Positions 1 to 64,000 of a DNA stretch of 64,000 bases are shown piece by piece. Source of the DNA: Dyella sp. C11 (GTDB lineage: Bacteria > Pseudomonadota > Gammaproteobacteria > Xanthomonadales > Rhodanobacteraceae). The position numbers were made by a program, and so were the translations under genes. Below the pieces are notes generated by a model. That model ran no database searches, was not told where the DNA came from, and saw only the letters and a program-made list of their open reading frames with translations. The stretch spans positions 276,454-340,453 of the forward strand of contig NZ_QAVX01000002.1 of assembly GCF_003121485.1 (NCBI RefSeq). Direction: 5' to 3'. Every line of letters starts with the position of its first letter. Positions within the stretch are counted from its first letter, which is position 1.

Positions 1-1129
1 CATCGTTGAGATCGTCGGCCGGCGTGATCGCCAGGCCGGAGTTGGCGAGCAGTTCGCGGCCCAGCTCCACGTTGGTGCCCTGCAGGCGAACCACGACGGG
101 GATCTTCAGACCCACTTCCTTCACGGCCGCGATGATGCCTTCGGCGATCAGGTCGCAACGCACGATGCCGCCGAAGATGTTGACCAGGATGGCCTTCACC
201 TTGTCGGAGGAGAGGATGAGCTTGAACGCCTCGGTGACGCGTTCCTTGGTGGCGCCGCCGCCGACGTCAAGGAAGTTGGCCGGCTCGCCGCCTGCCAGCT
301 GGATCACGTCCATGGTGGCCATGGCCAGGCCTGCGCCGTTGACCATGCAGCCGATGGAGCCGTCCATCGTCACGTAGTTCAGGTTGTGCTGCACGGCAGC
401 CGCTTCGGCCTGGTCTTCCTGGGTCAGGTCGCGCATGGCGGCCAGGTCCGGGTGACGGAACTCGGCGTTGTCGTCGGAGTTGACCTTGCCGTCGAGGGCG
501 GCGAGGTTGCCGTCTTCGAGGATGGCGAGCGGGTTCAGCTCGACCAGGGACAGGTCCTTCTCGTTGAACAGCTTGTACAGGCCCAGCATGATCTTGGTCA
601 GCTGGCCGACCTGCTTCGCGTTGAGGTCCATGGCGAAGCCGAGCTGGCGGCACTGGTACGGCTGCAGGCCTTCCACGAAGTCCACCACGATGGTGTGGAT
701 GTCTTCGGGCGTGTCCTTGGCGACCTGCTCGATGTCCACGCCGCCGTGCTTGGAGGCGATGAACGAGATCGACTTGGAATCGCGGTCCGTCAGGATCGAC
801 AGATACAGTTCCTTGGCGATGTTGGTGGCGTCGGTGACCAGCACCAGGTTCACCGGCAGCGCGCGGCCGGCGGACTGGTAGGTTTCCATGTTGGTGCCCA
901 GCATGCCCTTGGCTGCTGCACGGACGTCGTCCAGGCTCTTGCAGAACTTGACGCCGCCGGCCTTACCGCGGCCACCTGCGTGGATCTGAGCCTTGACCAT
1001 CCACTGCCCGCCACCAAGGTGCTTGGCGGCGTCGACAGCGGCATCGGGAGAGTTGGCGACCTTGCCCGGGGGCACGGCAATGCCGTACTTCGCGAACAAT
1101 TCTTTGGCCTGGTACTCGTGGAAATTCAT
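1..1129 (-). CDS. sucC: Succinyl-CoA synthetase (ADP-forming) beta subunit, 3' end cut by window
   Basis: This TCA-cycle subunit joins succinate, CoA and ATP/ADP in a complex with SucD. The minus strand from the ATG at 1129 reads [19 protein letters not shown] and continues through the ATP-grasp motif [10 protein letters not shown], the metal-binding region [10 protein letters not shown] and the C-terminal [15 protein letters not shown] segment. About 376 residues are visible. The family is about 388 long, so only the last dozen residues and the stop lie outside the window. A GAGG ribosome site sits just before the ATG. The partner sucD would be expected next, beyond position 1. The gene is divergent from pilS. 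Confidence 0.96.
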
Positions 1130-1356
1130 GGATACCTCGAGAGTACGGGGAACGTGGCGGCCGTGATGGACTGTGGGTGGTCCATACGGTCAGGGGAACG
1201 ACGGCGGTACAAGCGCTGCCGGATGCAGTGCGCCGCCGCCTGCCTGTCGACAAGACGAAAACCGCGCAATACGGCCCGGTATTTTCGCAGCCCCGGCCCC
1301 CGATGGAAAGGGGCGGCCCTACGACATGTCCCATTCCCGGCCTCTGGCGGCCGGTG

Positions 1357-1385
1357 CTCACACCTTCCCGAGGCCCGTCTATACT
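1357..1385 (+). promoter_or_regulatory. Candidate sigma-70 promoter for pilS
   Basis: CTCACA (1357-1362, four of six matches to TTGACA) is separated by 17 bases from TATACT (1380-1385, five of six matches to TATAAT). Transcription would start near 1392 and leave a leader of about 34 bases before the GTG start of pilS. This rests on motif matching alone. Confidence 0.45.
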
Positions 1386-1425
1386 GCTCGGAACCACCCT
1401 CAGACAGCCCGGGAGAGCCCGCCAG

Positions 1426-3075
1426 GTGTCCAGCACCGTGCAGCCCGCCTACCCCAATGCGCGCGCCACTCCCGAGGCCGCGCGCCATGAACTCCTGTTC
1501 CTCAACTGTTTCCGGCTGGCCCAGGCCCTGGTCTACGTCGGCCTGGCCCTGAGCCCCAACACGCTGGGCTGGCCCAAGCTGGCCGATGTGGGGCTGGCCC
1601 GCGGCGTGGCGGTGCTGTTCCTGCTGTTTGCGCTGGGCATGCTGTCGCTGACGCGCCGCTCCACCCCGTGGATGCGCTGGACGGTGTCGGGCGCCCTGAC
1701 GGTGGACATCATCGCCGCCGTGCTGGCGATCATTACCATGCACGACGCCCGCATCGGCATTGCCATGATGCTGGCGGTGAACCTGGCGGCCGGCGCTCTG
1801 ATCCTGCCGCTGCGCCTGTCCTGCTTCTTTGCGGCACTGGCCACGCTGGGCGTCATCGGACACTCGGTGGTCGAGGCGCAGCACGGCCAGGTGGGCATGG
1901 ACCGCGAACTGCTCGAATCGAGCCTGTTCGGCCTGGCCTACTTCGCCATCACCATGCTCTGTTACGTACTGAGCCGGCAGATTCGCGCGAGCGAAGCGCT
2001 GGCCGAACAGCGCGGCGTGGACCTGGCCAACCTGGCGCAGGTCAACGAGCTGATCATCCGCCGCATGAAGACGGGCGTGATGCTGGTGGACGACGCCAAC
2101 CGCATCCACCAGATGAACGAATCGGCCTGGATGCTGCTGGGCAACCCCACCGCCGACCAGCGCGACCTGGGTCGCGTGGCGCCGGAGCTGTCGCGCCGCC
2201 TTTATCACTGGATCACCTCGGGCAAGCTCGACGAATCGGCCACCCAGCTGGCCGACGGCGTGCCCGAAGTGGTGCCGCGCTTCACCCGATTGGCGCCGAA
2301 CGACGACTCGCACGTGCTGATCTTCCTGGACGACACCTCGCTGGTGTCGCGCCGCGCCGAAGAGCTGACGCTCAGTTCGCTCGGGCGCCTGTCGGCCTCG
2401 ATCGCGCACGAAATCCGCAACCCGTTGGCGGCCATCCGCTATTCGGCGCAGCTGCTGGCCGAGTCGGAAGACCTGCCACCCACCGACCAGCGCATGGTGG
2501 AGATCATCAACAACCACTGCGTGCGGTTGAACGAGATCATCGAGAACATCCTGCAGCTCTCCCGCCGCGAGCGCTCACGGCCGGAAACGCTGGACCTGGG
2601 CACCTGGGCCAACCTGTTCGTGGACGAATATCGCCAGGGCAACGACCTGGGCGAAGACTCGCTGCGCGTGATCCAGGCCAGCACGCCGGTGGCCGCGGTG
2701 GCCGACCCGCAGCAATTGCAGCAGGTGGTGTGGAACCTGGTGCAGAACGCCCTGCGTTATGGCCGCATGCCCGGCGAACCGGCGCGCGTGATGGTGGTGG
2801 CGCGTCATGGCGAGCATGGCGTGCCCATTCTCGAAGTGATCGACCGCGGCCCGGGCATTGCGCCCAAGGTCGCGGCGCAGATTTTCGAGCCGTTCTACAC
2901 CACGCACGAGTACGGCACGGGCCTGGGCCTGTACCTGGCGCGCCAGATGAGCGAGGCGAACCAGGCATCGCTTGAGTATGTGCGCGTGGCGGGCGGCGGC
3001 AGCTGTTTCCGCCTGGTACTGACGCCGGCAACGCGCGTGGGCAAGGCGGCCGGGGATACGGCGGCGGCAGGTTAA
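1426..3075 (+). CDS. pilS: Two-component sensor histidine kinase PilS (type IV pilus regulation)
   Basis: This inner-membrane kinase phosphorylates PilR to control pilin transcription. The 549-residue product has an N-terminal block of hydrophobic helices (about residues 25-185), a PAS-like segment, then a HisKA domain with SIAHEIRNPLAAIR (phosphoacceptor His328) and an ATPase domain with N-box NLVQNALRYG, DRGPGIAP and GTGLGLYLAR. The GTG at 1426 is chosen because GGGAGAG lies eight bases upstream and the length fits PilS. The frame is open back to 1177, but that would add 83 atypical residues. pilR follows 195 bases downstream, the usual order. Confidence 0.93.
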   Translation: MSSTVQPAYPNARATPEAARHELLFLNCFRLAQALVYVGLALSPNTLGWPKLADVGLARGVAVLFLLFALGMLSLTRRSTPWMRWTVSGALTVDIIAAVLAIITMHDARIGIAMMLAVNLAAGALILPLRLSCFFAALATLGVIGHSVVEAQHGQVGMDRELLESSLFGLAYFAITMLCYVLSRQIRASEALAEQRGVDLANLAQVNELIIRRMKTGVMLVDDANRIHQMNESAWMLLGNPTADQRDLGRVAPELSRRLYHWITSGKLDESATQLADGVPEVVPRFTRLAPNDDSHVLIFLDDTSLVSRRAEELTLSSLGRLSASIAHEIRNPLAAIRYSAQLLAESEDLPPTDQRMVEIINNHCVRLNEIIENILQLSRRERSRPETLDLGTWANLFVDEYRQGNDLGEDSLRVIQASTPVAAVADPQQLQQVVWNLVQNALRYGRMPGEPARVMVVARHGEHGVPILEVIDRGPGIAPKVAAQIFEPFYTTHEYGTGLGLYLARQMSEANQASLEYVRVAGGGSCFRLVLTPATRVGKAAGDTAAAG

Positions 3076-3212
3076 GCGGGCAAGCCCGGCAGAGCCGCTC
3101 GCACTTCTCTCCGCTCGTTGCGGTGACGAATCACGGGCTGTCCATAAGACGATCGCGAAATGCTTCGATCGTCACTTTTCCCATACGTAGGCGCATATTC
3201 GAGTTTCAGACT

Positions 3213-3241
3213 TTGCCCCTTGGGAAGGCGCCGGTTATCCT
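3213..3241 (+). promoter_or_regulatory. Candidate sigma-70 promoter for pilR
   Basis: TTGCCC (3213-3218), 17 bases, then TATCCT (3236-3241) would start transcription about 20 bases before the pilR ATG. It suggests that pilR can be expressed separately from pilS across the 194-base gap. The hexamers are imperfect. Confidence 0.35.
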
Positions 3242-3269
3242 AGTCGCGTCCATAGCCCACTGTGACGAC

Positions 3270-4679
3270 ATGAGCCAACAGACCGTCCTGGTCATCGACG
3301 ACGAACGCGACATTCGCGAGCTTCTCACCATCACCCTCGGCCGCATGGATTTGCTGGTCGATGCGGTAGGTACCGTGACCGAAGCCCGGCGAGCCCTCGC
3401 CGAACGGCATTACGACTTGTGCTTCACCGACATGCGGTTGCCCGACGGCACCGGTCATGAGGTGGTGGAGCTCATTTCCGCCGAACACCCGGATACGCCG
3501 GTCGCCATGATCACCGCCTACGGCAACGTGGACGCGGCGGTCAGCGCGCTGAAGGCCGGTGCCTTCGACTTCGTGTCCAAGCCGGTGGACATCCAGATGC
3601 TGCGCCGCCTGGTGCGCACCGCGTTGCGCCTCGCCGAGGAAAAGCGCAGTGGCCAGGCCGCCGCCAAGCCGGACGGCAACGAACGCCTGATCGGCGACTC
3701 GGCGGCCATGCAACAGGTGCGTTCCACCATCGGCAAGCTCGCGCGCAACCAGGCGCCGGTGTACATCGCCGGTGAATCGGGCGTGGGCAAGGAACTGGTC
3801 GCCCGCCTGATCCACGAACAAGGCCCGCGCGCCACCGGACCGTTCGTGCCGGTGAACTGCGGCGCCATTCCGTCCGAGTTGATGGAGAGCGAATTCTTCG
3901 GCCATCGCAAGGGCAGCTTCACCGGTGCGGTGGGCGACAAGGAAGGTCTGTTCCAGGCCGCGCATGGCGGCACGCTGTTCCTCGACGAAGTGGCCGAGCT
4001 GCCACTGCACATGCAGGTGAAACTGCTGCGCGCGATCCAGGAAAAGGCAGTGCGCCCCATCGGCGCCCGCGAAGAAGTGCCGGTCGACGTGCGCATTCTT
4101 TCCGCCACCCACAAGAACCTTGCCGCGCTGGTCGAACAGGGCCAGTTCCGCCAGGACTTGTTCTACCGCATCAACGTGATCGAGCTGCGCGTACCGCCCC
4201 TGCGCGAACGCCGCGGCGACGTCCCCTTGCTCGCCAACTTCGTGCTCCGCCAGCTCGCCGCCAAGAGCGGCGGCGCCACCGGTCACCTGCTGCCGGCCGC
4301 GCAGCAGGCCCTGGAGGGCTACGACTTCCCGGGCAACGTGCGCGAACTGGAGAACATCCTCGAACGCGCCATGGCGATGTGCGACGGCGACCAGATCGAC
4401 GTGAGCGACCTGATGCTGCCGCAGCGCACGCCGCGTTCGCCTGGCGAAGCTGCTCCCGTTGCCGCTGTACCTCATGGCATGCCCGTCGCGGAACCGGCAC
4501 CGGTTGCCGCATCGCCGACGGCAAGTGGTGGCCTGGACGACTACATCAGCAACCTCGAACGCACCGCCATCATCAAGGCGCTTGAAGAGTCGCGTTACAA
4601 CAAGACCGCGGCGGCCAAGAAGCTGGGCATCACGTTCCGCGCGCTGCGCTACAAGTTGAAGAAGCTGGGCATCGACTGA
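3270..4679 (+). CDS. pilR: Sigma-54-dependent response regulator PilR
   Basis: PilR is an NtrC-class activator that, when phosphorylated by PilS, drives sigma-54 transcription of the major pilin gene. The 469-residue protein begins MSQQTVLVIDDERDIREL. It has a receiver domain with Asp54 in FTDMRLPDGTG, an AAA+ domain with Walker A GESGVGKE (about 168-175), the sigma-54 contact loop GSFTGA (about 215-220) and a C-terminal Fis-type helix-turn-helix (NKTAAAKKLGITFRALRYKL). The ATG at 3270 starts directly at the receiver. An upstream in-frame extension to 3123 has no homology. A strong terminator follows. Confidence 0.95.
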   Translation: MSQQTVLVIDDERDIRELLTITLGRMDLLVDAVGTVTEARRALAERHYDLCFTDMRLPDGTGHEVVELISAEHPDTPVAMITAYGNVDAAVSALKAGAFDFVSKPVDIQMLRRLVRTALRLAEEKRSGQAAAKPDGNERLIGDSAAMQQVRSTIGKLARNQAPVYIAGESGVGKELVARLIHEQGPRATGPFVPVNCGAIPSELMESEFFGHRKGSFTGAVGDKEGLFQAAHGGTLFLDEVAELPLHMQVKLLRAIQEKAVRPIGAREEVPVDVRILSATHKNLAALVEQGQFRQDLFYRINVIELRVPPLRERRGDVPLLANFVLRQLAAKSGGATGHLLPAAQQALEGYDFPGNVRELENILERAMAMCDGDQIDVSDLMLPQRTPRSPGEAAPVAAVPHGMPVAEPAPVAASPTASGGLDDYISNLERTAIIKALEESRYNKTAAAKKLGITFRALRYKLKKLGID

Positions 4680-4702
4680 GATTCACTGGTCGATGCGCAA
4701 CG

Positions 4703-4732
4703 AAAGGCCGGACTTAGTCCGGCCTTTTTGTT
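4703..4732 (+). terminator. Rho-independent terminator after pilR
   Basis: A perfect nine-base-pair stem, AGGCCGGAC (4705-4713) against GTCCGGCCT (4717-4725), has a three-base TTA loop and runs into a T tract ending at 4729. It lies 24 bases after the pilR stop codon. Confidence 0.92.
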
Positions 4733-4763
4733 TCGGGGTCAAAGCCACCGTCGCCTATCAACT

Positions 4764-5325
4764 CCCTCTCCCCTCCGGGGAGAGGGCCGGGGTGAGGGGC
4801 GGGTGCTCGAGAAAGGACCGCCAAGCCGAGCTTCGGCTTTCGGCTTTGGGCTTTGGGCTTTGGGCTCTTCGCTCCCGGGCCCCGTATGACAGCGGCGTGC
4901 GGGTGAAGGATCAGCCCGCCAGGGTGGCCGGCAGGACGCCGGCCAGTTTGTCGTCAGGGCAGGATGCCCTGTCGACAAACCCCGCAACCCGCACGCGAAC
5001 CTGGAGGGCTGAAAGCCCGGAAGGCGCGTCATCCGGGGTGCCCTTTCTTTTGGTTACTTTTCTTTGGGCAAGCAAAGAAAAGTGACCCGGCGATCGGCAG
5101 ATCGTCGGAAGCCCGCGGCAGGCGAGCCAGCTCGTGAAAAGGCCGCAAAAGAGCCGAAGAGCAAAGTCACTGGATTCCCGCCTTCGCGGGAATGACGGTG
5201 AGGGGTATAGACGTCATCGCAAGGATGGCGGTGGGGGATAGGGCTTCGCTACCAGCGGGGGCAGCAAACCGTTCCCGCGAGCACCCGCCCCTCACCCCAA
5301 CCCTCTCCCCGAAAGGGAGAGGGGG
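4764..5325. repeat. MITE-like mosaic repeat island 1
   Basis: This non-coding island lies between the convergent pilR and two-component genes. Its ends are near-identical inverted repeats of about 47 bases: a CCCTCTCC/GGGGAGAGGG palindrome, then GGGGTGAGGGGCGGGTGCTCG (split GGGGTGAGGGG + CGGGTGCTCG). The left copy is at 4764-4812 and the inverted right copy at about 5277-5325. Inside are nested hairpins (GCCGGC-AGGAC-GCCGGC; GTTTGTCG...TCGACAAAC around 4947-4982), a CTTTTCTTTG/CAAAGAAAAG hairpin near 5056-5083, and a GGATTCCCGC/GCGGGAATG hairpin near 5170. Islands at 17586 and 33271 share the modules. Open frames through it are repeat artefacts. No transposase is present. Confidence 0.8.
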
Positions 5326-5379
5326 CAAAAAGCCGTGCCTCCATGCGCTTCAGGCACCGCTAAACGGCGCCAGAAAACC

Positions 5380-6957
5380 CTACAACGGCCCCTCCGGCCC
5401 CGAGGCACCTGCCTCCAACGCCTCTCTCACCGTCCTCAACAACTTCATCGTCGAGATCGGCTTGTCGACCAGGAACAGATGCTCCATCACCGGCAACTCG
5501 TCTATGTCCGGCGGCGCATCCGGCCGCGCCAGCAAAATCACCGCGCGTCGATAGCCGTGATCGAACAACGCCGCCAGCGTGCGCACACCCGTGAACAGGT
5601 TCATGTCCGCATCGAGCACCACCAGATCCGGCACGCCCTGCGCTTCCAGCCATTGCAGGGCCGCCGTGCCGCTCTGGCTTGCATGGGCCTGGTAGCCCCA
5701 CGAATCGAGCGTATCGACCAGCAGCGACAGCTGGCCGGCTTCTTCCACCACCACCAGGACACGTTCGGCTTCACCCTGCAGGTTGGCGGTTTCCTGCTCC
5801 ACCATCACCTCGGCAACCTGCTGCATCAGCGGGATGTGCATGTGGAAACGCGTGCCTTCGCCAGGCCTGCTATCCACGCGCATCACGCCGCCGTGCGCGG
5901 TGATGATGCGTTTGCACGACACCAGGCCAAGACCGGTGCCGCTTTCCTTGGTGGTGTAGAACGGTTCGAACAGATGCTGGAGGGCGGCGTCATCCATGCC
6001 TGTGCCGGTATCGCACACGGTCAGGCACACATAGTTGCCTTCGCGCACTTCTTCGCCAGGCTGGAAAAAGCTTTCGGGCAACGAGGCGAGCGACGCGCTG
6101 ATGCTCAGCTTGCCGCCTTCGGGCATGGCCTGGATGGCGTTGAGACTCAGGTTGAGCAGGCACTGCTGCAATTCGGTGTGATTGCCGTCGAAGCTCAGGT
6201 CGTGATCGTAGGCGTCCAGTTCCAGCGTCACGTTGCGCGGCACACTGCCTTGCAGCAGCAGGCCAAGCGCATCGAGCAACGCGCCCACGCGCACCTGCTC
6301 CGCACGGCGCGCACCACGTGCGAACGACAGCATGGACTGCACCATGTCCAGGCCGCGCTTGCCGCAATCGCGCACAAGGCGACCCAGGCGAGCGAGTCGC
6401 GGGTCTTCCTGGTAATCCTGCAGGCTGTCGCCCGCCAGCAGCAGTGGTTGCAGCAGATTGCGCAAATCGTGACTCAGGCCGCCGGCCAGCATGGCAAGGC
6501 TTTCGAAACGTTGTGCGCGGATGAGCTCGGTTTCCGCACGACGTCGCGCACGCTGCGCCTCGGCCTCGCGCATGGCGCGGCGTACGGCGGACGCGAGTCG
6601 CGCAGGGTTCTGCTTGAGGATGTAATCGGTGGCGCCATTGCGCAGCGCTTCGATGGCCGCCTCTTCGCCGAGCGTCGCCGAGACGAAGATGAAAGGCAGG
6701 TCCTGGTCGCGTTCACGCAGGATGTCCAGCGCACGCTGGCCCGAAAAGCCCGGCATGCTCAGGTCCGAGAGCACGATGTCCGGCTGGAACTGTTCGAGCG
6801 CGGAAAGATATTCGCGCTCGGCGTCCACCAGGTGCACGTCGTACTCGATGTGGTCGGCATCCAGTTCGGACAACACAAGCTCGGCATCGAGCTGGCTGTC
6901 CTCGATCTGCAGTACCCGGATTCGGGGCAATGCCCACTGCTGCCTGTCCACTTTCAC
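5380..6957 (-). CDS. Hybrid two-component protein, REC - histidine kinase - REC
   Basis: This is a predicted cytoplasmic signalling protein of 525 residues without membrane segments. An N-terminal receiver has Asp65 in DIVLSDLSMPGFSG. A short coiled linker leads to a HisKA-type domain (GGLSHDLRNLLQPL, His163) and an ATPase domain (NLSLNAIQAMPEGG, DTGTGMDD, GTGLGLVSCKRI). A second receiver at the C-terminus carries VLDADMNLFTG. The GTG at 6957 lies 37 bases after the upstream gene's stop. A longer start at 7059 would overlap that gene by 65 bases with non-homologous sequence. It is third in a three-gene minus-strand cassette. Its signal and output are unknown. Confidence 0.85.
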   Translation of the reverse strand: MKVDRQQWALPRIRVLQIEDSQLDAELVLSELDADHIEYDVHLVDAEREYLSALEQFQPDIVLSDLSMPGFSGQRALDILRERDQDLPFIFVSATLGEEAAIEALRNGATDYILKQNPARLASAVRRAMREAEAQRARRRAETELIRAQRFESLAMLAGGLSHDLRNLLQPLLLAGDSLQDYQEDPRLARLGRLVRDCGKRGLDMVQSMLSFARGARRAEQVRVGALLDALGLLLQGSVPRNVTLELDAYDHDLSFDGNHTELQQCLLNLSLNAIQAMPEGGKLSISASLASLPESFFQPGEEVREGNYVCLTVCDTGTGMDDAALQHLFEPFYTTKESGTGLGLVSCKRIITAHGGVMRVDSRPGEGTRFHMHIPLMQQVAEVMVEQETANLQGEAERVLVVVEEAGQLSLLVDTLDSWGYQAHASQSGTAALQWLEAQGVPDLVVLDADMNLFTGVRTLAALFDHGYRRAVILLARPDAPPDIDELPVMEHLFLVDKPISTMKLLRTVREALEAGASGPEGPL

Positions 6958-6994
6958 CCGCCCTGTCGTGGAGCTTCCCGCGTCTTCGTGTCTT

Positions 6995-7441
6995 TCAGGT
7001 CTGGTCCGGTGCCTGGTTGAGCACTGCCCAGAACTGACCCAAGGTTCGAACTGCTTCAAAAAACTGATCGACGTCCACCGGCTTGATCACGTACGCATTC
7101 GCGCCGATGTCCCAGCTGCGCGCCAGATCACTCTCTTCGCGCGACGACGACAGGATGACCACCGGTACGCGCCGGAAACGGTCGTCCTCACGCATCTTCG
7201 TCAGCACCTCAAGACCGTTCATGCGCGGCATCTTGATGTCCAGCAACACCACGGCAGGATCGGTCGGCTCGCGACCGGCCCATTCGCCACGGCAATAAAG
7301 ATAGTCGAGGCAATCCACGCCGTCTTCGACGTGCACCACGGGATTGGCCAGATGGGCACCGGCAAGCGCATCCAGGGCCATTTCGGCATCGGCGAGGCTG
7401 TCCTCGACGAGCAGGATGGTACGGAGATCTCGAGTGTTCAT
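6995..7441 (-). CDS. Single-domain response regulator (Rcp1-like)
   Basis: This 148-residue stand-alone receiver domain reads MNTRDLRTILLVEDSLADAE, with acceptor Asp68 in VVLLDIKMPRMNG, the conserved Ser/Thr in VVILSSSRE and Lys in YVIKPVD. The YLYCRGEW insertion and the C-terminal FWAVLN are typical of Rcp1-type regulators that pair with phytochrome-like kinases. The ATG at 7441 overlaps the stop of the upstream kinase by four bases (ATGA), so the two are translationally coupled. It probably shuttles phosphate between the kinase upstream and the hybrid protein downstream; that part is inference. Confidence 0.9.
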   Translation of the reverse strand: MNTRDLRTILLVEDSLADAEMALDALAGAHLANPVVHVEDGVDCLDYLYCRGEWAGREPTDPAVVLLDIKMPRMNGLEVLTKMREDDRFRRVPVVILSSSREESDLARSWDIGANAYVIKPVDVDQFFEAVRTLGQFWAVLNQAPDQT

Positions 7442-9288
7442 TGGCGCCTCTGCGCAAAGCTTTCGGCGAGGTCCGACGATGGCAGGGTGAAGTGGAAGCG
7501 CGCACCCTGCCCCGGCTGTGCATCCGCCCACACGCGCCCGCCATGCCGCGTCACGATGCGGCGCACGTTGGCCAGGCCGATGCCGTTGCCCGGAAATTCG
7601 GAGGCGCGGTGCAACCGCTGGAACACGCCGAACAGCTTGCCCGCGTACTGCATGTCGAAACCGGCACCGTTGTCGCTGGTGACGAATTCATAGCTGCCAT
7701 CGCGATGGCGTTGCACATCCACGTCGATGCGCGCGACTTCGCACTTGCCGGTGTACTTCACCGCGTTGCCCAGCAGGTTCTGCCACACGGTGCGCAGCAT
7801 GTTCTCGTCGCCGATGACGATGGGCAACGGCGCAATGGACCACACGATATGGCGACCGTGCGCATCGGTTTCGGCCAGCGCGCGTGCTTCGTCCGCGAGT
7901 GACTGCATGTCGACCGGTTGCAGGCGAAGTGCACCACGACCCAGGCGCGAGAACACCAGCAGGTCTTCGATCAACAACGCCCTGCGCTTGGCGGCGTCGT
8001 TGATCACTTCGATGTAGTGGCGCGACCGTTCATCCGCGCCTTCACCCAGATGCTGGTGCAGCTTGCCGGCAAAGCCACTGATGTGGCGCAGCGGCGCACG
8101 CAAGTCATGCGACACCGAATAGCTGAAGGCTTCCAGCTCGCGATTGACGTCGGACACCTGCTCGATCTTGCCTTCGAGCTGGCGATTGAGTTCCTTCACC
8201 TGCTGCTCCACGAGCGCACGCGCCGTGACGTCGCTCAGGGTCAACAGCAGCACTGGATCGCCACCGCCGTCCTGTTCGAGGCGGCGTGCGTTGATCACCA
8301 CGTGGCGATCCACGCCATCGACCGTGCGCTGGATCAGTTCGTAATCCCAAAGTTCGCGATCGAGCAGCAGCACGTCGTTGAGTCGCTGCAACAGCGCGCT
8401 GTCGGTCCAGGCGCCATCGCCAATCTCCGTAAGCGGCAGCGACAGGCGGAAATCGGGTGGCAAGCCGTAGAGTTCGCCAAAAGCGGCATTCACCAGCAGC
8501 GTGCCAAGGCTTGCATCGAGCAGCGCAATCGGTTCGCGCACCGCCTGCACGATGAGCTGCGAGCGTTGCACGGCCTGGCCTTCGCGCACTTCGGCCTTCA
8601 GTCGCCGACTGATCTGCCGCTCGGACACGATCACCACGATGGTCAGCAGCAGCACCTGCGCAATGGCGGTGATGGTCAGCGCCAGTTCGCTGTTGAATGA
8701 CTCGCGGCTTGCCGCATCGCGACGACTCAGCAGCGTGTTGTTCTCGTTGCGCACGACGCCGTCGATCAGGTCGTCCATCTTGAACAGCGTGCCGGAGTCG
8801 CGCATGGCGTCGCTGGCGCCGGACTCATCGCCGTGGTCATGGCGCATGATCGCCTGCCCGCTCAGGGCGAGGCGTCCGCTCACGGTGGAACTCAGCGAAC
8901 CGATCAGCGCCTGCTGGTCGGGGCTGTCGCGCGTCATCTCGCGCAGCTGCTGCAGCAACCCGGGGGTTTCATGGGTGGCACGCTCGGCGCGCAGGCGTAC
9001 CTGCGGATCCTTGTCGCCATGAATGAGGCGATAGATCGCCGCCTCGCTGTCACGTGTGACATAGGCGATGCGATACGTAAGCGATTTCACCTCGCTGGAG
9101 TGCGTCACCCGCTCGTTGGCGCGAATGGCTTCACTGGCGCCACTGCGGGTCACCACGTACGGCAACGCCACGATCACCAGTACGGCAGCCAATAGGCCAC
9201 CGAGCCGCCAGCGCAGGGCGACGCGGTCCTTCATGGCGGGCCGTAGTGTCGACGCCAGTTTCCAGGATGAGCGCAACATGTCAGGCAT
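7438..9288 (-). CDS. Membrane sensor histidine kinase with CHASE3 and PAS domains
   Basis: This 616-residue protein has a first transmembrane helix at about 28-46, an extracytoplasmic helical CHASE3-like region (about 50-200), a second helix at about 204-222, a PAS domain (about 240-355), a coiled linker, then HisKA SYSVSHDLRAPLRHISG (His394) and an ATPase domain (NLLGNAVKYTG, DNGAGFDMQYAGKLFGVFQR, GNGIGLANVRRI). The C-terminal half resembles bacteriophytochrome-type kinases, but the GAF/PHY chromophore module is absent. It leads the cassette with the Rcp1-like regulator and the hybrid protein. The start could also be the second ATG three codons in. Confidence 0.88.
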   Translation of the reverse strand: MPDMLRSSWKLASTLRPAMKDRVALRWRLGGLLAAVLVIVALPYVVTRSGASEAIRANERVTHSSEVKSLTYRIAYVTRDSEAAIYRLIHGDKDPQVRLRAERATHETPGLLQQLREMTRDSPDQQALIGSLSSTVSGRLALSGQAIMRHDHGDESGASDAMRDSGTLFKMDDLIDGVVRNENNTLLSRRDAASRESFNSELALTITAIAQVLLLTIVVIVSERQISRRLKAEVREGQAVQRSQLIVQAVREPIALLDASLGTLLVNAAFGELYGLPPDFRLSLPLTEIGDGAWTDSALLQRLNDVLLLDRELWDYELIQRTVDGVDRHVVINARRLEQDGGGDPVLLLTLSDVTARALVEQQVKELNRQLEGKIEQVSDVNRELEAFSYSVSHDLRAPLRHISGFAGKLHQHLGEGADERSRHYIEVINDAAKRRALLIEDLLVFSRLGRGALRLQPVDMQSLADEARALAETDAHGRHIVWSIAPLPIVIGDENMLRTVWQNLLGNAVKYTGKCEVARIDVDVQRHRDGSYEFVTSDNGAGFDMQYAGKLFGVFQRLHRASEFPGNGIGLANVRRIVTRHGGRVWADAQPGQGARFHFTLPSSDLAESFAQRRQ

Positions 9289-9320
9289 GGTTGCAGAATC
9301 ACCCCGGCGAACGCCACCTC

Positions 9321-11723
9321 TTAACGTGGCGTTTTGCCTTCAGTTTTGCCGGAAGCAGCTGCGACCTTGGTCGAAGGGACACTCATGGAGCTCGGACGCT
9401 CACCCGCCGCCTGTCCCCATGCCCGGTTCGGCTCGGCCTGCATGGTGAAGTGCAGTTCGCCGCCCGCCACGATTTCCCCATGCTTGAGGTACACGCGGTC
9501 CAGCGGCTTGCCGTTGAGCGTCACGCTGCCGACGTACGGATGCGCATCGTCCAGCGGCTCGGCCGTGACGGTGAACGTCTTGGCGCCAGCCAGATGCAAG
9601 GTAGCGCGCGACACAAAGGGACGACCGATGGCGTATTCGTCGCTGGCCGGCGTCACCGGATAGAAACCCAGCGCGGTGAAGATGTACCAGGCCGACATCT
9701 GGCCAAGGTCGTCATTGCCAGCCAGGCCATCGGGACGCGTGGCGTACTGGCTGTCCATGATCTGCTTGAGGCGCTTCTGCGTCTGCCACGGCGCGCCGGC
9801 ATAGTCGTAGAGGTAGGCCAGGTGATGGCTGGGCTCGTTGCCGTGTGCGTACCAGCCGATCAGGCCGGTGATGTCTTCGACGTTGGCGAAGTGCGACTTG
9901 TCGACCTTGGCATCGAACACGCTGTCGAGCTTGGTGACAAAGGCCTGGTCGCCGCCCATGGCCTTGATCAGCGCTGCCACATCCTGCGGCACGTACCAGG
10001 AGTACTGCCACGCATTGCCTTCGGTGTAGTCGCTGCCGTAGCCGGCGGTATCCGGGTTGAATGGTTCGCGGAAGCTGCCGTCGGTCTTCCGCGCCCGCAT
10101 GAAGCCCGTCTTGGGGTCGTAGGCGTTGCGCCAGTTGCCGGCGCGCTTGTCGAACGTGGCGGCAATGTCCTTGCGGCCCATGGCCTTGGCCATCTGCGCC
10201 AGCGACCAGTCGTCGTAGGCGTATTCCAGCGTCTTGGAGGCGGCTTCCGGTTCCTTGTCGATCGGCACGTAGCCGAGCTTCATGTAATCACCAAGGCCGC
10301 CGTACGGCGCGTAGGTGGCGCTCGCCACCATCTTCTTGAGTGCCTCGTCCGCATCGAAACCGCGTACACCCTTGATGTACGCGTCGGCGATCACCGGCAC
10401 GGCGTGGTAGCCGATCATGCACCACGTCTCCATACCCTGGTACGCCCACACCGGCAGGATGCCGAACGGGCTGGCTTCAGCGGAAGCGATCAACGAACGC
10501 ACGAAATCCGTGCTGCGCTCGGGCATCAGCAACGCCATCAGCGGCTGCTGCGCGCGGTAGACGTCCCATAGCGACCAGGTGGAGTGGAATTCGAATTTGC
10601 CGTTCTTGTCGACGGCCTCGTGCACGGCGCCGTCCGGACCGCGGAACTGGCCGTTCACGTCCATGCTGAGCGTGGGCGACAGCAGTGCGTGGTACAGCGA
10701 GGTGTAGAAGCCGACGCGCTGGTCCTTGGTGCCCTCGACATCGATGGACGCCAGGGCCTTGTCCCAGCTTGCGCGGGCTTCGGCACGACGCGCATCGAAG
10801 TCCCAGCCCTGCCCTTCGGCATCGAGGTTGGCGACCGCGTTGGCTTCGCTCACCGAAGAAATCGCCACCTTCACTTCCAGCGGCTGCTTGAGCGTGCCGA
10901 AGTCGAACACGCCTTCCAGCGCGCGACCGCTCTGCCCGTCATGATCTTCCGGCTGGTTGCCCGGACCCTTGAAGCCCTTATAGGTGATGTCGGTTTCGCG
11001 GTTGTAGAGCGTGCGCGCCGTCATCGGCTGGGAGAAGCGCATGGCGAAACACAGTTCGCGACCGGGCGCCCAGCCGCGCGTGGTGCGGCAGCCGGTGACG
11101 GTGCCGTCGTCGTGCACGCGCCCGCTCGCCCACAGCACCTTGCCCTGGTAGTCGTAGATGCTCGGACGCAGGTCCAGCAGCAGGTGGGCCGGCTTGCCTG
11201 CGGGGAAGGTGTAGCGGTGCCAGCCGATGCGGCGACCGGCGGTCAGCTCGGCACGCACGTTGTAATCGGCCAGTGTCACGGCGTAGTAGCCCGCCTGCTC
11301 CACTTCGGTGTCATGGCTGAAGCGCGAGCGATAGCCGCTGCCCGGCTTGGCCACGTCGCCCGGTTCCAGGCGCACGTCGCCGGCAATGGGCATCACCAGC
11401 ACGTCGCCCATGTCCGAATGGCCGGAGCCGGAGAAGTGGGTGTGCGAGAAGCCCAGCAGGCTGCTGTCGCCGTACTGGTAGCCGGCGGCGTACTTGTAGG
11501 CGTGCTTGAAGTCCGGCATCGCCGTGTCGGGCGACAGCTGGATCATGCCGAAGGGCACCGTGGCGCCGGGGAAGGTATGGCCATCGCCGCCCGTGCCGAT
11601 GCGGGGGTCGACGTCGGCCGAATGCCCCTCGCTGGCGGCCGCCAGGACGGGTGCAGACAGGCCCATCGACACCGCGGCTGCCAGCAAAGTGGGCAGCCAC
11701 GCACGGAACGGCAAATTGCGCAT
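9321..11723 (-). CDS. GH92 family alpha-mannosidase, exported
   Basis: This predicted calcium-dependent exo-alpha-mannosidase acts on terminal mannose of glycans outside the cytoplasm. The 800-residue product has a signal peptide (cleavage near VLAA, residue 28), the family opening DPRIGTGGDGHTFPGATVPF, the conserved acid region TEGNAWQYSWYVPQD near residue 566 and GNDDLGQMSAWYIFTALGF near residue 668, all GH92 hallmarks. The ATG at 11723 is chosen because GGGGA lies six bases upstream. A TTG four codons earlier is less likely. It is transcribed divergently from the lacI-MFS-kinase-isomerase operon, with a LacI-type site 22 bases upstream of the start. Confidence 0.93.
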   Translation of the reverse strand: MRNLPFRAWLPTLLAAAVSMGLSAPVLAAASEGHSADVDPRIGTGGDGHTFPGATVPFGMIQLSPDTAMPDFKHAYKYAAGYQYGDSSLLGFSHTHFSGSGHSDMGDVLVMPIAGDVRLEPGDVAKPGSGYRSRFSHDTEVEQAGYYAVTLADYNVRAELTAGRRIGWHRYTFPAGKPAHLLLDLRPSIYDYQGKVLWASGRVHDDGTVTGCRTTRGWAPGRELCFAMRFSQPMTARTLYNRETDITYKGFKGPGNQPEDHDGQSGRALEGVFDFGTLKQPLEVKVAISSVSEANAVANLDAEGQGWDFDARRAEARASWDKALASIDVEGTKDQRVGFYTSLYHALLSPTLSMDVNGQFRGPDGAVHEAVDKNGKFEFHSTWSLWDVYRAQQPLMALLMPERSTDFVRSLIASAEASPFGILPVWAYQGMETWCMIGYHAVPVIADAYIKGVRGFDADEALKKMVASATYAPYGGLGDYMKLGYVPIDKEPEAASKTLEYAYDDWSLAQMAKAMGRKDIAATFDKRAGNWRNAYDPKTGFMRARKTDGSFREPFNPDTAGYGSDYTEGNAWQYSWYVPQDVAALIKAMGGDQAFVTKLDSVFDAKVDKSHFANVEDITGLIGWYAHGNEPSHHLAYLYDYAGAPWQTQKRLKQIMDSQYATRPDGLAGNDDLGQMSAWYIFTALGFYPVTPASDEYAIGRPFVSRATLHLAGAKTFTVTAEPLDDAHPYVGSVTLNGKPLDRVYLKHGEIVAGGELHFTMQAEPNRAWGQAAGERPSSMSVPSTKVAAASGKTEGKTPR

Positions 11724-11744
11724 AGAATTCCCCAAAGTAGTGGA

Positions 11745-11760
11745 TTTGAATCGTTCTAAT
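11745..11760. promoter_or_regulatory. LacI-type operator 1 in the mannoside intergenic region
   Basis: Read on the minus strand the site is ATTAGAACGATTCAAA, a pseudo-palindrome centred on CG as LacI-family operators usually are. It aligns with the second site at 11851 as ATTRGAACGATYYAAA. It lies upstream of the GH92 gene, so it probably controls that gene. Confidence 0.7.
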
Positions 11761-11850
11761 TTCGCCTGACGCTAACATCCCTGCAGGCATCGTTGCATGC
11801 TGCGTCGCGCCATCGAAAGTGTTTCCGTTCGCTGGCGGGAGCAGGTTACC

Positions 11851-11866
11851 TTTAGATCGTTCCAAT
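11851..11866. promoter_or_regulatory. LacI-type operator 2, upstream of the regulator gene
   Basis: Read on the minus strand the site is ATTGGAACGATCTAAA, with 13 of 16 positions the same as operator 1. It ends 15 bases before the regulator's ATG and would occlude its ribosome or promoter region, consistent with autoregulation. Confidence 0.72.
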
Positions 11867-11881
11867 CAACCCAGGCCTGCG

Positions 11882-12931
11882 ATGGAAAGCCAGACCCCGG
11901 TCGGTAGAAAGATCACACTCAACGACATCGCAGCGGGCTGCGGTGTGTCCCGTGCCACGGTTTCGCTCGTGCTGCGCGGCAGCCCCCTGGTCAACAAGGC
12001 CACCCGGGCGCGCGTGGAAGAGGAACTGCGTCGCCAGGGTTACGTGTACAACCGCGCCGCCGCCAACCTGCGCCGGCGTACGTCGTCCAGCGTGGCGCTG
12101 GTGATCAACGAACTGGCCAACCCGTTCTTCGCCGAATTCGCCGCCGGGGTGGACGAAACCCTGGGCGCGGCCGGCTTCGTCACCCTGCTGGGCAGCACCG
12201 GCGACTCGGCCGAGCGCGAGCATGCGGTGCTGGGCTCGCTGATCGAGCATGGCCCGGGCGGCATCATTCTTTCCCCCGCCGAGGACAGCGAGGCCCGCAA
12301 GGTGCTCGCCGCCGTCGGCACGCACACGCCGGTGGTGCTGTTCAACCGCGAGCTCGGCGGCCAGTTGCCGGAATACGCGCACTGGGACCGCCTGATGCTG
12401 GACAACGCCCGCGGCGCTCGTGCGGCCACGGAACACATGATTGCCCAGGGCCATCGCCATATCGCCTTCTTCGGCGGCCATGACCATGCCAGCTCCACGC
12501 GCGAACGCCACGATGGCTACATGCAGGCCATGAAGGCGGCCGGTTTGCCGGTGGAAACCCACTGGCGCGTGCAGAGCACACCTACACGTACCGACGCTGC
12601 GCGCGCTGTCGGCGAGCTGTTTGCCGGGCCGGGTGCCGCGCCCACCGCAGCAGTTTGCTACAACGACGCGGTGGCGCTGGGCCTGATGCTCGGCCTGCAC
12701 CAGCACGGCCGCCAGGCCGGACGCGATTTTGCGGTTACCGGCTTCGACGACATCGCCGAAGCCTCCATGAGCATGCCCTCGCTGACCACGCTGTCCACGG
12801 CGCCCCGCGCGCGGGGACGGCAGGCCGCGGAAATGCTTCTTGCCCGCCTGCGCGATCCGCAGGCTCCCTCGGGCACCACCGTCGCGCCGGTGGAACTCGT
12901 CGTGCGCGAAAGCAGCAACCCTCTTTCCTGA
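11882..12931 (+). CDS. LacI family transcriptional regulator of the mannoside locus
   Basis: This 349-residue repressor starts MESQTPVGRKITLNDIAAGCGVSRATVSLVL (printed here as MESQTPVGRK + ITLNDIAAGCGVSRATVSLV). That is the LacI helix-turn-helix, followed by hinge residues (VYNRAAANLRR) and a periplasmic-binding-protein-like ligand domain (ALVINELANPFFAEFAAG, FGGHDHASSTRER, VTGFDDIAEASM). The ATG at 11882 begins just before the DNA-binding domain. Its gene opens an operon with a sugar transporter, kinase and isomerase and faces GH92. The inducer is probably mannose, fructose or a phosphorylated product; this is inference from context. Confidence 0.9.
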   Translation: MESQTPVGRKITLNDIAAGCGVSRATVSLVLRGSPLVNKATRARVEEELRRQGYVYNRAAANLRRRTSSSVALVINELANPFFAEFAAGVDETLGAAGFVTLLGSTGDSAEREHAVLGSLIEHGPGGIILSPAEDSEARKVLAAVGTHTPVVLFNRELGGQLPEYAHWDRLMLDNARGARAATEHMIAQGHRHIAFFGGHDHASSTRERHDGYMQAMKAAGLPVETHWRVQSTPTRTDAARAVGELFAGPGAAPTAAVCYNDAVALGLMLGLHQHGRQAGRDFAVTGFDDIAEASMSMPSLTTLSTAPRARGRQAAEMLLARLRDPQAPSGTTVAPVELVVRESSNPLS

Positions 12932-12945
12932 CCCACGGATTTCGC

Positions 12946-14646
12946 ATGGCCTTCGCAGCTCCACCCGTCCAGTCGGCGACCTCGTCGCCGGCCTCCGGCA
13001 AGACGCGCTACACCGATTACCCGATGGCGATGGCGGTCACCACCACGATCTTCTTCATGTGGGGTTTCCTGACCGTCCTCAACGACATCCTGATTCCGCA
13101 TCTGAAGACGGTGTTCGAACTGAATTACGCGCGCGCCATGCTCGTGCAGTTCACCTTCTTCGGCGCGTACTTCCTGATGTCGTTGCCAGCCGGCCGCCTG
13201 GTGGCAGCACTGGGCTACAAGAAAGGCATCGTGGCGGGCCTGGCCATTGCCGCCGTCGGTGCGTTCGGCTTCTGGCCCGCAGCGCAACTGCATTCCTATG
13301 CAGCGTTCCTTGCCGCGCTGTTCGTGCTCGCCACGGGCATCACCGTGTTGCAGGTAGCTGCGAATGCGTACGTGGCGCTGCTGGGTCCCGAGCGCACCAG
13401 CTCCAGTCGTCTTACGCTGGCGCAGGCCATGAATTCGCTGGGCACCACGCTGGGCCCCTGGTTCGGTGGCCTGCTGATTCTCGCCGCCGTTTCCACCGCC
13501 GTGCCCGACGGCGTGCGCAAGGCACCGGAAACCGTGCAGTTGGTGCAGACGATCAACGATGCACCGCCCGCCCAGGCCGTGGATGCCATCCGCCAGGCGA
13601 AGCCGGAACAGCTGGTCGCTGCACTCAACGACGCAGCCGCCAGCGCGCTGGACCGCCTGCCGAGCAACGACATTGGCGCCAGCATCGCGCACCTGCCGCA
13701 GGAACAGTTGCCGCAGGCCCTGGACAAACTCTCCGGCGCGCCGCTGCTTGCCACACTGTCGGCGCTTTCGCCGCAGCAACTGGCTGCGCTGCCGTCGGCC
13801 GCGCTCGCCACGGCGCTGGACAAGCTGGCTTCCTCGCGACTCGATGCCAGCGATGCCGCGCAATTGGCCAGCGTACGCGCCAACCTTCCGCAGGACACCG
13901 CGCAACAACTGGCCGGTTACCGCCAGAAGCAAGCCGAGCTGGTGCAGAAGCCGTATCTCGGCCTGGGCTGCGCGCTGCTGATTCTCGCCGTGGTGGTGTG
14001 GCTGTTCCGCCTGCCGCCGCTTACCGAATCCACCGAGCAGGCCGACACCTCGCATCACACGCTGATGGATGCGCTGCGCCACAGCCATGTCTTCTTCGGC
14101 GTGCTCGCGATCTTCTTCTACGTCGGCGCGGAAGTGTCGATCGGCAGCTTCCTGGTGAACTACCTGTCGCTGCCCGAGATCGGCCACATGAGCGAACAGC
14201 AGGCGGCCAAGTACGTGTCGCTGTATTGGGGCGGCGCCATGGTGGGCCGACTGGCCGGCTCCGCACTGCTGGTGTGGCTCAATCCGCGCAAGCTGCTTGC
14301 CGCCTTTGCCGGCGCGGCGGCGCTGCTGCTGCTCACCACCATGCTCACGCATGGCGACGTGGCGATGGTCAGCGTGATCGCCATCGGCCTGTTCAACTCC
14401 ATCATGTTCCCGACCATTTTTGCGCTCGGCATCGAACGCATGGGTCCGATGACCGGCAAGGCATCGAGCCTGCTGATCATGGCCATTGTTGGCGGCGCGC
14501 TGCTGCCACTTGCACAAGGCCTGCTGGCTGACCACATGGGCATCCAGCACGCTTTCATCCTGCCGCTGCTTTGCTACGGCTACATCGTGTTTTACGGACT
14601 GCGCGGTTCGATCGTTCGCGATCCCGTGGCAGCCGCTACCCACTGA
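12946..14646 (+). CDS. FucP/GluP-type sugar MFS transporter with a large periplasmic loop insertion
   Basis: This is a predicted sugar:proton symporter in the inner membrane. Family signatures include FFMWGFLTVLNDILIPHLK in helix 1, QVAANAYVALLGPE and RLTLAQAMNSLGTTLGPWFG. The protein has 566 residues where relatives have about 410-440. The excess is a segment of about 135 residues (roughly 188-325) between helices 5 and 6, rich in Ala, Leu and Gln, with repeated ALD(K/R)L and LPxxxL units. With standard topology it faces the periplasm. It starts 14 bases after the regulator's stop. Context suggests mannose (or oligomannose) uptake; the substrate is not proved. Confidence 0.88.
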   Translation: MAFAAPPVQSATSSPASGKTRYTDYPMAMAVTTTIFFMWGFLTVLNDILIPHLKTVFELNYARAMLVQFTFFGAYFLMSLPAGRLVAALGYKKGIVAGLAIAAVGAFGFWPAAQLHSYAAFLAALFVLATGITVLQVAANAYVALLGPERTSSSRLTLAQAMNSLGTTLGPWFGGLLILAAVSTAVPDGVRKAPETVQLVQTINDAPPAQAVDAIRQAKPEQLVAALNDAAASALDRLPSNDIGASIAHLPQEQLPQALDKLSGAPLLATLSALSPQQLAALPSAALATALDKLASSRLDASDAAQLASVRANLPQDTAQQLAGYRQKQAELVQKPYLGLGCALLILAVVVWLFRLPPLTESTEQADTSHHTLMDALRHSHVFFGVLAIFFYVGAEVSIGSFLVNYLSLPEIGHMSEQQAAKYVSLYWGGAMVGRLAGSALLVWLNPRKLLAAFAGAAALLLLTTMLTHGDVAMVSVIAIGLFNSIMFPTIFALGIERMGPMTGKASSLLIMAIVGGALLPLAQGLLADHMGIQHAFILPLLCYGYIVFYGLRGSIVRDPVAAATH

Positions 14647-14660
14647 CGGGCTTTACGTAG

Positions 14661-15638
14661 ATGTCACGTACCATCCTCTGTTTCGGCGAAGCGCTGATCG
14701 ATTTCCACAGTGAAGGCGGCGACGAAGCCGGTTTCCCGCGCAGCTTCGTTCCCTATGCCGGCGGTGCGCCGGCCAACGTGGCCGTGGCGGTTGCCCGCCT
14801 TGGCGGCGATGCGGCGTTCGCCGGCATGCTCGGCAAGGACATGTTCGGCGACTATCTGCTGCACAGCCTGCAGCGCATGGGCGTGAATACCGATGGCGTC
14901 GCGCGCACGGACGAAGCGAACACCGCGCTGGCGTTCGTGTCACTCGATGCCAGCGGCGAACGCAGCTTCAGCTTCTATCGCCCGCCCTCGGCCGACCTGC
15001 TGTTTCGCCCGCTGCACTTCCACGCCACGAGTTTCGATGGCGCGGCCGTGTTCCACGTGTGCTCCAACAGCATGACCGACGCCGCGCTGGCCGAAACCAC
15101 GCGCGAAGGCATGCGTCGCGCGCACGCGGCAGGCGCCCTGGTGAGCTTCGACCTCAACCTGCGCCCGGCGCTCTGGCCACGCGACGTGGAACCCCGCCCG
15201 CTGATCTGGCCGGCCCTGCACCTGGCCGACGTGGTGAAGCTGAGCGCCGAGGAGTTCGCCTGGCTCGCCGTGGATGGCGAAGAAGCCACGCTGGAAAAAT
15301 TGTGGGAAGGCCGCACGCGCCTGGTCATCATCACCGATGGCGACAAGCCGCTGCGCTGGTTCCATCCCGACGTGGAAGGCGAACTGCCGGTGTATGCCGT
15401 GCCCGCCGTCGACACCACGGCCGCGGGCGATGCCTTCGTCGGCGGCCTGCTGTATCAGCTCGCCACGCTGGAACACACCAACGACCGCATCGACCACCTC
15501 ATCACCGAACTGCCTCGCCTGCATGCAGCCCTGCGCTTCGCATCGGCCTGTGGCGCGCTCACCGTGACGCGCCAGGGTTCGTTCTCGGCCATTCCCGACG
15601 AAGCCGAAGTGCTCAGCTTCATGGAGACCTACGCATGA
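14661..15638 (+). CDS. PfkB-family sugar kinase, probable fructokinase
   Basis: This 325-residue ribokinase-fold enzyme phosphorylates a sugar with ATP. Signature 1 is seen in PYAGGAPANVAVAVARLGG and signature 2 in DTTAAGDAFVGGLLYQ, with the catalytic Asp in the GD pair. The N-terminus ILCFGEALIDF is typical of bacterial fructokinases. It lies 14 bases after the MFS gene, and its last bases overlap the next ATG. Beside an AGE-family isomerase, the likely reaction is fructose to fructose 6-phosphate, feeding glycolysis. Mannokinase activity cannot be excluded. Confidence 0.88.
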   Translation: MSRTILCFGEALIDFHSEGGDEAGFPRSFVPYAGGAPANVAVAVARLGGDAAFAGMLGKDMFGDYLLHSLQRMGVNTDGVARTDEANTALAFVSLDASGERSFSFYRPPSADLLFRPLHFHATSFDGAAVFHVCSNSMTDAALAETTREGMRRAHAAGALVSFDLNLRPALWPRDVEPRPLIWPALHLADVVKLSAEEFAWLAVDGEEATLEKLWEGRTRLVIITDGDKPLRWFHPDVEGELPVYAVPAVDTTAAGDAFVGGLLYQLATLEHTNDRIDHLITELPRLHAALRFASACGALTVTRQGSFSAIPDEAEVLSFMETYA

Positions 15639-16846
15639 CCACCACGCCCGATTTCCGCAGCGAGGCGTTCCTGCGCGAACACATCGCCACCACGATGGCG
15701 TTCTACCACCCGCACTGCATCGATCCGGACGGCGGCTTTTTCCATTACTACAAGGACGACGGCACGATCTACGACCGCAGCCATCGTCACCTGGTAAGCA
15801 GCACGCGCTTCGTCTTCAACTACGCCATGGCGTACAACGAATTCGGCAACGCCGAGTATCTCGACGCCGTGCATCACGGACTGCGCTACCTGCGCGATGT
15901 GCACCGCAACCCGGCGACGGGCGGCTACGCGTGGACCATCCGCGACGGCAAGCCCGAAGACACCATGTACCACGCGTACGGCGTGGCCTTCGTCCTGCTC
16001 GCCTACGCCACCGCCAAGAAAGCCGGTGTGCATGAAGCCGAAGCATGGATGGACGAAACCTGGGAACTGCTCGAAAAGCATTACTGGGATGCCGACGCGG
16101 GCCTCTATCGCGACGAAGCCAACGACCAGTGGCAGTTCACCGATTACCGCGGCCAGAACGCCAACATGCACATGTGCGAGGCGATGCTCGCCGCCTACCA
16201 GGCCAGCGATGAGCCGCGCTATCTCGAACGCGCGCTGCAGCTCGCCGACCACATGACGCGCCGCCAGGCCGCGAAGGCCGACGGCCTGGTGTGGGAACAC
16301 TACGACGTGAACTGGAATGTCGATTGGAAGTACAACCTCGACAATCCCAAGCACCTGTTCCGTCCCTGGGGTTTCCAACCCGGCCATCAGACCGAATGGG
16401 CCAAGCTGCTGCTGATCATGGAGCCGCTGCTGCTCGAACGCGGCCGCGAGGAAAACTGGCTGGTGCCGACCGCCAAGCACCTGTTCGATACGGCGCTCGC
16501 CCGTTCGTGGGACAACGAATTCGGCGGCATGGCCTACGGCTTTGCCCCGGATGGCACCGTGTGCGACGACGACAAGTACTTCTGGGTGCAGGCCGAGTCG
16601 CTCGCTGCCGCAGCACTGTTGCACGCCCGCACGGGCCTGCCCGAATACGACACGTGGTACGAGAAGCTGTGGGCTTACTCGTGGGAACACTTCGTGGATC
16701 ACAAGTACGGCGCGTGGTTCCGCATCCTCACGCGTGACAACCGCAAGTACGACGATGAGAAGAGCCCCGCCGGCAAGACGGATTACCACACGATGGGCGC
16801 GTGCTACGAAGTGATCGCGCTGGTGCGCGACGGCGGCGTGCCGTAA
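15635..16846 (+). CDS. AGE-family sugar isomerase/epimerase, probable mannose isomerase
   Basis: This 403-residue alpha/alpha-barrel protein of the N-acylglucosamine 2-epimerase family carries STRFVFNYAMAYNEFG, MYHAYGVAFVLLAYA, QNANMHMCEAMLAAY, PGHQTEWAKLLL and DDKYFWVQAESLAAA, which supply the conserved Arg, His and Glu residues of the barrel. Its ATG overlaps the kinase stop (ATGA), so the two are translationally coupled. Family members interconvert mannose and fructose, epimerise N-acetylglucosamine/mannosamine, or epimerise cellobiose. Next to GH92 and a fructokinase, mannose to fructose is the most economical reading. Confidence 0.86.
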   Translation: MTTTPDFRSEAFLREHIATTMAFYHPHCIDPDGGFFHYYKDDGTIYDRSHRHLVSSTRFVFNYAMAYNEFGNAEYLDAVHHGLRYLRDVHRNPATGGYAWTIRDGKPEDTMYHAYGVAFVLLAYATAKKAGVHEAEAWMDETWELLEKHYWDADAGLYRDEANDQWQFTDYRGQNANMHMCEAMLAAYQASDEPRYLERALQLADHMTRRQAAKADGLVWEHYDVNWNVDWKYNLDNPKHLFRPWGFQPGHQTEWAKLLLIMEPLLLERGREENWLVPTAKHLFDTALARSWDNEFGGMAYGFAPDGTVCDDDKYFWVQAESLAAAALLHARTGLPEYDTWYEKLWAYSWEHFVDHKYGAWFRILTRDNRKYDDEKSPAGKTDYHTMGACYEVIALVRDGGVP

Positions 16847-17585
16847 CACTGGTTGGTTCCCTCTCCCGGCGGGGAGAGGGTTGAGGCATCGGCATCTTTA
16901 GCGTGGCATTGCGATCTTTTGGCTCGTGACGGGTGAGTGGTCGCGAGAATGGCATTCTGCGGGCCTGTGTCTTTGCGCGTTTCTCGCTCCCGCGTGTCGA
17001 AAGCCTTCACCACTCCCTCACCGTCACTCCCGCGAAGGCGGGAGTCCAGTGACTTTGCTTTTTTTTTTGCGGTTTTGGTTGTTCGCAACTTCGAGCGCTG
17101 CCGCGATCTGGCCGCTCACGCCGCGGAGGCGTTTCGATCGTCTGCCGACGACGCGAAGCTAGTCCCGTGGGACGCTCGAGTCACTTTTCTTTTGCTGGCC
17201 CAAAAGATCCCACGGGGACTAGCGTTGCGTCGAAAGTAACCCAAAGAAAATGGCCTTTAGAGCCAAGGCTCGTAGCATTGCGACGGGATAAGCCCGAACG
17301 GTTGAGGTGCGTTGGCACTTGGCAACCTTCGCCGAGACACAGCGGGTACTTCATTCCGCTTCGCAACGCGCCGATGCCAAGAGGGCTTAAAGCAGGTGGT
17401 CGCTACGCTTCCCGACCACTGCGATGGATCAAAGCGAACGCTACGCTTCCCGACCGCTGTGGTGTGACAAAGCCCTCGCCCTGCTTTCCGACCACAGGGG
17501 CGATTCAAGAGACGCGCTTCGCTTTCCGACCGTCGTGGGCAATGAACTCGGATACGTGCGGCGGTACGCAACCACAGCTTTGGCT
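16847..17585. repeat. Degenerate intergenic repeat region (no gene seen)
   Basis: I see no credible gene here. It holds a degenerate CCCTCTCC/GGGGAGAGGG palindrome (about 16860-16882), an inverted copy of the CCCGC-GAAG-GCGGG hairpin repeat (about 17026-17056), a T run (17059-17068), and an inverted copy of the TTACTTTTCTTTG module split by extra sequence, which itself forms CTAGTCCCGTGGGA (17159-17172) against TCCCACGGGGACTAG (17207-17221). Open frames across it encode low-complexity peptides and are unlikely to be genes. Confidence 0.6.
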
Positions 17586-18236
17586 CCCTCTCCCCTCCGG
17601 GGAGAGGGTTGGGGTGAGGGGCCAATCTAGCCTCTCCCTTCCAATCGATCCTTCTTGAAGGCAGAAGCAAAGCGACCTGCCCACGACGCGATGTGCAGCA
17701 AAGCTGCACGAGCCGTCCGCTCCGCTCTTGATCCTGGGCCCCCTGTGCGGCGGTGAGGGGTGGACGAGCAGGCCCCGCAGGGGTGCCGGACATGGATGAC
17801 AGGCACTTTTCGCCCGGGCAGGAGCCCGGTCGAAAAGCCCGGCCGCCCCTCACGGACTGTCTGGGCGTAGCCCAGACAGCGCCAAGCGGGGGTGCCCTTT
17901 CTTTTGGTTACTTTTCTTTGGGCAAGCAAAGAAAAGTGACCCGGCGATCGGCAGATCGTCGGAAGCCCGCGGCAGGCGAGCCAGGTCGCGGAAAGGCCGC
18001 AAAAGAACCCAAAGGCAAAGTCACTGGATTCCCGCCTTCGCGGGAATGACGGTGAGGGATAGGGACGTCATCGCGAGGATGACGGTGAGAAATAGCGACG
18101 TCGTCGCAAGGATGGCGGTGAGAAATAGCGACGTCGTCGCGAGGGCGGCGGTGAGTAGATAGACACGTTCCCGCGAGCACCCGCCCTTTATCCCCTTTTC
18201 GGGACTCACCCCAACCCTCTCCCTGGAGGGGAGAGG
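17586..18236. repeat. MITE-like mosaic repeat island 2
   Basis: This has the same architecture as island 1. The left end has the CCCTCTCCCC/GGGGAGAGGG palindrome and GGGGTGAGGGG at 17586-17624. The right end has the inverted copy at about 18170-18236, interrupted by roughly 25 extra bases. The core at 17890-18000 repeats the ATTCTTTGG-like module (CTTTCTTTTGGTTAC, then a CTTTTCTTTG/CAAAGAAAAG hairpin) and the GATCGGCAGATCGTC segment almost exactly as in island 1. It is followed by the GGATTCCCGC/GCGGGAATG hairpin and three short direct repeats of a GACGTCGTCGC-type unit (18065-18150). It sits between convergent genes. Confidence 0.75.
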
Positions 18237-18260
18237 AAGCAGAAGCTGAAAAGGCAGCGA

Positions 18261-18800
18261 CTACTCATCCGCCCCCGGATCCATCCCCGGAAACAACACC
18301 TCGGTATACCCAAACTTGCTGAAGTCCGTGATCCGCGACGGATACAACCGCCCGATCAAATGATCACATTCGTGCTGCACCACACGCGCATGAAACCCCT
18401 CCGCCGTGCGATCGATCACCGCACCCTTCGGGTCCACGCCCTGGTACCGGATCAGCGTGTAACGATTCACCGCCCCACGCAGCCCGGGCACCGACAGGCA
18501 GCCTTCCCAGCCCTCCTCCATGTCCTGCGACAAGGGGGTGATGACGGGGTTGAGCAGAATGGTGCGCGGTACGGCAGGCGCATCGGGGTAACGCTCGGAA
18601 CGGTCGAAGCCGAAGATCACCAGCTGAAGGTCCACGCCGATCTGCGGTGCAGCAAGGCCCACGCCGCCCGCATCGTGCATGGTGTCGAACATGTCGGCGA
18701 TCAGTGCGTCCAGCTCAGGGCTGCCGATCATGGCGTCGGGCACGGGAGGGGCCACCCGCAACAGTCGCGGGTCGCCCATCTTGAGGATCTCGTGGATCAT
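18261..18800 (-). CDS. def: Peptide deformylase
   Basis: This enzyme removes the N-formyl group from nascent proteins, using Fe2+ or Zn2+. The 179-residue product carries all three family motifs: [10 protein letters not shown] (47-55), EGCLSVPG with metal ligand Cys101, and QHECDHLIG with ligands His143 and His147 and catalytic Glu144. The ATG at 18800 follows a GGTGAGG ribosome site. It stands alone, not next to fmt. Xanthomonads usually carry more than one deformylase, so this may be the second copy; that cannot be settled from the window. Confidence 0.95.
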
Positions 18801-19005
18801 GAAAAAACCTCACCTTGTCATCGATTTAGCAAAGCCGCGAAGGGTGGCGGCCAGACGATCAGTGTACGCGTCGGCCACGGTGCCGGCGTCAGCATGCGGC
18901 TAAGGCCCATTCGACCAATGGCTAATGTTTGACGGCGCATAATGGCATTGACCCCTGACGCCACCGGGTTGACCCTTGCGGGGGACTTTCCAGGAGCCAG
19001 CGCGA

Positions 19006-21081
19006 ATGTCTACCGTCGCCGTCAAACCAAGCCCCGCAGGCAAGATTCTGTGGGCCGCCATCGCCATCGTCGGCGCCTGGTGTCTGAGCGTGGTCGCGCT
19101 GCGACGCGGCGAGCCGATCAACGCGATCTGGCTCGTAGCCGCGTCCATAGCCGTCTTCGTCATCGGCTATCGCTTCTACAGCAAGTTCATCAACGAACGC
19201 GTGCTGTGCATGGACCCAAGTCGCGCCACGCCCGCCGTGCTGCGCAACGATGGCCTGGACTATGTGCCGACCGACAAGTGGGTGGTGTTCGGTCACCACT
19301 TCGCTGCCATCGCGGGCGCAGGCCCCCTGGTGGGCCCGGTGCTGGCGGCGCAGATGGGTTATCTGCCAGGCACGCTGTGGATTCTGTTCGGCGTGGTGTT
19401 TGCCGGCGCCGTGCAGGATTTCATGATACTTGGCCTCTCGGTACGCCGTGACGGCCGCTCGCTGGGCAACATGCTCCGCGACGAACTCGGGCCAACCGCC
19501 GGCGTGGTCGCCATGTTCGGCGTGCTGGTGCTGATGATGATCGTGCTTGCGGTGCTGGCGCTGGTGGTGGTGAAGGCGCTGACGCACAGCCCGTGGGGCA
19601 CGTTCACGGTCGCCGCAACCATTCCGATCGCGCTGCTGATGGGCGTCTACCTGCGCTGGATTCGCCCGGGCAAGATCCTGGAAGTGTCGATCATCGGCCT
19701 GATCCTGCTGCTGGCATCGATCTGGTTCGGCTCGCACGTCGCCGCTTCGCCCACGTGGTCGAGCGTGTTCGATTTCGACGCCAAGGCGCTCGCCTGGCTG
19801 CTGATCGCCTACGGCTTCTGCGCCTCGGTGCTGCCGGTGTGGCTGCTGCTGGCCCCGCGCGATTACCTCAGCACGTTCCTGAAGATCGGCACCATCCTGC
19901 TGCTCGCGCTGGCCATTTTCCTGGCCGCCCCGACGCTGCAGATGCCGGCCGTGACCAAGTTCATCGACGGCACCGGCCCGGTGTTCCAGGGCAACCTGTT
20001 CCCGTTCCTGTTCATCACCATCGCCTGCGGCGCGGTGTCGGGCTGGCACTCGATCATTGCTTCGGGCACCACGCCCAAGCTGATCGCCAGCGAAGGCGAA
20101 GCACGCATGATCGGCTACGGCGGCATGCTGATGGAGGCCTTCGTCGCCATCATGGCACTGGTCGCCGCATGCTCGTTGCACCCGGGCGTCTACTTCGCCA
20201 TGAACTCGCCGGGTGCACTGATCGGCACCACCGCGCAACAGGCGGCCACCACCATCAGCCAGTGGGGCTTCGTGGTGACGCCGGACGAATTGCTCACTAC
20301 CGCCAAGAACATCGGCGAGTCGAGCATCCTCAGTCGCGCCGGTGGTGCACCGACGCTGGCGGTGGGCATGGCCCAGCTGCTGCACGGCATTATCCCGGGC
20401 GAAGGCATGATGGCCTTCTGGTACCACTACGCCATCCTGTTCGAAGCGCTGTTCATCCTCACCACGGTGGATGCCGGCACGCGCGTGGGTCGCTTCATGA
20501 TCCAGGAGATCGCCGGCCTGGTGCACAAGCCTTTGCAACACACGGAATCGTGGACGGGCAACCTGCTCGCCACGGCCATCTGCGTCGGCCTGTGGGGCTA
20601 CTTCCTCTACCAGGGCGCGGTCGATCCGCTGGGCGGCATCAACACGTTGTGGCCCCTGTTCGGCATCGCCAACCAGATGCTCGCTGCGGTGGCACTGATG
20701 CTGGCCACGGTGGTGACGGTGAAGCTCAAGCGCGAACGCTATGTGCTGGTGCCGGGCATTCCGGCCATCTGGCTGGTGGTGTGCACGCTTACCGCGGGTT
20801 GGGAAAAGTTGACCGGCCCGATCAGCTTCACGGCAGCCGCGCAGAAGTACGCGCAGGCCATGGCCGATGGCAAGCTGTTGGCGCCGGCGAAAACGGCTGA
20901 GGAAATGCAGCGGATCATTACCAACAACTACGTGGATGCGGCGCTTACCGGCATCTTCATGTTGTTGATCCTGACCATGCTTGCCTTCGCCATCCGCTCC
21001 ATCGTGAAGGCCTGGGGCATCAACCACCCCACGGCGCACGAGGAGCCTTATGTCGCCCTGGGCACGGTGCCCACCCGCTGA
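19006..21081 (+). CDS. cstA: CstA-family carbon starvation transporter
   Basis: This large inner-membrane protein of 691 residues has many hydrophobic segments and the family signatures FGHHFAAIAGAGPLVGPVLA, GWHSIIASGTTPK and TTVDAGTRVGRFMIQE. Family members import peptides or pyruvate; which one applies here is unknown. The ATG at 19006 is supported by CAGGAG nine bases upstream; an earlier in-frame start at 18976 lacks such a site. The small ybdD-type gene follows 11 bases later, the standard pairing. Confidence 0.94.
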   Translation: MSTVAVKPSPAGKILWAAIAIVGAWCLSVVALRRGEPINAIWLVAASIAVFVIGYRFYSKFINERVLCMDPSRATPAVLRNDGLDYVPTDKWVVFGHHFAAIAGAGPLVGPVLAAQMGYLPGTLWILFGVVFAGAVQDFMILGLSVRRDGRSLGNMLRDELGPTAGVVAMFGVLVLMMIVLAVLALVVVKALTHSPWGTFTVAATIPIALLMGVYLRWIRPGKILEVSIIGLILLLASIWFGSHVAASPTWSSVFDFDAKALAWLLIAYGFCASVLPVWLLLAPRDYLSTFLKIGTILLLALAIFLAAPTLQMPAVTKFIDGTGPVFQGNLFPFLFITIACGAVSGWHSIIASGTTPKLIASEGEARMIGYGGMLMEAFVAIMALVAACSLHPGVYFAMNSPGALIGTTAQQAATTISQWGFVVTPDELLTTAKNIGESSILSRAGGAPTLAVGMAQLLHGIIPGEGMMAFWYHYAILFEALFILTTVDAGTRVGRFMIQEIAGLVHKPLQHTESWTGNLLATAICVGLWGYFLYQGAVDPLGGINTLWPLFGIANQMLAAVALMLATVVTVKLKRERYVLVPGIPAIWLVVCTLTAGWEKLTGPISFTAAAQKYAQAMADGKLLAPAKTAEEMQRIITNNYVDAALTGIFMLLILTMLAFAIRSIVKAWGINHPTAHEEPYVALGTVPTR

Positions 21082-21092
21082 GGATCGCAACC

Positions 21093-21287
21093 ATGAATGC
21101 GAAGCTGCAGGCGATCAGGAAGTGGGCGGTACAAACCGCCCGCCTCTGCTGTGGCGTCCCCGACTACGACGTGTATGTGAGGCACCTGCGCGAGCACCAT
21201 CCCGAGCGCCCCGTGCCCAGCTACAAGGAGTTTTTCAGGGAGCGGCAGATCGCCCGCTACAAGGGCACGGGCGGGCGCTGCTGTTAA
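21093..21287 (+). CDS. ybdD: YbdD/YjiX family small protein (DUF466), CstA partner
   Basis: This 64-residue basic protein contains CCGVPDYDVYVRHLREHHPE and SYKEFFRERQ, then a C-terminal GGRCC. These are the hallmarks of the family always found behind cstA/btsT. In other bacteria the partner is needed for pyruvate or peptide transport. It shares the cstA transcript, with an 11-base gap. A strong hairpin follows. Confidence 0.93.
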   Translation: MNAKLQAIRKWAVQTARLCCGVPDYDVYVRHLREHHPERPVPSYKEFFRERQIARYKGTGGRCC

Positions 21288-21311
21288 GGCAACCCCGCCA
21301 CCACAGGTCAT

Positions 21312-21352
21312 GCCGAAGGCCGCGTCCCGCCAGGGTGCGGCCTTCGGCGTCT
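21312..21352 (+). terminator. Hairpin after cstA-ybdD, probable terminator
   Basis: A perfect 12-base-pair stem, GCCGAAGGCCGC (21312-21323) against GCGGCCTTCGGC (21337-21348), lies 25 bases after the ybdD stop. The following GTCTCT is only weakly T-rich, so it may terminate poorly or act mainly as a 3' end stabiliser. Confidence 0.6.
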
Positions 21353-21452
21353 CTGAACCCGCGCAAAGGAGGACAGAAGGCCCTAGGCTTATGCTCCCCT
21401 GCCCTTCATCATCGGGCGACCATCATGGCTGCTCGCTCCTGCCCGACTTCCG

Positions 21453-21968
21453 ATGACCGAACATCACCACCATCCCCGCCTTCAGCCTTCCTCCGAGATC
21501 GAGGCCAGCCATAGCCTCGGCCTGCGTGTCATCGCCATCTACAAGGCGGTGAAGACGGTGTGCCTGATCCTGGTGGCGATCTTCGCCTTCCACCTGGACC
21601 GCGAGCAGAACTTCGAAAAGCTGGTGCACTGGCTGGAACACCTGTCGCTTACCGACAGCAACGGCTTGCGCTGGCGGTTGGTGGAACTGCTGCAGTCACT
21701 GGGACCGAGCAAGTTCGTCGCCATCGGCCTGGTCGCGCTTGCCTATGCCGCCATCTTCGCCACCGAAGGCACGGGCCTGTGGTTGCGCAAGCACTGGGCG
21801 GAATGGTTCACCGTCGTCGCCACCGGCTCGCTGATTCCGCTGGAGCTGTACGAAACCGTCCACAAGTTCACCTGGCTCAAGCTGGGTGCGCTCGTGGCAA
21901 ACGTCGCCATCGTGATCTATCTCGTGCGCATCGCCATGCAGCCACGACCGCCAAAGCGCAAGGACTGA
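21453..21968 (+). CDS. DUF2127 membrane protein
   Basis: This 171-residue protein has a His-rich N-terminus and about four hydrophobic segments (LGLRVIAIYKAVKTVCLILV, FVAIGLVALAYAAIFATEG, WFTVVATGSLIPLELYE, LGALVANVAIVIYLVRIAM). The pattern matches DUF2127 membrane proteins. The role is unknown. It is a single gene, convergent with the EamA transporter, with a REPIN between them. Confidence 0.82.
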   Translation: MTEHHHHPRLQPSSEIEASHSLGLRVIAIYKAVKTVCLILVAIFAFHLDREQNFEKLVHWLEHLSLTDSNGLRWRLVELLQSLGPSKFVAIGLVALAYAAIFATEGTGLWLRKHWAEWFTVVATGSLIPLELYETVHKFTWLKLGALVANVAIVIYLVRIAMQPRPPKRKD

Positions 21969-21983
21969 TCGCAACACTTCCCT

Positions 21984-22064
21984 GTGGGAGCGCACCCTGT
22001 GCGCGACGAGACCACAGAGCGGTGACCATCCGATGCCGCAGTCGCGCACAGGGTGCGCTCCCAC
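21984..22064. repeat. REPIN (inverted pair of type 1 REP elements)
   Basis: A forward REP (21984-22007: head GTGG, arm GAGCGCAC, loop CCT, arm GTGCGCGAC) and its exact inverted copy (22041-22064) are separated by 33 bases. It lies between the convergent DUF2127 and EamA genes. Confidence 0.85.
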
Positions 22065-22082
22065 AACGAGCATCCGGCATTC

Positions 22083-22982
22083 CTACACCTCGTGATGCAG
22101 ACTTTCCGCCTGCACCGCCGAACTGCGCGGCGCGAGCTCCACCAGATACATCGCCGCCAGCACCAGCGCACCGCCGGCGAGCATGCGCCAGGTCAGTGCA
22201 TCCTGGCCGAACGTGACGGCAAAACCGGCAGCGAACACGGGCTCCAGCGTCATCACGATGGCCGCGCGCGTGGGCGACAGATGCGCCTGCGCCCATGTCT
22301 GTACCAGCATGGCACCGGCGCCCGCTGCCAACGCCATGTAGACCACTGCCGCCCATGCACCCGCATCAGGCGGCATCGATGGGCCGGCTGGGATCGTGGC
22401 TGCAAGGCAAATCAGGGCAATCACGATCATCTGCACGGTGGACAGCGCAAACGCACTACCGGCGCGCGACCAGCTGCCCAATCCCACGATGTGCAGGCCA
22501 TACAGGGCCGCGGATGCGAGCGTGAGCCACACGCCGTAGCCAATGCTGAGACCATGCAACGCCAGCAGGCCAAGACCGCCCACGGAAAGCAGCACGGCGA
22601 TCCACGTCACCGACGGCAGGCGCTGCTTCAGCAACACGGTGCCAAGCAGCGGCGTAAACACCACGTACATGCCGGTAACGAAACCGCTGATGCTGGCCGA
22701 GGTGTGCTCCAGGCCGGAGGTCTGCAGCAACTGCGCAATGCCGTACACCGCGCCCAACGCAATGCCTTGCCACCATTCCCGCTGACTCAGGCGCAGCAGT
22801 GGACGATGAAAGATCACCACCATCGCCAGCGCGGCAATGAGAAAGCGCACGGCCAGGAAATCGGCGACAGGCATGCGCGCCACGAGATCCTTGATCAGGA
22901 AGAACGTGGAACCCCAGATGGCGGTGACGGCAACAAGCCCGGCGGTAGCGATGGCCGCCATGCGTGACGCGGGCGCGGTCAC
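22083..22982 (-). CDS. EamA/DMT-family permease
   Basis: This 299-residue inner-membrane protein has ten predicted hydrophobic helices and two EamA repeats (TAIWGSTFFLIKDLVARMP near the start; PTRAAIVMTLEPVFAAGFAV near the end). Members export amino acids or other metabolites; the substrate is unknown. The GTG at 22982 overlaps the preceding glycosyltransferase stop (GTGA), so the genes are translationally coupled. A longer in-frame extension lies inside the upstream gene and is rejected. Confidence 0.88.
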   Translation of the reverse strand: MTAPASRMAAIATAGLVAVTAIWGSTFFLIKDLVARMPVADFLAVRFLIAALAMVVIFHRPLLRLSQREWWQGIALGAVYGIAQLLQTSGLEHTSASISGFVTGMYVVFTPLLGTVLLKQRLPSVTWIAVLLSVGGLGLLALHGLSIGYGVWLTLASAALYGLHIVGLGSWSRAGSAFALSTVQMIVIALICLAATIPAGPSMPPDAGAWAAVVYMALAAGAGAMLVQTWAQAHLSPTRAAIVMTLEPVFAAGFAVTFGQDALTWRMLAGGALVLAAMYLVELAPRSSAVQAESLHHEV

Positions 22983-23896
22983 GCAGCGTCCTTCGTACGC
23001 TTGCGGTTGGCCAACCGCCAGAGCTGACCGGGAATCTGCAACACGAAGTGCGACCAGATGCCGAGCCAGACCACGGCGGCGACCCACGGCTTGCGCGCAT
23101 CCGGATCGAATTTGCGGAACCAGCGCCACATGCCGCGATGCTTGTGGCGGCTGACAAACACCGGGCGATGCCGGCTTGAGCTGCCCTTGCCATGCAGCAC
23201 GCGCACATCACCAGCGAGCATCACGCGATAGCCCGCATCACGCACGCGACGGCACAGGTCCAGGTCTTCGCAATGCAGGAAATAGTCTTCGTCGAAACCG
23301 GCAAGGAATTCGAACACACGACGCGGCATCAGCATCAACGCGCCCGACACCGCCTCCGCTTCAACCAGCGTGTCAGGCACGGGACCTTCGATGTTGATGC
23401 CTTCGCCGGAACGATGGAACAACGTGTTCAGCGCACGACGCATCAATGGATCACGTCGATAGCACGCCGGATCAGGCGTGCCGTTTTCGTCGCACACCAC
23501 CGCACCGATCACACCCGCGCGCGGATTCGCCGCCAGCAGCCCGAGCAGGCGCACCAGCGTGTCGTTGTCGATCAGGCAATCGGGATTGAGGATAAGCAGG
23601 GACTTGCCATGCGACTGGGCCGCGCCACGATTCATCGCGGGACCGAAACCCAGATTGGCGTGGTTGTAGATCACGCGCAGCCGATGATCACCTTCATGCG
23701 CCCGCGCAATGGCCTGCGGAATGCCATCGGATGACGCGTTGTCGACCAGGATCATTTCCAGCGGCACGTCGCACGCGAGCACGCGGCGCACGCAATCGCG
23801 CATGCTCGGTCCACTGTCGGCCGCCACCACGATCACGCTGATCGGCAGCACGGTGGACAGGGAGGAAGAAGCGTCGGTAGTCACGGCTACAGTCAT
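22979..23896 (-). CDS. Glycosyltransferase family 2 (rhamnosyltransferase-like)
   Basis: This 305-residue GT-A fold enzyme has the nucleotide-sugar binding start PISVIVVAADSGPS, VDNASSDGIPQAIA, NLGFGPAMNRGA, the DXD-like LNPDCLIDND and the acceptor-side motif GFDEDYFLHCEDLDLCRRV. It resembles WbbL-type transferases that add rhamnose or a related sugar to surface glycans. It ends with a hydrophobic segment (WVAAVVWLGIWSHFVLQI) and basic residues. It sits downstream of purL and a membrane protein and overlaps the EamA gene. The donor and acceptor are unknown. Confidence 0.85.
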   Translation of the reverse strand: MTVAVTTDASSSLSTVLPISVIVVAADSGPSMRDCVRRVLACDVPLEMILVDNASSDGIPQAIARAHEGDHRLRVIYNHANLGFGPAMNRGAAQSHGKSLLILNPDCLIDNDTLVRLLGLLAANPRAGVIGAVVCDENGTPDPACYRRDPLMRRALNTLFHRSGEGINIEGPVPDTLVEAEAVSGALMLMPRRVFEFLAGFDEDYFLHCEDLDLCRRVRDAGYRVMLAGDVRVLHGKGSSSRHRPVFVSRHKHRGMWRWFRKFDPDARKPWVAAVVWLGIWSHFVLQIPGQLWRLANRKRTKDAA

Positions 23897-23939
23897 GCGT
23901 CGTCAGTACGTTCCAAAGCTACAACGGTTGCGTTTTCCC

Positions 23940-24674
23940 TCAGCGTCCCAGCACTTCGTGAAGGGACACGGGTACGCCATCGCTACCCCGCGCCAGCCAA
24001 GGCTGGTCATGCTCCCAGCCGCTGAGCTGCCAGCCCGCCAGCCGATGCATGTGCCCATGCTGGCGATCCCACAGTATTTCACCACGACCACCCGACATGT
24101 TCGCGACAAACCATCGACCACCGGGGCTGATGCAAAAACGCGGACTCGCCCGATCGATGGTCTGCCCCTGCCCGAAGACGTAACGCCCGTGCTCCGCATC
24201 GGTCGCCTCGAATCTGGCGGCAAGGGTGCCATCGGAGAATTCGCCGGCTATCTCCCGCCACTCGATCCGCGCCAGCTCAATGATGTGCGCGGGCGGTCCC
24301 ACCGGAGCCAGCGCCAGCTCGCTCCATTCCGGCGACGCCTGCGCGGCCTGCGTGCGGCGCACGCGATGGTCGAGCAGCGACTCCATCAGCACCACCAGCG
24401 AAAAACCGGCCAGCGCCCCGAGCAGTGCCGCGCCCCATGCGATCAGGTCTCCACCCAACGCACGTTGCACCGCGAACAGAAGGCCCGGCAATCCCCAGCG
24501 AAGCGTACGCCGGCACCATTCCGCGTAACGGACGATGCGCCGGTCGAACGCCACCGCTCCCGCCGCAGAGAGCAACACCAGTGGCAAACCTGCCCACCAC
24601 GGCAACAACGCGACAAAGACAGTCCACGTCGCTGCCGGCAGTATCCGCACCAGCCAGCGCGCGACGGGGGCCAT
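23940..24674 (-). CDS. Hypothetical membrane protein downstream of purL
   Basis: I do not recognise this 244-residue protein. Its first half has two or three hydrophobic segments (TWTVFVALLPWWAGLPLVLL, LIAWGAALLGALAGFSLVVL). Its soluble second half carries short beta-like stretches such as GRYVFGQGQTIDRAS and GGRWFVANMSGGRGEI. The start is uncertain: ATG at 24674 or GTG at 24683. It lies 33 bases after the purL stop and 43 bases before the glycosyltransferase, so it is probably in the same transcript. Confidence 0.6.
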   Translation of the reverse strand: MAPVARWLVRILPAATWTVFVALLPWWAGLPLVLLSAAGAVAFDRRIVRYAEWCRRTLRWGLPGLLFAVQRALGGDLIAWGAALLGALAGFSLVVLMESLLDHRVRRTQAAQASPEWSELALAPVGPPAHIIELARIEWREIAGEFSDGTLAARFEATDAEHGRYVFGQGQTIDRASPRFCISPGGRWFVANMSGGRGEILWDRQHGHMHRLAGWQLSGWEHDQPWLARGSDGVPVSLHEVLGR

Positions 24675-24707
24675 GCTAGACACTCAGCCTAGCGTGGCCC
24701 GAACGCA

Positions 24708-27700
24708 TCAGCCGCACCACACCCGTGCGTTGCGGAACATGCGCATCCACGGCGAATCCTCGCCCCACTTCTCCGGATGCCAGCTCATCTGCACGCTGCG
24801 GAACACGCGTTCCGGATGCGGCATCATGATCGTCACGCGACCGTCGGCAGCGGTGAAACCGGTGAGACCGCCCGGCGAACCGTTCGGGTTCAGCGGATAG
24901 TCTTCGGTCGGCTTGCCACGGTTGTCGATGTAACGCAGCGCGGCACCCGCCTTCGACGGGCTGCAGCTGTACGGGAAGTTCACGCGGCCCTCGCCGTGCG
25001 CCACGGCCACCGGAATGCGCGAACCGGCCATGCCGCGGAAAAAGATGCTCGGCGAATCGAGCACTTCCAGCGTGGCGACGCGCGCTTCGTACTGCTCGGA
25101 CGCGTTGCGCAGGAACTTCGGCCAGTGCGACGCGCCCGGAATGATGTCCTTCAGCTGGCTCATCATCTGGCAGCCGTTGCACACGCCCAGCGCAAACCGC
25201 GAGGCGTCGGCGAAGAACGCGCTGAACTCGGCGCGCAGGTATTCGTTGTACAGGATGGACGTGGCCCAGCCGCGACCCGCGCCCAGCACGTCACCGTACG
25301 AGAAGCCACCGCACGCCGCGAAGCCGCGGAAATCGGCGAGCTTGATGCGGCCGCTGGCGAGATCGGACATGTGCACGTCCACCGCTTCGAAGCCGGCACG
25401 CGTGAACGCCGCAGCCATTTCCACCTGGCCGTTGACGCCCTGCTCGCGCACCACCGCCACACGCGGCTTGGCGCCTCGCTTGATGTACGGCGCGGCAATG
25501 TCGTCGGCCGGTTCAAAGGTCAGCTTGGGCGTGATGCCCGGATCGGCATCGTCCAGGCGCCAGTGGTTTTCGGCATCCGCCGACACCGGGTTGTCGCGCA
25601 GGCGCTGCATGGCGTGGCTGGTTTCGTTCCACGCCTCGAACAGCGTGCGCCAGTTCCACTTGAACAAGGTGTCGCCGTTCTGGAACAGCTTGATGCCGAG
25701 CTTTTCCTTCGGACGTCCAATGCGGTACGCCATGCTGGTCAGGCCGTGCTTCACCAGCAGGGCTTCGAACGCCTCGCGGTTGGCCGAGGCCACCTGCATC
25801 ACCGCACCCAGCTCTTCATTGAAGAGTGCGCGCAGTGTGGCTTCCGCCCAGCCGTCCAGATGGATTTCCAGGCCGCAATGGCCGGCGAACGCCATTTCCA
25901 GCAGCGTCACGATGACGCCGCCGTCGGAACGGTCGTGGTACGCCAGCAGCAGGCCGCCTGCGTTGGCTTCCTGCACCAGATCGAACAGCGACTTCAGGCG
26001 CTTCGCATCGTCCAGATCCGGCGGCACGCCGCCACCGCGATTGAACACCTGCGTCAGCGCGGAGCCGCCGAGACGGTCACGGCAAGCGCCAAGGTCGAGC
26101 AACCACAGTTCGGAATCGCCGCGATCAAGCCGGAGTTGCGGCGTCAGCGTGCGGCGCACGTCGGTGACGCGCGCAAAGCCCGTGATGACCAGCGACACCG
26201 GCGAGACCGTGCGCTGCACGGTGTCGCCGTCCTTCCACACGGTCTGCATGGACAGCGAGTCCTTGCCGACTGGAATGGAAATGTCGAGCTCCGGGCACAG
26301 CTCCATGCCGACGGCCTTCACGGCGTCGAACAAGGCAGCGTCTTCGCCCGGGAAATTCACCGCCGCCTGCCAGTTCGCCGACAGGCGCACTTCACCCAGC
26401 GAGGCAATGGGTGCAGCGGCGAGATTGGTAATGGCTTCGCCCACGGCAAGACGCGCCGCATCCGGGCTGCTGAGCAGTGCCACCGGTGCACGCTCGGCCA
26501 TCGCCATCGCTTCGCCGGTGTAGCCGTCGAAGTCGGTGATGGTGACGGCGCAGTCAGCCACCGGCACCTGCCACGGGCCGACCATCGGGTCGCGCGCGTT
26601 CAGGCCACCGACGGTGCGGTCGCCAATGGTGATGAGGAAGCTCTTGCTGCCCACGGTAGGCAGACGCAGCACGCGCAGCAGCGCTTCGTCCATGCTGATG
26701 CCCGAAAGATCCGGAATCAGATCGACGCGCGGCTTCAGGCGCGTGGCATCGCGATGCATGCGCGGCGGCTTGCCGAACAGCACGTCCATCGGCAGGTCGA
26801 TCACCAGCGTGTCGGTGCGCGGGTCGTGCACGACCAGGCGACGCTCGGCAGTGGCATCGCCCACCACGGCATACGGGCAGCGCTCGCGCTTGCAGTAATC
26901 CTCGAACTCGCCCAGGTCGTCGGCGCCGATGGCCAGCACGTAACGCTCTTGCGATTCGTTGCTCCACACCTGCATCGGCGACAGCGACGGGTCGTCGCAC
27001 GGGATGGTGGAAAGGTCGATGCGACCGCCCACGCCAGCATCGTTGAGCAGCTCGGGAATGGCGTTGGACAAGCCGCCCGCGCCCACGTCGTGCACGCTGA
27101 CGATGGGGTTCTTGTCGCCACGCGCCCAGCAGCTGTCGATGACCTGCTGCGCGCGACGCTCCATCTCGGCGTTGTCGCGCTGCACGGAGGCAAAGTCGAG
27201 CTCCTTGCTGGACGTGCCCGACGCCACCGACGACGCGGCACCGCCGCCCAGGCCGATGAGCATGGCCGGGCCACCCAGCACGATCACCTTGTTGCCCGGC
27301 TGCACGTCGCGCTTCTGCACGTGATCCGCGCGAATGTTGGCGAGGCCGCCGGCAATCATGATCGGCTTGTCGTAGCCGCGACGCACGCCGGCTTCGCCGG
27401 TCTCGTGCTCGAACGTACGGAAGTAACCACCCAGGGCGGGACGACCGAATTCGTTGTTGAACGCTGCGGCGCCCAGTGGGCCGTCGCGCATGATTTCAAA
27501 TGCAGTCGCCATGTGCGGCGGCAGCGGGCGATCCACTTCCCACGGACGCGGCAGGCCCGGAATACGCAGGTCCGAGACCGAGAAACCGGTCAGGCCGGCC
27601 TTCGGCTTGGCACCGCGGCCAGTGGCACCTTCGTCGCGGATCTCGCCGCCGGCACCGGTGGCAGCACCGGGCCACGGCGCGATGGCCGTCGGATGGTTGT

Positions 27701-28568
27701 GCGTCTCCACCTTGATCGCGTATTCGATGCGCTCAGGGTGCGCACGCCACACGCCATCGTGGTCGGGGAAGAAGCGCTTGCCTTCGAAACCCTCGATCAC
27801 CGCCGCGTTGTCCTTGTAGGCGGACAGCGTGTACTTCGGCGAATGCTGGTGGGTGTTCTTGATCATGCCGAACAGGCTCTTTTCCTGAGCCTCGCCATCC
27901 AGGGTCCAACTGGCGTTGAACACCTTGTGGCGGCAATGCTCGGAATTGGCCTGCGCGAACATGAAGAGTTCGGCGTCGGTCGGGTTGCGACCCAGCTCGG
28001 CGTAACGCGCAACGAGGTATTCGATCTCGTCGTCGGCCAGCGCAAGGCCCAGTTCCTTGTTGGCCTTGTCCAGCGCCGCCTTGGGTTCGCTGCCCAGCTC
28101 GATGTACACGAGCGGACCGGGCGTACCGCCCAGGAACAGGCCCTTGGCCTCATCCAGGCTGGTCAGCACCGATTGCGTCATCGCATCGTGCAGCACCGCC
28201 AGCATGGCGTCGTACTGCTCGCTGCCGGCCGCCGGCAGGCCAACGACCTGCCAGGCTACGCCACGCTCCACGCGGCGCACGTCGAAACCGGCGCCGTGCA
28301 GGATGTCGGTGGCCTTGCTGGACCACGGGGAGATCGTCCCCAGACGCGGCACGACCCATAGGGAGGCGGCTTCCGGCACGCCCTCCTTGGCTTCGAGCAC
28401 CTCGAGCAGGCGGCGATGTTGCTCGCCCTCCGGCGCGCGGTCGGCGTCGATGAAATAAACGAACCACGAAGCCTGCACACGCGTGCCACGGTGAATGGCC
28501 TCCAGGCGTGCGTTCAGGCGTTCGAGACGAAAAGGCGAGAGGGCGCTCTGCCCGTCGAGTGCGATCAT
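24708..28568 (-). CDS. purL: Phosphoribosylformylglycinamidine synthase (FGAM synthase)
   Basis: This is the fourth step of purine synthesis: FGAR plus glutamine and ATP give FGAM. The 1286-residue single chain is the large proteobacterial form. It has the N-terminal PurS-like domain, AIRS-type ATP-binding halves ([57 protein letters not shown]) and a C-terminal glutamine amidotransferase with nucleophile Cys1130 in GVCNGCQMM. It starts [19 protein letters not shown]. It heads a likely operon with the three minus-strand genes at 24.7-22.1 kb. It is separated from dsbC by a terminator. Confidence 0.97.
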
Positions 28569-28606
28569 CGGGGAACGGGGATAGGCGAAAACACCTATTG
28601 TACCTC

Positions 28607-28612
28607 AAGGAC
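28607..28612 (-). promoter_or_regulatory. Candidate -10 element for purL
   Basis: TACAAT on the minus strand lies about 38 bases upstream of the purL ATG, which would place the start site near 28600. No good -35 hexamer lies at the right distance, so this is tentative. Confidence 0.3.
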
Positions 28613-28703
28613 GGTCGAAGCTGCCGCGACGCAGCATCGAACCCCTTGCGGTGGCGGCGAAAGCACCACCACCGGGAAACAGCCTCAAGTTACTGTTTAA
28701 ACT

Positions 28704-28740
28704 GAAAAAATGGCGCGCCATCGCACGTGGCGGCGCGCCC
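28704..28740 (-). terminator. Rho-independent terminator after dsbC
   Basis: On the minus strand, GGCGCGCC (28732-28739) and a second GGCGCGCC (28712-28719; the octamer is self-complementary) form a stem with a 12-base loop. It runs directly into ATTTTTT. It lies 14 bases past the dsbC stop and separates that transcript from purL. Confidence 0.8.
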
Positions 28741-28753
28741 GGGCTATCAGCGG

Positions 28754-29503
28754 TCAGCCGCCCGTCTTCAGCGCCTGCAGCAGCTCGTCAGGAGTGACGT
28801 ATCCCCCGACCATGGAGCCGTCCTGCGCGATGATGGTCGGCGTGCCGGTCACGCCCAGCTTTACGCCCAGCTCGAATTCGTCCTTCACCGGGTTCGGGCA
28901 GTTGGTGGCCTTGGGCGTCTTGCCCTGCTTGGCCGCGGTGAAAGCAGCCTTGCGGTCGGCCGCGCACCACACGGAAACCATTTCGTTGTAGGTCTGCGTG
29001 GTACGGCCCGCCTCGTTGGTCACGCCTTCGCGCGGCCACGCGATGTACTCCACCGCGATGCCGGCCTTGTTGAAGTCGGCGATGTGTTCATGCAGCTGGC
29101 GGCAATAGGCGCAGTTGACGTCGGTGAACACGGTGACGTGATAGCGCGGGTTGGCCGGCGAAAACACGATGCGGTCGGCCTCCGGCACCTTGGCCAGTTC
29201 GGCCTTGCGGTACGAAGCCCAGCCATCGTCGGTGATGTTCTTTTTCTTCGCCAGATCAATCAGGGCGCCATTGAGCATGTACTTGCCGTCACTGGACACG
29301 TACACGAGGTGGCCGGAGGCAATGACCTGGTAGAAGCCCTGCATGGGAGCCGGCTGGATGGAGTCGATGCTGGCATTGGGCACCAGACCCAGCACGGCCT
29401 TGCGCACCGCAGCTTCCGGGGCGCTCGTGGCGGCATCGGGTGCGGCGCAGGCATTCAGGGCCAATCCGCTGACGCACAGCGCCAGCAACCATTTCTTGAG
29501 CAT
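28754..29503 (-). CDS. dsbC: Thiol:disulfide interchange protein DsbC
   Basis: This periplasmic disulfide isomerase corrects wrong disulfides. The 249-residue product has a signal sequence (KKWLLALCVSGLALNACAA), the N-terminal dimerisation domain, and a thioredoxin fold with active site CAYC (Cys131, Cys134) in FTDVNCAYCRQLH and a cis-Pro loop TGTPTI. A second cysteine pair (VSVWCAAD and KATNCPN) matches the structural disulfide of DsbC. The ATG at 29503 is preferred over one six codons earlier because GAGGT sits just upstream. LNAC could be read as a weak lipobox. It follows xerD, the classical order. Confidence 0.92.
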   Translation of the reverse strand: MLKKWLLALCVSGLALNACAAPDAATSAPEAAVRKAVLGLVPNASIDSIQPAPMQGFYQVIASGHLVYVSSDGKYMLNGALIDLAKKKNITDDGWASYRKAELAKVPEADRIVFSPANPRYHVTVFTDVNCAYCRQLHEHIADFNKAGIAVEYIAWPREGVTNEAGRTTQTYNEMVSVWCAADRKAAFTAAKQGKTPKATNCPNPVKDEFELGVKLGVTGTPTIIAQDGSMVGGYVTPDELLQALKTGG

Positions 29504-29610
29504 TGCAGACCTCATCGACATCCGTTTTCCCAGCTGGGAAACGTGGGGAAATCCATTCTCGCACAGGCAGATGAACGCGGATGCGGGCCGTTTGGCACAC
29601 GCGATGACAG

Positions 29611-30522
29611 CTAACCGCGCGGGTGATGCTGGGCATGCAGCCGCTTGAGACCCTCCTTGGCCACCAGCGTGTAGATCTGGGTGGTGCTCAGCGCGCTGTG
29701 GCCCAGCAGCATCTGAAGCGCACGCAAGTCCGCGCCGTGATTGAGCAGATGGGTGGCGAACGAATGGCGAAGCACGTGCGGCGAAATGCGCTTGGACACG
29801 ATGCCCACCGTCTGCGCGTACCGCTTCACCAGCGTCCAGAACATCTGCCGGGTCATGCCTTCGGCGCGATTGGAAAGGAACAGCGCCGCCGGCTGGCGTC
29901 CGCGCGCCAATGCGGGGCGGGCGGCGGCCAGATAGGCCTCGATATGGTTGGTTGCCACCTCGCCGATGGGCACCAGCCGGTCCTTGCCGCCCTTGCCGGT
30001 GACGCGCACCACGCCCTGGCGCAGGTTGAGCGAGGCAAGCGGCAGCTCGACCAGTTCGGACACGCGCAAACCCGAGGCATACATCAGCTCCAGCATGGCG
30101 CGATCGCGCAGGCCAAGCGTCGTGCCCGAATCAGGCGCTTCGAGCAGGCCCTCGATCTCGCGCTCGGCCAGTGCCTTGGGCAGGCTGCGCGGCGTCTTCG
30201 GACGTTCGATCAGCAGCGTGGGATCGTCAAATCCGGGTTCCGTACGCACCACGTGCGCGTAATAGCGACGGAATGCCGATTGCCGCCGCGCCAGCGAACG
30301 CACCGCTACCGGCTGGCTGCCGTGATAGGCGGACAGATGATGCCGTTGCGCACTGCGCAGGCTTTGCCCCTGCGTGGCGAGCCAACGCGCCAGCCCTTCC
30401 AGGTCGCGGCGATACGCATCGAGCGTGCGATCGGATAACCCATCTTCGGACCACACGCGCTCGATGAAGGCATCGATGCTGCGGCGGTCGGCTTCGGCGA
30501 TACTGTTTTCTTCTTGCTGCAT
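29611..30522 (-). CDS. xerD: Site-specific tyrosine recombinase XerD
   Basis: XerD resolves chromosome dimers at dif together with XerC under FtsK control. The 303-residue product has the SAM-like N-terminal core-binding domain (LSDRTLDAYRRDLEGLARWL) and the catalytic set: Arg in YASGLRVSELVEL, Lys in VTGKGGKDRLVPIG, HxxR in SPHVLRHSFATHLL, His in LLGHSALSTTQ and the nucleophile Tyr in TQIYTLV. The ATG at 30522 is used. An upstream in-frame start at 30558 would add 12 residues of unlikely sequence. It precedes dsbC by 107 bases and diverges from the RDD gene. Confidence 0.95.
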   Translation of the reverse strand: MQQEENSIAEADRRSIDAFIERVWSEDGLSDRTLDAYRRDLEGLARWLATQGQSLRSAQRHHLSAYHGSQPVAVRSLARRQSAFRRYYAHVVRTEPGFDDPTLLIERPKTPRSLPKALAEREIEGLLEAPDSGTTLGLRDRAMLELMYASGLRVSELVELPLASLNLRQGVVRVTGKGGKDRLVPIGEVATNHIEAYLAAARPALARGRQPAALFLSNRAEGMTRQMFWTLVKRYAQTVGIVSKRISPHVLRHSFATHLLNHGADLRALQMLLGHSALSTTQIYTLVAKEGLKRLHAQHHPRG

Positions 30523-30587
30523 GGACGCGATGCTCGCTGTCGGCCTCGTGACGCGCAAGCACCCCTACGTTGCAGGCTGCCGATTCG

Positions 30588-31082
30588 ATGAGCTCCGTCA
30601 CCGCTACCGATGTCCATTGCCCGCTGTGGCGCCGCCTGCTGGCACTGGTCTACGACCTCCTCGCCGTACTGGCGCTGGTGATGGTCGTGGGCTACATCTG
30701 CCAGCGAATCACCGGCGGCAACGTGGTCACGACCGACGGTCATGCGCACATCGCCTGGTGGTATCAGCCGCTGCAGGCGCTGGTGGTGTCGGCGTACTTC
30801 GTTGCGTCATGGGTTCGCGGCGGGCAAACGCTCGGCATGCGCCCCTGGCGCATTCGCGTTACAGGTTCGGAAGGACAGCGCGTATCACTCATGCAGGCCA
30901 TCGTGCGCTTGCTCGTTGCGGCAGTACCACTGCTGTTGCTTGGCCTCGCTCCATGGCTCGGCACAACGACCGCTTTGTGGTGCGTGGCTTTCGCCTGGCT
31001 GGCGTGGTTTGGCGTTGCAGCATTCGATTCGCGCAAGCGAGCACTCCACGATGTGATCGCGCGCACGGAATTGCGTAGGTAA
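30588..31082 (+). CDS. RDD family membrane protein
   Basis: This 164-residue protein begins with the Arg and Asp of the RDD motif in LWRRLLALVYDLLAVLALVM, followed by SWVRGGQTLGMRPWRIRV, two further hydrophobic segments and the closing DSRKRALHDVIARTELRR. The architecture is typical of RDD proteins, whose roles vary and are mostly unknown. Its start lies 65 bases from the divergent xerD start. The methyltransferase gene follows 47 bases downstream. Confidence 0.85.
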   Translation: MSSVTATDVHCPLWRRLLALVYDLLAVLALVMVVGYICQRITGGNVVTTDGHAHIAWWYQPLQALVVSAYFVASWVRGGQTLGMRPWRIRVTGSEGQRVSLMQAIVRLLVAAVPLLLLGLAPWLGTTTALWCVAFAWLAWFGVAAFDSRKRALHDVIARTELRR

Positions 31083-31129
31083 GGAAAACTTCACATTACA
31101 GTGAGTGACTTTCAGGCAACACTTTGTGT

Positions 31130-31879
31130 ATGCCGACGCTTGCCCTTCCCCATCGCACTGCTGCAGATGCAGATCTGAAACGCATCAACCAGGCGTTTTA
31201 CGATTCGCTGTGGTCAGGTTCGCGCTTGGTGGACCCGCGCCGTTTCAATACGTGGCCCATGGTGCGCGAGCTGGCCATGGCGTTGCCGCGTCGCCTGGAA
31301 ATTGCACCTGGCCTGCGTCCCCGCCTGCCGCTCGATGGCACGTATTTCGTGGACATCAGCCTGGCAGCGTTGGGCGAACTTCGCTCCCACGGCGCCAGCG
31401 CGGCCCGCGCCAGCATCAGCGCGCTGCCCTGCGCTGATGAAAGCTTCGACCTGGTGTGCGCGCTGGACATCCTTGAGCACGTCCTGGACGACGACAAGGC
31501 ACTGCGCGAGCTGTCGCGCGTCGCCGCATCCGATGCCCGCATGCTGATTTCCGTGCCGCTGCACGAATCGGCATGGACCGAATTCGACGACTTCGTGGGC
31601 CATTACCGGCGCTACGAACCGGATCAGATCCTGCACAAACTGTCCCAGCACGGCTGGACGGTGGAGCAGAGCGCCATCTACGGCATGCAACCCTCATCCC
31701 GCAGCGTGCTGCGGCTTGGTCAGTGGTATCTCACCCACCAGCGCGAACGCGCCCTGTGGTGGTACAACCGGGTGATCATGCCGCTGGGCCTGCGCATGCA
31801 GAAGCCGCTGCGCTGGCAGCTGGGCATGCCCGTCTGCGACGGCGTCGACGAACTACTGCTGCTCTGTCGTCGCACGTAA
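31130..31879 (+). CDS. Class I SAM-dependent methyltransferase
   Basis: This 249-residue protein has a Rossmann-type methyltransferase core. The usual glycine motif I is weak (GTYFVDISLAALGEL). SALPCADESFDLVCALDILEHV matches motifs II-III of the Methyltransf_11 group, and RMLISVPLHES follows. The target is unknown. The ATG at 31130 is used; a TTG two codons earlier has better spacing to AGG at 31114. It sits between the RDD and PHB depolymerase genes with no pathway context. Confidence 0.75.
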   Translation: MPTLALPHRTAADADLKRINQAFYDSLWSGSRLVDPRRFNTWPMVRELAMALPRRLEIAPGLRPRLPLDGTYFVDISLAALGELRSHGASAARASISALPCADESFDLVCALDILEHVLDDDKALRELSRVAASDARMLISVPLHESAWTEFDDFVGHYRRYEPDQILHKLSQHGWTVEQSAIYGMQPSSRSVLRLGQWYLTHQRERALWWYNRVIMPLGLRMQKPLRWQLGMPVCDGVDELLLLCRRT

Positions 31880-31975
31880 GCATCTGATTCACCTGACTTG
31901 AGACTATGCCGCGGCGCAGCACGAAGGCGCCAAACCGGGTAAGATGCGGCCTCTGACCCACGTCCGGTTTCCGCC

Positions 31976-33229
31976 ATGCTCTATCAGATTCACGAATGGC
32001 AGCGCGCCATCCTTGGCCCGCTCAGCCATTACGCCGAAGCCAGCGCCAAGCTGTTGAGCGACGTGACCAGCCCGCTTTCGCACCTGCCGGGTGCGCAGCG
32101 CATGGCGGCCGGCTACGAGCTGCTGCATCGCCTGGGCAAGGAATACGAGAAGCCCGGTTTCAACCTGCCGCAGGTCACCGCCCACGGCCAGGAAATTGCG
32201 GTGATCGAGCGCGTGGTACTGGACAAGCCGTTCTGTCAGCTCAAGCGCTTCAAGCGCTTCAGCGACGATCCGGAAACCATCGAGAAGCTCAAGAACGACC
32301 CCACCGTGCTGGTGGTTGCGCCGCTCTCCGGCCATCACGCCACGCTGTTGCGCGACACGGTGAAAACCCTGCTGCAGGACCACAAGGTGTACATCACCGA
32401 GTGGGTCGACGCACGCATGGTGCCCGCCAGCGAAGGCCCGTTCCATCTCGATGACTACGTGGCCTACATCGAAGAATTCATCCGCCACATCGGTGCCGAA
32501 CGCGTGCACGTGATCTCGGTGTGCCAGCCGACCGTGCCGGTGCTGGCCGCCGTGTCGCTGATGGCCGCGCGCGGCGAAAAGACGCCGCTCAGCATGACCA
32601 TGATGGGTGGCCCCATCGAGCCGCGCAGCAACCCGACCGGCGTCAACAACCTCGCCACCACACGCCCGCTCAGCTGGTTCCGCGGCAACGTGATCCACAC
32701 CGTGCCGCCGAACTATCCCGGCACCGGCCGCGAGGTTTACCCGGGCTTCCTGCAGCATGCGGGCTTCATCGCCATGAACCCCGGCCGCCACCTCAACTCG
32801 CACTGGGATTTCTACGAAAACCTGCTGCGTGGCGACCAGGACGACGCCGAAGCGCACCGCAAGTTCTACGACGAATACAACGCCGTGCTCGACATGCCCG
32901 CCGAGTACTACCTCGACACCATCTCCACCGTATTTCAGCAGTTCCTGCTGCCGCGCGGCCTGTGGGATGTCTCCGGCGAGCGCGTGAAGCCCTCGGCCAT
33001 CACCACGACCGCGCTGTTCACCGTGGAAGGCGAACTGGACGACATCGCCGGCCTCGGCCAGACCGAAGCCGCACACGATTTGTGCAGCGGCATTCCGGCC
33101 AACCGTCGCGAACACCGCATGGTGGAAGGCGCCGGCCACTACGGCATCTTCAGCGGCCGCCGCTGGCGCCAGACGGTGTATCCGCAGGTGAAGGAATTCA
33201 TCCGGAAGTTTGACGCGCGTCCGGAGTGA
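31976..33229 (+). CDS. phaZ: Intracellular polyhydroxyalkanoate (PHB) depolymerase
   Basis: This cytoplasmic, granule-associated alpha/beta hydrolase mobilises stored polyhydroxybutyrate. The 417-residue product has the cysteine-type lipase box HVISVCQPTVPVLAA with Cys183, then Asp355 in VEGELDDIAG and His388 in EGAGHYGIFSG. These are the positions reported for the Cys-Asp-His triad of Ralstonia PhaZ1. MLYQIHEWQR at the N-terminus is family-typical. No PHA synthase or phasin lies in the window, so synthesis genes must be elsewhere if polymer is made. Confidence 0.9.
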   Translation: MLYQIHEWQRAILGPLSHYAEASAKLLSDVTSPLSHLPGAQRMAAGYELLHRLGKEYEKPGFNLPQVTAHGQEIAVIERVVLDKPFCQLKRFKRFSDDPETIEKLKNDPTVLVVAPLSGHHATLLRDTVKTLLQDHKVYITEWVDARMVPASEGPFHLDDYVAYIEEFIRHIGAERVHVISVCQPTVPVLAAVSLMAARGEKTPLSMTMMGGPIEPRSNPTGVNNLATTRPLSWFRGNVIHTVPPNYPGTGREVYPGFLQHAGFIAMNPGRHLNSHWDFYENLLRGDQDDAEAHRKFYDEYNAVLDMPAEYYLDTISTVFQQFLLPRGLWDVSGERVKPSAITTTALFTVEGELDDIAGLGQTEAAHDLCSGIPANRREHRMVEGAGHYGIFSGRRWRQTVYPQVKEFIRKFDARPE

Positions 33230-33270
33230 TTCGGGTTTCCTTGAGGACCTGAACCCTCAATCCCACGTCT

Positions 33271-34029
33271 CCCTCTCCCCTCCGGGGAGAGGGTCGGGGT
33301 GAGGGGCGGGTGCTCGAGAAAGCAGACCCAAAGGCAAGCCCTCGCTCCGCCCTCTATTGACTCTGCCTCTTATAAGAAAAAGCAAAGTCACTGGATCCCA
33401 GCCTTCGCTGGGATGACGGTGAGGGAAACATACGTAGTCGCGAGCGTGGCTTTTGCTTTGCTTTGCTTTGCTTTGCTTTGCCTTTGCCTTTGCTTTGCTT
33501 TGCTTTTGCTTTTGCCTTTGCCTTTGCCTTTGCTCTTAGCCCTTAGCTCTTCGGGGTCCCCGTATGACAGCGGCGGGCGGGTGAAGGAATAGCCCGCAGG
33601 GTGGCCGGCAGGACGCCGGCCAGTTTGTCGTCAGGGCAGGATGCCCTGTCGACAAACCCCGTAACCCGCACGCGGACCTGGAGGGCTGAAAGCCCGGAAG
33701 GCGCGGTCATCCGGGGTGCCCTTCTCTTTGGTTACTTTCTCTTGGGCAAGCAAGAGAAAGTGACCCGGCCTCCGGCAGGAGGTCGGAAGCCCGCGGCAGG
33801 CGAGCCAGGTTGCGAGAGCGCGAAAGAAGAACCAAACATCGTCACGCGACAACCTAATGCGAAGGCGCTGGATCCCGGCCTGCGCCGGGATGACGGTTAG
33901 GGGTAGAGACGCCATCGCGAGGATGGTGGTCAGCGATGGGATCGGCGTCGCCAAGATGGCCGTAAGGGGTTGAAACGCCATCGCGAGCACCCGCCCCTCA
34001 CCCCAACCCTCTCCCCGAAGGGGAGAGGG
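33271..34029. repeat. MITE-like mosaic repeat island 3
   Basis: This is the largest island, between the convergent phaZ and threonine aldolase genes. Terminal inverted repeats of about 46 bases (left 33271-33318, right about 33984-34029) carry the CCCTCTCC/GGGGAGAGGG palindrome, GGGGTGAGGGG and CGGGTGCTCG. The core repeats the GCCGGC-AGGAC-GCCGGC and GTTTGTCG...TCGACAAAC hairpins of island 1 (33605-33658) and the TTACTTTCTCTTGGG/CAAGAGAAAG module (33731-33762, with compensating changes). It adds two GGATCCC hairpins (about 33390 and 33870) and a CTTTG microsatellite. No gene is seen. Confidence 0.78.
33449..33533. repeat. CTTTG/CCTTTG microsatellite
   Basis: An 85-base tract is made almost wholly of tandem CTTTG, CTTTTG and CCTTTG units. 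It lies inside island 3 and is probably length-variable through slippage. It is absent from islands 1 and 2. Confidence 0.9.
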
Positions 34030-34048
34030 AGCAAAGCGGCACACGATG

Positions 34049-35062
34049 TCAACCAAAAAACTGACGAAACGCCGCGACAGTCCGCGCCATACCCTCATCA
34101 TCGATATCCAGGTGCGTCACCAACCGCAACGTCGGCAGATAGCCGATGCTGATGCGGATACCCGCACCCCGCAAATGGACGTCCAATTCGCGCAGTCGAT
34201 CCGCCGGCACATCGATGAACACCATGTTCGTGTGCTGCCCCAGCAACGTCACGCCGGGAATGTCTCCCAATCCCGCCGCCAGCGCAGCCGCCCGCGCATG
34301 ATCGTCAGCAAGACGCGCCACGTGATGATCCAGTGCGTATTGCGCCGCCGCGGCAAGCATGCCTGCCTGGCGCCAGCCGCCGCCCGTCACCTTCTTCCAG
34401 CGACGCGCCTTGTCGATCACGGCAGCCGAGCCCACCAGCACGGAACCCACCGGCGCACCCAGGCCCTTCGACAGGCACACCGACACGCTGTCGAAATGTT
34501 TGGCGATCTCCCGCGCCAGCACGCCAGAGGCCACCGCAGCGTTGTAAAGACGCGCGCCATCCAGATGCAGGGCAAGACCACGCTCACGGGCAAAATCGTG
34601 CGCCGCCTGCAGATAGTCCATGGGCAGCACGCGGCCATGCCAGGTGTTCTCCAGCGCCAGCAGGCGCGTGCGTGCGAAATGCGGGTCCACCGGCTTGATG
34701 GCCGCCGCCACCTTGTCCAGCGGCAGGCTGCCATCGGCATCCTGCGGAATCGGCTGCGGCTGGATGGAGCCGAGCACGGCGGCGCCGCCCCCTTCGAACT
34801 TGTAGGTATGCGCATCAGCGCCCACCAGGTATTCGTCGCCACGCTCGCAGTGCGCCATCAGCGCCACGAGGTTCGACTGCGTGCCTGTCGGCACGAACAA
34901 GCCGGCCTCGAAGCCCAGGTCCGCAGCAAGGCGCTGCTGAAGCGCGTTGACCGTCGGGTCTTCGCCATAGACATCGTCGCCCACGGCAGCATCGAGCATG
35001 GCGGCGCGCATGGCCGGCGTGGGACGGGTGACGGTATCGCTGCGCAGGTCGATCGCTTCCAC
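34049..35062 (-). CDS. ltaE: Low-specificity L-threonine aldolase
   Basis: This PLP enzyme cleaves threonine or allo-threonine to glycine and acetaldehyde. The 337-residue product starts VEAIDLRSDTVTRPT and shows GDDVYGEDPTVNALQ, VPTGTQSNLVALMAH, LHLDGARLYNAAVASG (the PLP-ring Asp) and the Schiff-base Lys199 in SVCLSKGLGAPVGSV. The GTG at 35062 follows GGAAGAAG and gives the normal family length. An upstream frame to 35122 adds unrelated residues. The gene is convergent with phaZ across island 3 and divergent from the ABC exporter. Confidence 0.93.
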   Translation of the reverse strand: MEAIDLRSDTVTRPTPAMRAAMLDAAVGDDVYGEDPTVNALQQRLAADLGFEAGLFVPTGTQSNLVALMAHCERGDEYLVGADAHTYKFEGGGAAVLGSIQPQPIPQDADGSLPLDKVAAAIKPVDPHFARTRLLALENTWHGRVLPMDYLQAAHDFARERGLALHLDGARLYNAAVASGVLAREIAKHFDSVSVCLSKGLGAPVGSVLVGSAAVIDKARRWKKVTGGGWRQAGMLAAAAQYALDHHVARLADDHARAAALAAGLGDIPGVTLLGQHTNMVFIDVPADRLRELDVHLRGAGIRISIGYLPTLRLVTHLDIDDEGMARTVAAFRQFFG

Positions 35063-35214
35063 GGTGCTTCTTCCGCTGGGAAACCAGAAGGCAAGCTTGA
35101 ACGCATGCCTGTGCAGGGGCAAGGGCCATGAACACGGGCGCGTGACATCGACCTGGGCTAGCCTTGCGGCAGCGTCCCGGCATGACGCGGGGACAAAACA
35201 CTCGAGGCCACGGC

Positions 35215-36963
35215 ATGTCGTTCCTGCGGCTCTATGTGCGTGTCATCGCGCTGCTCGCCCCGGAGAAGAAGCTGGCGATCACGCTTGCGTTAGCCAACCT
35301 CGCACTGGCGGGCGTGTTCTTTCTTGAGCCGGTGCTGTTCGGTCGCGTGGTGGATGCACTGGGCGGCCACCCGGGCGACGCGCCTCGCCTGATCGCCCTG
35401 TGGGCGGGCGTCGGTTTTGCCGGCGTGCTGGCCAACGTGTGGGTATCGCTGCATGCCGACCGGCTCGCGCATCGGCGCCGTCTTGCCGCGATTGCGTTGT
35501 TCTTCGAGCACGCGGCATCCATGCCGATGTCGTTTCACGGCGAATATCACACGGGCCGCCTGGCGCGCATCATGAACGTGGGCGTCAGCAACCTGTTCAA
35601 TCTTTGGCTGAGTTTTTTCCGCGAACACCTCGCCACCTTGCTGTCGATCTTCGTGATGGTGCCGGTGGCGCTGTGGCTGAACTGGAAGCTGGCGATGCTG
35701 ATGATCGCGTTGCTGCTCTGCTTCTCCGTATTCAACGCCGTGGCGGTGCAGCGCACGCACAAGGCGCAGGGCGAAGTGGAGGAGCTGCATCAGGAGATCG
35801 CCACGCGGGCCGGCGATGTGTTCGGCAATGTGACAGTCGTGCAGAGTTTCACGCGCCTCGCTGCGGAATCGCGCGCACTGCACGACCTGATGACGCGAAC
35901 GCTCAATGCGCAATATCCCGTACTGCGTGGCTGGGCGATCCTGTCGGTGCTCAACCGCGCCGCCAGTACGCTGACCATCGTGGCCATTTTTGCCGTGGGA
36001 GCGGCGCTGCATTCGCGCGGCGAGATCACCGTGGGCGGCATCGTCAGTTTCGTGGGTTTTTCCATGCTGCTGATTGGACGGCTGGAGCAATTCGCCACGT
36101 TCCTGTCTAACCTGTTTTTCCAGTCGCAGTCGCTGCGTGATTTCTTCACCGTGCTGGATCGCCAATCCGAGATTGCGGACCGGCCCGGCGCCATCGCCCT
36201 GCCCCGCCTGCGTGGCGATGTGGTGTTCGAGCACGTGAGCTTTGGCTACGACCCGGTGCAGCCGGCATTGCACGATTTGAATTTCCGCGCACCGCCGGGC
36301 AGCACTATCGCGCTGGTTGGCCCCACCGGCGCAGGCAAAAGCACGGCCTTGAGCCTGCTGTACCGCGCCTACGATCCCAGCGAAGGCAGGGTGACGGTGG
36401 ATGGACACGATGTGCGGGATGTGACGGTGGAATCCCTGCGCCGGAACATCGGCGTGGTGTTCCAGGATGCAGGCATGTTCTACCGGACCATCCTGGACAA
36501 CCTGCGCGTGGGCAATCCCGAGGCAGATCCCGCCCAGATCGACGCCGCCGTCGCGGCCGCCGAAGCCGCGACCTTCATCGCACGCAAGCCGGAGGGACTG
36601 GAAACGCTGGTTGCCGAGCGCGGCCGGTCACTGTCCGGCGGCGAACGCCAACGCCTGGCCATCGCACGCGCGATGCTGAAGGACGCGCCAATACTCATAC
36701 TCGACGAAGCCACCAGCGCGCTCGACAACGCCACCGAGGCGCGCATCCAGCGTGCGCTTGACCGCCTTACGGTGGGACGCACCACGTTCGTCATCGCGCA
36801 TCGATTGTCGACCGTGCGCAACGCCGACCTGATCCTGGTGCTGGACCAGGGGCGACTTGTCGAGCAAGGCCGCTACGACGAACTCATCGCGAACGAAGGC
36901 TTGTTCGCCCAATTGGCGCAACAAGGCAAGTTTGCGCCGGATGCACCATCGGACGAAGAGTGA
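35215..36963 (+). CDS. ABC exporter, fused permease and ATPase, glucan-exporter (NdvA/ChvA) type
   Basis: This 582-residue half-transporter has an N-terminal membrane domain of six helices (about 1-310) and a C-terminal ATPase with Walker A GPTGAGKST, Q-loop VFQDAGMFYRT, signature LSGGERQRLAIARA, Walker B ILILDEATSALD and switch His in VIAHRLSTV. The opening FLRLYVRVIALLAPEKKLAI resembles cyclic beta-1,2-glucan exporters. No glucan synthase gene is nearby, so the substrate is uncertain; a lipid or other glycan is possible. It would work as a homodimer. The ATG at 35215 is preferred over an in-frame extension. Confidence 0.83.
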   Translation: MSFLRLYVRVIALLAPEKKLAITLALANLALAGVFFLEPVLFGRVVDALGGHPGDAPRLIALWAGVGFAGVLANVWVSLHADRLAHRRRLAAIALFFEHAASMPMSFHGEYHTGRLARIMNVGVSNLFNLWLSFFREHLATLLSIFVMVPVALWLNWKLAMLMIALLLCFSVFNAVAVQRTHKAQGEVEELHQEIATRAGDVFGNVTVVQSFTRLAAESRALHDLMTRTLNAQYPVLRGWAILSVLNRAASTLTIVAIFAVGAALHSRGEITVGGIVSFVGFSMLLIGRLEQFATFLSNLFFQSQSLRDFFTVLDRQSEIADRPGAIALPRLRGDVVFEHVSFGYDPVQPALHDLNFRAPPGSTIALVGPTGAGKSTALSLLYRAYDPSEGRVTVDGHDVRDVTVESLRRNIGVVFQDAGMFYRTILDNLRVGNPEADPAQIDAAVAAAEAATFIARKPEGLETLVAERGRSLSGGERQRLAIARAMLKDAPILILDEATSALDNATEARIQRALDRLTVGRTTFVIAHRLSTVRNADLILVLDQGRLVEQGRYDELIANEGLFAQLAQQGKFAPDAPSDEE

Positions 36964-37047
36964 CCTGCAAGTTCCGCCAGGCCGCCACGTCTACGCAGCC
37001 ATGTCTTTGCAGCCGTGGAAACGGTCGCCGCAGAGCGCGGCGACGCG

Positions 37048-38148
37048 TCAGCCGTGCTTGCGGAAGTACACCCACGCAATGATCGCGAGGATCACCGCCG
37101 GCAACAGGTTGGCGACCAGCGGCGGCACGCCGTACACGGTGCCGAAGTTCACCATCGCCTTCTGCAGGAAGTACCAGCCGATGGCGAGCAGCATGCCGAT
37201 GAACATGCGCTTGCCCAGGCCGCCGGAACGCAGCGTGCCGAACGAGAACGGCATGGCCAGCAGCACCAGCACCAGTACGTTGAGCGGGTACAGTGCGCGC
37301 GTCCAGAACGCCGAGGCATACACGCCCGGGTTCTGTCCGTTCTGCTCCAGGTAGGCGATGTTCCGGCGCAGGTCGCGCATGGGCAGGTATTGCGGCTGGA
37401 TCACCGACTGCTCCAGCACCTGCGGATTGAGCTTGGAATCCCAGGTCTGGCTGTCGGCGGTGGTCGAATGCGTGCCGGCATCGTCCAGCGTGGTGCTGCG
37501 CACCTTGCTCATCACCCACTGGTGGCCGTCGTGCTCGGCGGTCTGCGCCCAATCGAAGCGCTTCACCTGACCGTCGGGCGTGAGCGTGAACACGCGTACA
37601 TCGTGCAGCTGCACGGTGCTGTGCGTGGCCGTGTGCTTGGCCATCCAGCCCTTGGCGTTGATGACGCGGTCGCCATCGCGTGCCCACAAGCCGGAGTCGC
37701 CACCCAGGCCCACGTTGTTGGACTTCAGGCGCAGCTGCATGGCTTGCGCCTGCTGGTCGCCCCACGGTGCCGCGGTTTCGCCGAGGATCACCACGCCAAC
37801 CACGAGAATGGCCACCACGCCCACGGCCGAGGCCGCGATGCGCAACTTGGACAGGCCGCAGGCGCGCAGCGCGGTCAGCTCGTTGGTGGCCGCCAGGCCA
37901 CCCAGGCCAAGCAGGCCGCCGATAAGCGCGGCGTTGCCGAACATTTCGTACAGGCGACGCGGGAACGTGACCAGCACGTACACCACGGCGTTGGTCAACG
38001 TGTAGCCGTTCTTGCCGACGTTGCCCAGCTGGCGCAGGAACTGGAATACGGCATCGAGGCCGGTGATCACCAGCCACACGGTGAGCATGGCGCCCAGCAC
38101 GGTGGTGCCCACCAGCCAGTCGACGCGGCGAATACGCAAGGAAGGCAT
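37048..38148 (-). CDS. lptG: LPS export ABC transporter permease LptG
   Basis: LptG pairs with LptF and LptB2 to extract lipopolysaccharide from the inner membrane. The 366-residue product has an N-terminal helix (WLVGTTVLGAMLTVWLVITG), three more early helices, a large periplasmic jellyroll domain and two C-terminal helices. LGGLAATNELTALRACGLS is the conserved coupling helix that contacts LptB. Its ATG at 38148 shares one base with the lptF stop (TGATG), so the two are coupled. It is convergent with the ABC exporter gene over an 84-base gap. Confidence 0.94.
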   Translation of the reverse strand: MPSLRIRRVDWLVGTTVLGAMLTVWLVITGLDAVFQFLRQLGNVGKNGYTLTNAVVYVLVTFPRRLYEMFGNAALIGGLLGLGGLAATNELTALRACGLSKLRIAASAVGVVAILVVGVVILGETAAPWGDQQAQAMQLRLKSNNVGLGGDSGLWARDGDRVINAKGWMAKHTATHSTVQLHDVRVFTLTPDGQVKRFDWAQTAEHDGHQWVMSKVRSTTLDDAGTHSTTADSQTWDSKLNPQVLEQSVIQPQYLPMRDLRRNIAYLEQNGQNPGVYASAFWTRALYPLNVLVLVLLAMPFSFGTLRSGGLGKRMFIGMLLAIGWYFLQKAMVNFGTVYGVPPLVANLLPAVILAIIAWVYFRKHG

Positions 38149-39251
38149 CACGCCACCGCCTTGCGCGGCTTACGCGCGGAGTACTGGTTCTGGAACATGC
38201 GCGCGGCGGCCGCAAACACGATCAGCGTGATCATCCACATGGGGAACGAATGGTGCCAATGTCCCTTGATGATCTGGCCACGGCAGATCGCCAGCAGCAG
38301 GTAGTAGAAATAGAACGTGAGGATGGCCAGGAACATGCGGCCGAAGCGCGGCTCACGTGGGCTCTGGCGCGACAGCGGCAACGCAAGCGCCAGCAGTACC
38401 AGGGTCTGGAACGGCGCGATGGTGCGCCAGGCGAATTCCGCGCGCGTGTCCGGGTTGTCGGTGCGCAGCAGCTGCGCCAGCGTCATGGAATGCGCGGGAT
38501 CTTCGTCGTTGTCGTCGGACTGGATGCTGTCGAGCGAGGCGTCGTTGCGCTCGTACTTCATCTTGCGCCAGTTGTCGGCGCCCAGCGGGATGTCGTACTG
38601 GAAACCGTTCCAGATGGCGAGGAAACGGCCGCTGCCGTCGGTTTCCTGATAGAGCTGGCCATGCTTGCCGGTGACGATCTTCAGATGCGGCACGTTGTCG
38701 TGGCCTTCCCGCTCGGTGGCGATGAAGGTGTTGCCCAGCGTGCTGCCGTCGCGACTCAGTTCGTCCACGAAAATGATGCCGCCCTTGCCCGGCAGCGGCG
38801 TGAAGCGGCCGGCATCCAGGCCAGCGGCGATCACCGAACGGTTGGCCGCGGCCACCAGCTGATCCGACGTGCGCGCGGCCCAGGGGCCAAGCCACAGCGA
38901 TACGGCGCCCACCAGAACAGCCAATACCACGGCCAGGATGCTGACCGGACGCAGCAAACCCGACGCACCCATGCCCGAAGAGGCCAGCACGTGCATTTCG
39001 CTTTCGCGGTACATGCGGCCCAGGCCATTGAGCACGCCGAGGAAGGCGGACAGCGGAAGCAGCGTGGACAGGCCGTCGAGCATGTTCAGGCCCAGCACCT
39101 GGAACATCACGCTGGCCGGGAAGCTGCCGTTCGCCACCTGCTGCAACACGTGCGCAAACGAGGTGCCGGCCATGACGGCCAGCAGCACGATGGCGGTGGC
39201 GGCGACGGTTTGCGCCAGCTCACGCAGGAAATAACGATCGAGGATGCTCAG
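38148..39251 (-). CDS. lptF: LPS export ABC transporter permease LptF, apparent CTG start
   Basis: This is the partner of LptG. Read from CTG at 39251 it gives 367 residues opening (M)SILDRYFLRELAQTVA, which aligns with the conserved RYLVRE opening of LptF. The coupling helix reads RMYRESEMHVLASSGMGASG. The first standard in-frame start (GTG at 39188) would delete 21 residues, including this conserved opening and part of helix 1, and a stop codon lies four codons before the CTG. A GAGGA ribosome site (39258-39262) sits exactly six bases before the CTG. The gene is divergent from pepA, as is common. Confidence 0.9.
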   Translation of the reverse strand: MSILDRYFLRELAQTVAATAIVLLAVMAGTSFAHVLQQVANGSFPASVMFQVLGLNMLDGLSTLLPLSAFLGVLNGLGRMYRESEMHVLASSGMGASGLLRPVSILAVVLAVLVGAVSLWLGPWAARTSDQLVAAANRSVIAAGLDAGRFTPLPGKGGIIFVDELSRDGSTLGNTFIATEREGHDNVPHLKIVTGKHGQLYQETDGSGRFLAIWNGFQYDIPLGADNWRKMKYERNDASLDSIQSDDNDEDPAHSMTLAQLLRTDNPDTRAEFAWRTIAPFQTLVLLALALPLSRQSPREPRFGRMFLAILTFYFYYLLLAICRGQIIKGHWHHSFPMWMITLIVFAAAARMFQNQYSARKPRKAVA

Positions 39252-39268
39252 AACCGGTCCTCACGCAT
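39248..39268 (-). other. Six-codon minigene overlapping the lptF start
   Basis: ATG CGT GAG GAC CGG TTC TGA encodes MREDRF. Its stop overlaps the proposed CTG start of lptF by two bases, and the lptF ribosome site lies inside it. It could be chance, or a leader that delivers ribosomes to the weak CTG start. No ribosome site for the minigene itself is obvious. Confidence 0.35.
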
Positions 39269-39455
39269 ACGGAAGGCCACGCGGGGCGCGCGGTAGGCGA
39301 AACAGCAGTGAAGTGTACGGGTTACGGCCCGGTTCTTGGGGACTGTTTCTCGACATGCGATAAGATGAAGGGCTTGGCGCCGCCCCACCCCGGATGCGGC
39401 AAACCCCAAGTTTAGCCTGTCCGGACCTTTCCGGACCTTTCCGCAGGACATCTCC

Positions 39456-40943
39456 ATGACTCTCCAGTTCAGCCTTGGCTCCGTCGCTCCCGAAACCGTC
39501 GAAACCCCCTGCGTGGTGGTCGGCGTGTACGAGAACGGCTTGCTCACCAGTGCCGCCGCCCGCGTGGACACCGCCGCGCACGGCGCCATCAAGCGCCAGG
39601 TGGAAAGCGGTGACATTAGCGGCAAGGCCGGCACCACGGCTGTGCTGTACGCCCCGGAGGGCATCGTCGCCAAGCGCGTGCTGGTGGTGGGTCTGGGAAC
39701 GCAGAAGACGTTCGATGGTGCACGCTATCAGAAGGTGAATATCGAAGCCGTACGCGCCGTGGGCCGCCTGCCGGTGGACAGCGCCGTGTCCTACCTCACC
39801 GAAGTGGACGTGCCCGGCCACGACGCCGCCTGGCGCGTGCGCACCGCCGCCCTGGGCGCGGACTTCGCCGCCTACCGCTACACCGCCACCTTCAAGCCGC
39901 GCGAAAAGTCCGCGCAGCCGGAGCTGACCGCCATCACCTTCGCCGGTGGCGATGACGCCCAGGCCGGCCTGGCCCAGGCCACGGCCATGGCCGAAGGCGT
40001 GCGTTTCGCACGCGAACTGGCCAACCTGCCGCCCAACATCTGCAACCCCGCCTACATCGCCTCGCAGGCCGAGCAGTTCGCCGCGCAGCACGACAAGGTG
40101 AGCTGCACCGTGCTGGACCACGAGAAGATGGGCGAACTGGGCTTCGGCTCGCTGCTCGCCGTGGGTCGTGGCTCCGCCAACAAGCCCAAGCTCGTCATCC
40201 TTGAGTACAAGGGCGGCAACGAGGGCGACAAGCCGTACGCCTTCGTCGGCAAGGGCATCACCTTCGATACCGGCGGCATCAGCCTCAAGCCCGGCCCGGG
40301 CATGGAAGAAATGAAGTTCGACATGGGCGGCGCCGCCGGCGTGCTCGGCAGCTTCGTGGCCACGGTGAAGCTGGGCCTGCCGGTGAACCTGGTGTGCGTG
40401 GTGCCGGCCGTGGAAAACATGCCCGACGGCGACAGCTATCGTCCCAGCGACGTGCTCACCAGCCTCTCCGGCCTCACCATCGAAGTGCTCAACACCGATG
40501 CGGAAGGTCGCCTGATCCTGTGCGATGCGCTCACCTACACCGCGCAGACGTTCCAGCCGAAGGTGCTGATCGACGCCGCCACGCTCACCGGCGCCTGCGT
40601 CATCGCCCTGGGCAAACACGCCAGCGGCCTGATGACCAAGCAGGACGATCTGGCCGCCGAACTGATCGCAGCGGGCGAGCACACGCTCGACCGCGCATGG
40701 CGCCTGCCGCTGTGGGACGACTATCAGGTGCAGCTGGAATCGGGCTTCGCCGACGTCGCCAACATCGGTGGCAAGAACGCGGGCGCCATCACCGCCGGCT
40801 GCTTCCTGGCGCGCTTCACCGAAGGTCAGCGCTGGGCACATCTGGATATCGCCGGTACCGCTTGGGACGAAGGTCGAAAGGGCCTGGGCACGGGTCGCCC
40901 GGTGTCGCTGCTGGTGCAGTGGCTGATCGATCGCGCGGCGTAA
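39456..40943 (+). CDS. pepA: Cytosol leucyl aminopeptidase
   Basis: This M17 metallopeptidase removes N-terminal residues and works as a hexamer with two metal ions. The 495-residue product shows GKGITFDTGGISLKPG and KFDMGGAAGVLGS (metal and catalytic Lys/Asp), the family signature NTDAEGRLIL and ATLTGACVIALGKHASG. The ATG at 39456 is followed by TLQFSLGSV. In gammaproteobacteria it lies next to lptF and holC, as here. The E. coli protein also binds DNA; whether this one does cannot be told. Confidence 0.96.
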   Translation: MTLQFSLGSVAPETVETPCVVVGVYENGLLTSAAARVDTAAHGAIKRQVESGDISGKAGTTAVLYAPEGIVAKRVLVVGLGTQKTFDGARYQKVNIEAVRAVGRLPVDSAVSYLTEVDVPGHDAAWRVRTAALGADFAAYRYTATFKPREKSAQPELTAITFAGGDDAQAGLAQATAMAEGVRFARELANLPPNICNPAYIASQAEQFAAQHDKVSCTVLDHEKMGELGFGSLLAVGRGSANKPKLVILEYKGGNEGDKPYAFVGKGITFDTGGISLKPGPGMEEMKFDMGGAAGVLGSFVATVKLGLPVNLVCVVPAVENMPDGDSYRPSDVLTSLSGLTIEVLNTDAEGRLILCDALTYTAQTFQPKVLIDAATLTGACVIALGKHASGLMTKQDDLAAELIAAGEHTLDRAWRLPLWDDYQVQLESGFADVANIGGKNAGAITAGCFLARFTEGQRWAHLDIAGTAWDEGRKGLGTGRPVSLLVQWLIDRAA

Positions 40944-40966
40944 CCCGCGATACGTTATATCCAAAC

Positions 40967-41093
40967 CGTCATTCCGGCGCAGGCCGGAATCCAGTGACGG
41001 AAGCGTACGGTTTTCGCCGCCAGTCAAAGCACCCGACTTGCTGCAAAGACCGAACTGCATCGCTACTGGATTCCGGCCTGCGCCGGCATGACG
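40967..41093. repeat. Inverted pair of hairpin repeats between pepA and holC
   Basis: One unit (40967-40998) has stem ATTCCGGC/GCCGGAAT followed by CCAGTGAC. The second (about 41062-41093) is the inverted copy with ATTCCGGC/GCCGGCAT. This hairpin family recurs at 5170, 17026, 18030, 33390, 33870 and 50557, with different stem bases that keep pairing. Confidence 0.75.
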
Positions 41094-41112
41094 AAACACG
41101 GAGCCTTCCGCC

Positions 41113-41535
41113 ATGCCTCGCGCCGACTTCTACCTGATCGACAAGCCGCGTTTCCGCGAGCAGCCCTTGCTGCTGGTATGCGAGCTGGCCAAGCGCGCGT
41201 TCGCCGCGCAGCAGCCCACGCTGGTGCTGGCCCGCGATTTCGCGCAGGCCGAGGCCATCGACGAGCTGTTGTGGGAATTCGACCCCGACGGCTTCATCTC
41301 GCACCAGCTCGCCGGTGACGACGATGACCACGCCACCGCCGTGCTGATCGTGCCACCGGGCGTGGACACGCCCGACCGACCGATGCTGATCAACCTGCGC
41401 GAAGACTGCGCGCCAGGCAACTTCGACCGCGTGCTTGAAGTGGTGGCCGCCGAGCCGGCCGAACGCGATGGTTCGCGCACGCGCTGGACGGAATACAAGC
41501 GCCGCGGCTTCGACGTGAACAAGTTCGACATGTAA
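41113..41535 (+). CDS. holC: DNA polymerase III chi subunit
   Basis: The chi subunit links the clamp loader to single-stranded-DNA-binding protein. The 140-residue product starts MPRADFYLIDKPRFREQPLL and keeps the family features CELAKRAFAAQQPTLV, LWEFDPDGFISHQL and the C-terminal RWTEYKRRGFDVNKFD. The position after pepA is the standard arrangement. It is convergent with the hybrid kinase gene, with a REPIN between. Confidence 0.93.
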   Translation: MPRADFYLIDKPRFREQPLLLVCELAKRAFAAQQPTLVLARDFAQAEAIDELLWEFDPDGFISHQLAGDDDDHATAVLIVPPGVDTPDRPMLINLREDCAPGNFDRVLEVVAAEPAERDGSRTRWTEYKRRGFDVNKFDM

Positions 41536-41554
41536 CAGCGAAAAGCCGTCACCT

Positions 41555-41634
41555 GTGGGAGCGCACCCTGTGCGCGACAACAGGCTGGAACGGTGCGCTG
41601 ACGCGCCCCTGTCGCGCACAGGGTGCGCTCCCAC
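41555..41634. repeat. REPIN (type 1 pair)
   Basis: A forward REP (41555-41578; head GTGG, arms GAGCGCAC and GTGCGCGAC) and an inverted copy (41611-41634) are 32 bases apart. They fill the junction of the convergent holC and hybrid kinase genes. Confidence 0.85.
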
Positions 41635-41660
41635 AGGGATATTTTCCGCTTTGGCAATGC

Positions 41661-44600
41661 TCAGCCGTCGACAACCTCTCGCGACGCCACAAGCTGCGCG
41701 TTGATCGCATCCTGCAACTGCTCGCCCGTCAGCGGCTTGCGCAGGAAACCATCCATGCCGGCGTCGCGTGCGCGGCTTTCTTCATCGCCGCCCGAACGCG
41801 CCGTGATGGCCACAATGGGGATGTGCTGGTCGGGTTCCTCGCGCTGGCGAATCAATCGCGCAATCTGGAAACCATCGATACCCGGCAGGTCGAGATCCAG
41901 CAGGATCATGTCGCACGTGGTCTGGGCCAATTCGGCGAGCGCCGCAAGACCATTGGCGACATAACGCACGTCGTGACCGGCACGTTCGAGCAGGCCGCGA
42001 ATCACGGCGGCGACGATGGCGTCGTCTTCCACCAGCAGAATGCGCAACGGCGTTGCGTTCACCCCGTCACCACGCTGGCTCGCGACGCTCGCGGGTTCCT
42101 GCGTCACCGGCAGCGGCAGGCGAACGTGGAAGGTACTGCCGAAGGCCACCTTGGATTCCAGCTCGATGCTGCCGCCCATCATGGCCACCAGTTCGCGGCA
42201 GATGGCCAGGCCCAATCCGCTGCCCGCGCGGCGTTGCGGGCCCGTTGCCTGCTCGAAGCGCTGGAACAGGCGTGACTGGCTGGCCTCGGGAATGCCCGGA
42301 CCGGTGTCGATGATGCTGAAGCGAAGACCGTCGTCGGTGCGGCGCACCCGCAGCGTCACGCCACCACGTTCGGTGAACTTCAATGCGTTGTTGGCCAGGT
42401 TGAGCAGCACCTGCTTGGTGCGAAGTGCATCGCCGATCATGCGCGCGGGAAGGTCGGCCGGCATGTCGACGTCAAAGCGCAGTCCTTTCGCCTGTGCCTG
42501 CCCCTTTTCAAGAGTCGCCACGTCGTCGATGAGCGTGCGCGGGTCGAACGGCGCGTTCTCCAGATCCAATTTGCCCGCTTCGATGCGGGCGAGATCCAGC
42601 GCATCGTTCACCAGTTTGAGCAGCATGCCGCCGGAGCGCTGCATGGCTTCGGCGTAATCACGCTGCACGCGGCTGAGCGGTGTACTGAGCAACAGTTCCG
42701 CCATGCCCATCACGCCAGTCATGGGCGTGCGGATTTCGTGGCTGAGCGTGGCGAGGAATTGCGTCTTGGCCGCACTGGCCTGCTCGGCAAGCGTGCTGCG
42801 CTGTTCGGCCAACTGCATCTGATGGCGCTCGGCGAGTCGACGACGCCAGACCTGCAACGAGAGCCATACCAGCAGCACGCCAAGCAGCACATACGCGCAC
42901 CATGCCCACCAGCGCGCCCACGGCGGCGCCTGCACGTGAATCTGCAAGGGCTTCGCCAGTTGCGTCCATACGCCGTCGGCACCCGCCGCCATGACTTCCA
43001 GCGTGTAGTCGCCGTGTGGCAGTCCGGTGAGGTCGCGTTCGCCGTGATTCCCCGTGTCTACCCAGGTGTTGTCCAGGCCCACGACGCGGAAGCGATAGCG
43101 GTTGGCGGCGGGATCGACGTACGAGAACACGCGCGTGTCTACCGTAAGACCGGAATCCTTCCAGCCAATGGACAGGTGCCCTGTCTCCGGCACAGGCAGA
43201 TCACGCAGCGCGCCGTTGCGACGCACGCTGATGTGGGTGATCGCCAGCCGTGGTGGTTCGGCATGCGGCATCAATCGATTGGGATTGAAGGCCATCACGC
43301 CGCCCAGCGTGGGCGAGTAGATCATGCCGTCTTTCATGCGACCGAAACCGCGCAGGAATTCGCCGTTGCTCAAGCCATCCTGCAAACCCATCTCGCGGAA
43401 TTGCCCGGTCACGGCGTCGAAGCGCCAGAGGCCGTCGCGACCGAAGATCCAGACGCGATGATGCTGGTCTACCGCCAGGTCCACCACGTTGACGGATGGC
43501 CAGCCGTGCGTGGCGTCGACCTTGCGATCGAGCGCAAGTCCGTCGCCGTCGTAGTGGTAGTGCTCCAGTCCATTGGGACGCGCCATCCACATGCCATCGT
43601 CGGTGAAGTCGAAGGCATCAACGGCCTGGCGATTGTCCACGCCGGGCACGGGCTCGAAATGATCGAACGAACGATCGAGGCGCAACATGCCGCCGTCGCT
43701 GGCGTACCAGAACGTGCCGTTCCTCAGCGTGAGCTGGCTGCCCCAGCGCGCTTTCTCCTGCTCCGGGACCACACGAATGGGCGTGACGGTGAGCGTGTCC
43801 TGGTCGATGCGAAACAGGCCTTCGCCGAACGTCCGTGCGTACAACTTGCCATCGGGGCCTACCTCCACTTCCAGCGGATGTTTCATGCCGTGCGGATAGC
43901 CGTCCACCGCATCGAGCTTGCCATTCGCATAGCGGAACAACGCGCCTTGCGTGGTGACCCACAGGCGCGAAGGCACGTCTTCGGTCAGCGCGAGCACATC
44001 GCCGCGCAAACCCGAGATCACATGATCCACCTGGCCCGTCGCGGGCCACAGGCGATCCACGCGGCCGCCGCGCTCACCCACCCAGATGGAGCCTTCGTGC
44101 CCGCGCGCCACGGAATAGGCGACCGAATCGCGCAGGCTGTTGTCATCGTCGGGAATATGAGTGAAGCGGCTCACGCTGTCCCAGCCCGGCGCGAGGTAAC
44201 CCACGCCACCTTCGAACAACGCAATCCACAGGCCGCCTTCGCTGTCAGGCCGGATCTGCCACACCCAGGTGCCGGGCAGGTTGCCGTAGAGCACCGGCTG
44301 GTTGGTAACGGCCTGGATGTGTGCGTCCTGGGGCTCCTTCAGGAAAAGCCCGTGCTGCGTGCCCACCCACATGCGCCCCGCGCGATCGCGCACGCTGCTG
44401 AGGATGTTGGTGTCGGGCAACTCGCCACTGCCAAGCTGCCGCGCCACGTCGTCGCTGCCCACGACGAACAGCCCGTGTGACGACGCGACGCGAATTTCAT
44501 CGCCATCGCCTTCGATGCGCCATGCATCCAGCGACTTGTCCGGCGACTCGGTGGCAATCAGGTGAAACTCGCCCGCCAGGTCGCGGCGAAACACGCCGCT

Positions 44601-45248
44601 GTCGCTGCCCACCCACAACTGACCGCGCGCATCCACGAACAATGCGCCTACCGTTCCCAGCGCCTCGGGCGTCGCACCCGTGACCAGCACGTGGTCGAAG
44701 CCGCGACCGTCCTTGCGCATGCGGTCCAGGCCCACGGCCGTGCCGACCCAGAGGGTGTCGTCGCTGGTCTGCGCGATGGACCACGCCTTGTCGCTGGCCA
44801 GGCTCGCCGGATCGCCGGGGTCGTGCGCCCAGTGGCGAAACGCGTTCGAACGTTCGTCGTAACGGTTGAGTCCCGCCTCCAGCCCCGCGGCCCACAGGTG
44901 GCCGGCATGATCGAACATCAGCGCGGAAATACCGTTGTTGAACAGCGATTGCGGGTCACCCGCCACGTGGCGAAACACTTCGAAGCTGACGCCGTCGTAA
45001 CGGGCGATGCCGCTCTTGGTGCCGAACCACATGGTGCCGTCCGGCCCTTGCAGCAGCGTATAGACGGTACTGCTCGGCAGGCCTTCGGCCGTGCCGAAGC
45101 GACGGAACTGTGGCGTGGCAAGGGCCGTGTTGCCTGTGGCCTGCACCGTCGCCGGCGGCGGCAAACCCGGCGCGGCCTGCGTGGACGCAACCACCGGAGT
45201 GGTTGTCGCCACAGACAGGACAACACTGAGCAACACGGACGGCAACAT
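41661..45248 (-). CDS. Hybrid sensor kinase with periplasmic beta-propeller, Y_Y_Y, kinase and receiver
   Basis: This 1195-residue membrane protein has a signal peptide (MLPSVLLSVVLSVATTTPVVA) and many two-component propeller repeats (GPDGTMWFGTKSGIARYDG, LWVGTAVGLDRM, MWVGTQHGLFL and others, about 35-640). A Y_Y_Y domain (GLPHGDYTLEVMAAGADGVW), one transmembrane helix, HisKA (LSHEIRTPMTGVMGM, His837), an ATPase domain (NLANNALKFTERGG, GSGLGLAICREL) and a receiver (Asp1118 in ILLDLDLPGIDGF) follow. No DNA-binding or Hpt domain is present, so an outside phosphorelay partner is needed. The ATG at 45248 follows GGGGGAAG; the frame is open further upstream. Ligands of such sensors are often glycans, but this one's is unknown. 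Confidence 0.92.
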   Translation of the reverse strand: MLPSVLLSVVLSVATTTPVVASTQAAPGLPPPATVQATGNTALATPQFRRFGTAEGLPSSTVYTLLQGPDGTMWFGTKSGIARYDGVSFEVFRHVAGDPQSLFNNGISALMFDHAGHLWAAGLEAGLNRYDERSNAFRHWAHDPGDPASLASDKAWSIAQTSDDTLWVGTAVGLDRMRKDGRGFDHVLVTGATPEALGTVGALFVDARGQLWVGSDSGVFRRDLAGEFHLIATESPDKSLDAWRIEGDGDEIRVASSHGLFVVGSDDVARQLGSGELPDTNILSSVRDRAGRMWVGTQHGLFLKEPQDAHIQAVTNQPVLYGNLPGTWVWQIRPDSEGGLWIALFEGGVGYLAPGWDSVSRFTHIPDDDNSLRDSVAYSVARGHEGSIWVGERGGRVDRLWPATGQVDHVISGLRGDVLALTEDVPSRLWVTTQGALFRYANGKLDAVDGYPHGMKHPLEVEVGPDGKLYARTFGEGLFRIDQDTLTVTPIRVVPEQEKARWGSQLTLRNGTFWYASDGGMLRLDRSFDHFEPVPGVDNRQAVDAFDFTDDGMWMARPNGLEHYHYDGDGLALDRKVDATHGWPSVNVVDLAVDQHHRVWIFGRDGLWRFDAVTGQFREMGLQDGLSNGEFLRGFGRMKDGMIYSPTLGGVMAFNPNRLMPHAEPPRLAITHISVRRNGALRDLPVPETGHLSIGWKDSGLTVDTRVFSYVDPAANRYRFRVVGLDNTWVDTGNHGERDLTGLPHGDYTLEVMAAGADGVWTQLAKPLQIHVQAPPWARWWAWCAYVLLGVLLVWLSLQVWRRRLAERHQMQLAEQRSTLAEQASAAKTQFLATLSHEIRTPMTGVMGMAELLLSTPLSRVQRDYAEAMQRSGGMLLKLVNDALDLARIEAGKLDLENAPFDPRTLIDDVATLEKGQAQAKGLRFDVDMPADLPARMIGDALRTKQVLLNLANNALKFTERGGVTLRVRRTDDGLRFSIIDTGPGIPEASQSRLFQRFEQATGPQRRAGSGLGLAICRELVAMMGGSIELESKVAFGSTFHVRLPLPVTQEPASVASQRGDGVNATPLRILLVEDDAIVAAVIRGLLERAGHDVRYVANGLAALAELAQTTCDMILLDLDLPGIDGFQIARLIRQREEPDQHIPIVAITARSGGDEESRARDAGMDGFLRKPLTGEQLQDAINAQLVASREVVDG

Positions 45249-45432
45249 GCACTTCCCCCAGAATCTTTCGATCATGCCAGACCTGCATCGCAGGAACGAA
45301 CATGGCTTTCGGCCGACTTCCCTTTCCTTGAAGGACGCGTTGCCGCAGGATGCGCCGAGCCTCTCCCGGGGAAACAATCCGTTTCCGGCGGGCGGCTGGC
45401 ATCGCCCCGGCGGATCGTCCAGACTCCCGCCC

Positions 45433-46053
45433 ATGCCAGGGTCACGCCTCCTCAGCCGACTTCTCATCGCCTTGCTGGGCGCGCTGGCGCCGTTCGCCAC
45501 GACATGGGCGGCGCCGACCACGTATACGTACGACACCACGCATAGCCAGATCCTTTTCAGCATCGACCACAACGGCTTCTCGCGACCGTTCGGGCGGCTG
45601 CACATCGCCAAGGGTTGGCTGCGCTTCGATCCGGATGACTGGAGCCAGGCCGCCACCGAGCTGGACGTGGACCTCAACAGCCTGGACATGGGCGATGCCG
45701 CGTGGAACGCCGCCGTGCTCAAGCCGGCTTACCTCGACGCGGACAAGGCACGCTATGCGCATTTCATCAGCACATCGGTGGAACGCAAGGACGACACGCA
45801 CGGTGTGCTGCGCGGCAACCTGACGCTTCGCGGCGTGACGCATCCGGTGGATATCGCATTCACCGTCAATCGGCGCGGCACGACCATCTACGGCATGCGC
45901 ACCATCGCCGGTTTCTCCGGCACGACCACGCTCAATCGCGACGAGTACGGCATCACTGCAACGCCCAACTCCATCGGCCACGGCGTCAGCATCTGGCTGG
46001 AACTGGAAGCCGTGCAGGACGATCCAAACCATAACAACAAGGAAACGCCATGA
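45433..46053 (+). CDS. YceI family exported protein (first copy)
   Basis: This 206-residue periplasmic lipocalin-like protein has a signal peptide (LLIALLGALAPFATTWAAP). The YceI pattern is TTHSQILFSIDHNGFSRPFG, ELDVDLNSLDMGDAAWN, GVLRGNLTLRGVTHPVDIAF and TATPNSIGHGVSIWLELEA. Family members bind isoprenoid quinone-like lipids. It heads a tight operon with cytochrome b561 and a second YceI protein, and its last codons overlap the b561 ATG (ATGA). It is divergent from the hybrid kinase. An upstream open frame lies in that kinase's leader and is not used. Confidence 0.92.
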   Translation: MPGSRLLSRLLIALLGALAPFATTWAAPTTYTYDTTHSQILFSIDHNGFSRPFGRLHIAKGWLRFDPDDWSQAATELDVDLNSLDMGDAAWNAAVLKPAYLDADKARYAHFISTSVERKDDTHGVLRGNLTLRGVTHPVDIAFTVNRRGTTIYGMRTIAGFSGTTTLNRDEYGITATPNSIGHGVSIWLELEAVQDDPNHNNKETP

Positions 46054-46622
46054 GTCTGCGCAACACCGAGCATCAATGGGGATCGGTGGCCAAATTCTTC
46101 CACTGGACGATTGCCCTGCTGATCATCGGCAACGGCATCTTCGGCCTGTGCATGGATCTGGCCCACGGGCCCATGCAGAAGATCAACTGGCTGGCGTTGC
46201 ACAAATCGATCGGCCTGACCGTGCTCGCGCTGTTCCTGCTGCGCGTGCTGTGGCGACTGGCCAACCGCCCGCCCAGGGACGAACCCGCGCCGCGCTGGCA
46301 ACACTATGTGGCACACGGCGTGCACATGACGCTTTACCTGCTGGTGGCGCTGCTGCCGCTCAGCGGATGGTGGTTCAACTCCATCGTGGGCAAGCCACTG
46401 CAGTTCTTCAAGCTGTTCAACCTGCCGGCGCTTACCGACGCAAACCCGGATGCGCGCCACTTGTGGCGCGGCGTGCACGAATACCTGTTCTGGTTCCTGG
46501 TGGCGCTGCTGGTACTGCACATTGCCGGTGCCCTCAGGCATCACCTCGTCGACCGCGACAACACCTTGCGGCGCATGCTCCCCTTCGCACGCGTGCGCCC
46601 GAACCCCAAAGGAGAACGTTGA
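46050..46622 (+). CDS. Cytochrome b561 family protein
   Basis: This 190-residue four-helix diheme membrane protein oxidises or reduces quinones. Candidate heme ligands are His18 (KFFHWTIALL), His51 (LALHKSIGL), a His in YVAHGVHMTLYLL and one in LLVLHIAGALRHH. It is flanked on both sides by YceI genes in overlapping frames, consistent with a shared quinone or lipid substrate in the envelope. The E. coli relative CybB oxidises superoxide, and that activity is possible here. Confidence 0.92.
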   Translation: MSLRNTEHQWGSVAKFFHWTIALLIIGNGIFGLCMDLAHGPMQKINWLALHKSIGLTVLALFLLRVLWRLANRPPRDEPAPRWQHYVAHGVHMTLYLLVALLPLSGWWFNSIVGKPLQFFKLFNLPALTDANPDARHLWRGVHEYLFWFLVALLVLHIAGALRHHLVDRDNTLRRMLPFARVRPNPKGER

Positions 46623-47182
46623 TGAATCGCTCCGCATTGAAATTCGCCCCGCTGCTGCTCGCGCTTGCCCTGCCCGGCCTGGCCAGTGCCGCCGATTACG
46701 CCGTGCAGCCTGCCGGCAGCAAGCTCGGCTTTGCCGGCAGCTTCCAGGGCCAGGCGTTCGACGGCAGCTTCGGCCAGTGGACCGCTGCCATCAGCTACGA
46801 CGCGGCCAAGCTCGCCACCTCGAAGTTCGACGTGGAAGTGGACCTTTCCAGCGTGAAGACCGGCGACAAGGATCGCGACGGTGCCTTGCCCGGCTCAGAT
46901 TTCTTCAACATCGCCAAGTTTCCCAAGGCGCATTTCGTCACCACCGGCTTTCGCCAGAATGGCGCGCAGGTGGTGGCCGACGGCAACCTCACGCTGCGCG
47001 GCGTGACCAAGCCGGTGAGCCTCAACGTGGCGTTCAAGCCCGCAGGTACGGGCGGCACCATGGACGTGACCGGTTCGGTGAAGCGTCTTGATTTCGGCGT
47101 GGGCGGCGGTGATTACGCCGATACGTCGGTGATCGCGAATGACGTGAAGATCAACGCGCACCTGGTGCTCACGGCCAAGTAA
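46622..47182 (+). CDS. YceI family exported protein (second copy)
   Basis: This 186-residue product has a signal peptide (LLLALALPGLASAADYAV) and YceI features: GSKLGFAGSFQGQAFDGSF, DVEVDLSSVKTGDKDRDGAL, FPKAHFVTTGFR, GNLTLRGVTKPVSLNVAFKP and DTSVIANDVKINAHLVLTAK at the C-terminus. The ATG shares one base with the b561 stop (TGATG). The last 17 codons are duplicated downstream in a tandem repeat array beginning at 47117, so the gene's 3' end is repeat unit 1. Confidence 0.93.
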   Translation: MNRSALKFAPLLLALALPGLASAADYAVQPAGSKLGFAGSFQGQAFDGSFGQWTAAISYDAAKLATSKFDVEVDLSSVKTGDKDRDGALPGSDFFNIAKFPKAHFVTTGFRQNGAQVVADGNLTLRGVTKPVSLNVAFKPAGTGGTMDVTGSVKRLDFGVGGGDYADTSVIANDVKINAHLVLTAK

Positions 47183-47935
47183 GCCCGCAGCACTTTTTGT
47201 GGGAGCGCACCCTGTGCGCGACAGCCACTTCGCACGGTACAGATGCCCCTGAGGGCGCCGTCGCGCACAGGGTGCGCTCCCACACAGTCGATGGTTCGCG
47301 CACCCCGCTGCGGCACTCCCTGTAGGAGCGCACTCGTGCGCGACCATCACCTCGAACGACGCAGCACCGTGCCACGCTGCGGTCGCGCACGAGTGCGCTC
47401 CTACACATCAACGGTGCCGACAACGGTCATCGCCAGTGATGTGAAGGTCAACGCGCGCTCGGTGCTCACGGCCAGGTAAGCCAGCACCACTTTTGTGGGA
47501 GCGCACCCTGTGCGCGACAGCCACTTCGCACGGTACAGATGCCCGTGAGGGCGCCGTCGCGTACAGGGTGCGCTCCCACACGGTCGATGATTCGCTCGCC
47601 CCGCTGCGGCACTCCCTGTAGGAGCGCACTTGTGCGCGACCATCACCTCGAACGACGCAGCACCGTGTCACGCCGCGGTCGCGCACGAGTGCGCTCCTAC
47701 ACATCAACAGTGCCGACGACAGTCATCGCCAACGAAGTGAAGGTCAACGCGCGCACGGTACAGATGCGCGTGAGGGCGCCGTCGCGCACAGGGTGCGTCC
47801 CACACAGTCGATGGTTCGCGCGCCCCGCTGCGGCACTCCCTGTAGGAGCGCACTCGTGCGCGACCATCACCTCGAACAACACGGCACCGTGCCACGCCGC
47901 GGTCGCGCACGAGTGCGCTCCTACACGTCAGCGTT
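47117..47935. repeat. Tandem array of about 297-bp units, each a yceI 3' tail plus two REPINs
   Basis: Unit 1 (47117-47415) starts inside the yceI gene. Unit 2 (47416-47711) repeats its tail as VIASDVKVNARSVLTAR plus stop, without a gene in front. Unit 3 (47712-47935) repeats VIANEVKVNAR and then has lost the stop and the first REP. After each tail come a type 1 REPIN (head GTGG; e.g. 47199-47222 and 47260-47283) and a type 2 REPIN (head GTAG, arms GAGCGCAC/GTGCGCGAC; e.g. 47322-47344 and 47382-47404). The array ends in the glutaredoxin stop region. Open frames across it are not credible genes. Confidence 0.88.
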
Positions 47936-48164
47936 TGCCCACGAAAGCCGTCACGGCCGCGGCATCGAACGGCCAATCCATCTCCCGGCCGTCTTCGCGG
48001 TCGCGGAGCACCGGCACGCGGGTGCCATAGCGCTGCTCCAGTCCCTCATCGTCATCCACCCACTGACTGTCGAAGTCCGGTGCACGCGCCTGGGCCATGA
48101 CGGCCAGCGCCTGGTCGCACAGGTGGCAGTAGTCGCGTTGGTACAGCACATATCGGGTCGGCAT
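47928..48164 (-). CDS. Glutaredoxin-like thiol protein
   Basis: This 78-residue thioredoxin-fold protein reads YVLYQRDYCHLCDQALAVM with redox site CHLC (Cys13 and Cys16), the cis-Pro motif TRVPVLRD and a C-terminal helix. It belongs to the small DUF836/glutaredoxin-like group. The partner and substrate are unknown. Its 3' end borders the yceI-tail repeat array. It is divergent from the siderophore receptor. Confidence 0.85.
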   Translation of the reverse strand: MPTRYVLYQRDYCHLCDQALAVMAQARAPDFDSQWVDDDEGLEQRYGTRVPVLRDREDGREMDWPFDAAAVTAFVGKR

Positions 48165-48274
48165 AGGGGCGGGAAGATACCTGCGGCCGGCCTTTGAGGC
48201 GATGTCGCGGCCGAAAAGCGGGCCGAAGAGGGCGTGGCTGCGGCATCTCGACCATGGTCGAGACTGGTAAACTC

Positions 48275-48297
48275 AAATGATAATTACTATCATTTGC
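48275..48297. promoter_or_regulatory. Fur box upstream of the siderophore receptor
   Basis: AAATGATA (48275-48282) and its perfect inverted copy TATCATTT (48288-48295) are separated by ATTAC. The 19 bases from 48279 match 14 of 19 positions of the Fur consensus. GATAAT inside could also serve as a -10 element, so Fur-iron would block RNA polymerase. It lies 83 bases before the receptor's ATG. Confidence 0.9.
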
Positions 48298-48377
48298 AAA
48301 TAAGGGCCACAGAGCCCCAGGCCGGACGCCTACAGCCCGGCTCCTTCATACCTACAAAACCATCCAAGGCTATCCCG

Positions 48378-50546
48378 ATGCCCGCCTCTGCCTCGCTTGC
48401 GCGACGCCCGCTGCCGTTTCGCACTCTCGCTTTAGCGCTGTCACTTGCCCTCGCCTCACCGCTGCTGCACGCCGATGACACCACCACCGCGGCCGACCAG
48501 ACCAAGGTGAAGAACCTAGAAGGCGTGCAGACCACGGCCACCGTGACAGGCGACGGCGATTCGTACACCACCAAGGCCGTGGATTCGGCCACCCGCCTGC
48601 CCCTGTCGCTGCGCGAGACGCCGCAGTCGGTGAGCGTGGTGACCGAGCAGCAGATGAAGGACTTCAACCTCACCAACGTCAACGCCGTGCTGGACAGCAC
48701 CACCGGCGTGAACGTGGAACGCGTGGAAACGGACCGCACGTACTACACCGCCCGCGGCTTCGACGTCACCAACTTCCTGGTCGATGGCGTGGGCTTGCCG
48801 TTCGCCAATGGCGAACAGGAAGGCGATATCGACACGGCCCTGTACGAGCGCGTGGAAGTGCTGCGTGGTGCGAACGGCATGTTGTCCTTCACCGGCAATC
48901 CGTCGGCCACGATCAACTTCGTGCGCAAGCGCCCCACGGCCGACTATGAAGGCAGCATCGGCCTCACCGTGGGCAGCTGGGACAACCGCCGCCTGGACGT
49001 CGATTTGTCCGGCCCGCTGAACGACTCCAAGAGCGTGCGCGGCCGTTTCATCGCCGCCGCCCAGGACACCGACAGCTACCTGGACCGCTACAACCTGCGC
49101 AAGCAAGTGCTCGGCGGCATCGTGGAAGCGGACGTAACGGACTCCACCCTGCTCACCGCCGGCGTCACGTACCAGAAGAACAAGACCCACGGCGGCATGT
49201 GGGGCGCGTTGCCGCTGTACAACACCGACGGCACGCCGACCGACTACGACCGCTCCACCAGCACGTCGGCCGACTGGTCGCGCTGGAATGTCGCCGACAC
49301 GCGCGCGTTCGTGGAGCTGGAACAGAAGCTCGGTGCCGACTGGAGCATCAAGGGTTCGCTCAACTATCGCCGCATTGCCGAGGACAGCGACCTGTTCTAC
49401 GTGTATGGCACGCCGGATGCGCAGACCGGGCTGGGCTTGTATTCCTACCCCTCGGCTTACACGAGCAAGGAACGCCAGTACTTCGCCGACGTCTACGCGA
49501 GCGGCCCGGTCGAGTTGTTCGACCGTACGCACCAGCTCGTGATCGGCGCGAACTGGGCCGAAGACAACGTGCATCAGCTGTCCAGCTACGGCGAAGGTAT
49601 CGGCACGCCGCTGCCGTCGCTCAACGACTGGACCGGTGATTATCCGGAGCCGCCGTTCGATGCCTCGTATGGCAACGGCGATTTCCACATCAAGCGCAAG
49701 TCGCTGTATGCCACCGCGCGCTGGAGTCTTGCCGATCCGCTCACGCTGATCACCGGCACCAGCGTCACGCACATCGAGCAATACGGCTCCAACTACGGTG
49801 TGCCGAGCAATTACGAGAAGACGCAGAGCACGCCGTTCGTCGGCCTGGTATACGACTTCGCCCAGCATTACTCCGCTTACGCGAGCTACGCGCAGCTGTT
49901 CAATCCGCAGACGTCGACGGACATCAACAACAAGGTGCTTGATCCCGTCACCGGCGCCAATGTGGAAGTGGGCGTGAAGGGCGAGTGGTACGACGGTCGT
50001 CTGAACGCCTCGTTCTCGCTGTTCCGCTCGCGTCAGGATGGCTTGGCCGAATACGCGGGCCACAGCCTGGTGACCAACCAGGATTACTACACCGGCATCG
50101 ACGCGACCGCGAAGGGTTACGAGTTCGATGTGAGTGGCCAGATCACCGACAACTGGCAGGTGAGCGGCGGCTACACGCAGCTCGGCATCGTCGATCCGGA
50201 CGGCAACAACGTGCGCACGTATGTGCCGCGCCGCATGTTCCGCCTCAACAGCACCTACCGCTTCGACGCCCTGCCCGGCTTGAAGGTGGGTGGTTCGTTG
50301 CGCTGGCAGGACCGCATCTATCGCGACCAGCAGGACGTGGCACTGGACGGCAGCGAGATCTTCACCTCGCAGGGCTCGTACACGGTGCTGGGCCTGATGG
50401 CCGGCTACGACTTCGGCCAGCACTGGAGCACCACGCTCAACATCGACAACGTGACCAACCGCAAGTACATCACCAGCCTGTACTGGAACCAGGGCTTCTA
50501 CTCGGCGCCGCGCAGTTACATGTTGAATGTGAGGTACACGTTCTAA
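48378..50546 (+). CDS. TonB-dependent ferric siderophore receptor (FhuE/coprogen-type)
   Basis: This 722-residue outer-membrane receptor has a signal peptide (LALALSLALASPLLHAD), a plug domain (RLPLSLRETPQSVSVVTEQQ, YYTARGFDVTNFLVDGVGLP, YERVEVLRGANGMLSFTG, NPSATINFVRKRPT) and a 22-strand barrel ending YMLNVRYTF with the usual terminal Phe. The siderophore-receptor plug signature and the barrel resemble FhuE-type receptors for hydroxamate siderophores. The Fur box upstream supports iron control. No siderophore synthesis or TonB genes are adjacent. Confidence 0.93.
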   Translation: MPASASLARRPLPFRTLALALSLALASPLLHADDTTTAADQTKVKNLEGVQTTATVTGDGDSYTTKAVDSATRLPLSLRETPQSVSVVTEQQMKDFNLTNVNAVLDSTTGVNVERVETDRTYYTARGFDVTNFLVDGVGLPFANGEQEGDIDTALYERVEVLRGANGMLSFTGNPSATINFVRKRPTADYEGSIGLTVGSWDNRRLDVDLSGPLNDSKSVRGRFIAAAQDTDSYLDRYNLRKQVLGGIVEADVTDSTLLTAGVTYQKNKTHGGMWGALPLYNTDGTPTDYDRSTSTSADWSRWNVADTRAFVELEQKLGADWSIKGSLNYRRIAEDSDLFYVYGTPDAQTGLGLYSYPSAYTSKERQYFADVYASGPVELFDRTHQLVIGANWAEDNVHQLSSYGEGIGTPLPSLNDWTGDYPEPPFDASYGNGDFHIKRKSLYATARWSLADPLTLITGTSVTHIEQYGSNYGVPSNYEKTQSTPFVGLVYDFAQHYSAYASYAQLFNPQTSTDINNKVLDPVTGANVEVGVKGEWYDGRLNASFSLFRSRQDGLAEYAGHSLVTNQDYYTGIDATAKGYEFDVSGQITDNWQVSGGYTQLGIVDPDGNNVRTYVPRRMFRLNSTYRFDALPGLKVGGSLRWQDRIYRDQQDVALDGSEIFTSQGSYTVLGLMAGYDFGQHWSTTLNIDNVTNRKYITSLYWNQGFYSAPRSYMLNVRYTF

Positions 50547-50556
50547 GCGTATCCCT

Positions 50557-50645
50557 GGCTCGTCATTCCAGCGAAAGCTGGAATCCAGTGACTTCATCAC
50601 GAGCCCAAAGACACTGGATCCCAGCTTTCGCTGGGATGACGAGCC
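50557..50645. repeat. Inverted pair of hairpin repeats between the receptor and sdaA
   Basis: Two copies of the ATTCCAGC-GAAA-GCTGGAAT and ATCCCAGC-TTTC-GCTGGGAT hairpin family face each other and together form a larger inverted repeat bounded by GGCTCGTCAT and ATGACGAGCC. It could act as a terminator-like structure for the receptor gene. Confidence 0.78.
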
Positions 50646-50762
50646 ATAGGCAAGAGCTCCATCCATACGCCCGCGCACCGACCGCATCGCTGCACCGCGC
50701 AAAACTCCGTCACACCACCCGCGTAGAATGGACGGTTCTCCCCGCCCACTTTGCGTGTCTCC

Positions 50763-52145
50763 ATGGCTGTCAGCGTTTTCGACCTCTTCAAGATCGGCAT
50801 CGGTCCGTCCTCCTCGCACACCGTGGGTCCCATGCGCGCCGCGGCGCGCTTTGCGGAACGGTGGCTGGAAGAAAAAGGCGTGCTCGATCGCGTGGTGCGC
50901 GTGCGCGCGGAGCTGTACGGCTCGCTGGCCATGACCGGTCGCGGCCACGGCACCGACAAGGCCGTACTGCTGGGTTTCGAAGGCGAGCACCCGGATACGG
51001 TGGACCCCGACCATATTCCCGACGCCTTGCACCGCATCCGCACCACGCATCGTCTGCGCGTGCTGGGCAAGCACGAGATTGAGTTCGAGGAAAAGCGCGA
51101 CCTGGTGTTCAACAAGCGCCAGAAGCTGCCGTTCCACACCAACGGCATGCGCTTCTCCGCCTACGACGCCGAAGGCCACGAGCTGGCCACGCGCGACTAC
51201 TACTCCGTGGGCGGCGGCTTCGTGGTCAATCACGACGAAGCCGCGGAAGATCGCATCGTCGCCGACACCACCGAACAGCCCTACCCGTTCTCCACCGGCG
51301 ACCAGCTGCTGGAGCTGTGCGAGAAGAACAACCTTTCCATCGCGCAGCTGATGATGGAAAACGAAAAGGTGTGGCGTCCGGAAGCCGAAACGCGCGCCGG
51401 CCTGCTCACCATCTGGAAGGCCATGCAGGATTGCGTGAACCGTGGCCTGCGTTCGCCCGGCGTGCTTCCTGGCGGCCTGAAGGTGACGCGTCGCGCACCG
51501 CAGATGGCAGAAGACCTGCGCTCGCAGCCGGAAGCCGCATTGAAAGATCCGCTCACCATTCTCGACTGGGTCAACCTCTACGCGCTCGCCGTGAACGAGG
51601 AAAACGCCGCGGGTGGCCGCGTGGTCACCGCGCCCACCAACGGCGCGGCCGGCATCGTGCCGGCAGTGCTGCACTACTACCACCGCTTCTGCCCGAAGTC
51701 GGACGAGAACGGCATCGTCGACTTCATGCTTACGGCCGGCGCCATCGGCATCCTCTACAAGGAAAACGCCTCGATTTCCGGCGCGGAAGTGGGCTGCCAG
51801 GGCGAAGTGGGCGTGGCTTGCTCGATGGCTGCGGGTGGGCTTACCGCCGCACTCGGCGGCAACGTGCTGCAAGTGGAAAACGCTGCCGAAATCGGCATGG
51901 AACACAACCTGGGCCTCACCTGCGATCCCATCGGCGGCCTGGTGCAGATTCCCTGCATCGAACGCAACGCCATGGCCTCGGTGAAGGCCATCAATGCCAG
52001 CCGCATGGCGCTCAAGAGCGATGGCAAGCATCGCGTGTCGCTGGACAAGGTGATCGCCACCATGCGCGACACCGGCCGCGACATGAAGGACAAGTACAAG
52101 GAAACCTCGCGCGGCGGTCTCGCGGTGAATGTGATCGAGTGCTGA
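50763..52145 (+). CDS. sdaA: L-serine ammonia-lyase, iron-sulfur type
   Basis: This enzyme deaminates serine to pyruvate and ammonia with a 4Fe-4S cluster. The 460-residue single-chain form has the N-terminal [20 protein letters not shown] and the C-terminal catalytic domain with cluster cysteines in [20 protein letters not shown] and [17 protein letters not shown]. The ATG at 50763 is used; a GTG four codons earlier is possible. It is convergent with the Sel1 gene, with a REPIN between. Confidence 0.95.
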
Positions 52146-52218
52146 GGAAGCGATGGATGTGGTGATGCCGGAGAAATCCGGGATCACCATGCCAATGAGC
52201 TCACCAAGGCACCGTACT

Positions 52219-52337
52219 GTGGGAGCGCACCCTGTGCGCGACTGCGGAACGGCCGTGGATACTCAGTGCGAGGCTGTGGCGAACGGATTCATCACTTCAC
52301 CGCCCTGTAGCCTGTCGCGCACAGGGTGCGCTCCCAC
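52219..52337. repeat. REPIN (type 1 pair, long spacer)
   Basis: A forward REP at 52219-52242 and an inverted REP at 52314-52337 (head GTGG, arms GAGCGCAC and GTGCGCGAC) are separated by 71 bases. They lie between the convergent sdaA and Sel1 genes. Confidence 0.82.
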
Positions 52338-52355
52338 AATGGTCGCGCCACAACT

Positions 52356-53348
52356 TTACGAACCCGACGCCGTCTGCGCTCCCACATCCGCGTCCACCCG
52401 TGCCTTCAGCTGGGTGAGCTGCGCAGGCGTCAATTTCGCCGCTGCCTTGGCCAGGTAATCGCCGGCGCTCTTGAGCTGCTGCTGGTTGTCCATGCGCTGC
52501 GCCAGCGAGATCTGGTACCAGCCTTCCGCCGGATTTTCGGCAACGCCCGCCCCGGTCACATAAGCGACGCCCATGGCGTAGTGCCCGAGCATTTCGTGGC
52601 CGGCGATGGCCTTCTTCGCCAGCGCTACACCGCGCGCCGCGTCCGGAGGCACGTTTTCTTTTCCCGTAATGAGGAAGTAAGCCAGCGTGCCCTCGGCCTT
52701 GGCACTGCCCTGGTCGGCCGCCGCCTGCAGCCACCGTTGCCCGGCTACCACATCGTGTTTGCCGAACAGGCCGGTGATGTAGAACTGGCCCAGCGACAAC
52801 TGGGCATCGACGTCGCCCTTCTGCGCCGCCGTGGTCATCAGTTTCTCCGCGAGCGCAGGGTCCTTGGGCAGGCCCATTTCGCCGGACAGGCGCGCCATGG
52901 CGAGCACTTCCATGCCTTTGGACGAACCCTTGTCCGCCGCCTTCTGCGCCCACTGCAGCGCTTCCTGCGTGCCACCGGTGGCCAGCAATGCCACGGCGAG
53001 TACCGCCATGTGGTCGGGGTTCTGATCCAGGTTGACGCTCTTGCGCATCCAGTCGATACCGCCGGGCACGTCGCGCGGCACACCCGTGCCGCCCAGCATG
53101 GACGAGCCCAGCATCCATGCACCTTCGGCACTGCCCGTGGCGGCGGCCTTGCGGAACCACTCCGCACCAGCGGCCTTGTCGGCAGGCGCGCCGTCGTTCT
53201 GCAAGGCGCGTCCCAACGCGACCTGGGCACTGGGATCGCCGGACACGGCCTTCTTCTGCAACGCGTCGCGAGCAGCATCGGCAGATACGGGAACCGAAAA
53301 CACGGCTAGCGCCGCGGCCATCACCACCAGCAACGCGGCACGGATCAT
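52356..53348 (-). CDS. Exported Sel1-repeat (TPR-like) protein
   Basis: This 330-residue protein has a signal peptide (LLVVMAAALAVFSVPVSAD) and several Sel1 repeats: GDPSAQVALGRALQNDG..AGAEWFRKAAATG, GAWMLGSSMLGGTGVPRD, GDVDAQLSLGQFYITGLFG, WLQAAADQGSAKAEGTLAYF and MGVAYVTGAGVAENPAEGWY. Such alpha-solenoids are protein-binding adaptors. The partner is unknown. The ATG at 53348 begins directly at the signal peptide. Confidence 0.87.
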   Translation of the reverse strand: MIRAALLVVMAAALAVFSVPVSADAARDALQKKAVSGDPSAQVALGRALQNDGAPADKAAGAEWFRKAAATGSAEGAWMLGSSMLGGTGVPRDVPGGIDWMRKSVNLDQNPDHMAVLAVALLATGGTQEALQWAQKAADKGSSKGMEVLAMARLSGEMGLPKDPALAEKLMTTAAQKGDVDAQLSLGQFYITGLFGKHDVVAGQRWLQAAADQGSAKAEGTLAYFLITGKENVPPDAARGVALAKKAIAGHEMLGHYAMGVAYVTGAGVAENPAEGWYQISLAQRMDNQQQLKSAGDYLAKAAAKLTPAQLTQLKARVDADVGAQTASGS

Positions 53349-53549
53349 GGTGCGCCTACCTGACGTGGGAAGGCTCGATAGTAGCCGGCCCGACCACGGG
53401 CGCCAATTTGCCGGTTGCCCGATGCCGATCGTCGTGCACAAGGCATTTCATGCGTCGATTCAATAGCCTAAGTGCTGCGCTGCGCCACGGTTCGTGACGC
53501 CCTGCGGGCTGACAGTTGTAGGAGCGGTCTGTCATTATCCGTCCCTTGT

Positions 53550-53594
53550 GCCGCCCGGGAGGCGGCGCGTGAGTGTCGCCCCGGGAGGCGGCCC
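53550..53594 (+). promoter_or_regulatory. Tandem leader hairpins before the permease gene
   Basis: Two hairpins with the same core repeat 25 bases apart: GCCGCC-CGGGA-GGCGGC (53550-53566) and CGCC-CCGGGA-GGCG (53577-53591). Each exposes GGA in its loop. The second ends about 30 bases before the ATG at 53621. Loop GGA motifs in pairs are typical of CsrA/RsmA targets, but this is only a possibility. Confidence 0.4.
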
Positions 53595-53620
53595 GTCGAT
53601 CCACTGACCTGGGGACCTGC

Positions 53621-55228
53621 ATGTCTCAATCTCCGATCCGCCGCGACGTCGGCCCGTTCGCCCTCATGCTTACCGGCCTGGGCTCCATCATCGGCTCCGG
53701 CTGGCTGTTCGGCGCCTGGCGCGCGGCAGGCCTGGCCGGTCCCGGTGCCGTGTGGGCCTGGGTGCTGGGCGCCGCGATCATCATGACCATCGCGCTGACC
53801 TACGCGGAACTGGGCGCCATGTTCCCAGAGTCCGGCGGCATGGTGCGTTACAGCCACTACTCGCACGGCTCGCTGGTGGGCTTCATCGGCGCGTGGGCCA
53901 ACTGGATCGCCATCGTCTCGGTGATTCCGGTGGAAGCCGAAGCCTCGGTGCAGTACATGGCCTCGTGGCCGTGGAAGTGGGCGCAGGACTTGTACGTGCA
54001 CATGCCCGATGGCCACGGCGAACTCACCCTGCCCGGCCTGTATATCGCTGCCGTGCTGGTGCTGATCTACTTCCTGCTGAACTTCTGGAGCGTGAAGCTG
54101 TTTGCGCGCTCCAACACCTTGATCACCGTGTTCAAGCTGATCGTGCCGGCCGCGACCGGCCTGGCGTTGATCGCCAGCGGTTTCCACAGCGGCAACTTCT
54201 CGGTGGGCGTGAATGGCGATGCGCATGCCATCGACTTCGCCGCGGTGCTGACGGCCGTCGCCACGGCGGGCATCGTTTTCAGCTTCAACGGTTTCCAGAG
54301 TCCGGTGAATCTGGCGGGTGAAGCGCGCAACCCGGGCAAGAGCATTCCGTTTGCGGTGATCGGCTCGATCCTGCTGGCCACCGTGGTGTACGTGATCCTG
54401 CAGGTGGCGTATCTGGGCGCGGTGCCGCCGGACATGCTCGCCAAGGCGGGCTGGCACGGCATCGACTTCCGCTCGCCGTTCGCCGAGCTGGCCATCATCG
54501 TCAACCTGCACTGGCTGGCCATGCTGCTGTACGTGGATGCCTTCATCAGCCCCAGCGGCACCGGCATGACCTACACCGCCACCACCGCGCGCATGATCTA
54601 CGGCATGGAGCGCAACGGCACGATGCCGAAGATCCTCGGCCGCATTCATCCCAAGTGGGGCGTGCCGCGTCCGGCGATGTGGTTCAACCTGGTCATCTCC
54701 TACATCTTCCTGTTCAAGTTCCGCGGCTGGGGCACGCTGGCTGCGGTGATCTCGGTGGCCACGATCATTTCCTATCTCACCGGCCCGGTGAGCGCGATGA
54801 CACTGCGCCGCACGGCACCGAACCTGCACCGTCCGCTGCGCATCGCGGGCCTGCCGATTCTTGCCGGCGTGGCCTTCATCATGGCCACGGAACTGCTGTA
54901 CTGGGCGCGCTGGCCGCTGACCGGCGAGATCATCCTGCTGATGGTCGTGGCGCTGCCGGTGTACTTGTTCTATCAGTTCAAGGCCAACTGGCACGACTTC
55001 GGTCGCCAGCTGAAGGGCGCGTTGTGGCTCATTTTCTACCTGCCGACGCTGGCACTCGTGTCCTGGCTGGGCAGCACGGATTTCGGCGGCCACGGTTACC
55101 TGCCCTACGGCATCGACCTCGCTGTCGTCGCGGCGGTGGGCCTGGTGTTCTACGTGTGGGGCGTGAAGTCCGGCTGGCGTACGCCGTCGGTGGAAGAAGC
55201 GGAAGCGAATCCACACGTGCACGATTAA
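53621..55228 (+). CDS. APC-family amino-acid permease
   Basis: This 535-residue inner-membrane transporter has twelve or more helices. Family motifs are LTGLGSIIGSGWLFGAW in helix 1 (unwound Gly-rich substrate site), FNGFQSPVNLAGEARNPGKS in the helix 6-7 region and the cytoplasmic YGMERNGTMPKILGRIHPKWG. The substrate is an unspecified amino acid. The ATG at 53621 follows CTGGGGACC; an in-frame GTG at 53573 falls inside leader hairpins and is rejected. A strong bidirectional terminator follows. Confidence 0.9.
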   Translation: MSQSPIRRDVGPFALMLTGLGSIIGSGWLFGAWRAAGLAGPGAVWAWVLGAAIIMTIALTYAELGAMFPESGGMVRYSHYSHGSLVGFIGAWANWIAIVSVIPVEAEASVQYMASWPWKWAQDLYVHMPDGHGELTLPGLYIAAVLVLIYFLLNFWSVKLFARSNTLITVFKLIVPAATGLALIASGFHSGNFSVGVNGDAHAIDFAAVLTAVATAGIVFSFNGFQSPVNLAGEARNPGKSIPFAVIGSILLATVVYVILQVAYLGAVPPDMLAKAGWHGIDFRSPFAELAIIVNLHWLAMLLYVDAFISPSGTGMTYTATTARMIYGMERNGTMPKILGRIHPKWGVPRPAMWFNLVISYIFLFKFRGWGTLAAVISVATIISYLTGPVSAMTLRRTAPNLHRPLRIAGLPILAGVAFIMATELLYWARWPLTGEIILLMVVALPVYLFYQFKANWHDFGRQLKGALWLIFYLPTLALVSWLGSTDFGGHGYLPYGIDLAVVAAVGLVFYVWGVKSGWRTPSVEEAEANPHVHD

Positions 55229-55252
55229 TCGACACACTTACACCATGAAATG

Positions 55253-55288
55253 AAAAACGCGCGGCTCATCACCGCGCGTTTTTTTGTT
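55253..55288. terminator. Bidirectional Rho-independent terminator
   Basis: AAAAACGCGCGG (55253-55264) pairs perfectly with CCGCGCGTTTTT (55272-55283) around a seven-base loop, with T runs on both strands. It serves the permease on the plus strand and can also stop transcription arriving from the minus-strand methionine genes. Confidence 0.93.
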
Positions 55289-55312
55289 TGGCGTGTCGCG
55301 CTCTGGAGGTCA

Positions 55313-55387
55313 GTCGCGCACAGGGTGCGCTCCCACAGTGTGGCGGCGCTCTTGTGGGAGCGCACCCTGTGCGCGACGTGCGGAATA
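55313..55387. repeat. REP pair in opposite (tail-out) order
   Basis: Here the inverted REP (55313-55336) comes first and the forward REP (55364-55387) second, the reverse of the order at 21984, 41555 and 52219. Both have the GTGG head. It abuts the stop of the homoserine dehydrogenase gene. Confidence 0.82.
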
Positions 55388-55389
55388 CA

Positions 55390-56475
55390 TCACGCCAGCG
55401 CGAGCACATCTCCCAGCAACGCCTGCGCCGTCACTTCGGGACCCGCACCCGGCCCCTGGATCACCAGCGGCTGCGTGTTGTAGCGCGTGGTGCTGAGCGC
55501 GAACTGGTTGTCGGTGCCGTAGAGGCGCGTGGCAGGGTGGTTGGCGGGAACTTCGACCAGTCCAACGCGCGCACGGCCACGCTGGTTGAGTCGCGCAAGG
55601 AAGCGCAAGGCGCCGCCGCGCGCTTTTGCTTCAGCGAAACGTGCAGCCAGCGGTTCGTCGAGTTCCTCCAGGCGCGAGAGGAACGCGGCCACGTCCACGC
55701 CGCGCAGGTTGTCGGGCACCAGGCTTTCCACTTCCACTTCGTCGGGACGCAGTGCGAACCCGGCGCAGCGCGCGAGGATGAGCAGCTTGCGCGCCACGTC
55801 TTCGCCGGACAGATCGCTGCGCGGATCGGGTTCGGTGTAACCGAGTTCGCGCGCACGGCGCAGCAATGCCGAGAACGGCTGGCTGCCGTCGTACTGGTTG
55901 AACAGGTACGAGAGCGAACCGGAGAAAACGCCCTCGAGCGTTAGCAGCGCATCGCCACAGTGACGCAACCGGCGCAAGGTGGAAATGACCGGCAGGCCTG
56001 CGCCCACCGTCGCCGAGTCGCCGTAACGACCGCCACTCGCCAACGCTGCCTGCAACGCACGCCAGCCCGGCAGATCGCCACCGGCCAGCGACTTGTTGGC
56101 TGTCACCACGTGATAGCCGCGCTCCAGCCACTCCGCGTGGCGGGACGCGAGCGTGCCGCAGGCGGTGGCGTCGATGATCACTTTCACCGATGCCTCGTTG
56201 GCATCCAGTGCGGCCAGCAACGACGCATCGTTGCGGGCATCGCCGTTGATTTTCAGTTTCTCGCGCAGGCTGCGATCCGCGAGTTGTTCGGCCTGTGTCT
56301 GCTGGCGACGCGAATTGGCCGCGCCCACCAACCGGATCGATGACGCGGCCGGCGTGTTGAGCAGCTTGAGGAATGCACCACCCACCACGCCGGTGCCAAG
56401 CAGTACGGCAACAATGGACGATGGCGCTTGTGCTTTCGATACGTTCGCGGCTTCCGACGTCAGCACCGCGCTCAT
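55390..56475 (-). CDS. hom: Homoserine dehydrogenase, monofunctional
   Basis: This enzyme reduces aspartate semialdehyde to homoserine with NAD(P)H. The 361-residue product has the Rossmann start VAVLLGTGVVGGAFLKLL, the substrate region VVTANKSLAG, GAGLPVISTLRRL, FSGSLSYLFNQYDG and RELGYTEPDPRSDLSGEDVA with the catalytic Asp/Lys set. No aspartokinase or ACT domain is fused, so it differs from ThrA/MetL. Its ATG overlaps the metB stop by four bases, making metX-metB-hom a coupled unit that supplies homoserine for methionine. Confidence 0.92.
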   Translation of the reverse strand: MSAVLTSEAANVSKAQAPSSIVAVLLGTGVVGGAFLKLLNTPAASSIRLVGAANSRRQQTQAEQLADRSLREKLKINGDARNDASLLAALDANEASVKVIIDATACGTLASRHAEWLERGYHVVTANKSLAGGDLPGWRALQAALASGGRYGDSATVGAGLPVISTLRRLRHCGDALLTLEGVFSGSLSYLFNQYDGSQPFSALLRRARELGYTEPDPRSDLSGEDVARKLLILARCAGFALRPDEVEVESLVPDNLRGVDVAAFLSRLEELDEPLAARFAEAKARGGALRFLARLNQRGRARVGLVEVPANHPATRLYGTDNQFALSTTRYNTQPLVIQGPGAGPEVTAQALLGDVLALA

Positions 56476-57662
56476 GCGCTCACCCGACGTTTGGTGTGCA
56501 GGGCGGCCTCGGCGCGCAGCAGGGCCGCATCGACATCGCGCAGCAGGTCATCACCATCTTCGATGCCCACGGAGAGGCGCAGCAGCGTGTCGGCAATGCC
56601 GGCGGCACGGCGTGCTTCCGGCGCCATCGAGGCGTGCGTCATCGTGGCCGGATGCGCTACCAGGCTTTCCACGCCGCCCAGTGATTCGGCCAGCGAGAAA
56701 TAGTGGAGCCCGTCGACGAAGGCCGTGACCTGATCCTCACCGCCTTCCAGCTCGAAACTCAGCATGGCGCCGAAGCCCAGCTGCTGGCGTGCTGCCAGCG
56801 CGTGACCCGCATGACTCTCCAGGCCCGGGTAGTACACCTTGCGAATGGCCGCATGGCCGTCCAGGCGATCGGCAATGCGCACGGCGTTTTCCTGGTGCTG
56901 GCGCAGCCGCACACTGAGCGTGCGCAGGCCGCGCAGGGTCAGGAAGCTGTCGAACGGTGCACCCGTAAGGCCGTTGCAGTTGCCCCACCACTTGAGCTGC
57001 TCGGCCACGGCGGCGTCGCGCGCCACCACGGCACCACCCACCACATCGCTATGGCCGTTGATGTACTTGGTGGTGGAGTGCACCACCACGTCGGCACCCA
57101 GCGTCAGCGGCTGCTGCAGCGCCGGCGACAGGAAGGTGTTGTCCACCACCAGCAACGCACCCACCGCATGGGCCGCCTGCGCCACGTGGCGAATGTCGGT
57201 AATGCGCAGCAAGGGATTGGACGGCGTTTCCACCCATACCAGCGACGGCTTGAGCGCGAGACCTTCCGCCAGCGTGTGGTTGTTGGTGAGGTCGACGAAC
57301 TTCACCTGGAAGCGACCCTTCTTCGCCCATGCATCCAGCAGGCGCCAGGTACCGCCGTAACAGTCGTGCGCCGCCAGCACCAGCGAGCCGGCCGGCACCA
57401 GCTCGAGCGCCAGCGCCACCGCCGCCATGCCGCTCGCCGTCACCACGGCGCCCGCGCCCTGCTCCAGTTCGGCCAGCGCTTCGCCCAGCAGATCGCGCGT
57501 GGGGTTGCCGCTGCGCGAGTAGTCGTAGGCGCGCTTCTTGCCGAAGCCTTCGAACGCATAGTTCGTGGACAGGTGCAGCGGCGGCACCACGGCGCCGTGC
57601 TGGGTGTCCGATTCAATGCCGGCGCGCACGGCGCGGGTAGCGGGGGCGGTGATGTCGCTCAT
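56472..57662 (-). CDS. metB: Cystathionine gamma-synthase (PLP-dependent)
   Basis: This enzyme condenses O-succinylhomoserine with cysteine to cystathionine. The 396-residue Cys/Met-metabolism PLP enzyme has RSGNPTRDLLGEALAELE, VVTASGMAAV, HDCYGGTWRLLD, VETPSNPLLRITDI and the Schiff-base Lys199 in VVVHSTTKYINGHSDVVGG. It lies between metX and the homoserine dehydrogenase gene. Direct sulfhydrylation (MetZ-like) cannot be ruled out by sequence reading alone. Confidence 0.88.
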   Translation of the reverse strand: MSDITAPATRAVRAGIESDTQHGAVVPPLHLSTNYAFEGFGKKRAYDYSRSGNPTRDLLGEALAELEQGAGAVVTASGMAAVALALELVPAGSLVLAAHDCYGGTWRLLDAWAKKGRFQVKFVDLTNNHTLAEGLALKPSLVWVETPSNPLLRITDIRHVAQAAHAVGALLVVDNTFLSPALQQPLTLGADVVVHSTTKYINGHSDVVGGAVVARDAAVAEQLKWWGNCNGLTGAPFDSFLTLRGLRTLSVRLRQHQENAVRIADRLDGHAAIRKVYYPGLESHAGHALAARQQLGFGAMLSFELEGGEDQVTAFVDGLHYFSLAESLGGVESLVAHPATMTHASMAPEARRAAGIADTLLRLSVGIEDGDDLLRDVDAALLRAEAALHTKRRVSA

Positions 57663-57698
57663 GGTGGATCTCCGTGCGTGTGCTTTTTTCGATTGGGT

Positions 57699-58742
57699 TC
57701 AACAACCGGCCAGCGCATCGCGCAACAGCGGCGCAAGACGGTCGGTTTCCTTGAGGAAGGCGTCATGGCCATAGGGCGACTCGACCACTTCGAGCGTGGC
57801 CGGGCCATGCAGGCGCCGCTGCAGCTCGCACAGGTCAGCCAGCGGCACCAGGCGATCGGACGGGAAACCGATCAGCGTGGCGGGCGCGGCGACCTGCTCG
57901 GGCGTGACGTCGTGCAGGTCGATGGATTCGGACAGCGCCAGGAAGCGTTCCACGTCGAAGCGTTCGACGAAGCGACGACCGGCGTGTTCGAGATAGTCCT
58001 CGACCGGGAAATGGAAGCGGCCATCGCGAAATTCCGGCGCAGCGTTGAAGCGCTTGGCGAATTCCTCGCTGCCGCGATAGGTGGTCATGGCGAGCTGGCG
58101 GGCCAGCGCCAATGCCTGCTCCGGCTGCCCGCATTCCAGGCCCAGGCGCACGATGCCGCGCTGGATGGAACGCTGCGCCGTGGCCAGCGGATGCGGACGA
58201 TGCGCGCCCGCCAGCAGCACGAGGCGACCCAGCGCATAGGGATGACGTGCAGCGAACGCCAGCGCCACCATCGCGCCGTAGGAGGAACCGATGAAGGCAT
58301 GCACGCGGTTGATGCCCAATGCCTCGACCAGTGCGGCGAGTACGTCGGCCTGGTCTTCGCTCGACACGGTCTGCACACCGGTGAGCTCAGCCGGCGTGAC
58401 CCAGTTGATGGACAGCACGCGGTAACGATCCAGATCCAGCGGCTGGCCACTGCCGATCTGTTCCTGCCACCAGCCCGGCGCGGATTCGCCATCCAGTGCC
58501 ACCACGTCGCGCGTGGCGGAAATGCCGCCCTGCACGATCACGGTGGGAGCATCGGGCGCGCCGCACCACAGGTAGCTGACTTCCACCTCGCACGACGCAC
58601 TGCCGTACTTGGGCGTGATGGCGAGGCGGCGAGTGCAGCGCTGGGTGGTGAGGTCCGGCGTGGCCAGGTCCGGCCGCATGCCGACGGTCACCGCGGCGGG
58701 AGCGGTGGCGACGGTCGGGATGGGTTGCGGCTGGCTGGACAT
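57699..58742 (-). CDS. metX: Homoserine O-acyltransferase, MetX type (probable O-succinyltransferase)
   Basis: This is the first committed step of methionine synthesis, on an alpha/beta-hydrolase fold. The 347-residue product has nucleophile Ser154 in FIGSSYGAMVALAFAARHP, an Asp in GFPSDRLVPLADL and a His in ESPYGHDAFLKE. It has GSSYGAM instead of the GGSMGGM of typical acetyl-transferring MetX. Xanthomonas-type enzymes of this kind are known to use succinyl-CoA. The ATG at 58742 follows GGAGAAG. It is preceded by a SAM riboswitch whose platform hairpin buries this ribosome site. Confidence 0.9.
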   Translation of the reverse strand: MSSQPQPIPTVATAPAAVTVGMRPDLATPDLTTQRCTRRLAITPKYGSASCEVEVSYLWCGAPDAPTVIVQGGISATRDVVALDGESAPGWWQEQIGSGQPLDLDRYRVLSINWVTPAELTGVQTVSSEDQADVLAALVEALGINRVHAFIGSSYGAMVALAFAARHPYALGRLVLLAGAHRPHPLATAQRSIQRGIVRLGLECGQPEQALALARQLAMTTYRGSEEFAKRFNAAPEFRDGRFHFPVEDYLEHAGRRFVERFDVERFLALSESIDLHDVTPEQVAAPATLIGFPSDRLVPLADLCELQRRLHGPATLEVVESPYGHDAFLKETDRLAPLLRDALAGC

Positions 58743-58750
58743 CTGGCGCT

Positions 58751-58783
58751 TCTCCGGTCGGCATCGAACCCGCGGACCGGAGA
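58751..58783 (-). promoter_or_regulatory. Ribosome-site sequestering hairpin of metX
   Basis: On the minus strand TCTCCGGT (58776-58783) pairs perfectly with ACCGGAGA (58751-58758). The latter overlaps the metX ribosome site GGAGAAG, which lies seven bases before the ATG. No T run follows, so this points to translational control by the riboswitch upstream. Confidence 0.7.
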
Positions 58784-58828
58784 GGAGAGCAACGCACAAC
58801 CGGCATGAGGCGCGGCGGTGCTTATCTG

Positions 58829-58942
58829 CCCTCATCTCGCGGCGTGCGCCCTAGGCGCTGCCGCAGGAATTGGCACCGTCGCGGAAAATCCGCAGGTTGC
58901 CCCGGCTTCAAAGGGCCTGTCCCTCCGCCGGTCTCGATGAGT
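58829..58942 (-). ncRNA. SAM-I (S-box) riboswitch
   Basis: The minus strand shows the S-box core in order. P1 is CTCATCGAG (58933-58941) pairing with GAGATGAG (58831-58838). Between them are GGCGGAGGGA, GGCCCTTTGAAGCC, GGGCAACC and GGTGCCAATTCC. Spacing and conserved bases fit the SAM-I consensus. It sits directly behind a strong promoter and ahead of metX, so rising SAM should reduce methionine synthesis. Confidence 0.95.
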
Positions 58943-58949
58943 GAAGGAG

Positions 58950-58978
58950 AATCTAACGCCCACACATGGTCGTGTCAA
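58950..58978 (-). promoter_or_regulatory. Sigma-70 promoter of metX-metB-hom
   Basis: On the minus strand a perfect TTGACA (58973-58978), a 17-base spacer and TAGATT (58950-58955) place the start site at about 58943, immediately before riboswitch stem P1. Confidence 0.85.
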
Positions 58979-58979
58979 T

Positions 58980-59003
58980 AGACGTCTAAACGTCTATGCA
59001 TCT
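58980..59003. promoter_or_regulatory. Tandem met-box-like operator
   Basis: Three consecutive octamers read AGACGTCT (58980-58987), AAACGTCT and ATGCATCT (58996-59003). The first is an exact match to the E. coli MetJ box, and the others match at seven and five of eight positions. Another exact AGACGTCT stands at 59028-59035, 48 bases (six octamers) away. The array abuts the -35 hexamer of the metX promoter. Confidence 0.6.
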
Positions 59004-59102
59004 AGCCATCGGTACATGGCGTGATGGAGACGTCTGTTTCGCATGAAACCACCTGGGAAACCGCGCCCGGCATGGGTCTGCGTCGGGCGCAGCTTCGCTG
59101 AC

Positions 59103-59894
59103 TTATTGCTTCGTGGCGACAAAAGCCATCTTGCGGTCGCGCAGCTTGTCGTCCCACTGCACGTTCATGGTCTTGCCATCGGCGGTTACGGTGGTGGTCA
59201 TGACGCCGATGACCTTGCCGTCACGCTTGTCGGTTTCCACCATGGACATCTTGCCGGTCTGTTTCACGGTGACGCTGGTGATGCCGGGATCACCCTTGTA
59301 GGGCGCTTCCGTGCCATCCAGCCTGGCGTCATAGGACTGCCCGGTGGGCGTGGTCATGTTGAGCATGTTGCCGTCCTGCTTATAGACCAGCGTGGTGCCG
59401 TTGGCCGACATGTCGGCAATGTTGGCCGTCACCCATGAGCCGGAGACGGCATGCGATCCAGCCGGCCCGGCGGCCACCTGCTTCAGTTCGCCATTGCCCG
59501 TGACGGGCGCGGCATTGGTATTGCTGCTGTCGGTGAACTCGAAGTGCGCCGTCTTGCCGTCGGCGGCCACCGTGGTGGTGGTGGTGGCAACGACCTTGCC
59601 GCCCTTCTTGTCGGTTTCCTTGATGGTGTGCGCGTCCACCACCTGGATGGCGATCGAATCGAGATAGGGGTGCCCGGTGATGGCGTGATCCTGTCCGTCG
59701 GCCTTGATGTCGATCGACGGCACGCAGGTCTTGCACGCGTACATGCCGTCCTTGAGCAGAAGCACATCAGGCTTCTTGGGCATCTGCACCTTGCTCATGT
59801 CGATCTTCCAGGTGCCGTCGAACGGCCCGTCGGCCAGCACGGCCAGCGGAAACAGCAATAGCAGGCCGAGGCCTGCGGACAGTGGCTTGTTCAT
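59103..59894 (-). CDS. Exported protein with an internal duplication, unknown function
   Basis: I do not recognise this family. The 263-residue product has a signal peptide (KPLSAGLGLLLLFPLAVLADG) and starts mature FDGTWKIDMSKVQMP. Two similar halves follow: ETDKKGGKVVATTTTTVAAD..AHFEFTD and ETDKRDGKVIGVMTTTVTAD..MNVQWDD. Each resembles the beta strands of lipocalin-like domains. A single Cys pair (YACKTCVPS) lies near the start. It has its own leader on the far side of the divergent DUF1304 gene. A role in the envelope is likely, but the function is open. Confidence 0.75.
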   Translation of the reverse strand: MNKPLSAGLGLLLLFPLAVLADGPFDGTWKIDMSKVQMPKKPDVLLLKDGMYACKTCVPSIDIKADGQDHAITGHPYLDSIAIQVVDAHTIKETDKKGGKVVATTTTTVAADGKTAHFEFTDSSNTNAAPVTGNGELKQVAAGPAGSHAVSGSWVTANIADMSANGTTLVYKQDGNMLNMTTPTGQSYDARLDGTEAPYKGDPGITSVTVKQTGKMSMVETDKRDGKVIGVMTTTVTADGKTMNVQWDDKLRDRKMAFVATKQ

Positions 59895-60097
59895 GGCGAG
59901 GACTCTCCAGAGATGGTTTTGCCGGGCGATGCCCACGTCCCCTGGAGACGTCACTGTCGGTCGGGTGCACTCCCTCCGACCCGGTGAGGCCACGCTACGC
60001 CGCACCTCGACAGGCAGCCATTGGCCGGAAGTGTTAGCTGCGTTTGCCGGCACCGCACCGGGGCTGCAACACTGCGCGCCCGACCCTACGCTCCCGG

Positions 60098-60460
60098 ATG
60101 CCGATGTCCCTCGCCGCCCACCTCGTCGTCGCCCTCGTCGCCCTGCTCCATCTGTGGTTCCTGGTGCTGGAGATGTTCCTGTGGACCCGCCCGGCCGGTC
60201 GCCGCGCTTTCGGCCTGACGGCGGAGTTCGCCGAGCAGTCGAAGGTGCTGGCCGCGAACCAGGGTCTCTACAACGGCTTTCTGGCCGCCGGCCTGCTCTG
60301 GAGCCTGTGGCTGGGCGACGCCGGGCGCGCTGTTGCGCTGTTCTTCCTCGGCTGCGTGCTGGTTGCCGGGCTGTACGGCGGCTTCACGGCCACCCGCAAG
60401 GTGCTCTGGATCCAGGGCCTGCCGGCGCTGATCGGCCTGGTACTGGTCCTGTTGACCTGA
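60098..60460 (+). CDS. DUF1304 membrane protein
   Basis: This 120-residue protein has four hydrophobic helices: the opening HLVVALVALLHLWFLVLEMF, then ANQGLYNGFLAAGLLWSLWL, AVALFFLGCVLVAGLYGGFT and WIQGLPALIGLVLVLL. HxxFxxLEMFLW and NQGLYNGFLA are typical of DUF1304. Function is unknown. The ATG at 60098 or the one two codons later may be used. Confidence 0.83.
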   Translation: MPMSLAAHLVVALVALLHLWFLVLEMFLWTRPAGRRAFGLTAEFAEQSKVLAANQGLYNGFLAAGLLWSLWLGDAGRAVALFFLGCVLVAGLYGGFTATRKVLWIQGLPALIGLVLVLLT

Positions 60461-60541
60461 GCCTCGCGCAGCTTGGCGGTTTCTGCGCCGGAGACGGTGC
60501 TGTGCCATGCTTTTCGTCTTCCTGAACTATCCGGCACCCGC

Positions 60542-61204
60542 ATGACCACCATCCACCAGGAAGCGGTAGGTACCCGCTTCGATCCCAGGCACATGCTGCA
60601 CGCCCGCGAGCGCACCTGGGCGGCCGTGCAGGGTATCCGCGAACGCATGCGCCCCGGCATTACCGAGGAAGAGGCCAAGGCCGAGGCGGCCGAGGTGTTC
60701 CGCGCGCTGGGCTTCGAGCGGCTGTGGCACCCGGTGATCATCCGCATCGGCCCCAACACCACCAAGACCTATCGCGAGCGCTCGGAGCCCGTTCGGCTGG
60801 GCGAGAACGACATCTATTTCATCGACCTCGGCCTGGTTTTCGAAGGTCACGAGGGCGATGCCGGCGACACCTTCGTGATCGGCCACGCCCCCGAACAGCA
60901 GGCCTGCGCCGATGCGGCGCGCGAACTGTTCCGTGTCACCGCCGACGCCTGGCGCCAGCAAGGCCTGACCGGCGAGGCGCTGTACGCGTTTGCCGAGCAG
61001 CAGGCGGAAGCCATGGGCTGGCGCCTGAACCACGAGATCAAGGGTCATCGCGTCAGCGACTTCCCGCATTCGGTGCACAAGGCCGGCGACCTGGGCGAGT
61101 ACGGTGACAACCCGTCCAGCGGGCTCTGGATTCTGGAAATCCAGATCGCCCACCCGACCGAACCCTACGGGGCGTTCTACGAAGACCTGCTGACGCGGGA
61201 TTGA
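60542..61204 (+). CDS. M24-family metallopeptidase (aminopeptidase P-like)
   Basis: This 220-residue pita-bread-fold protein has M24 metal-ligand candidates: Asp in YFIDLGLVFEGHEGDAGDTF (two Asp), His in KGHRVSDFPHSVHK and Glu in WILEIQIAHP. It lacks the N-terminal domain of PepP and is shorter than most methionine aminopeptidases. It may act on short Xaa-Pro peptides or on another substrate such as creatine-like compounds. The ATG at 60542 is used; an in-frame GTG-type extension lies upstream. Confidence 0.8.
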   Translation: MTTIHQEAVGTRFDPRHMLHARERTWAAVQGIRERMRPGITEEEAKAEAAEVFRALGFERLWHPVIIRIGPNTTKTYRERSEPVRLGENDIYFIDLGLVFEGHEGDAGDTFVIGHAPEQQACADAARELFRVTADAWRQQGLTGEALYAFAEQQAEAMGWRLNHEIKGHRVSDFPHSVHKAGDLGEYGDNPSSGLWILEIQIAHPTEPYGAFYEDLLTRD

Positions 61205-61224
61205 GCCGTCCGCCATCCTGCCCT

Positions 61225-61456
61225 GTGGGAGCGCACCCTGTGCGCGACTGCGGACTGGCGGCGCACTTCAGCCCGTGAAGCCCGGGCAAAAGGCGGTCGC
61301 GCACAAAGTGCGCTCCTACAGAGGTAGGACCGTGGCCCGGCATCCCGGCCTCACTCCCCTGTAGGAGCGCATCTTGTGCGCGACCGCGACCTGGCGGCGA
61401 ACCTCAGTCCCTGAAGCGCGCGGCGAAACGTGTTCGCGCAAAGGGTGCGCTCCCAC
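61225..61456. repeat. REP cluster upstream of prfC
   Basis: Four REP copies: forward type 1 (61225-61248), an inverted variant with AAA loop (61296-61319), forward type 2 with GTAG head (61361-61384) and an inverted degenerate copy (61432-61456). Together they fill most of the 334-base gap between the M24 and prfC genes. Confidence 0.82.
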
Positions 61457-61538
61457 AAGGGTTTCGCCATGTAGGCCGTCCCGGCACCCCTGCCCCGCCC
61501 TTGGTACAATGGCCGGTTCGAGACACTGATACCCCGCC

Positions 61539-63140
61539 ATGTCCACGCATCTCACCGAAACCCGCCGTCGCCGCACCTTCGCCATCGTCAGCCATCCTGA
61601 CGCGGGCAAGACCACGCTCACTGAAAAGCTGCTGCTGTTCGGCGGTGCCATCCAGATGGCCGGCTCGGTGAAGGGCCGCAAGGCCGCTCGCCACGCGACG
61701 TCCGACTGGATGGCGCTGGAAAAGGAGCGCGGCATTTCGGTCACCTCGTCGGTGATGCAGTTCCCTTATGAGGGCCGCATCGTCAACCTGCTCGACACCC
61801 CGGGCCACGCGGACTTCTCCGAAGACACCTACCGCGTGCTCACCGCCGTGGACTCGGCGCTGATGGTGATCGACTGCGCCAAGGGCGTGGAAGAGCGCAC
61901 GATCAAGCTGATGGAGGTGTGCCGCCTGCGCGACACGCCCATCATGACCTTCATCAACAAGCTGGACCGCGAAGGCCGCTCGCCCATCGAACTGCTGGAC
62001 GAGGTGGAATCGGTGCTCGGCATCGCCTGCGCCCCGCTGACCTGGCCCATCGGCATGGGCAAGCGCCTGAAGGGCGTGTACCACCTGCTGCTCGACGAAG
62101 TGCACGTGTTCGAGCAGGGCAAGAATTTCACGCGCCAGGATTCGACCATCTTCAAGGGTCTCGATGCCCCGGGCCTGGAAGCCGCCATCGGTGCCGAGGC
62201 ACTGACTGAACTGCGCGACGAACTGGAACTGGTGCAGGGTGCCTCGCATCCGTTCGACGTCGAGCAGTACCTCGCCGGCAAGCTCACGCCGGTGTTCTTC
62301 GGCTCGGCGGTGAACAATTTCGGCGTGCAGCTGCTGCTGGATTTCTTCGTCGAGCATGCGCCCTCGCCCAAGTCGCGCGGCACGCTCACGCGTGAAGTGA
62401 AGCCCGAGGAAGAGGCTCTTACCGGTTTCGTGTTCAAGATCCAGGCGAACATGGACCCGGCGCACCGCGACCGCATCGCCTTCATGCGTGTCTGCTCGGG
62501 CACGTACAACGCCGGCATGAAGATGATGCAGACGCGTACCGGCAAGGATGTGCGCATCGCCAACGCGCTTACCTTCATGGCGAGCGACCGCGAAATCGTG
62601 GAGAACGCGTATCCGGGCGATGTGATCGGCCTGCACAACCACGGCACCATCGGCATTGGCGACACCTTCACCGAAGGCGAGATGGTCAGCTTCCCCGGCA
62701 TCCCCAACTTTGCCCCGGAACTGTTCCGCCGTGCGCGCCTGCGCGACCCGCTGAAGATGAAGGCGCTGCAGAAGGGCCTGGCGCAGCTGTCCGAGGAAGG
62801 CGCCACGCAGTTCTTCCGTCCGCTGATGAGCAACGACCTGATCCTCGGCGCGGTCGGCGTGCTGCAGTTCGATGTGGTGGCCTATCGCCTGAAGGACGAA
62901 TACGGCGTGGACGCCACCTTCGAACCCGTCACGGTGGCGACCGCGCGCTGGATTCATTGCAGCGACGCGAAGAAGCTCGAGGAATTCCGCGAGAAGAACG
63001 CCAACAACCTGGCCATCGATGCGGCCGGGGAACTGGTGTACCTCGCACCCTCACGCGTGAACCTGCAGCTGGCACAGGAGCGTTCGCCGGCCGTGCGCTT
63101 CTCGGCCACGCGCGAGCATGCGACGTCGGTTGATCTGTAA
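61539..63140 (+). CDS. prfC: Peptide chain release factor 3
   Basis: This translational GTPase recycles RF1/RF2 after termination. The 533-residue product has G1 [16 protein letters not shown]2 [14 protein letters not shown]3 [16 protein letters not shown] and G4 [12 protein letters not shown], followed by the EF-Tu-like domain II and the RF3 C-terminal domain ([20 protein letters not shown]). The ATG at 61539 follows a TACAAT -10-like element at 61505-61510. It is flanked by REP clusters on both sides. Confidence 0.97.
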
Positions 63141-63147
63141 GGCGTAA

Positions 63148-63302
63148 GTCGCGCACAGGTTGCGCTCCCACAGTGGCCGGTGTGCCAGTGGGAGTGTTCC
63201 CTGTGTGCAATGCCGGTCGACAGTCAAGGGCTGAAGTCCGCACAAAGTGCGCTCCCTCGGCAAGCATCGATGGGTGTTGTGGGAGCGCACCCTGTGCGCG
63301 AC
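63148..63302. repeat. REP cluster after prfC
   Basis: An inverted REP (63148-63171), two degenerate copies (about 63188-63211 and 63237-63258) and a perfect forward type 1 REP (63279-63302) occupy the gap between prfC and the CPBP gene. Confidence 0.75.
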
Positions 63303-63373
63303 ACCGCCCAGCCCCTGTCTGGAATCCTGAGCAGGCTGTTACCCTCCCCGACATCACCAGGGGGATTCAACGC

Positions 63374-64000
63374 ATGCCGGCCGAGCAAATCGCCTTCACC
63401 ACACCTGTCAACGCCACATCGTGGCAACGCTGGATGGTCTTCTCGCCGTTCGGCCGCATCGTCTTCTTCGCCGCCCTCTACTTCGTGCTGTTCAAGCTGG
63501 TGTCGGCGAGCATCGGCGTGACGGGCCTGATGGCGCCAGAGGTTTCACCCATCTCGCGCGCCTTCGGCATCCTGCTGATGCAGTTGATTCCGGCCGTGGT
63601 GGCGTACGTCATCCTGGTGAAGGCCATTGAACGTCGCCCGATGCGCGAGCTGGCCGCTCGTGACGTTCCCACGCTCGGCGGTGCAGGCCTGCTCGTGGGC
63701 GCCGTGCTGTTCAGTACCGTGGTGCTCGTGCTGTGGCTTGCCGGCAGCTACCACGTCACCGGCACCAACCCGCAGGTGAACTGGCTGCCCGCCGTGTTGA
63801 CCACCGGCTTGGGCGCAGGCATTGGCGAAGAAATCCTGACGCGCGGCGTGCTGTTCCGTGCGGTGGAAGAAGGCCTGGGCACCTGGTGGGCGCTGGCCAT
63901 CTCGGCCCTGTTCTTCGGCGCCGCCCACATCTTCAACCCCGGCGCCACGCTGTGGAGCTCGCTCGCCATCGCCATCGAGGCCGGCGTGCTGCTCGCCCTG
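63374..64000 (+). CDS. CPBP-family intramembrane glutamic protease, 3' end cut by window
   Basis: This is the first 209 residues of an inner-membrane protease of the CAAX-protease/bacteriocin-processing (CPBP, Abi) family. Several hydrophobic helices precede motif 1 GEEILTRGVLFR (catalytic Glu pair and Arg) and motif 2 FFGAAHIFNPG (His). Most members have unknown substrates; roles in peptide maturation or self-immunity are known for some. The ATG at 63374 follows AGGGGGA. The third motif and the stop codon lie beyond position 64000. Confidence 0.88.
   Translation, partial: MPAEQIAFTTPVNATSWQRWMVFSPFGRIVFFAALYFVLFKLVSASIGVTGLMAPEVSPISRAFGILLMQLIPAVVAYVILVKAIERRPMRELAARDVPTLGGAGLLVGAVLFSTVVLVLWLAGSYHVTGTNPQVNWLPAVLTTGLGAGIGEEILTRGVLFRAVEEGLGTWWALAISALFFGAAHIFNPGATLWSSLAIAIEAGVLLAL

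Follow-up and report, generated by a model that had tools for sequence, protein, structure and literature searches.

The tandem array between yceI and the glutaredoxin-like gene

We analysed a window of DNA from a Dyella genome, i.e., the whole stretch of 64 kb. In this window, an intact yceI gene is followed by an intact, oppositely oriented gene for a glutaredoxin-like protein of 78 aa, and self-alignment confirmed three head-to-tail units with a spacing of approximately 297 bp between them (Table 1). The array spans 47127 to about 47927. The exact unit starts vary with the type of alignment: ungapped matching placed them at 47127, 47424 and 47720 (spacing 297 and 296), and a 2-nt indel, when allowed, moved them to 47117, 47416 and 47712, the positions given in the earlier note on this DNA. 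TRF reported the array with a period of 296, 2.1 copies and a score of 1077, and this was the sole TRF repeat with a period above 33 in the window. Two shorter repeats were also observed. A 33-bp repeat (18038-18155, 3.6 copies) lies outside ORFs of at least 120 aa, before an ORF named by eye as deformylase-like. About 15 copies of a slippage-prone TTTGC/TTTGCC-type simple repeat occupy 33452-33534, which no nearby listed ORF of at least 120 aa covers.

Table 1. Positions of the genes, array units, REPINs and junction in the window, and of the REP-flanked transposase gene elsewhere in the same genome.
Feature	Position	Strand	Remarks
yceI, intact	46622..47182	+	YceI-like domain, Pfam PF04264, E 7e-37; last 56 bp form the left end of unit 1
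Unit 1	47127..47423	+	True yceI tail, GTGG REPIN, GTAG REPIN, first probable copy of the glutaredoxin-like gene end
GTGG-head REPIN, unit 1	47198..47284		28-nt arms, 31-nt gap; single-strand DNA fold z -8.4
GTAG-head REPIN, unit 1	47321..47405		25-nt perfect arms; fold z -8.8
Junction of units 1 and 2	47406..47430		Probable copy of the glutaredoxin-like gene 3' end, continuing into the copied yceI tail; GCC(G/C)A close by
Unit 2	47424..47719	+	Spare yceI tail with stop; GTGG REPIN 47494-47580, GTAG REPIN 47617-47701
Unit 3	47720..47927	+	71-nt deletion, spare tail fused to the GTGG REPIN loop; GTAG REPIN 47841-47925 intact
Glutaredoxin-like gene, 78 aa, intact	47928..48164	-	Pfam PF05768, E 6.3e-11; 3' end probably forms the right end of the unit
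Y1_Tnp transposase gene	L085:1402-1890 (G000:C45)		Y1 domain 17238-17558; GTAG REP pair just upstream, GTAG REP just downstream

Every unit opens inside the 3' end of yceI, and units 1 and 2 then carry a whole GTGG REPIN and a GTAG REPIN. Over the whole array, GTGG REPINs occur as two whole copies and one remnant, and GTAG REPINs as three whole copies. The five whole copies are inverted REP pairs with GTAG-type heads that form long hairpins; their arms of 25-28 nt are 93-100% complementary, and single-strand folding was strong in all five (z -7.0 to -8.8). These elements are present in many copies, with at least 193 matches to the window array in its own genome (both strands counted), and are mostly intergenic, as judged at the regions examined. 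The locus is an ordered tandem REPIN cluster, i.e., a set of head-to-tail units composed of REPINs and flanking DNA. At a separate site in the window (61225-61456), two adjoining REPINs have unlike heads, GTGG outside and GTAG inside, and the pair looks as if two REPIN types had recombined.

In unit 3, 71 nt are gone: the remainder of the tail with its stop codon, and the left GTGG REPIN arm. The ends of this deletion are joined at a CGC-CGGT microhomology between the tail and the loop of the GTGG REPIN. One further nucleotide is missing from the right arm of the GTGG REPIN; part of its loop, its right arm and the whole GTAG REPIN are retained. The earlier note on this DNA had described three repeated units with the yceI tail and both REPIN types, an intact tail in unit 2 and an internally deleted unit 3. 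Matching and TRF recovered the three units, the sequence of unit 2 reads VIASDVKVNARSVLTAR followed by a stop and has no gene body, and the missing 71 nt and 1 nt bear out the deletion.

The right end of the unit was absent from the earlier note. The last ~20 bp of the glutaredoxin-like gene are resembled at both internal unit junctions: the true gene end reads CACGTCAGCGTTTGCCCACGAA, and the two junctions read CACATCAACGGTGCCGACAACG and CACATCAACAGTGCCGACGACA. When the match was anchored at the REPIN border, it was equalled by 56 of 20000 random window stretches at junction 1/2 and by 29 of 20000 at junction 2/3; with free ends, the corresponding counts were 597 and 247 of 20000, for a match that is short and at two junctions that are not independent. 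The upstream part of yceI, a rival source for the junction sequence, showed no match. The 3' end of the glutaredoxin-like gene is therefore, going by sequence resemblance, probably copied in the units, and the unit is most likely the whole convergent intergenic region with part of each gene and a join near GCC(G/C)A, a motif whose presence there could be chance.

The yceI stop lies 15 bp from a REPIN and the stop of the glutaredoxin-like gene 2 bp from one, so almost any border outside the REPINs lands in a gene. Moreover, a duplication that begins in one of two facing genes and ends within the other, or right at its end, leaves both genes whole and places the severed tails at the junction. 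Gene ends in the units thus need no capture mechanism.

REPIN arrays and REPIN load across the genus

We surveyed 20 REPIN-bearing regions of the own genome, 11 of G007 and 9 of G019, the latter two being single-contig genomes of the genus whose region sets each include the yceI site. Long-period arrays were found in 13 of 20, 6 of 11 and 1 of 9 regions, respectively, making 21 arrays with that of the window; regions were picked among the matches listed, mostly at clusters of matches, which favoured arrays like the one in the window. Gene ends were called using a codon model for which 39 window ORFs served as the training set, and an array was counted as carrying a gene end if its longest self-alignment included at least 24 columns of a called gene. 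Ten of the 21 arrays carried a gene end by this criterion: seven of 14 in the own genome (window, L043, L044, L047, L049, L050 and L055), three of six in G007 (L150, L151 and L153) and none of one in G019. L041, with an overlap of 59 bp in a weaker alignment only, was counted as none, and the overlaps of L039 (15 bp) and L048 (17 bp) fell under the line. The earlier note had called coding sequence within a REP array unusual; with gene ends in 10 of the 21 arrays examined, this does not hold.

The genes that contribute ends are mutually unrelated. They encode a LuxR-type response regulator (103 bp in the unit), a carbonic anhydrase (82 bp), an alpha/beta hydrolase (50 bp), an outer-membrane efflux protein (39 bp), a GST (24 bp), a protein of ketopantoate-reductase type (158 bp) and a polyphosphate kinase (76 bp). 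The overlap in L047 is the 5' end of the downstream gene, and the unit of L153 takes in both convergent genes (30 and 76 bp). Pfam was run on 20 proteins, one of which is the transposase; 18 of the 19 others matched a family at E up to 0.001. Among these proteins, that of the upstream gene of L043 scored below its family's cut-off and that of L039 matched no family.

The alpha/beta hydrolase gene was affected in two species. In G007 (L150), a 93-bp tail of this gene occurs four times at intervals of 235 bp, the three spare copies having 1, 1 and 4 mismatches. In the own genome (L050), a 50-bp tail of the orthologous gene occurs three times with a period of 288. The differing borders and periods indicate separate events at one gene. 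After this gene, a self-repeat was detected in 7 of 19 genomes, with varied make-up and a weak signal in G019.

We then compared the yceI site in 20 genomes of the genus, including the own genome, with one genome per species. Orthologues of yceI were found in all 19 other genomes searched. A self-repeat follows yceI in two of the 20 genomes, the own genome and G004, and the array in G004 has a period of 109 and begins 3' of the stop; i.e., among the 19 other species, 18 have no array at this site and one has a different array. In these 18 genomes, the sequence after yceI contains no REP-head motif (6), one (5) or two (7). Since REPIN number differs among species at orthologous sites, arrays change over evolution. 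The load of REPINs like those of the window also differs sharply within the genus. Between 97 and at least 193 matches to the window array were obtained in G000 (the own genome), G007, G015, G016 and G019, and three and one in G002 and G003, respectively, one match in each being the yceI gene itself. G002 and G003 showed no self-repeat at the yceI or the hydrolase site. We consider it very probable that the array in the window is specific to this species and arose by tandem duplication of a convergent intergenic region carrying REPINs.

Selection could instead have kept the array as a terminator or supercoiling buffer, with the repeated REPINs serving the two convergent genes and the tails as passengers. 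The strong hairpins close to both stops would suit such a role, as would the finding that 16 of the 20 arrays with both neighbours called lie between convergent genes. However, 18 of 19 other species have no array at the yceI site. REPs generally favour convergent and unidirectional gene pairs, according to the accessible portion of Di Nocera and colleagues 2013 (PMC3733652), so the positional bias needs no selection on arrays. We regard this explanation as unlikely.

Serial insertion of REPIN units by a RAYT transposase, dragging flanking DNA along, is very unlikely. The own genome does have a Y1 transposase gene lying between GTAG REPs (Table 1), which we infer to be a RAYT from its REP-flanked setting; a second Y1_Tnp gene (L086) had no GTAG REP motif in the 3.3 kb of sequence examined. 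The unit borders do not fit insertion at REPIN borders, because the window unit begins within yceI, 71 bp away from the REPIN, rather than at a GTAG or GTGG end. In addition, each array examined has flanks specific to its locus. Insertion by the transposase at REPIN borders was therefore rejected.

Divergence of the spare yceI tails

The earlier note had proposed a possible small variation system, in which exchange among units could replace the C-terminus of YceI or alter the array length. A spare tail with its stop, in an open frame in unit 2, and the varying REPIN number among species at orthologous sites are what such a system would have. However, the tails themselves oppose it. In the window, the coding ends of the units match at 64 of 80 columns and the middle at 404 of 433 (Fisher p = 0.0004), so that identity is lower in the tails than in the remainder of the unit. 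The longest identity runs between units reach 54 bp in the GTGG REPIN and at most 14 bp in the tail. Exchange needs long identity and the longest runs lie 3' of the stop codon, so exchange would spare the YceI sequence.

The orthologues point the same way. At three positions where all 20 genomes, including the own genome, have H, L and K, the spare copy in unit 2 encodes R, S and R, residues that none of the 20 has there. Tails 1 and 2 differ at 9 of 56 positions, and over the first 33 nt the differences amount to 5 between tails 1 and 2, 6 between 1 and 3, and 4 between 2 and 3. Eight codons are changed in the spare tail and three of these changes are silent (read by eye), as expected without selection. 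Most likely, neither spare tail serves a function in its own right. Phase or antigenic variation, in which silent copies recombine into an expressed gene, would call for homogenised tails and for spare-tail residues in expressed genes, and the window array and the 20 genomes display neither. Furthermore, units elsewhere carry ends of such unrelated genes as the hydrolase, carbonic anhydrase, response regulator, GST and efflux protein genes. We therefore rejected C-terminus swapping on tail divergence, run length and orthologue residues, and we give the variation system as a whole, including purposeful change of array length, very little credence.

A related candidate, a generally greater divergence of tails compared with the remainder of the unit, was also rejected. 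It appeared at first in five of six arrays; pooled over 21 arrays, the effect was small and the same as at noncoding edges. The pooled matches were 738/816 for coding ends (90.4%), 1070/1188 for noncoding edges (90.1%) and 6052/6538 for the middle (92.6%), giving p values of 0.036 (coding ends) and 0.004 (noncoding edges) against the middle over columns that are not independent. In L049 and L150, the coding end was no more diverged. A homogenised middle is well supported for the window only.

An assembly artefact is scarcely credible and was rejected: the window genome is a draft of 46 contigs, but the units differ at about 7% of the middle columns and 20% of the coding-end columns and include a private deletion, and the single-contig genome G007 has arrays of equal architecture.

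Origin of the array and comparison with known systems

The tandem duplication that we favour could have arisen in four steps. First, a GTGG and a GTAG REPIN would have settled between yceI and the glutaredoxin-like gene, a site at which other species have no REPIN, one REPIN or another set. Second, a homology-poor duplication would have joined the 3' end of the glutaredoxin-like gene (the probable partner) to a point ~56 bp before the yceI stop, a likely cause being hairpin-stalled replication with template slippage. Third, exchange between the long repeats may have turned two units into three, keeping the middle alike while the severed tails decayed. Fourth, unit 3 lost its 71 nt by deletion between short repeats. 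The simplest reading is an old first duplication, followed by exchange in the REPIN middle and then by a two-to-three step that copied an already decayed junction; this order is weakly indicated, as the difference between tails 2 and 3 (4/33) is hardly smaller than that of either from tail 1.

Array lengths suggest how such units form. Total length was a whole number of periods within 17 bp in 16 of the 21 arrays and within 12 bp in 14 of them. Most arrays therefore resemble products of joining outside the REPINs at sites that share little or no homology; after REPIN-to-REPIN exchange, about one REPIN (85 bp) would be left over. The five exceptions to the whole-number rule were the window (-65, with its deletion), L044 (+21), L046 (+91), L048 (-98) and L157 (-24). 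L046 fits REPIN-to-REPIN exchange; the other four fit neither this nor the whole-number rule cleanly.

As a tentative extension, which we hold to be possible but less likely than not, REPIN hairpins may be hot spots of homology-poor tandem duplication, such that REPIN-rich genomes keep making arrays with severed gene ends, in some cases through separate events at one gene in different species, as at the alpha/beta hydrolase gene in G000 and G007. If this were true, REPINs would quite generally give rise to intergenic growth and spare gene 3' ends, a role not described in the accessible portions of PMC3116915 and PMC3733652.

The results also bear on how such loci are interpreted. An odd duplicated gene tail needs no special system, since tandem duplication around REPINs between close convergent genes suffices. 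The severed tails mark each array internally and may allow the history of its units to be reconstructed. In annotation, such tails should not be called pseudogenes or C-terminal cassettes.

Among known systems, the BIME-2 arrays of enterobacteria resemble the Dyella array in that tandem, alternating REP units of variable number lie between genes. The repeated piece of BIME-2 consists of REPs and short linkers, whereas most borders of the arrays examined here lie outside the REPINs.

Ordered tandem clusters of REPINs with flanking DNA are present in Pseudomonas fluorescens SBW25 (Bertels and Rainey 2011, PMC3116915), and the legend of figure S7 of that paper, which was accessible in part, describes units with flanks f1 and f2. 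The accessible text makes no mention of coding ends of neighbouring genes in the unit, whereas the unit of the Dyella array comprises two REPIN types and gene ends. Large clusters of GTAG REPs have also been described (PMC3733652). As far as the available portion of that report extends, REPs lie mostly between convergent or unidirectional genes, and in two species examined there, most REPs of convergent pairs sit less than 20 bp away from the gene 3' ends; that portion does not describe units that include gene ends. We found no report of gene-end capture in REPIN units in the literature searched, which was covered in part. Tandem REPIN clusters with flanking DNA are thus already known, and what the Dyella arrays add is small, namely that the units often include the ends of genes.
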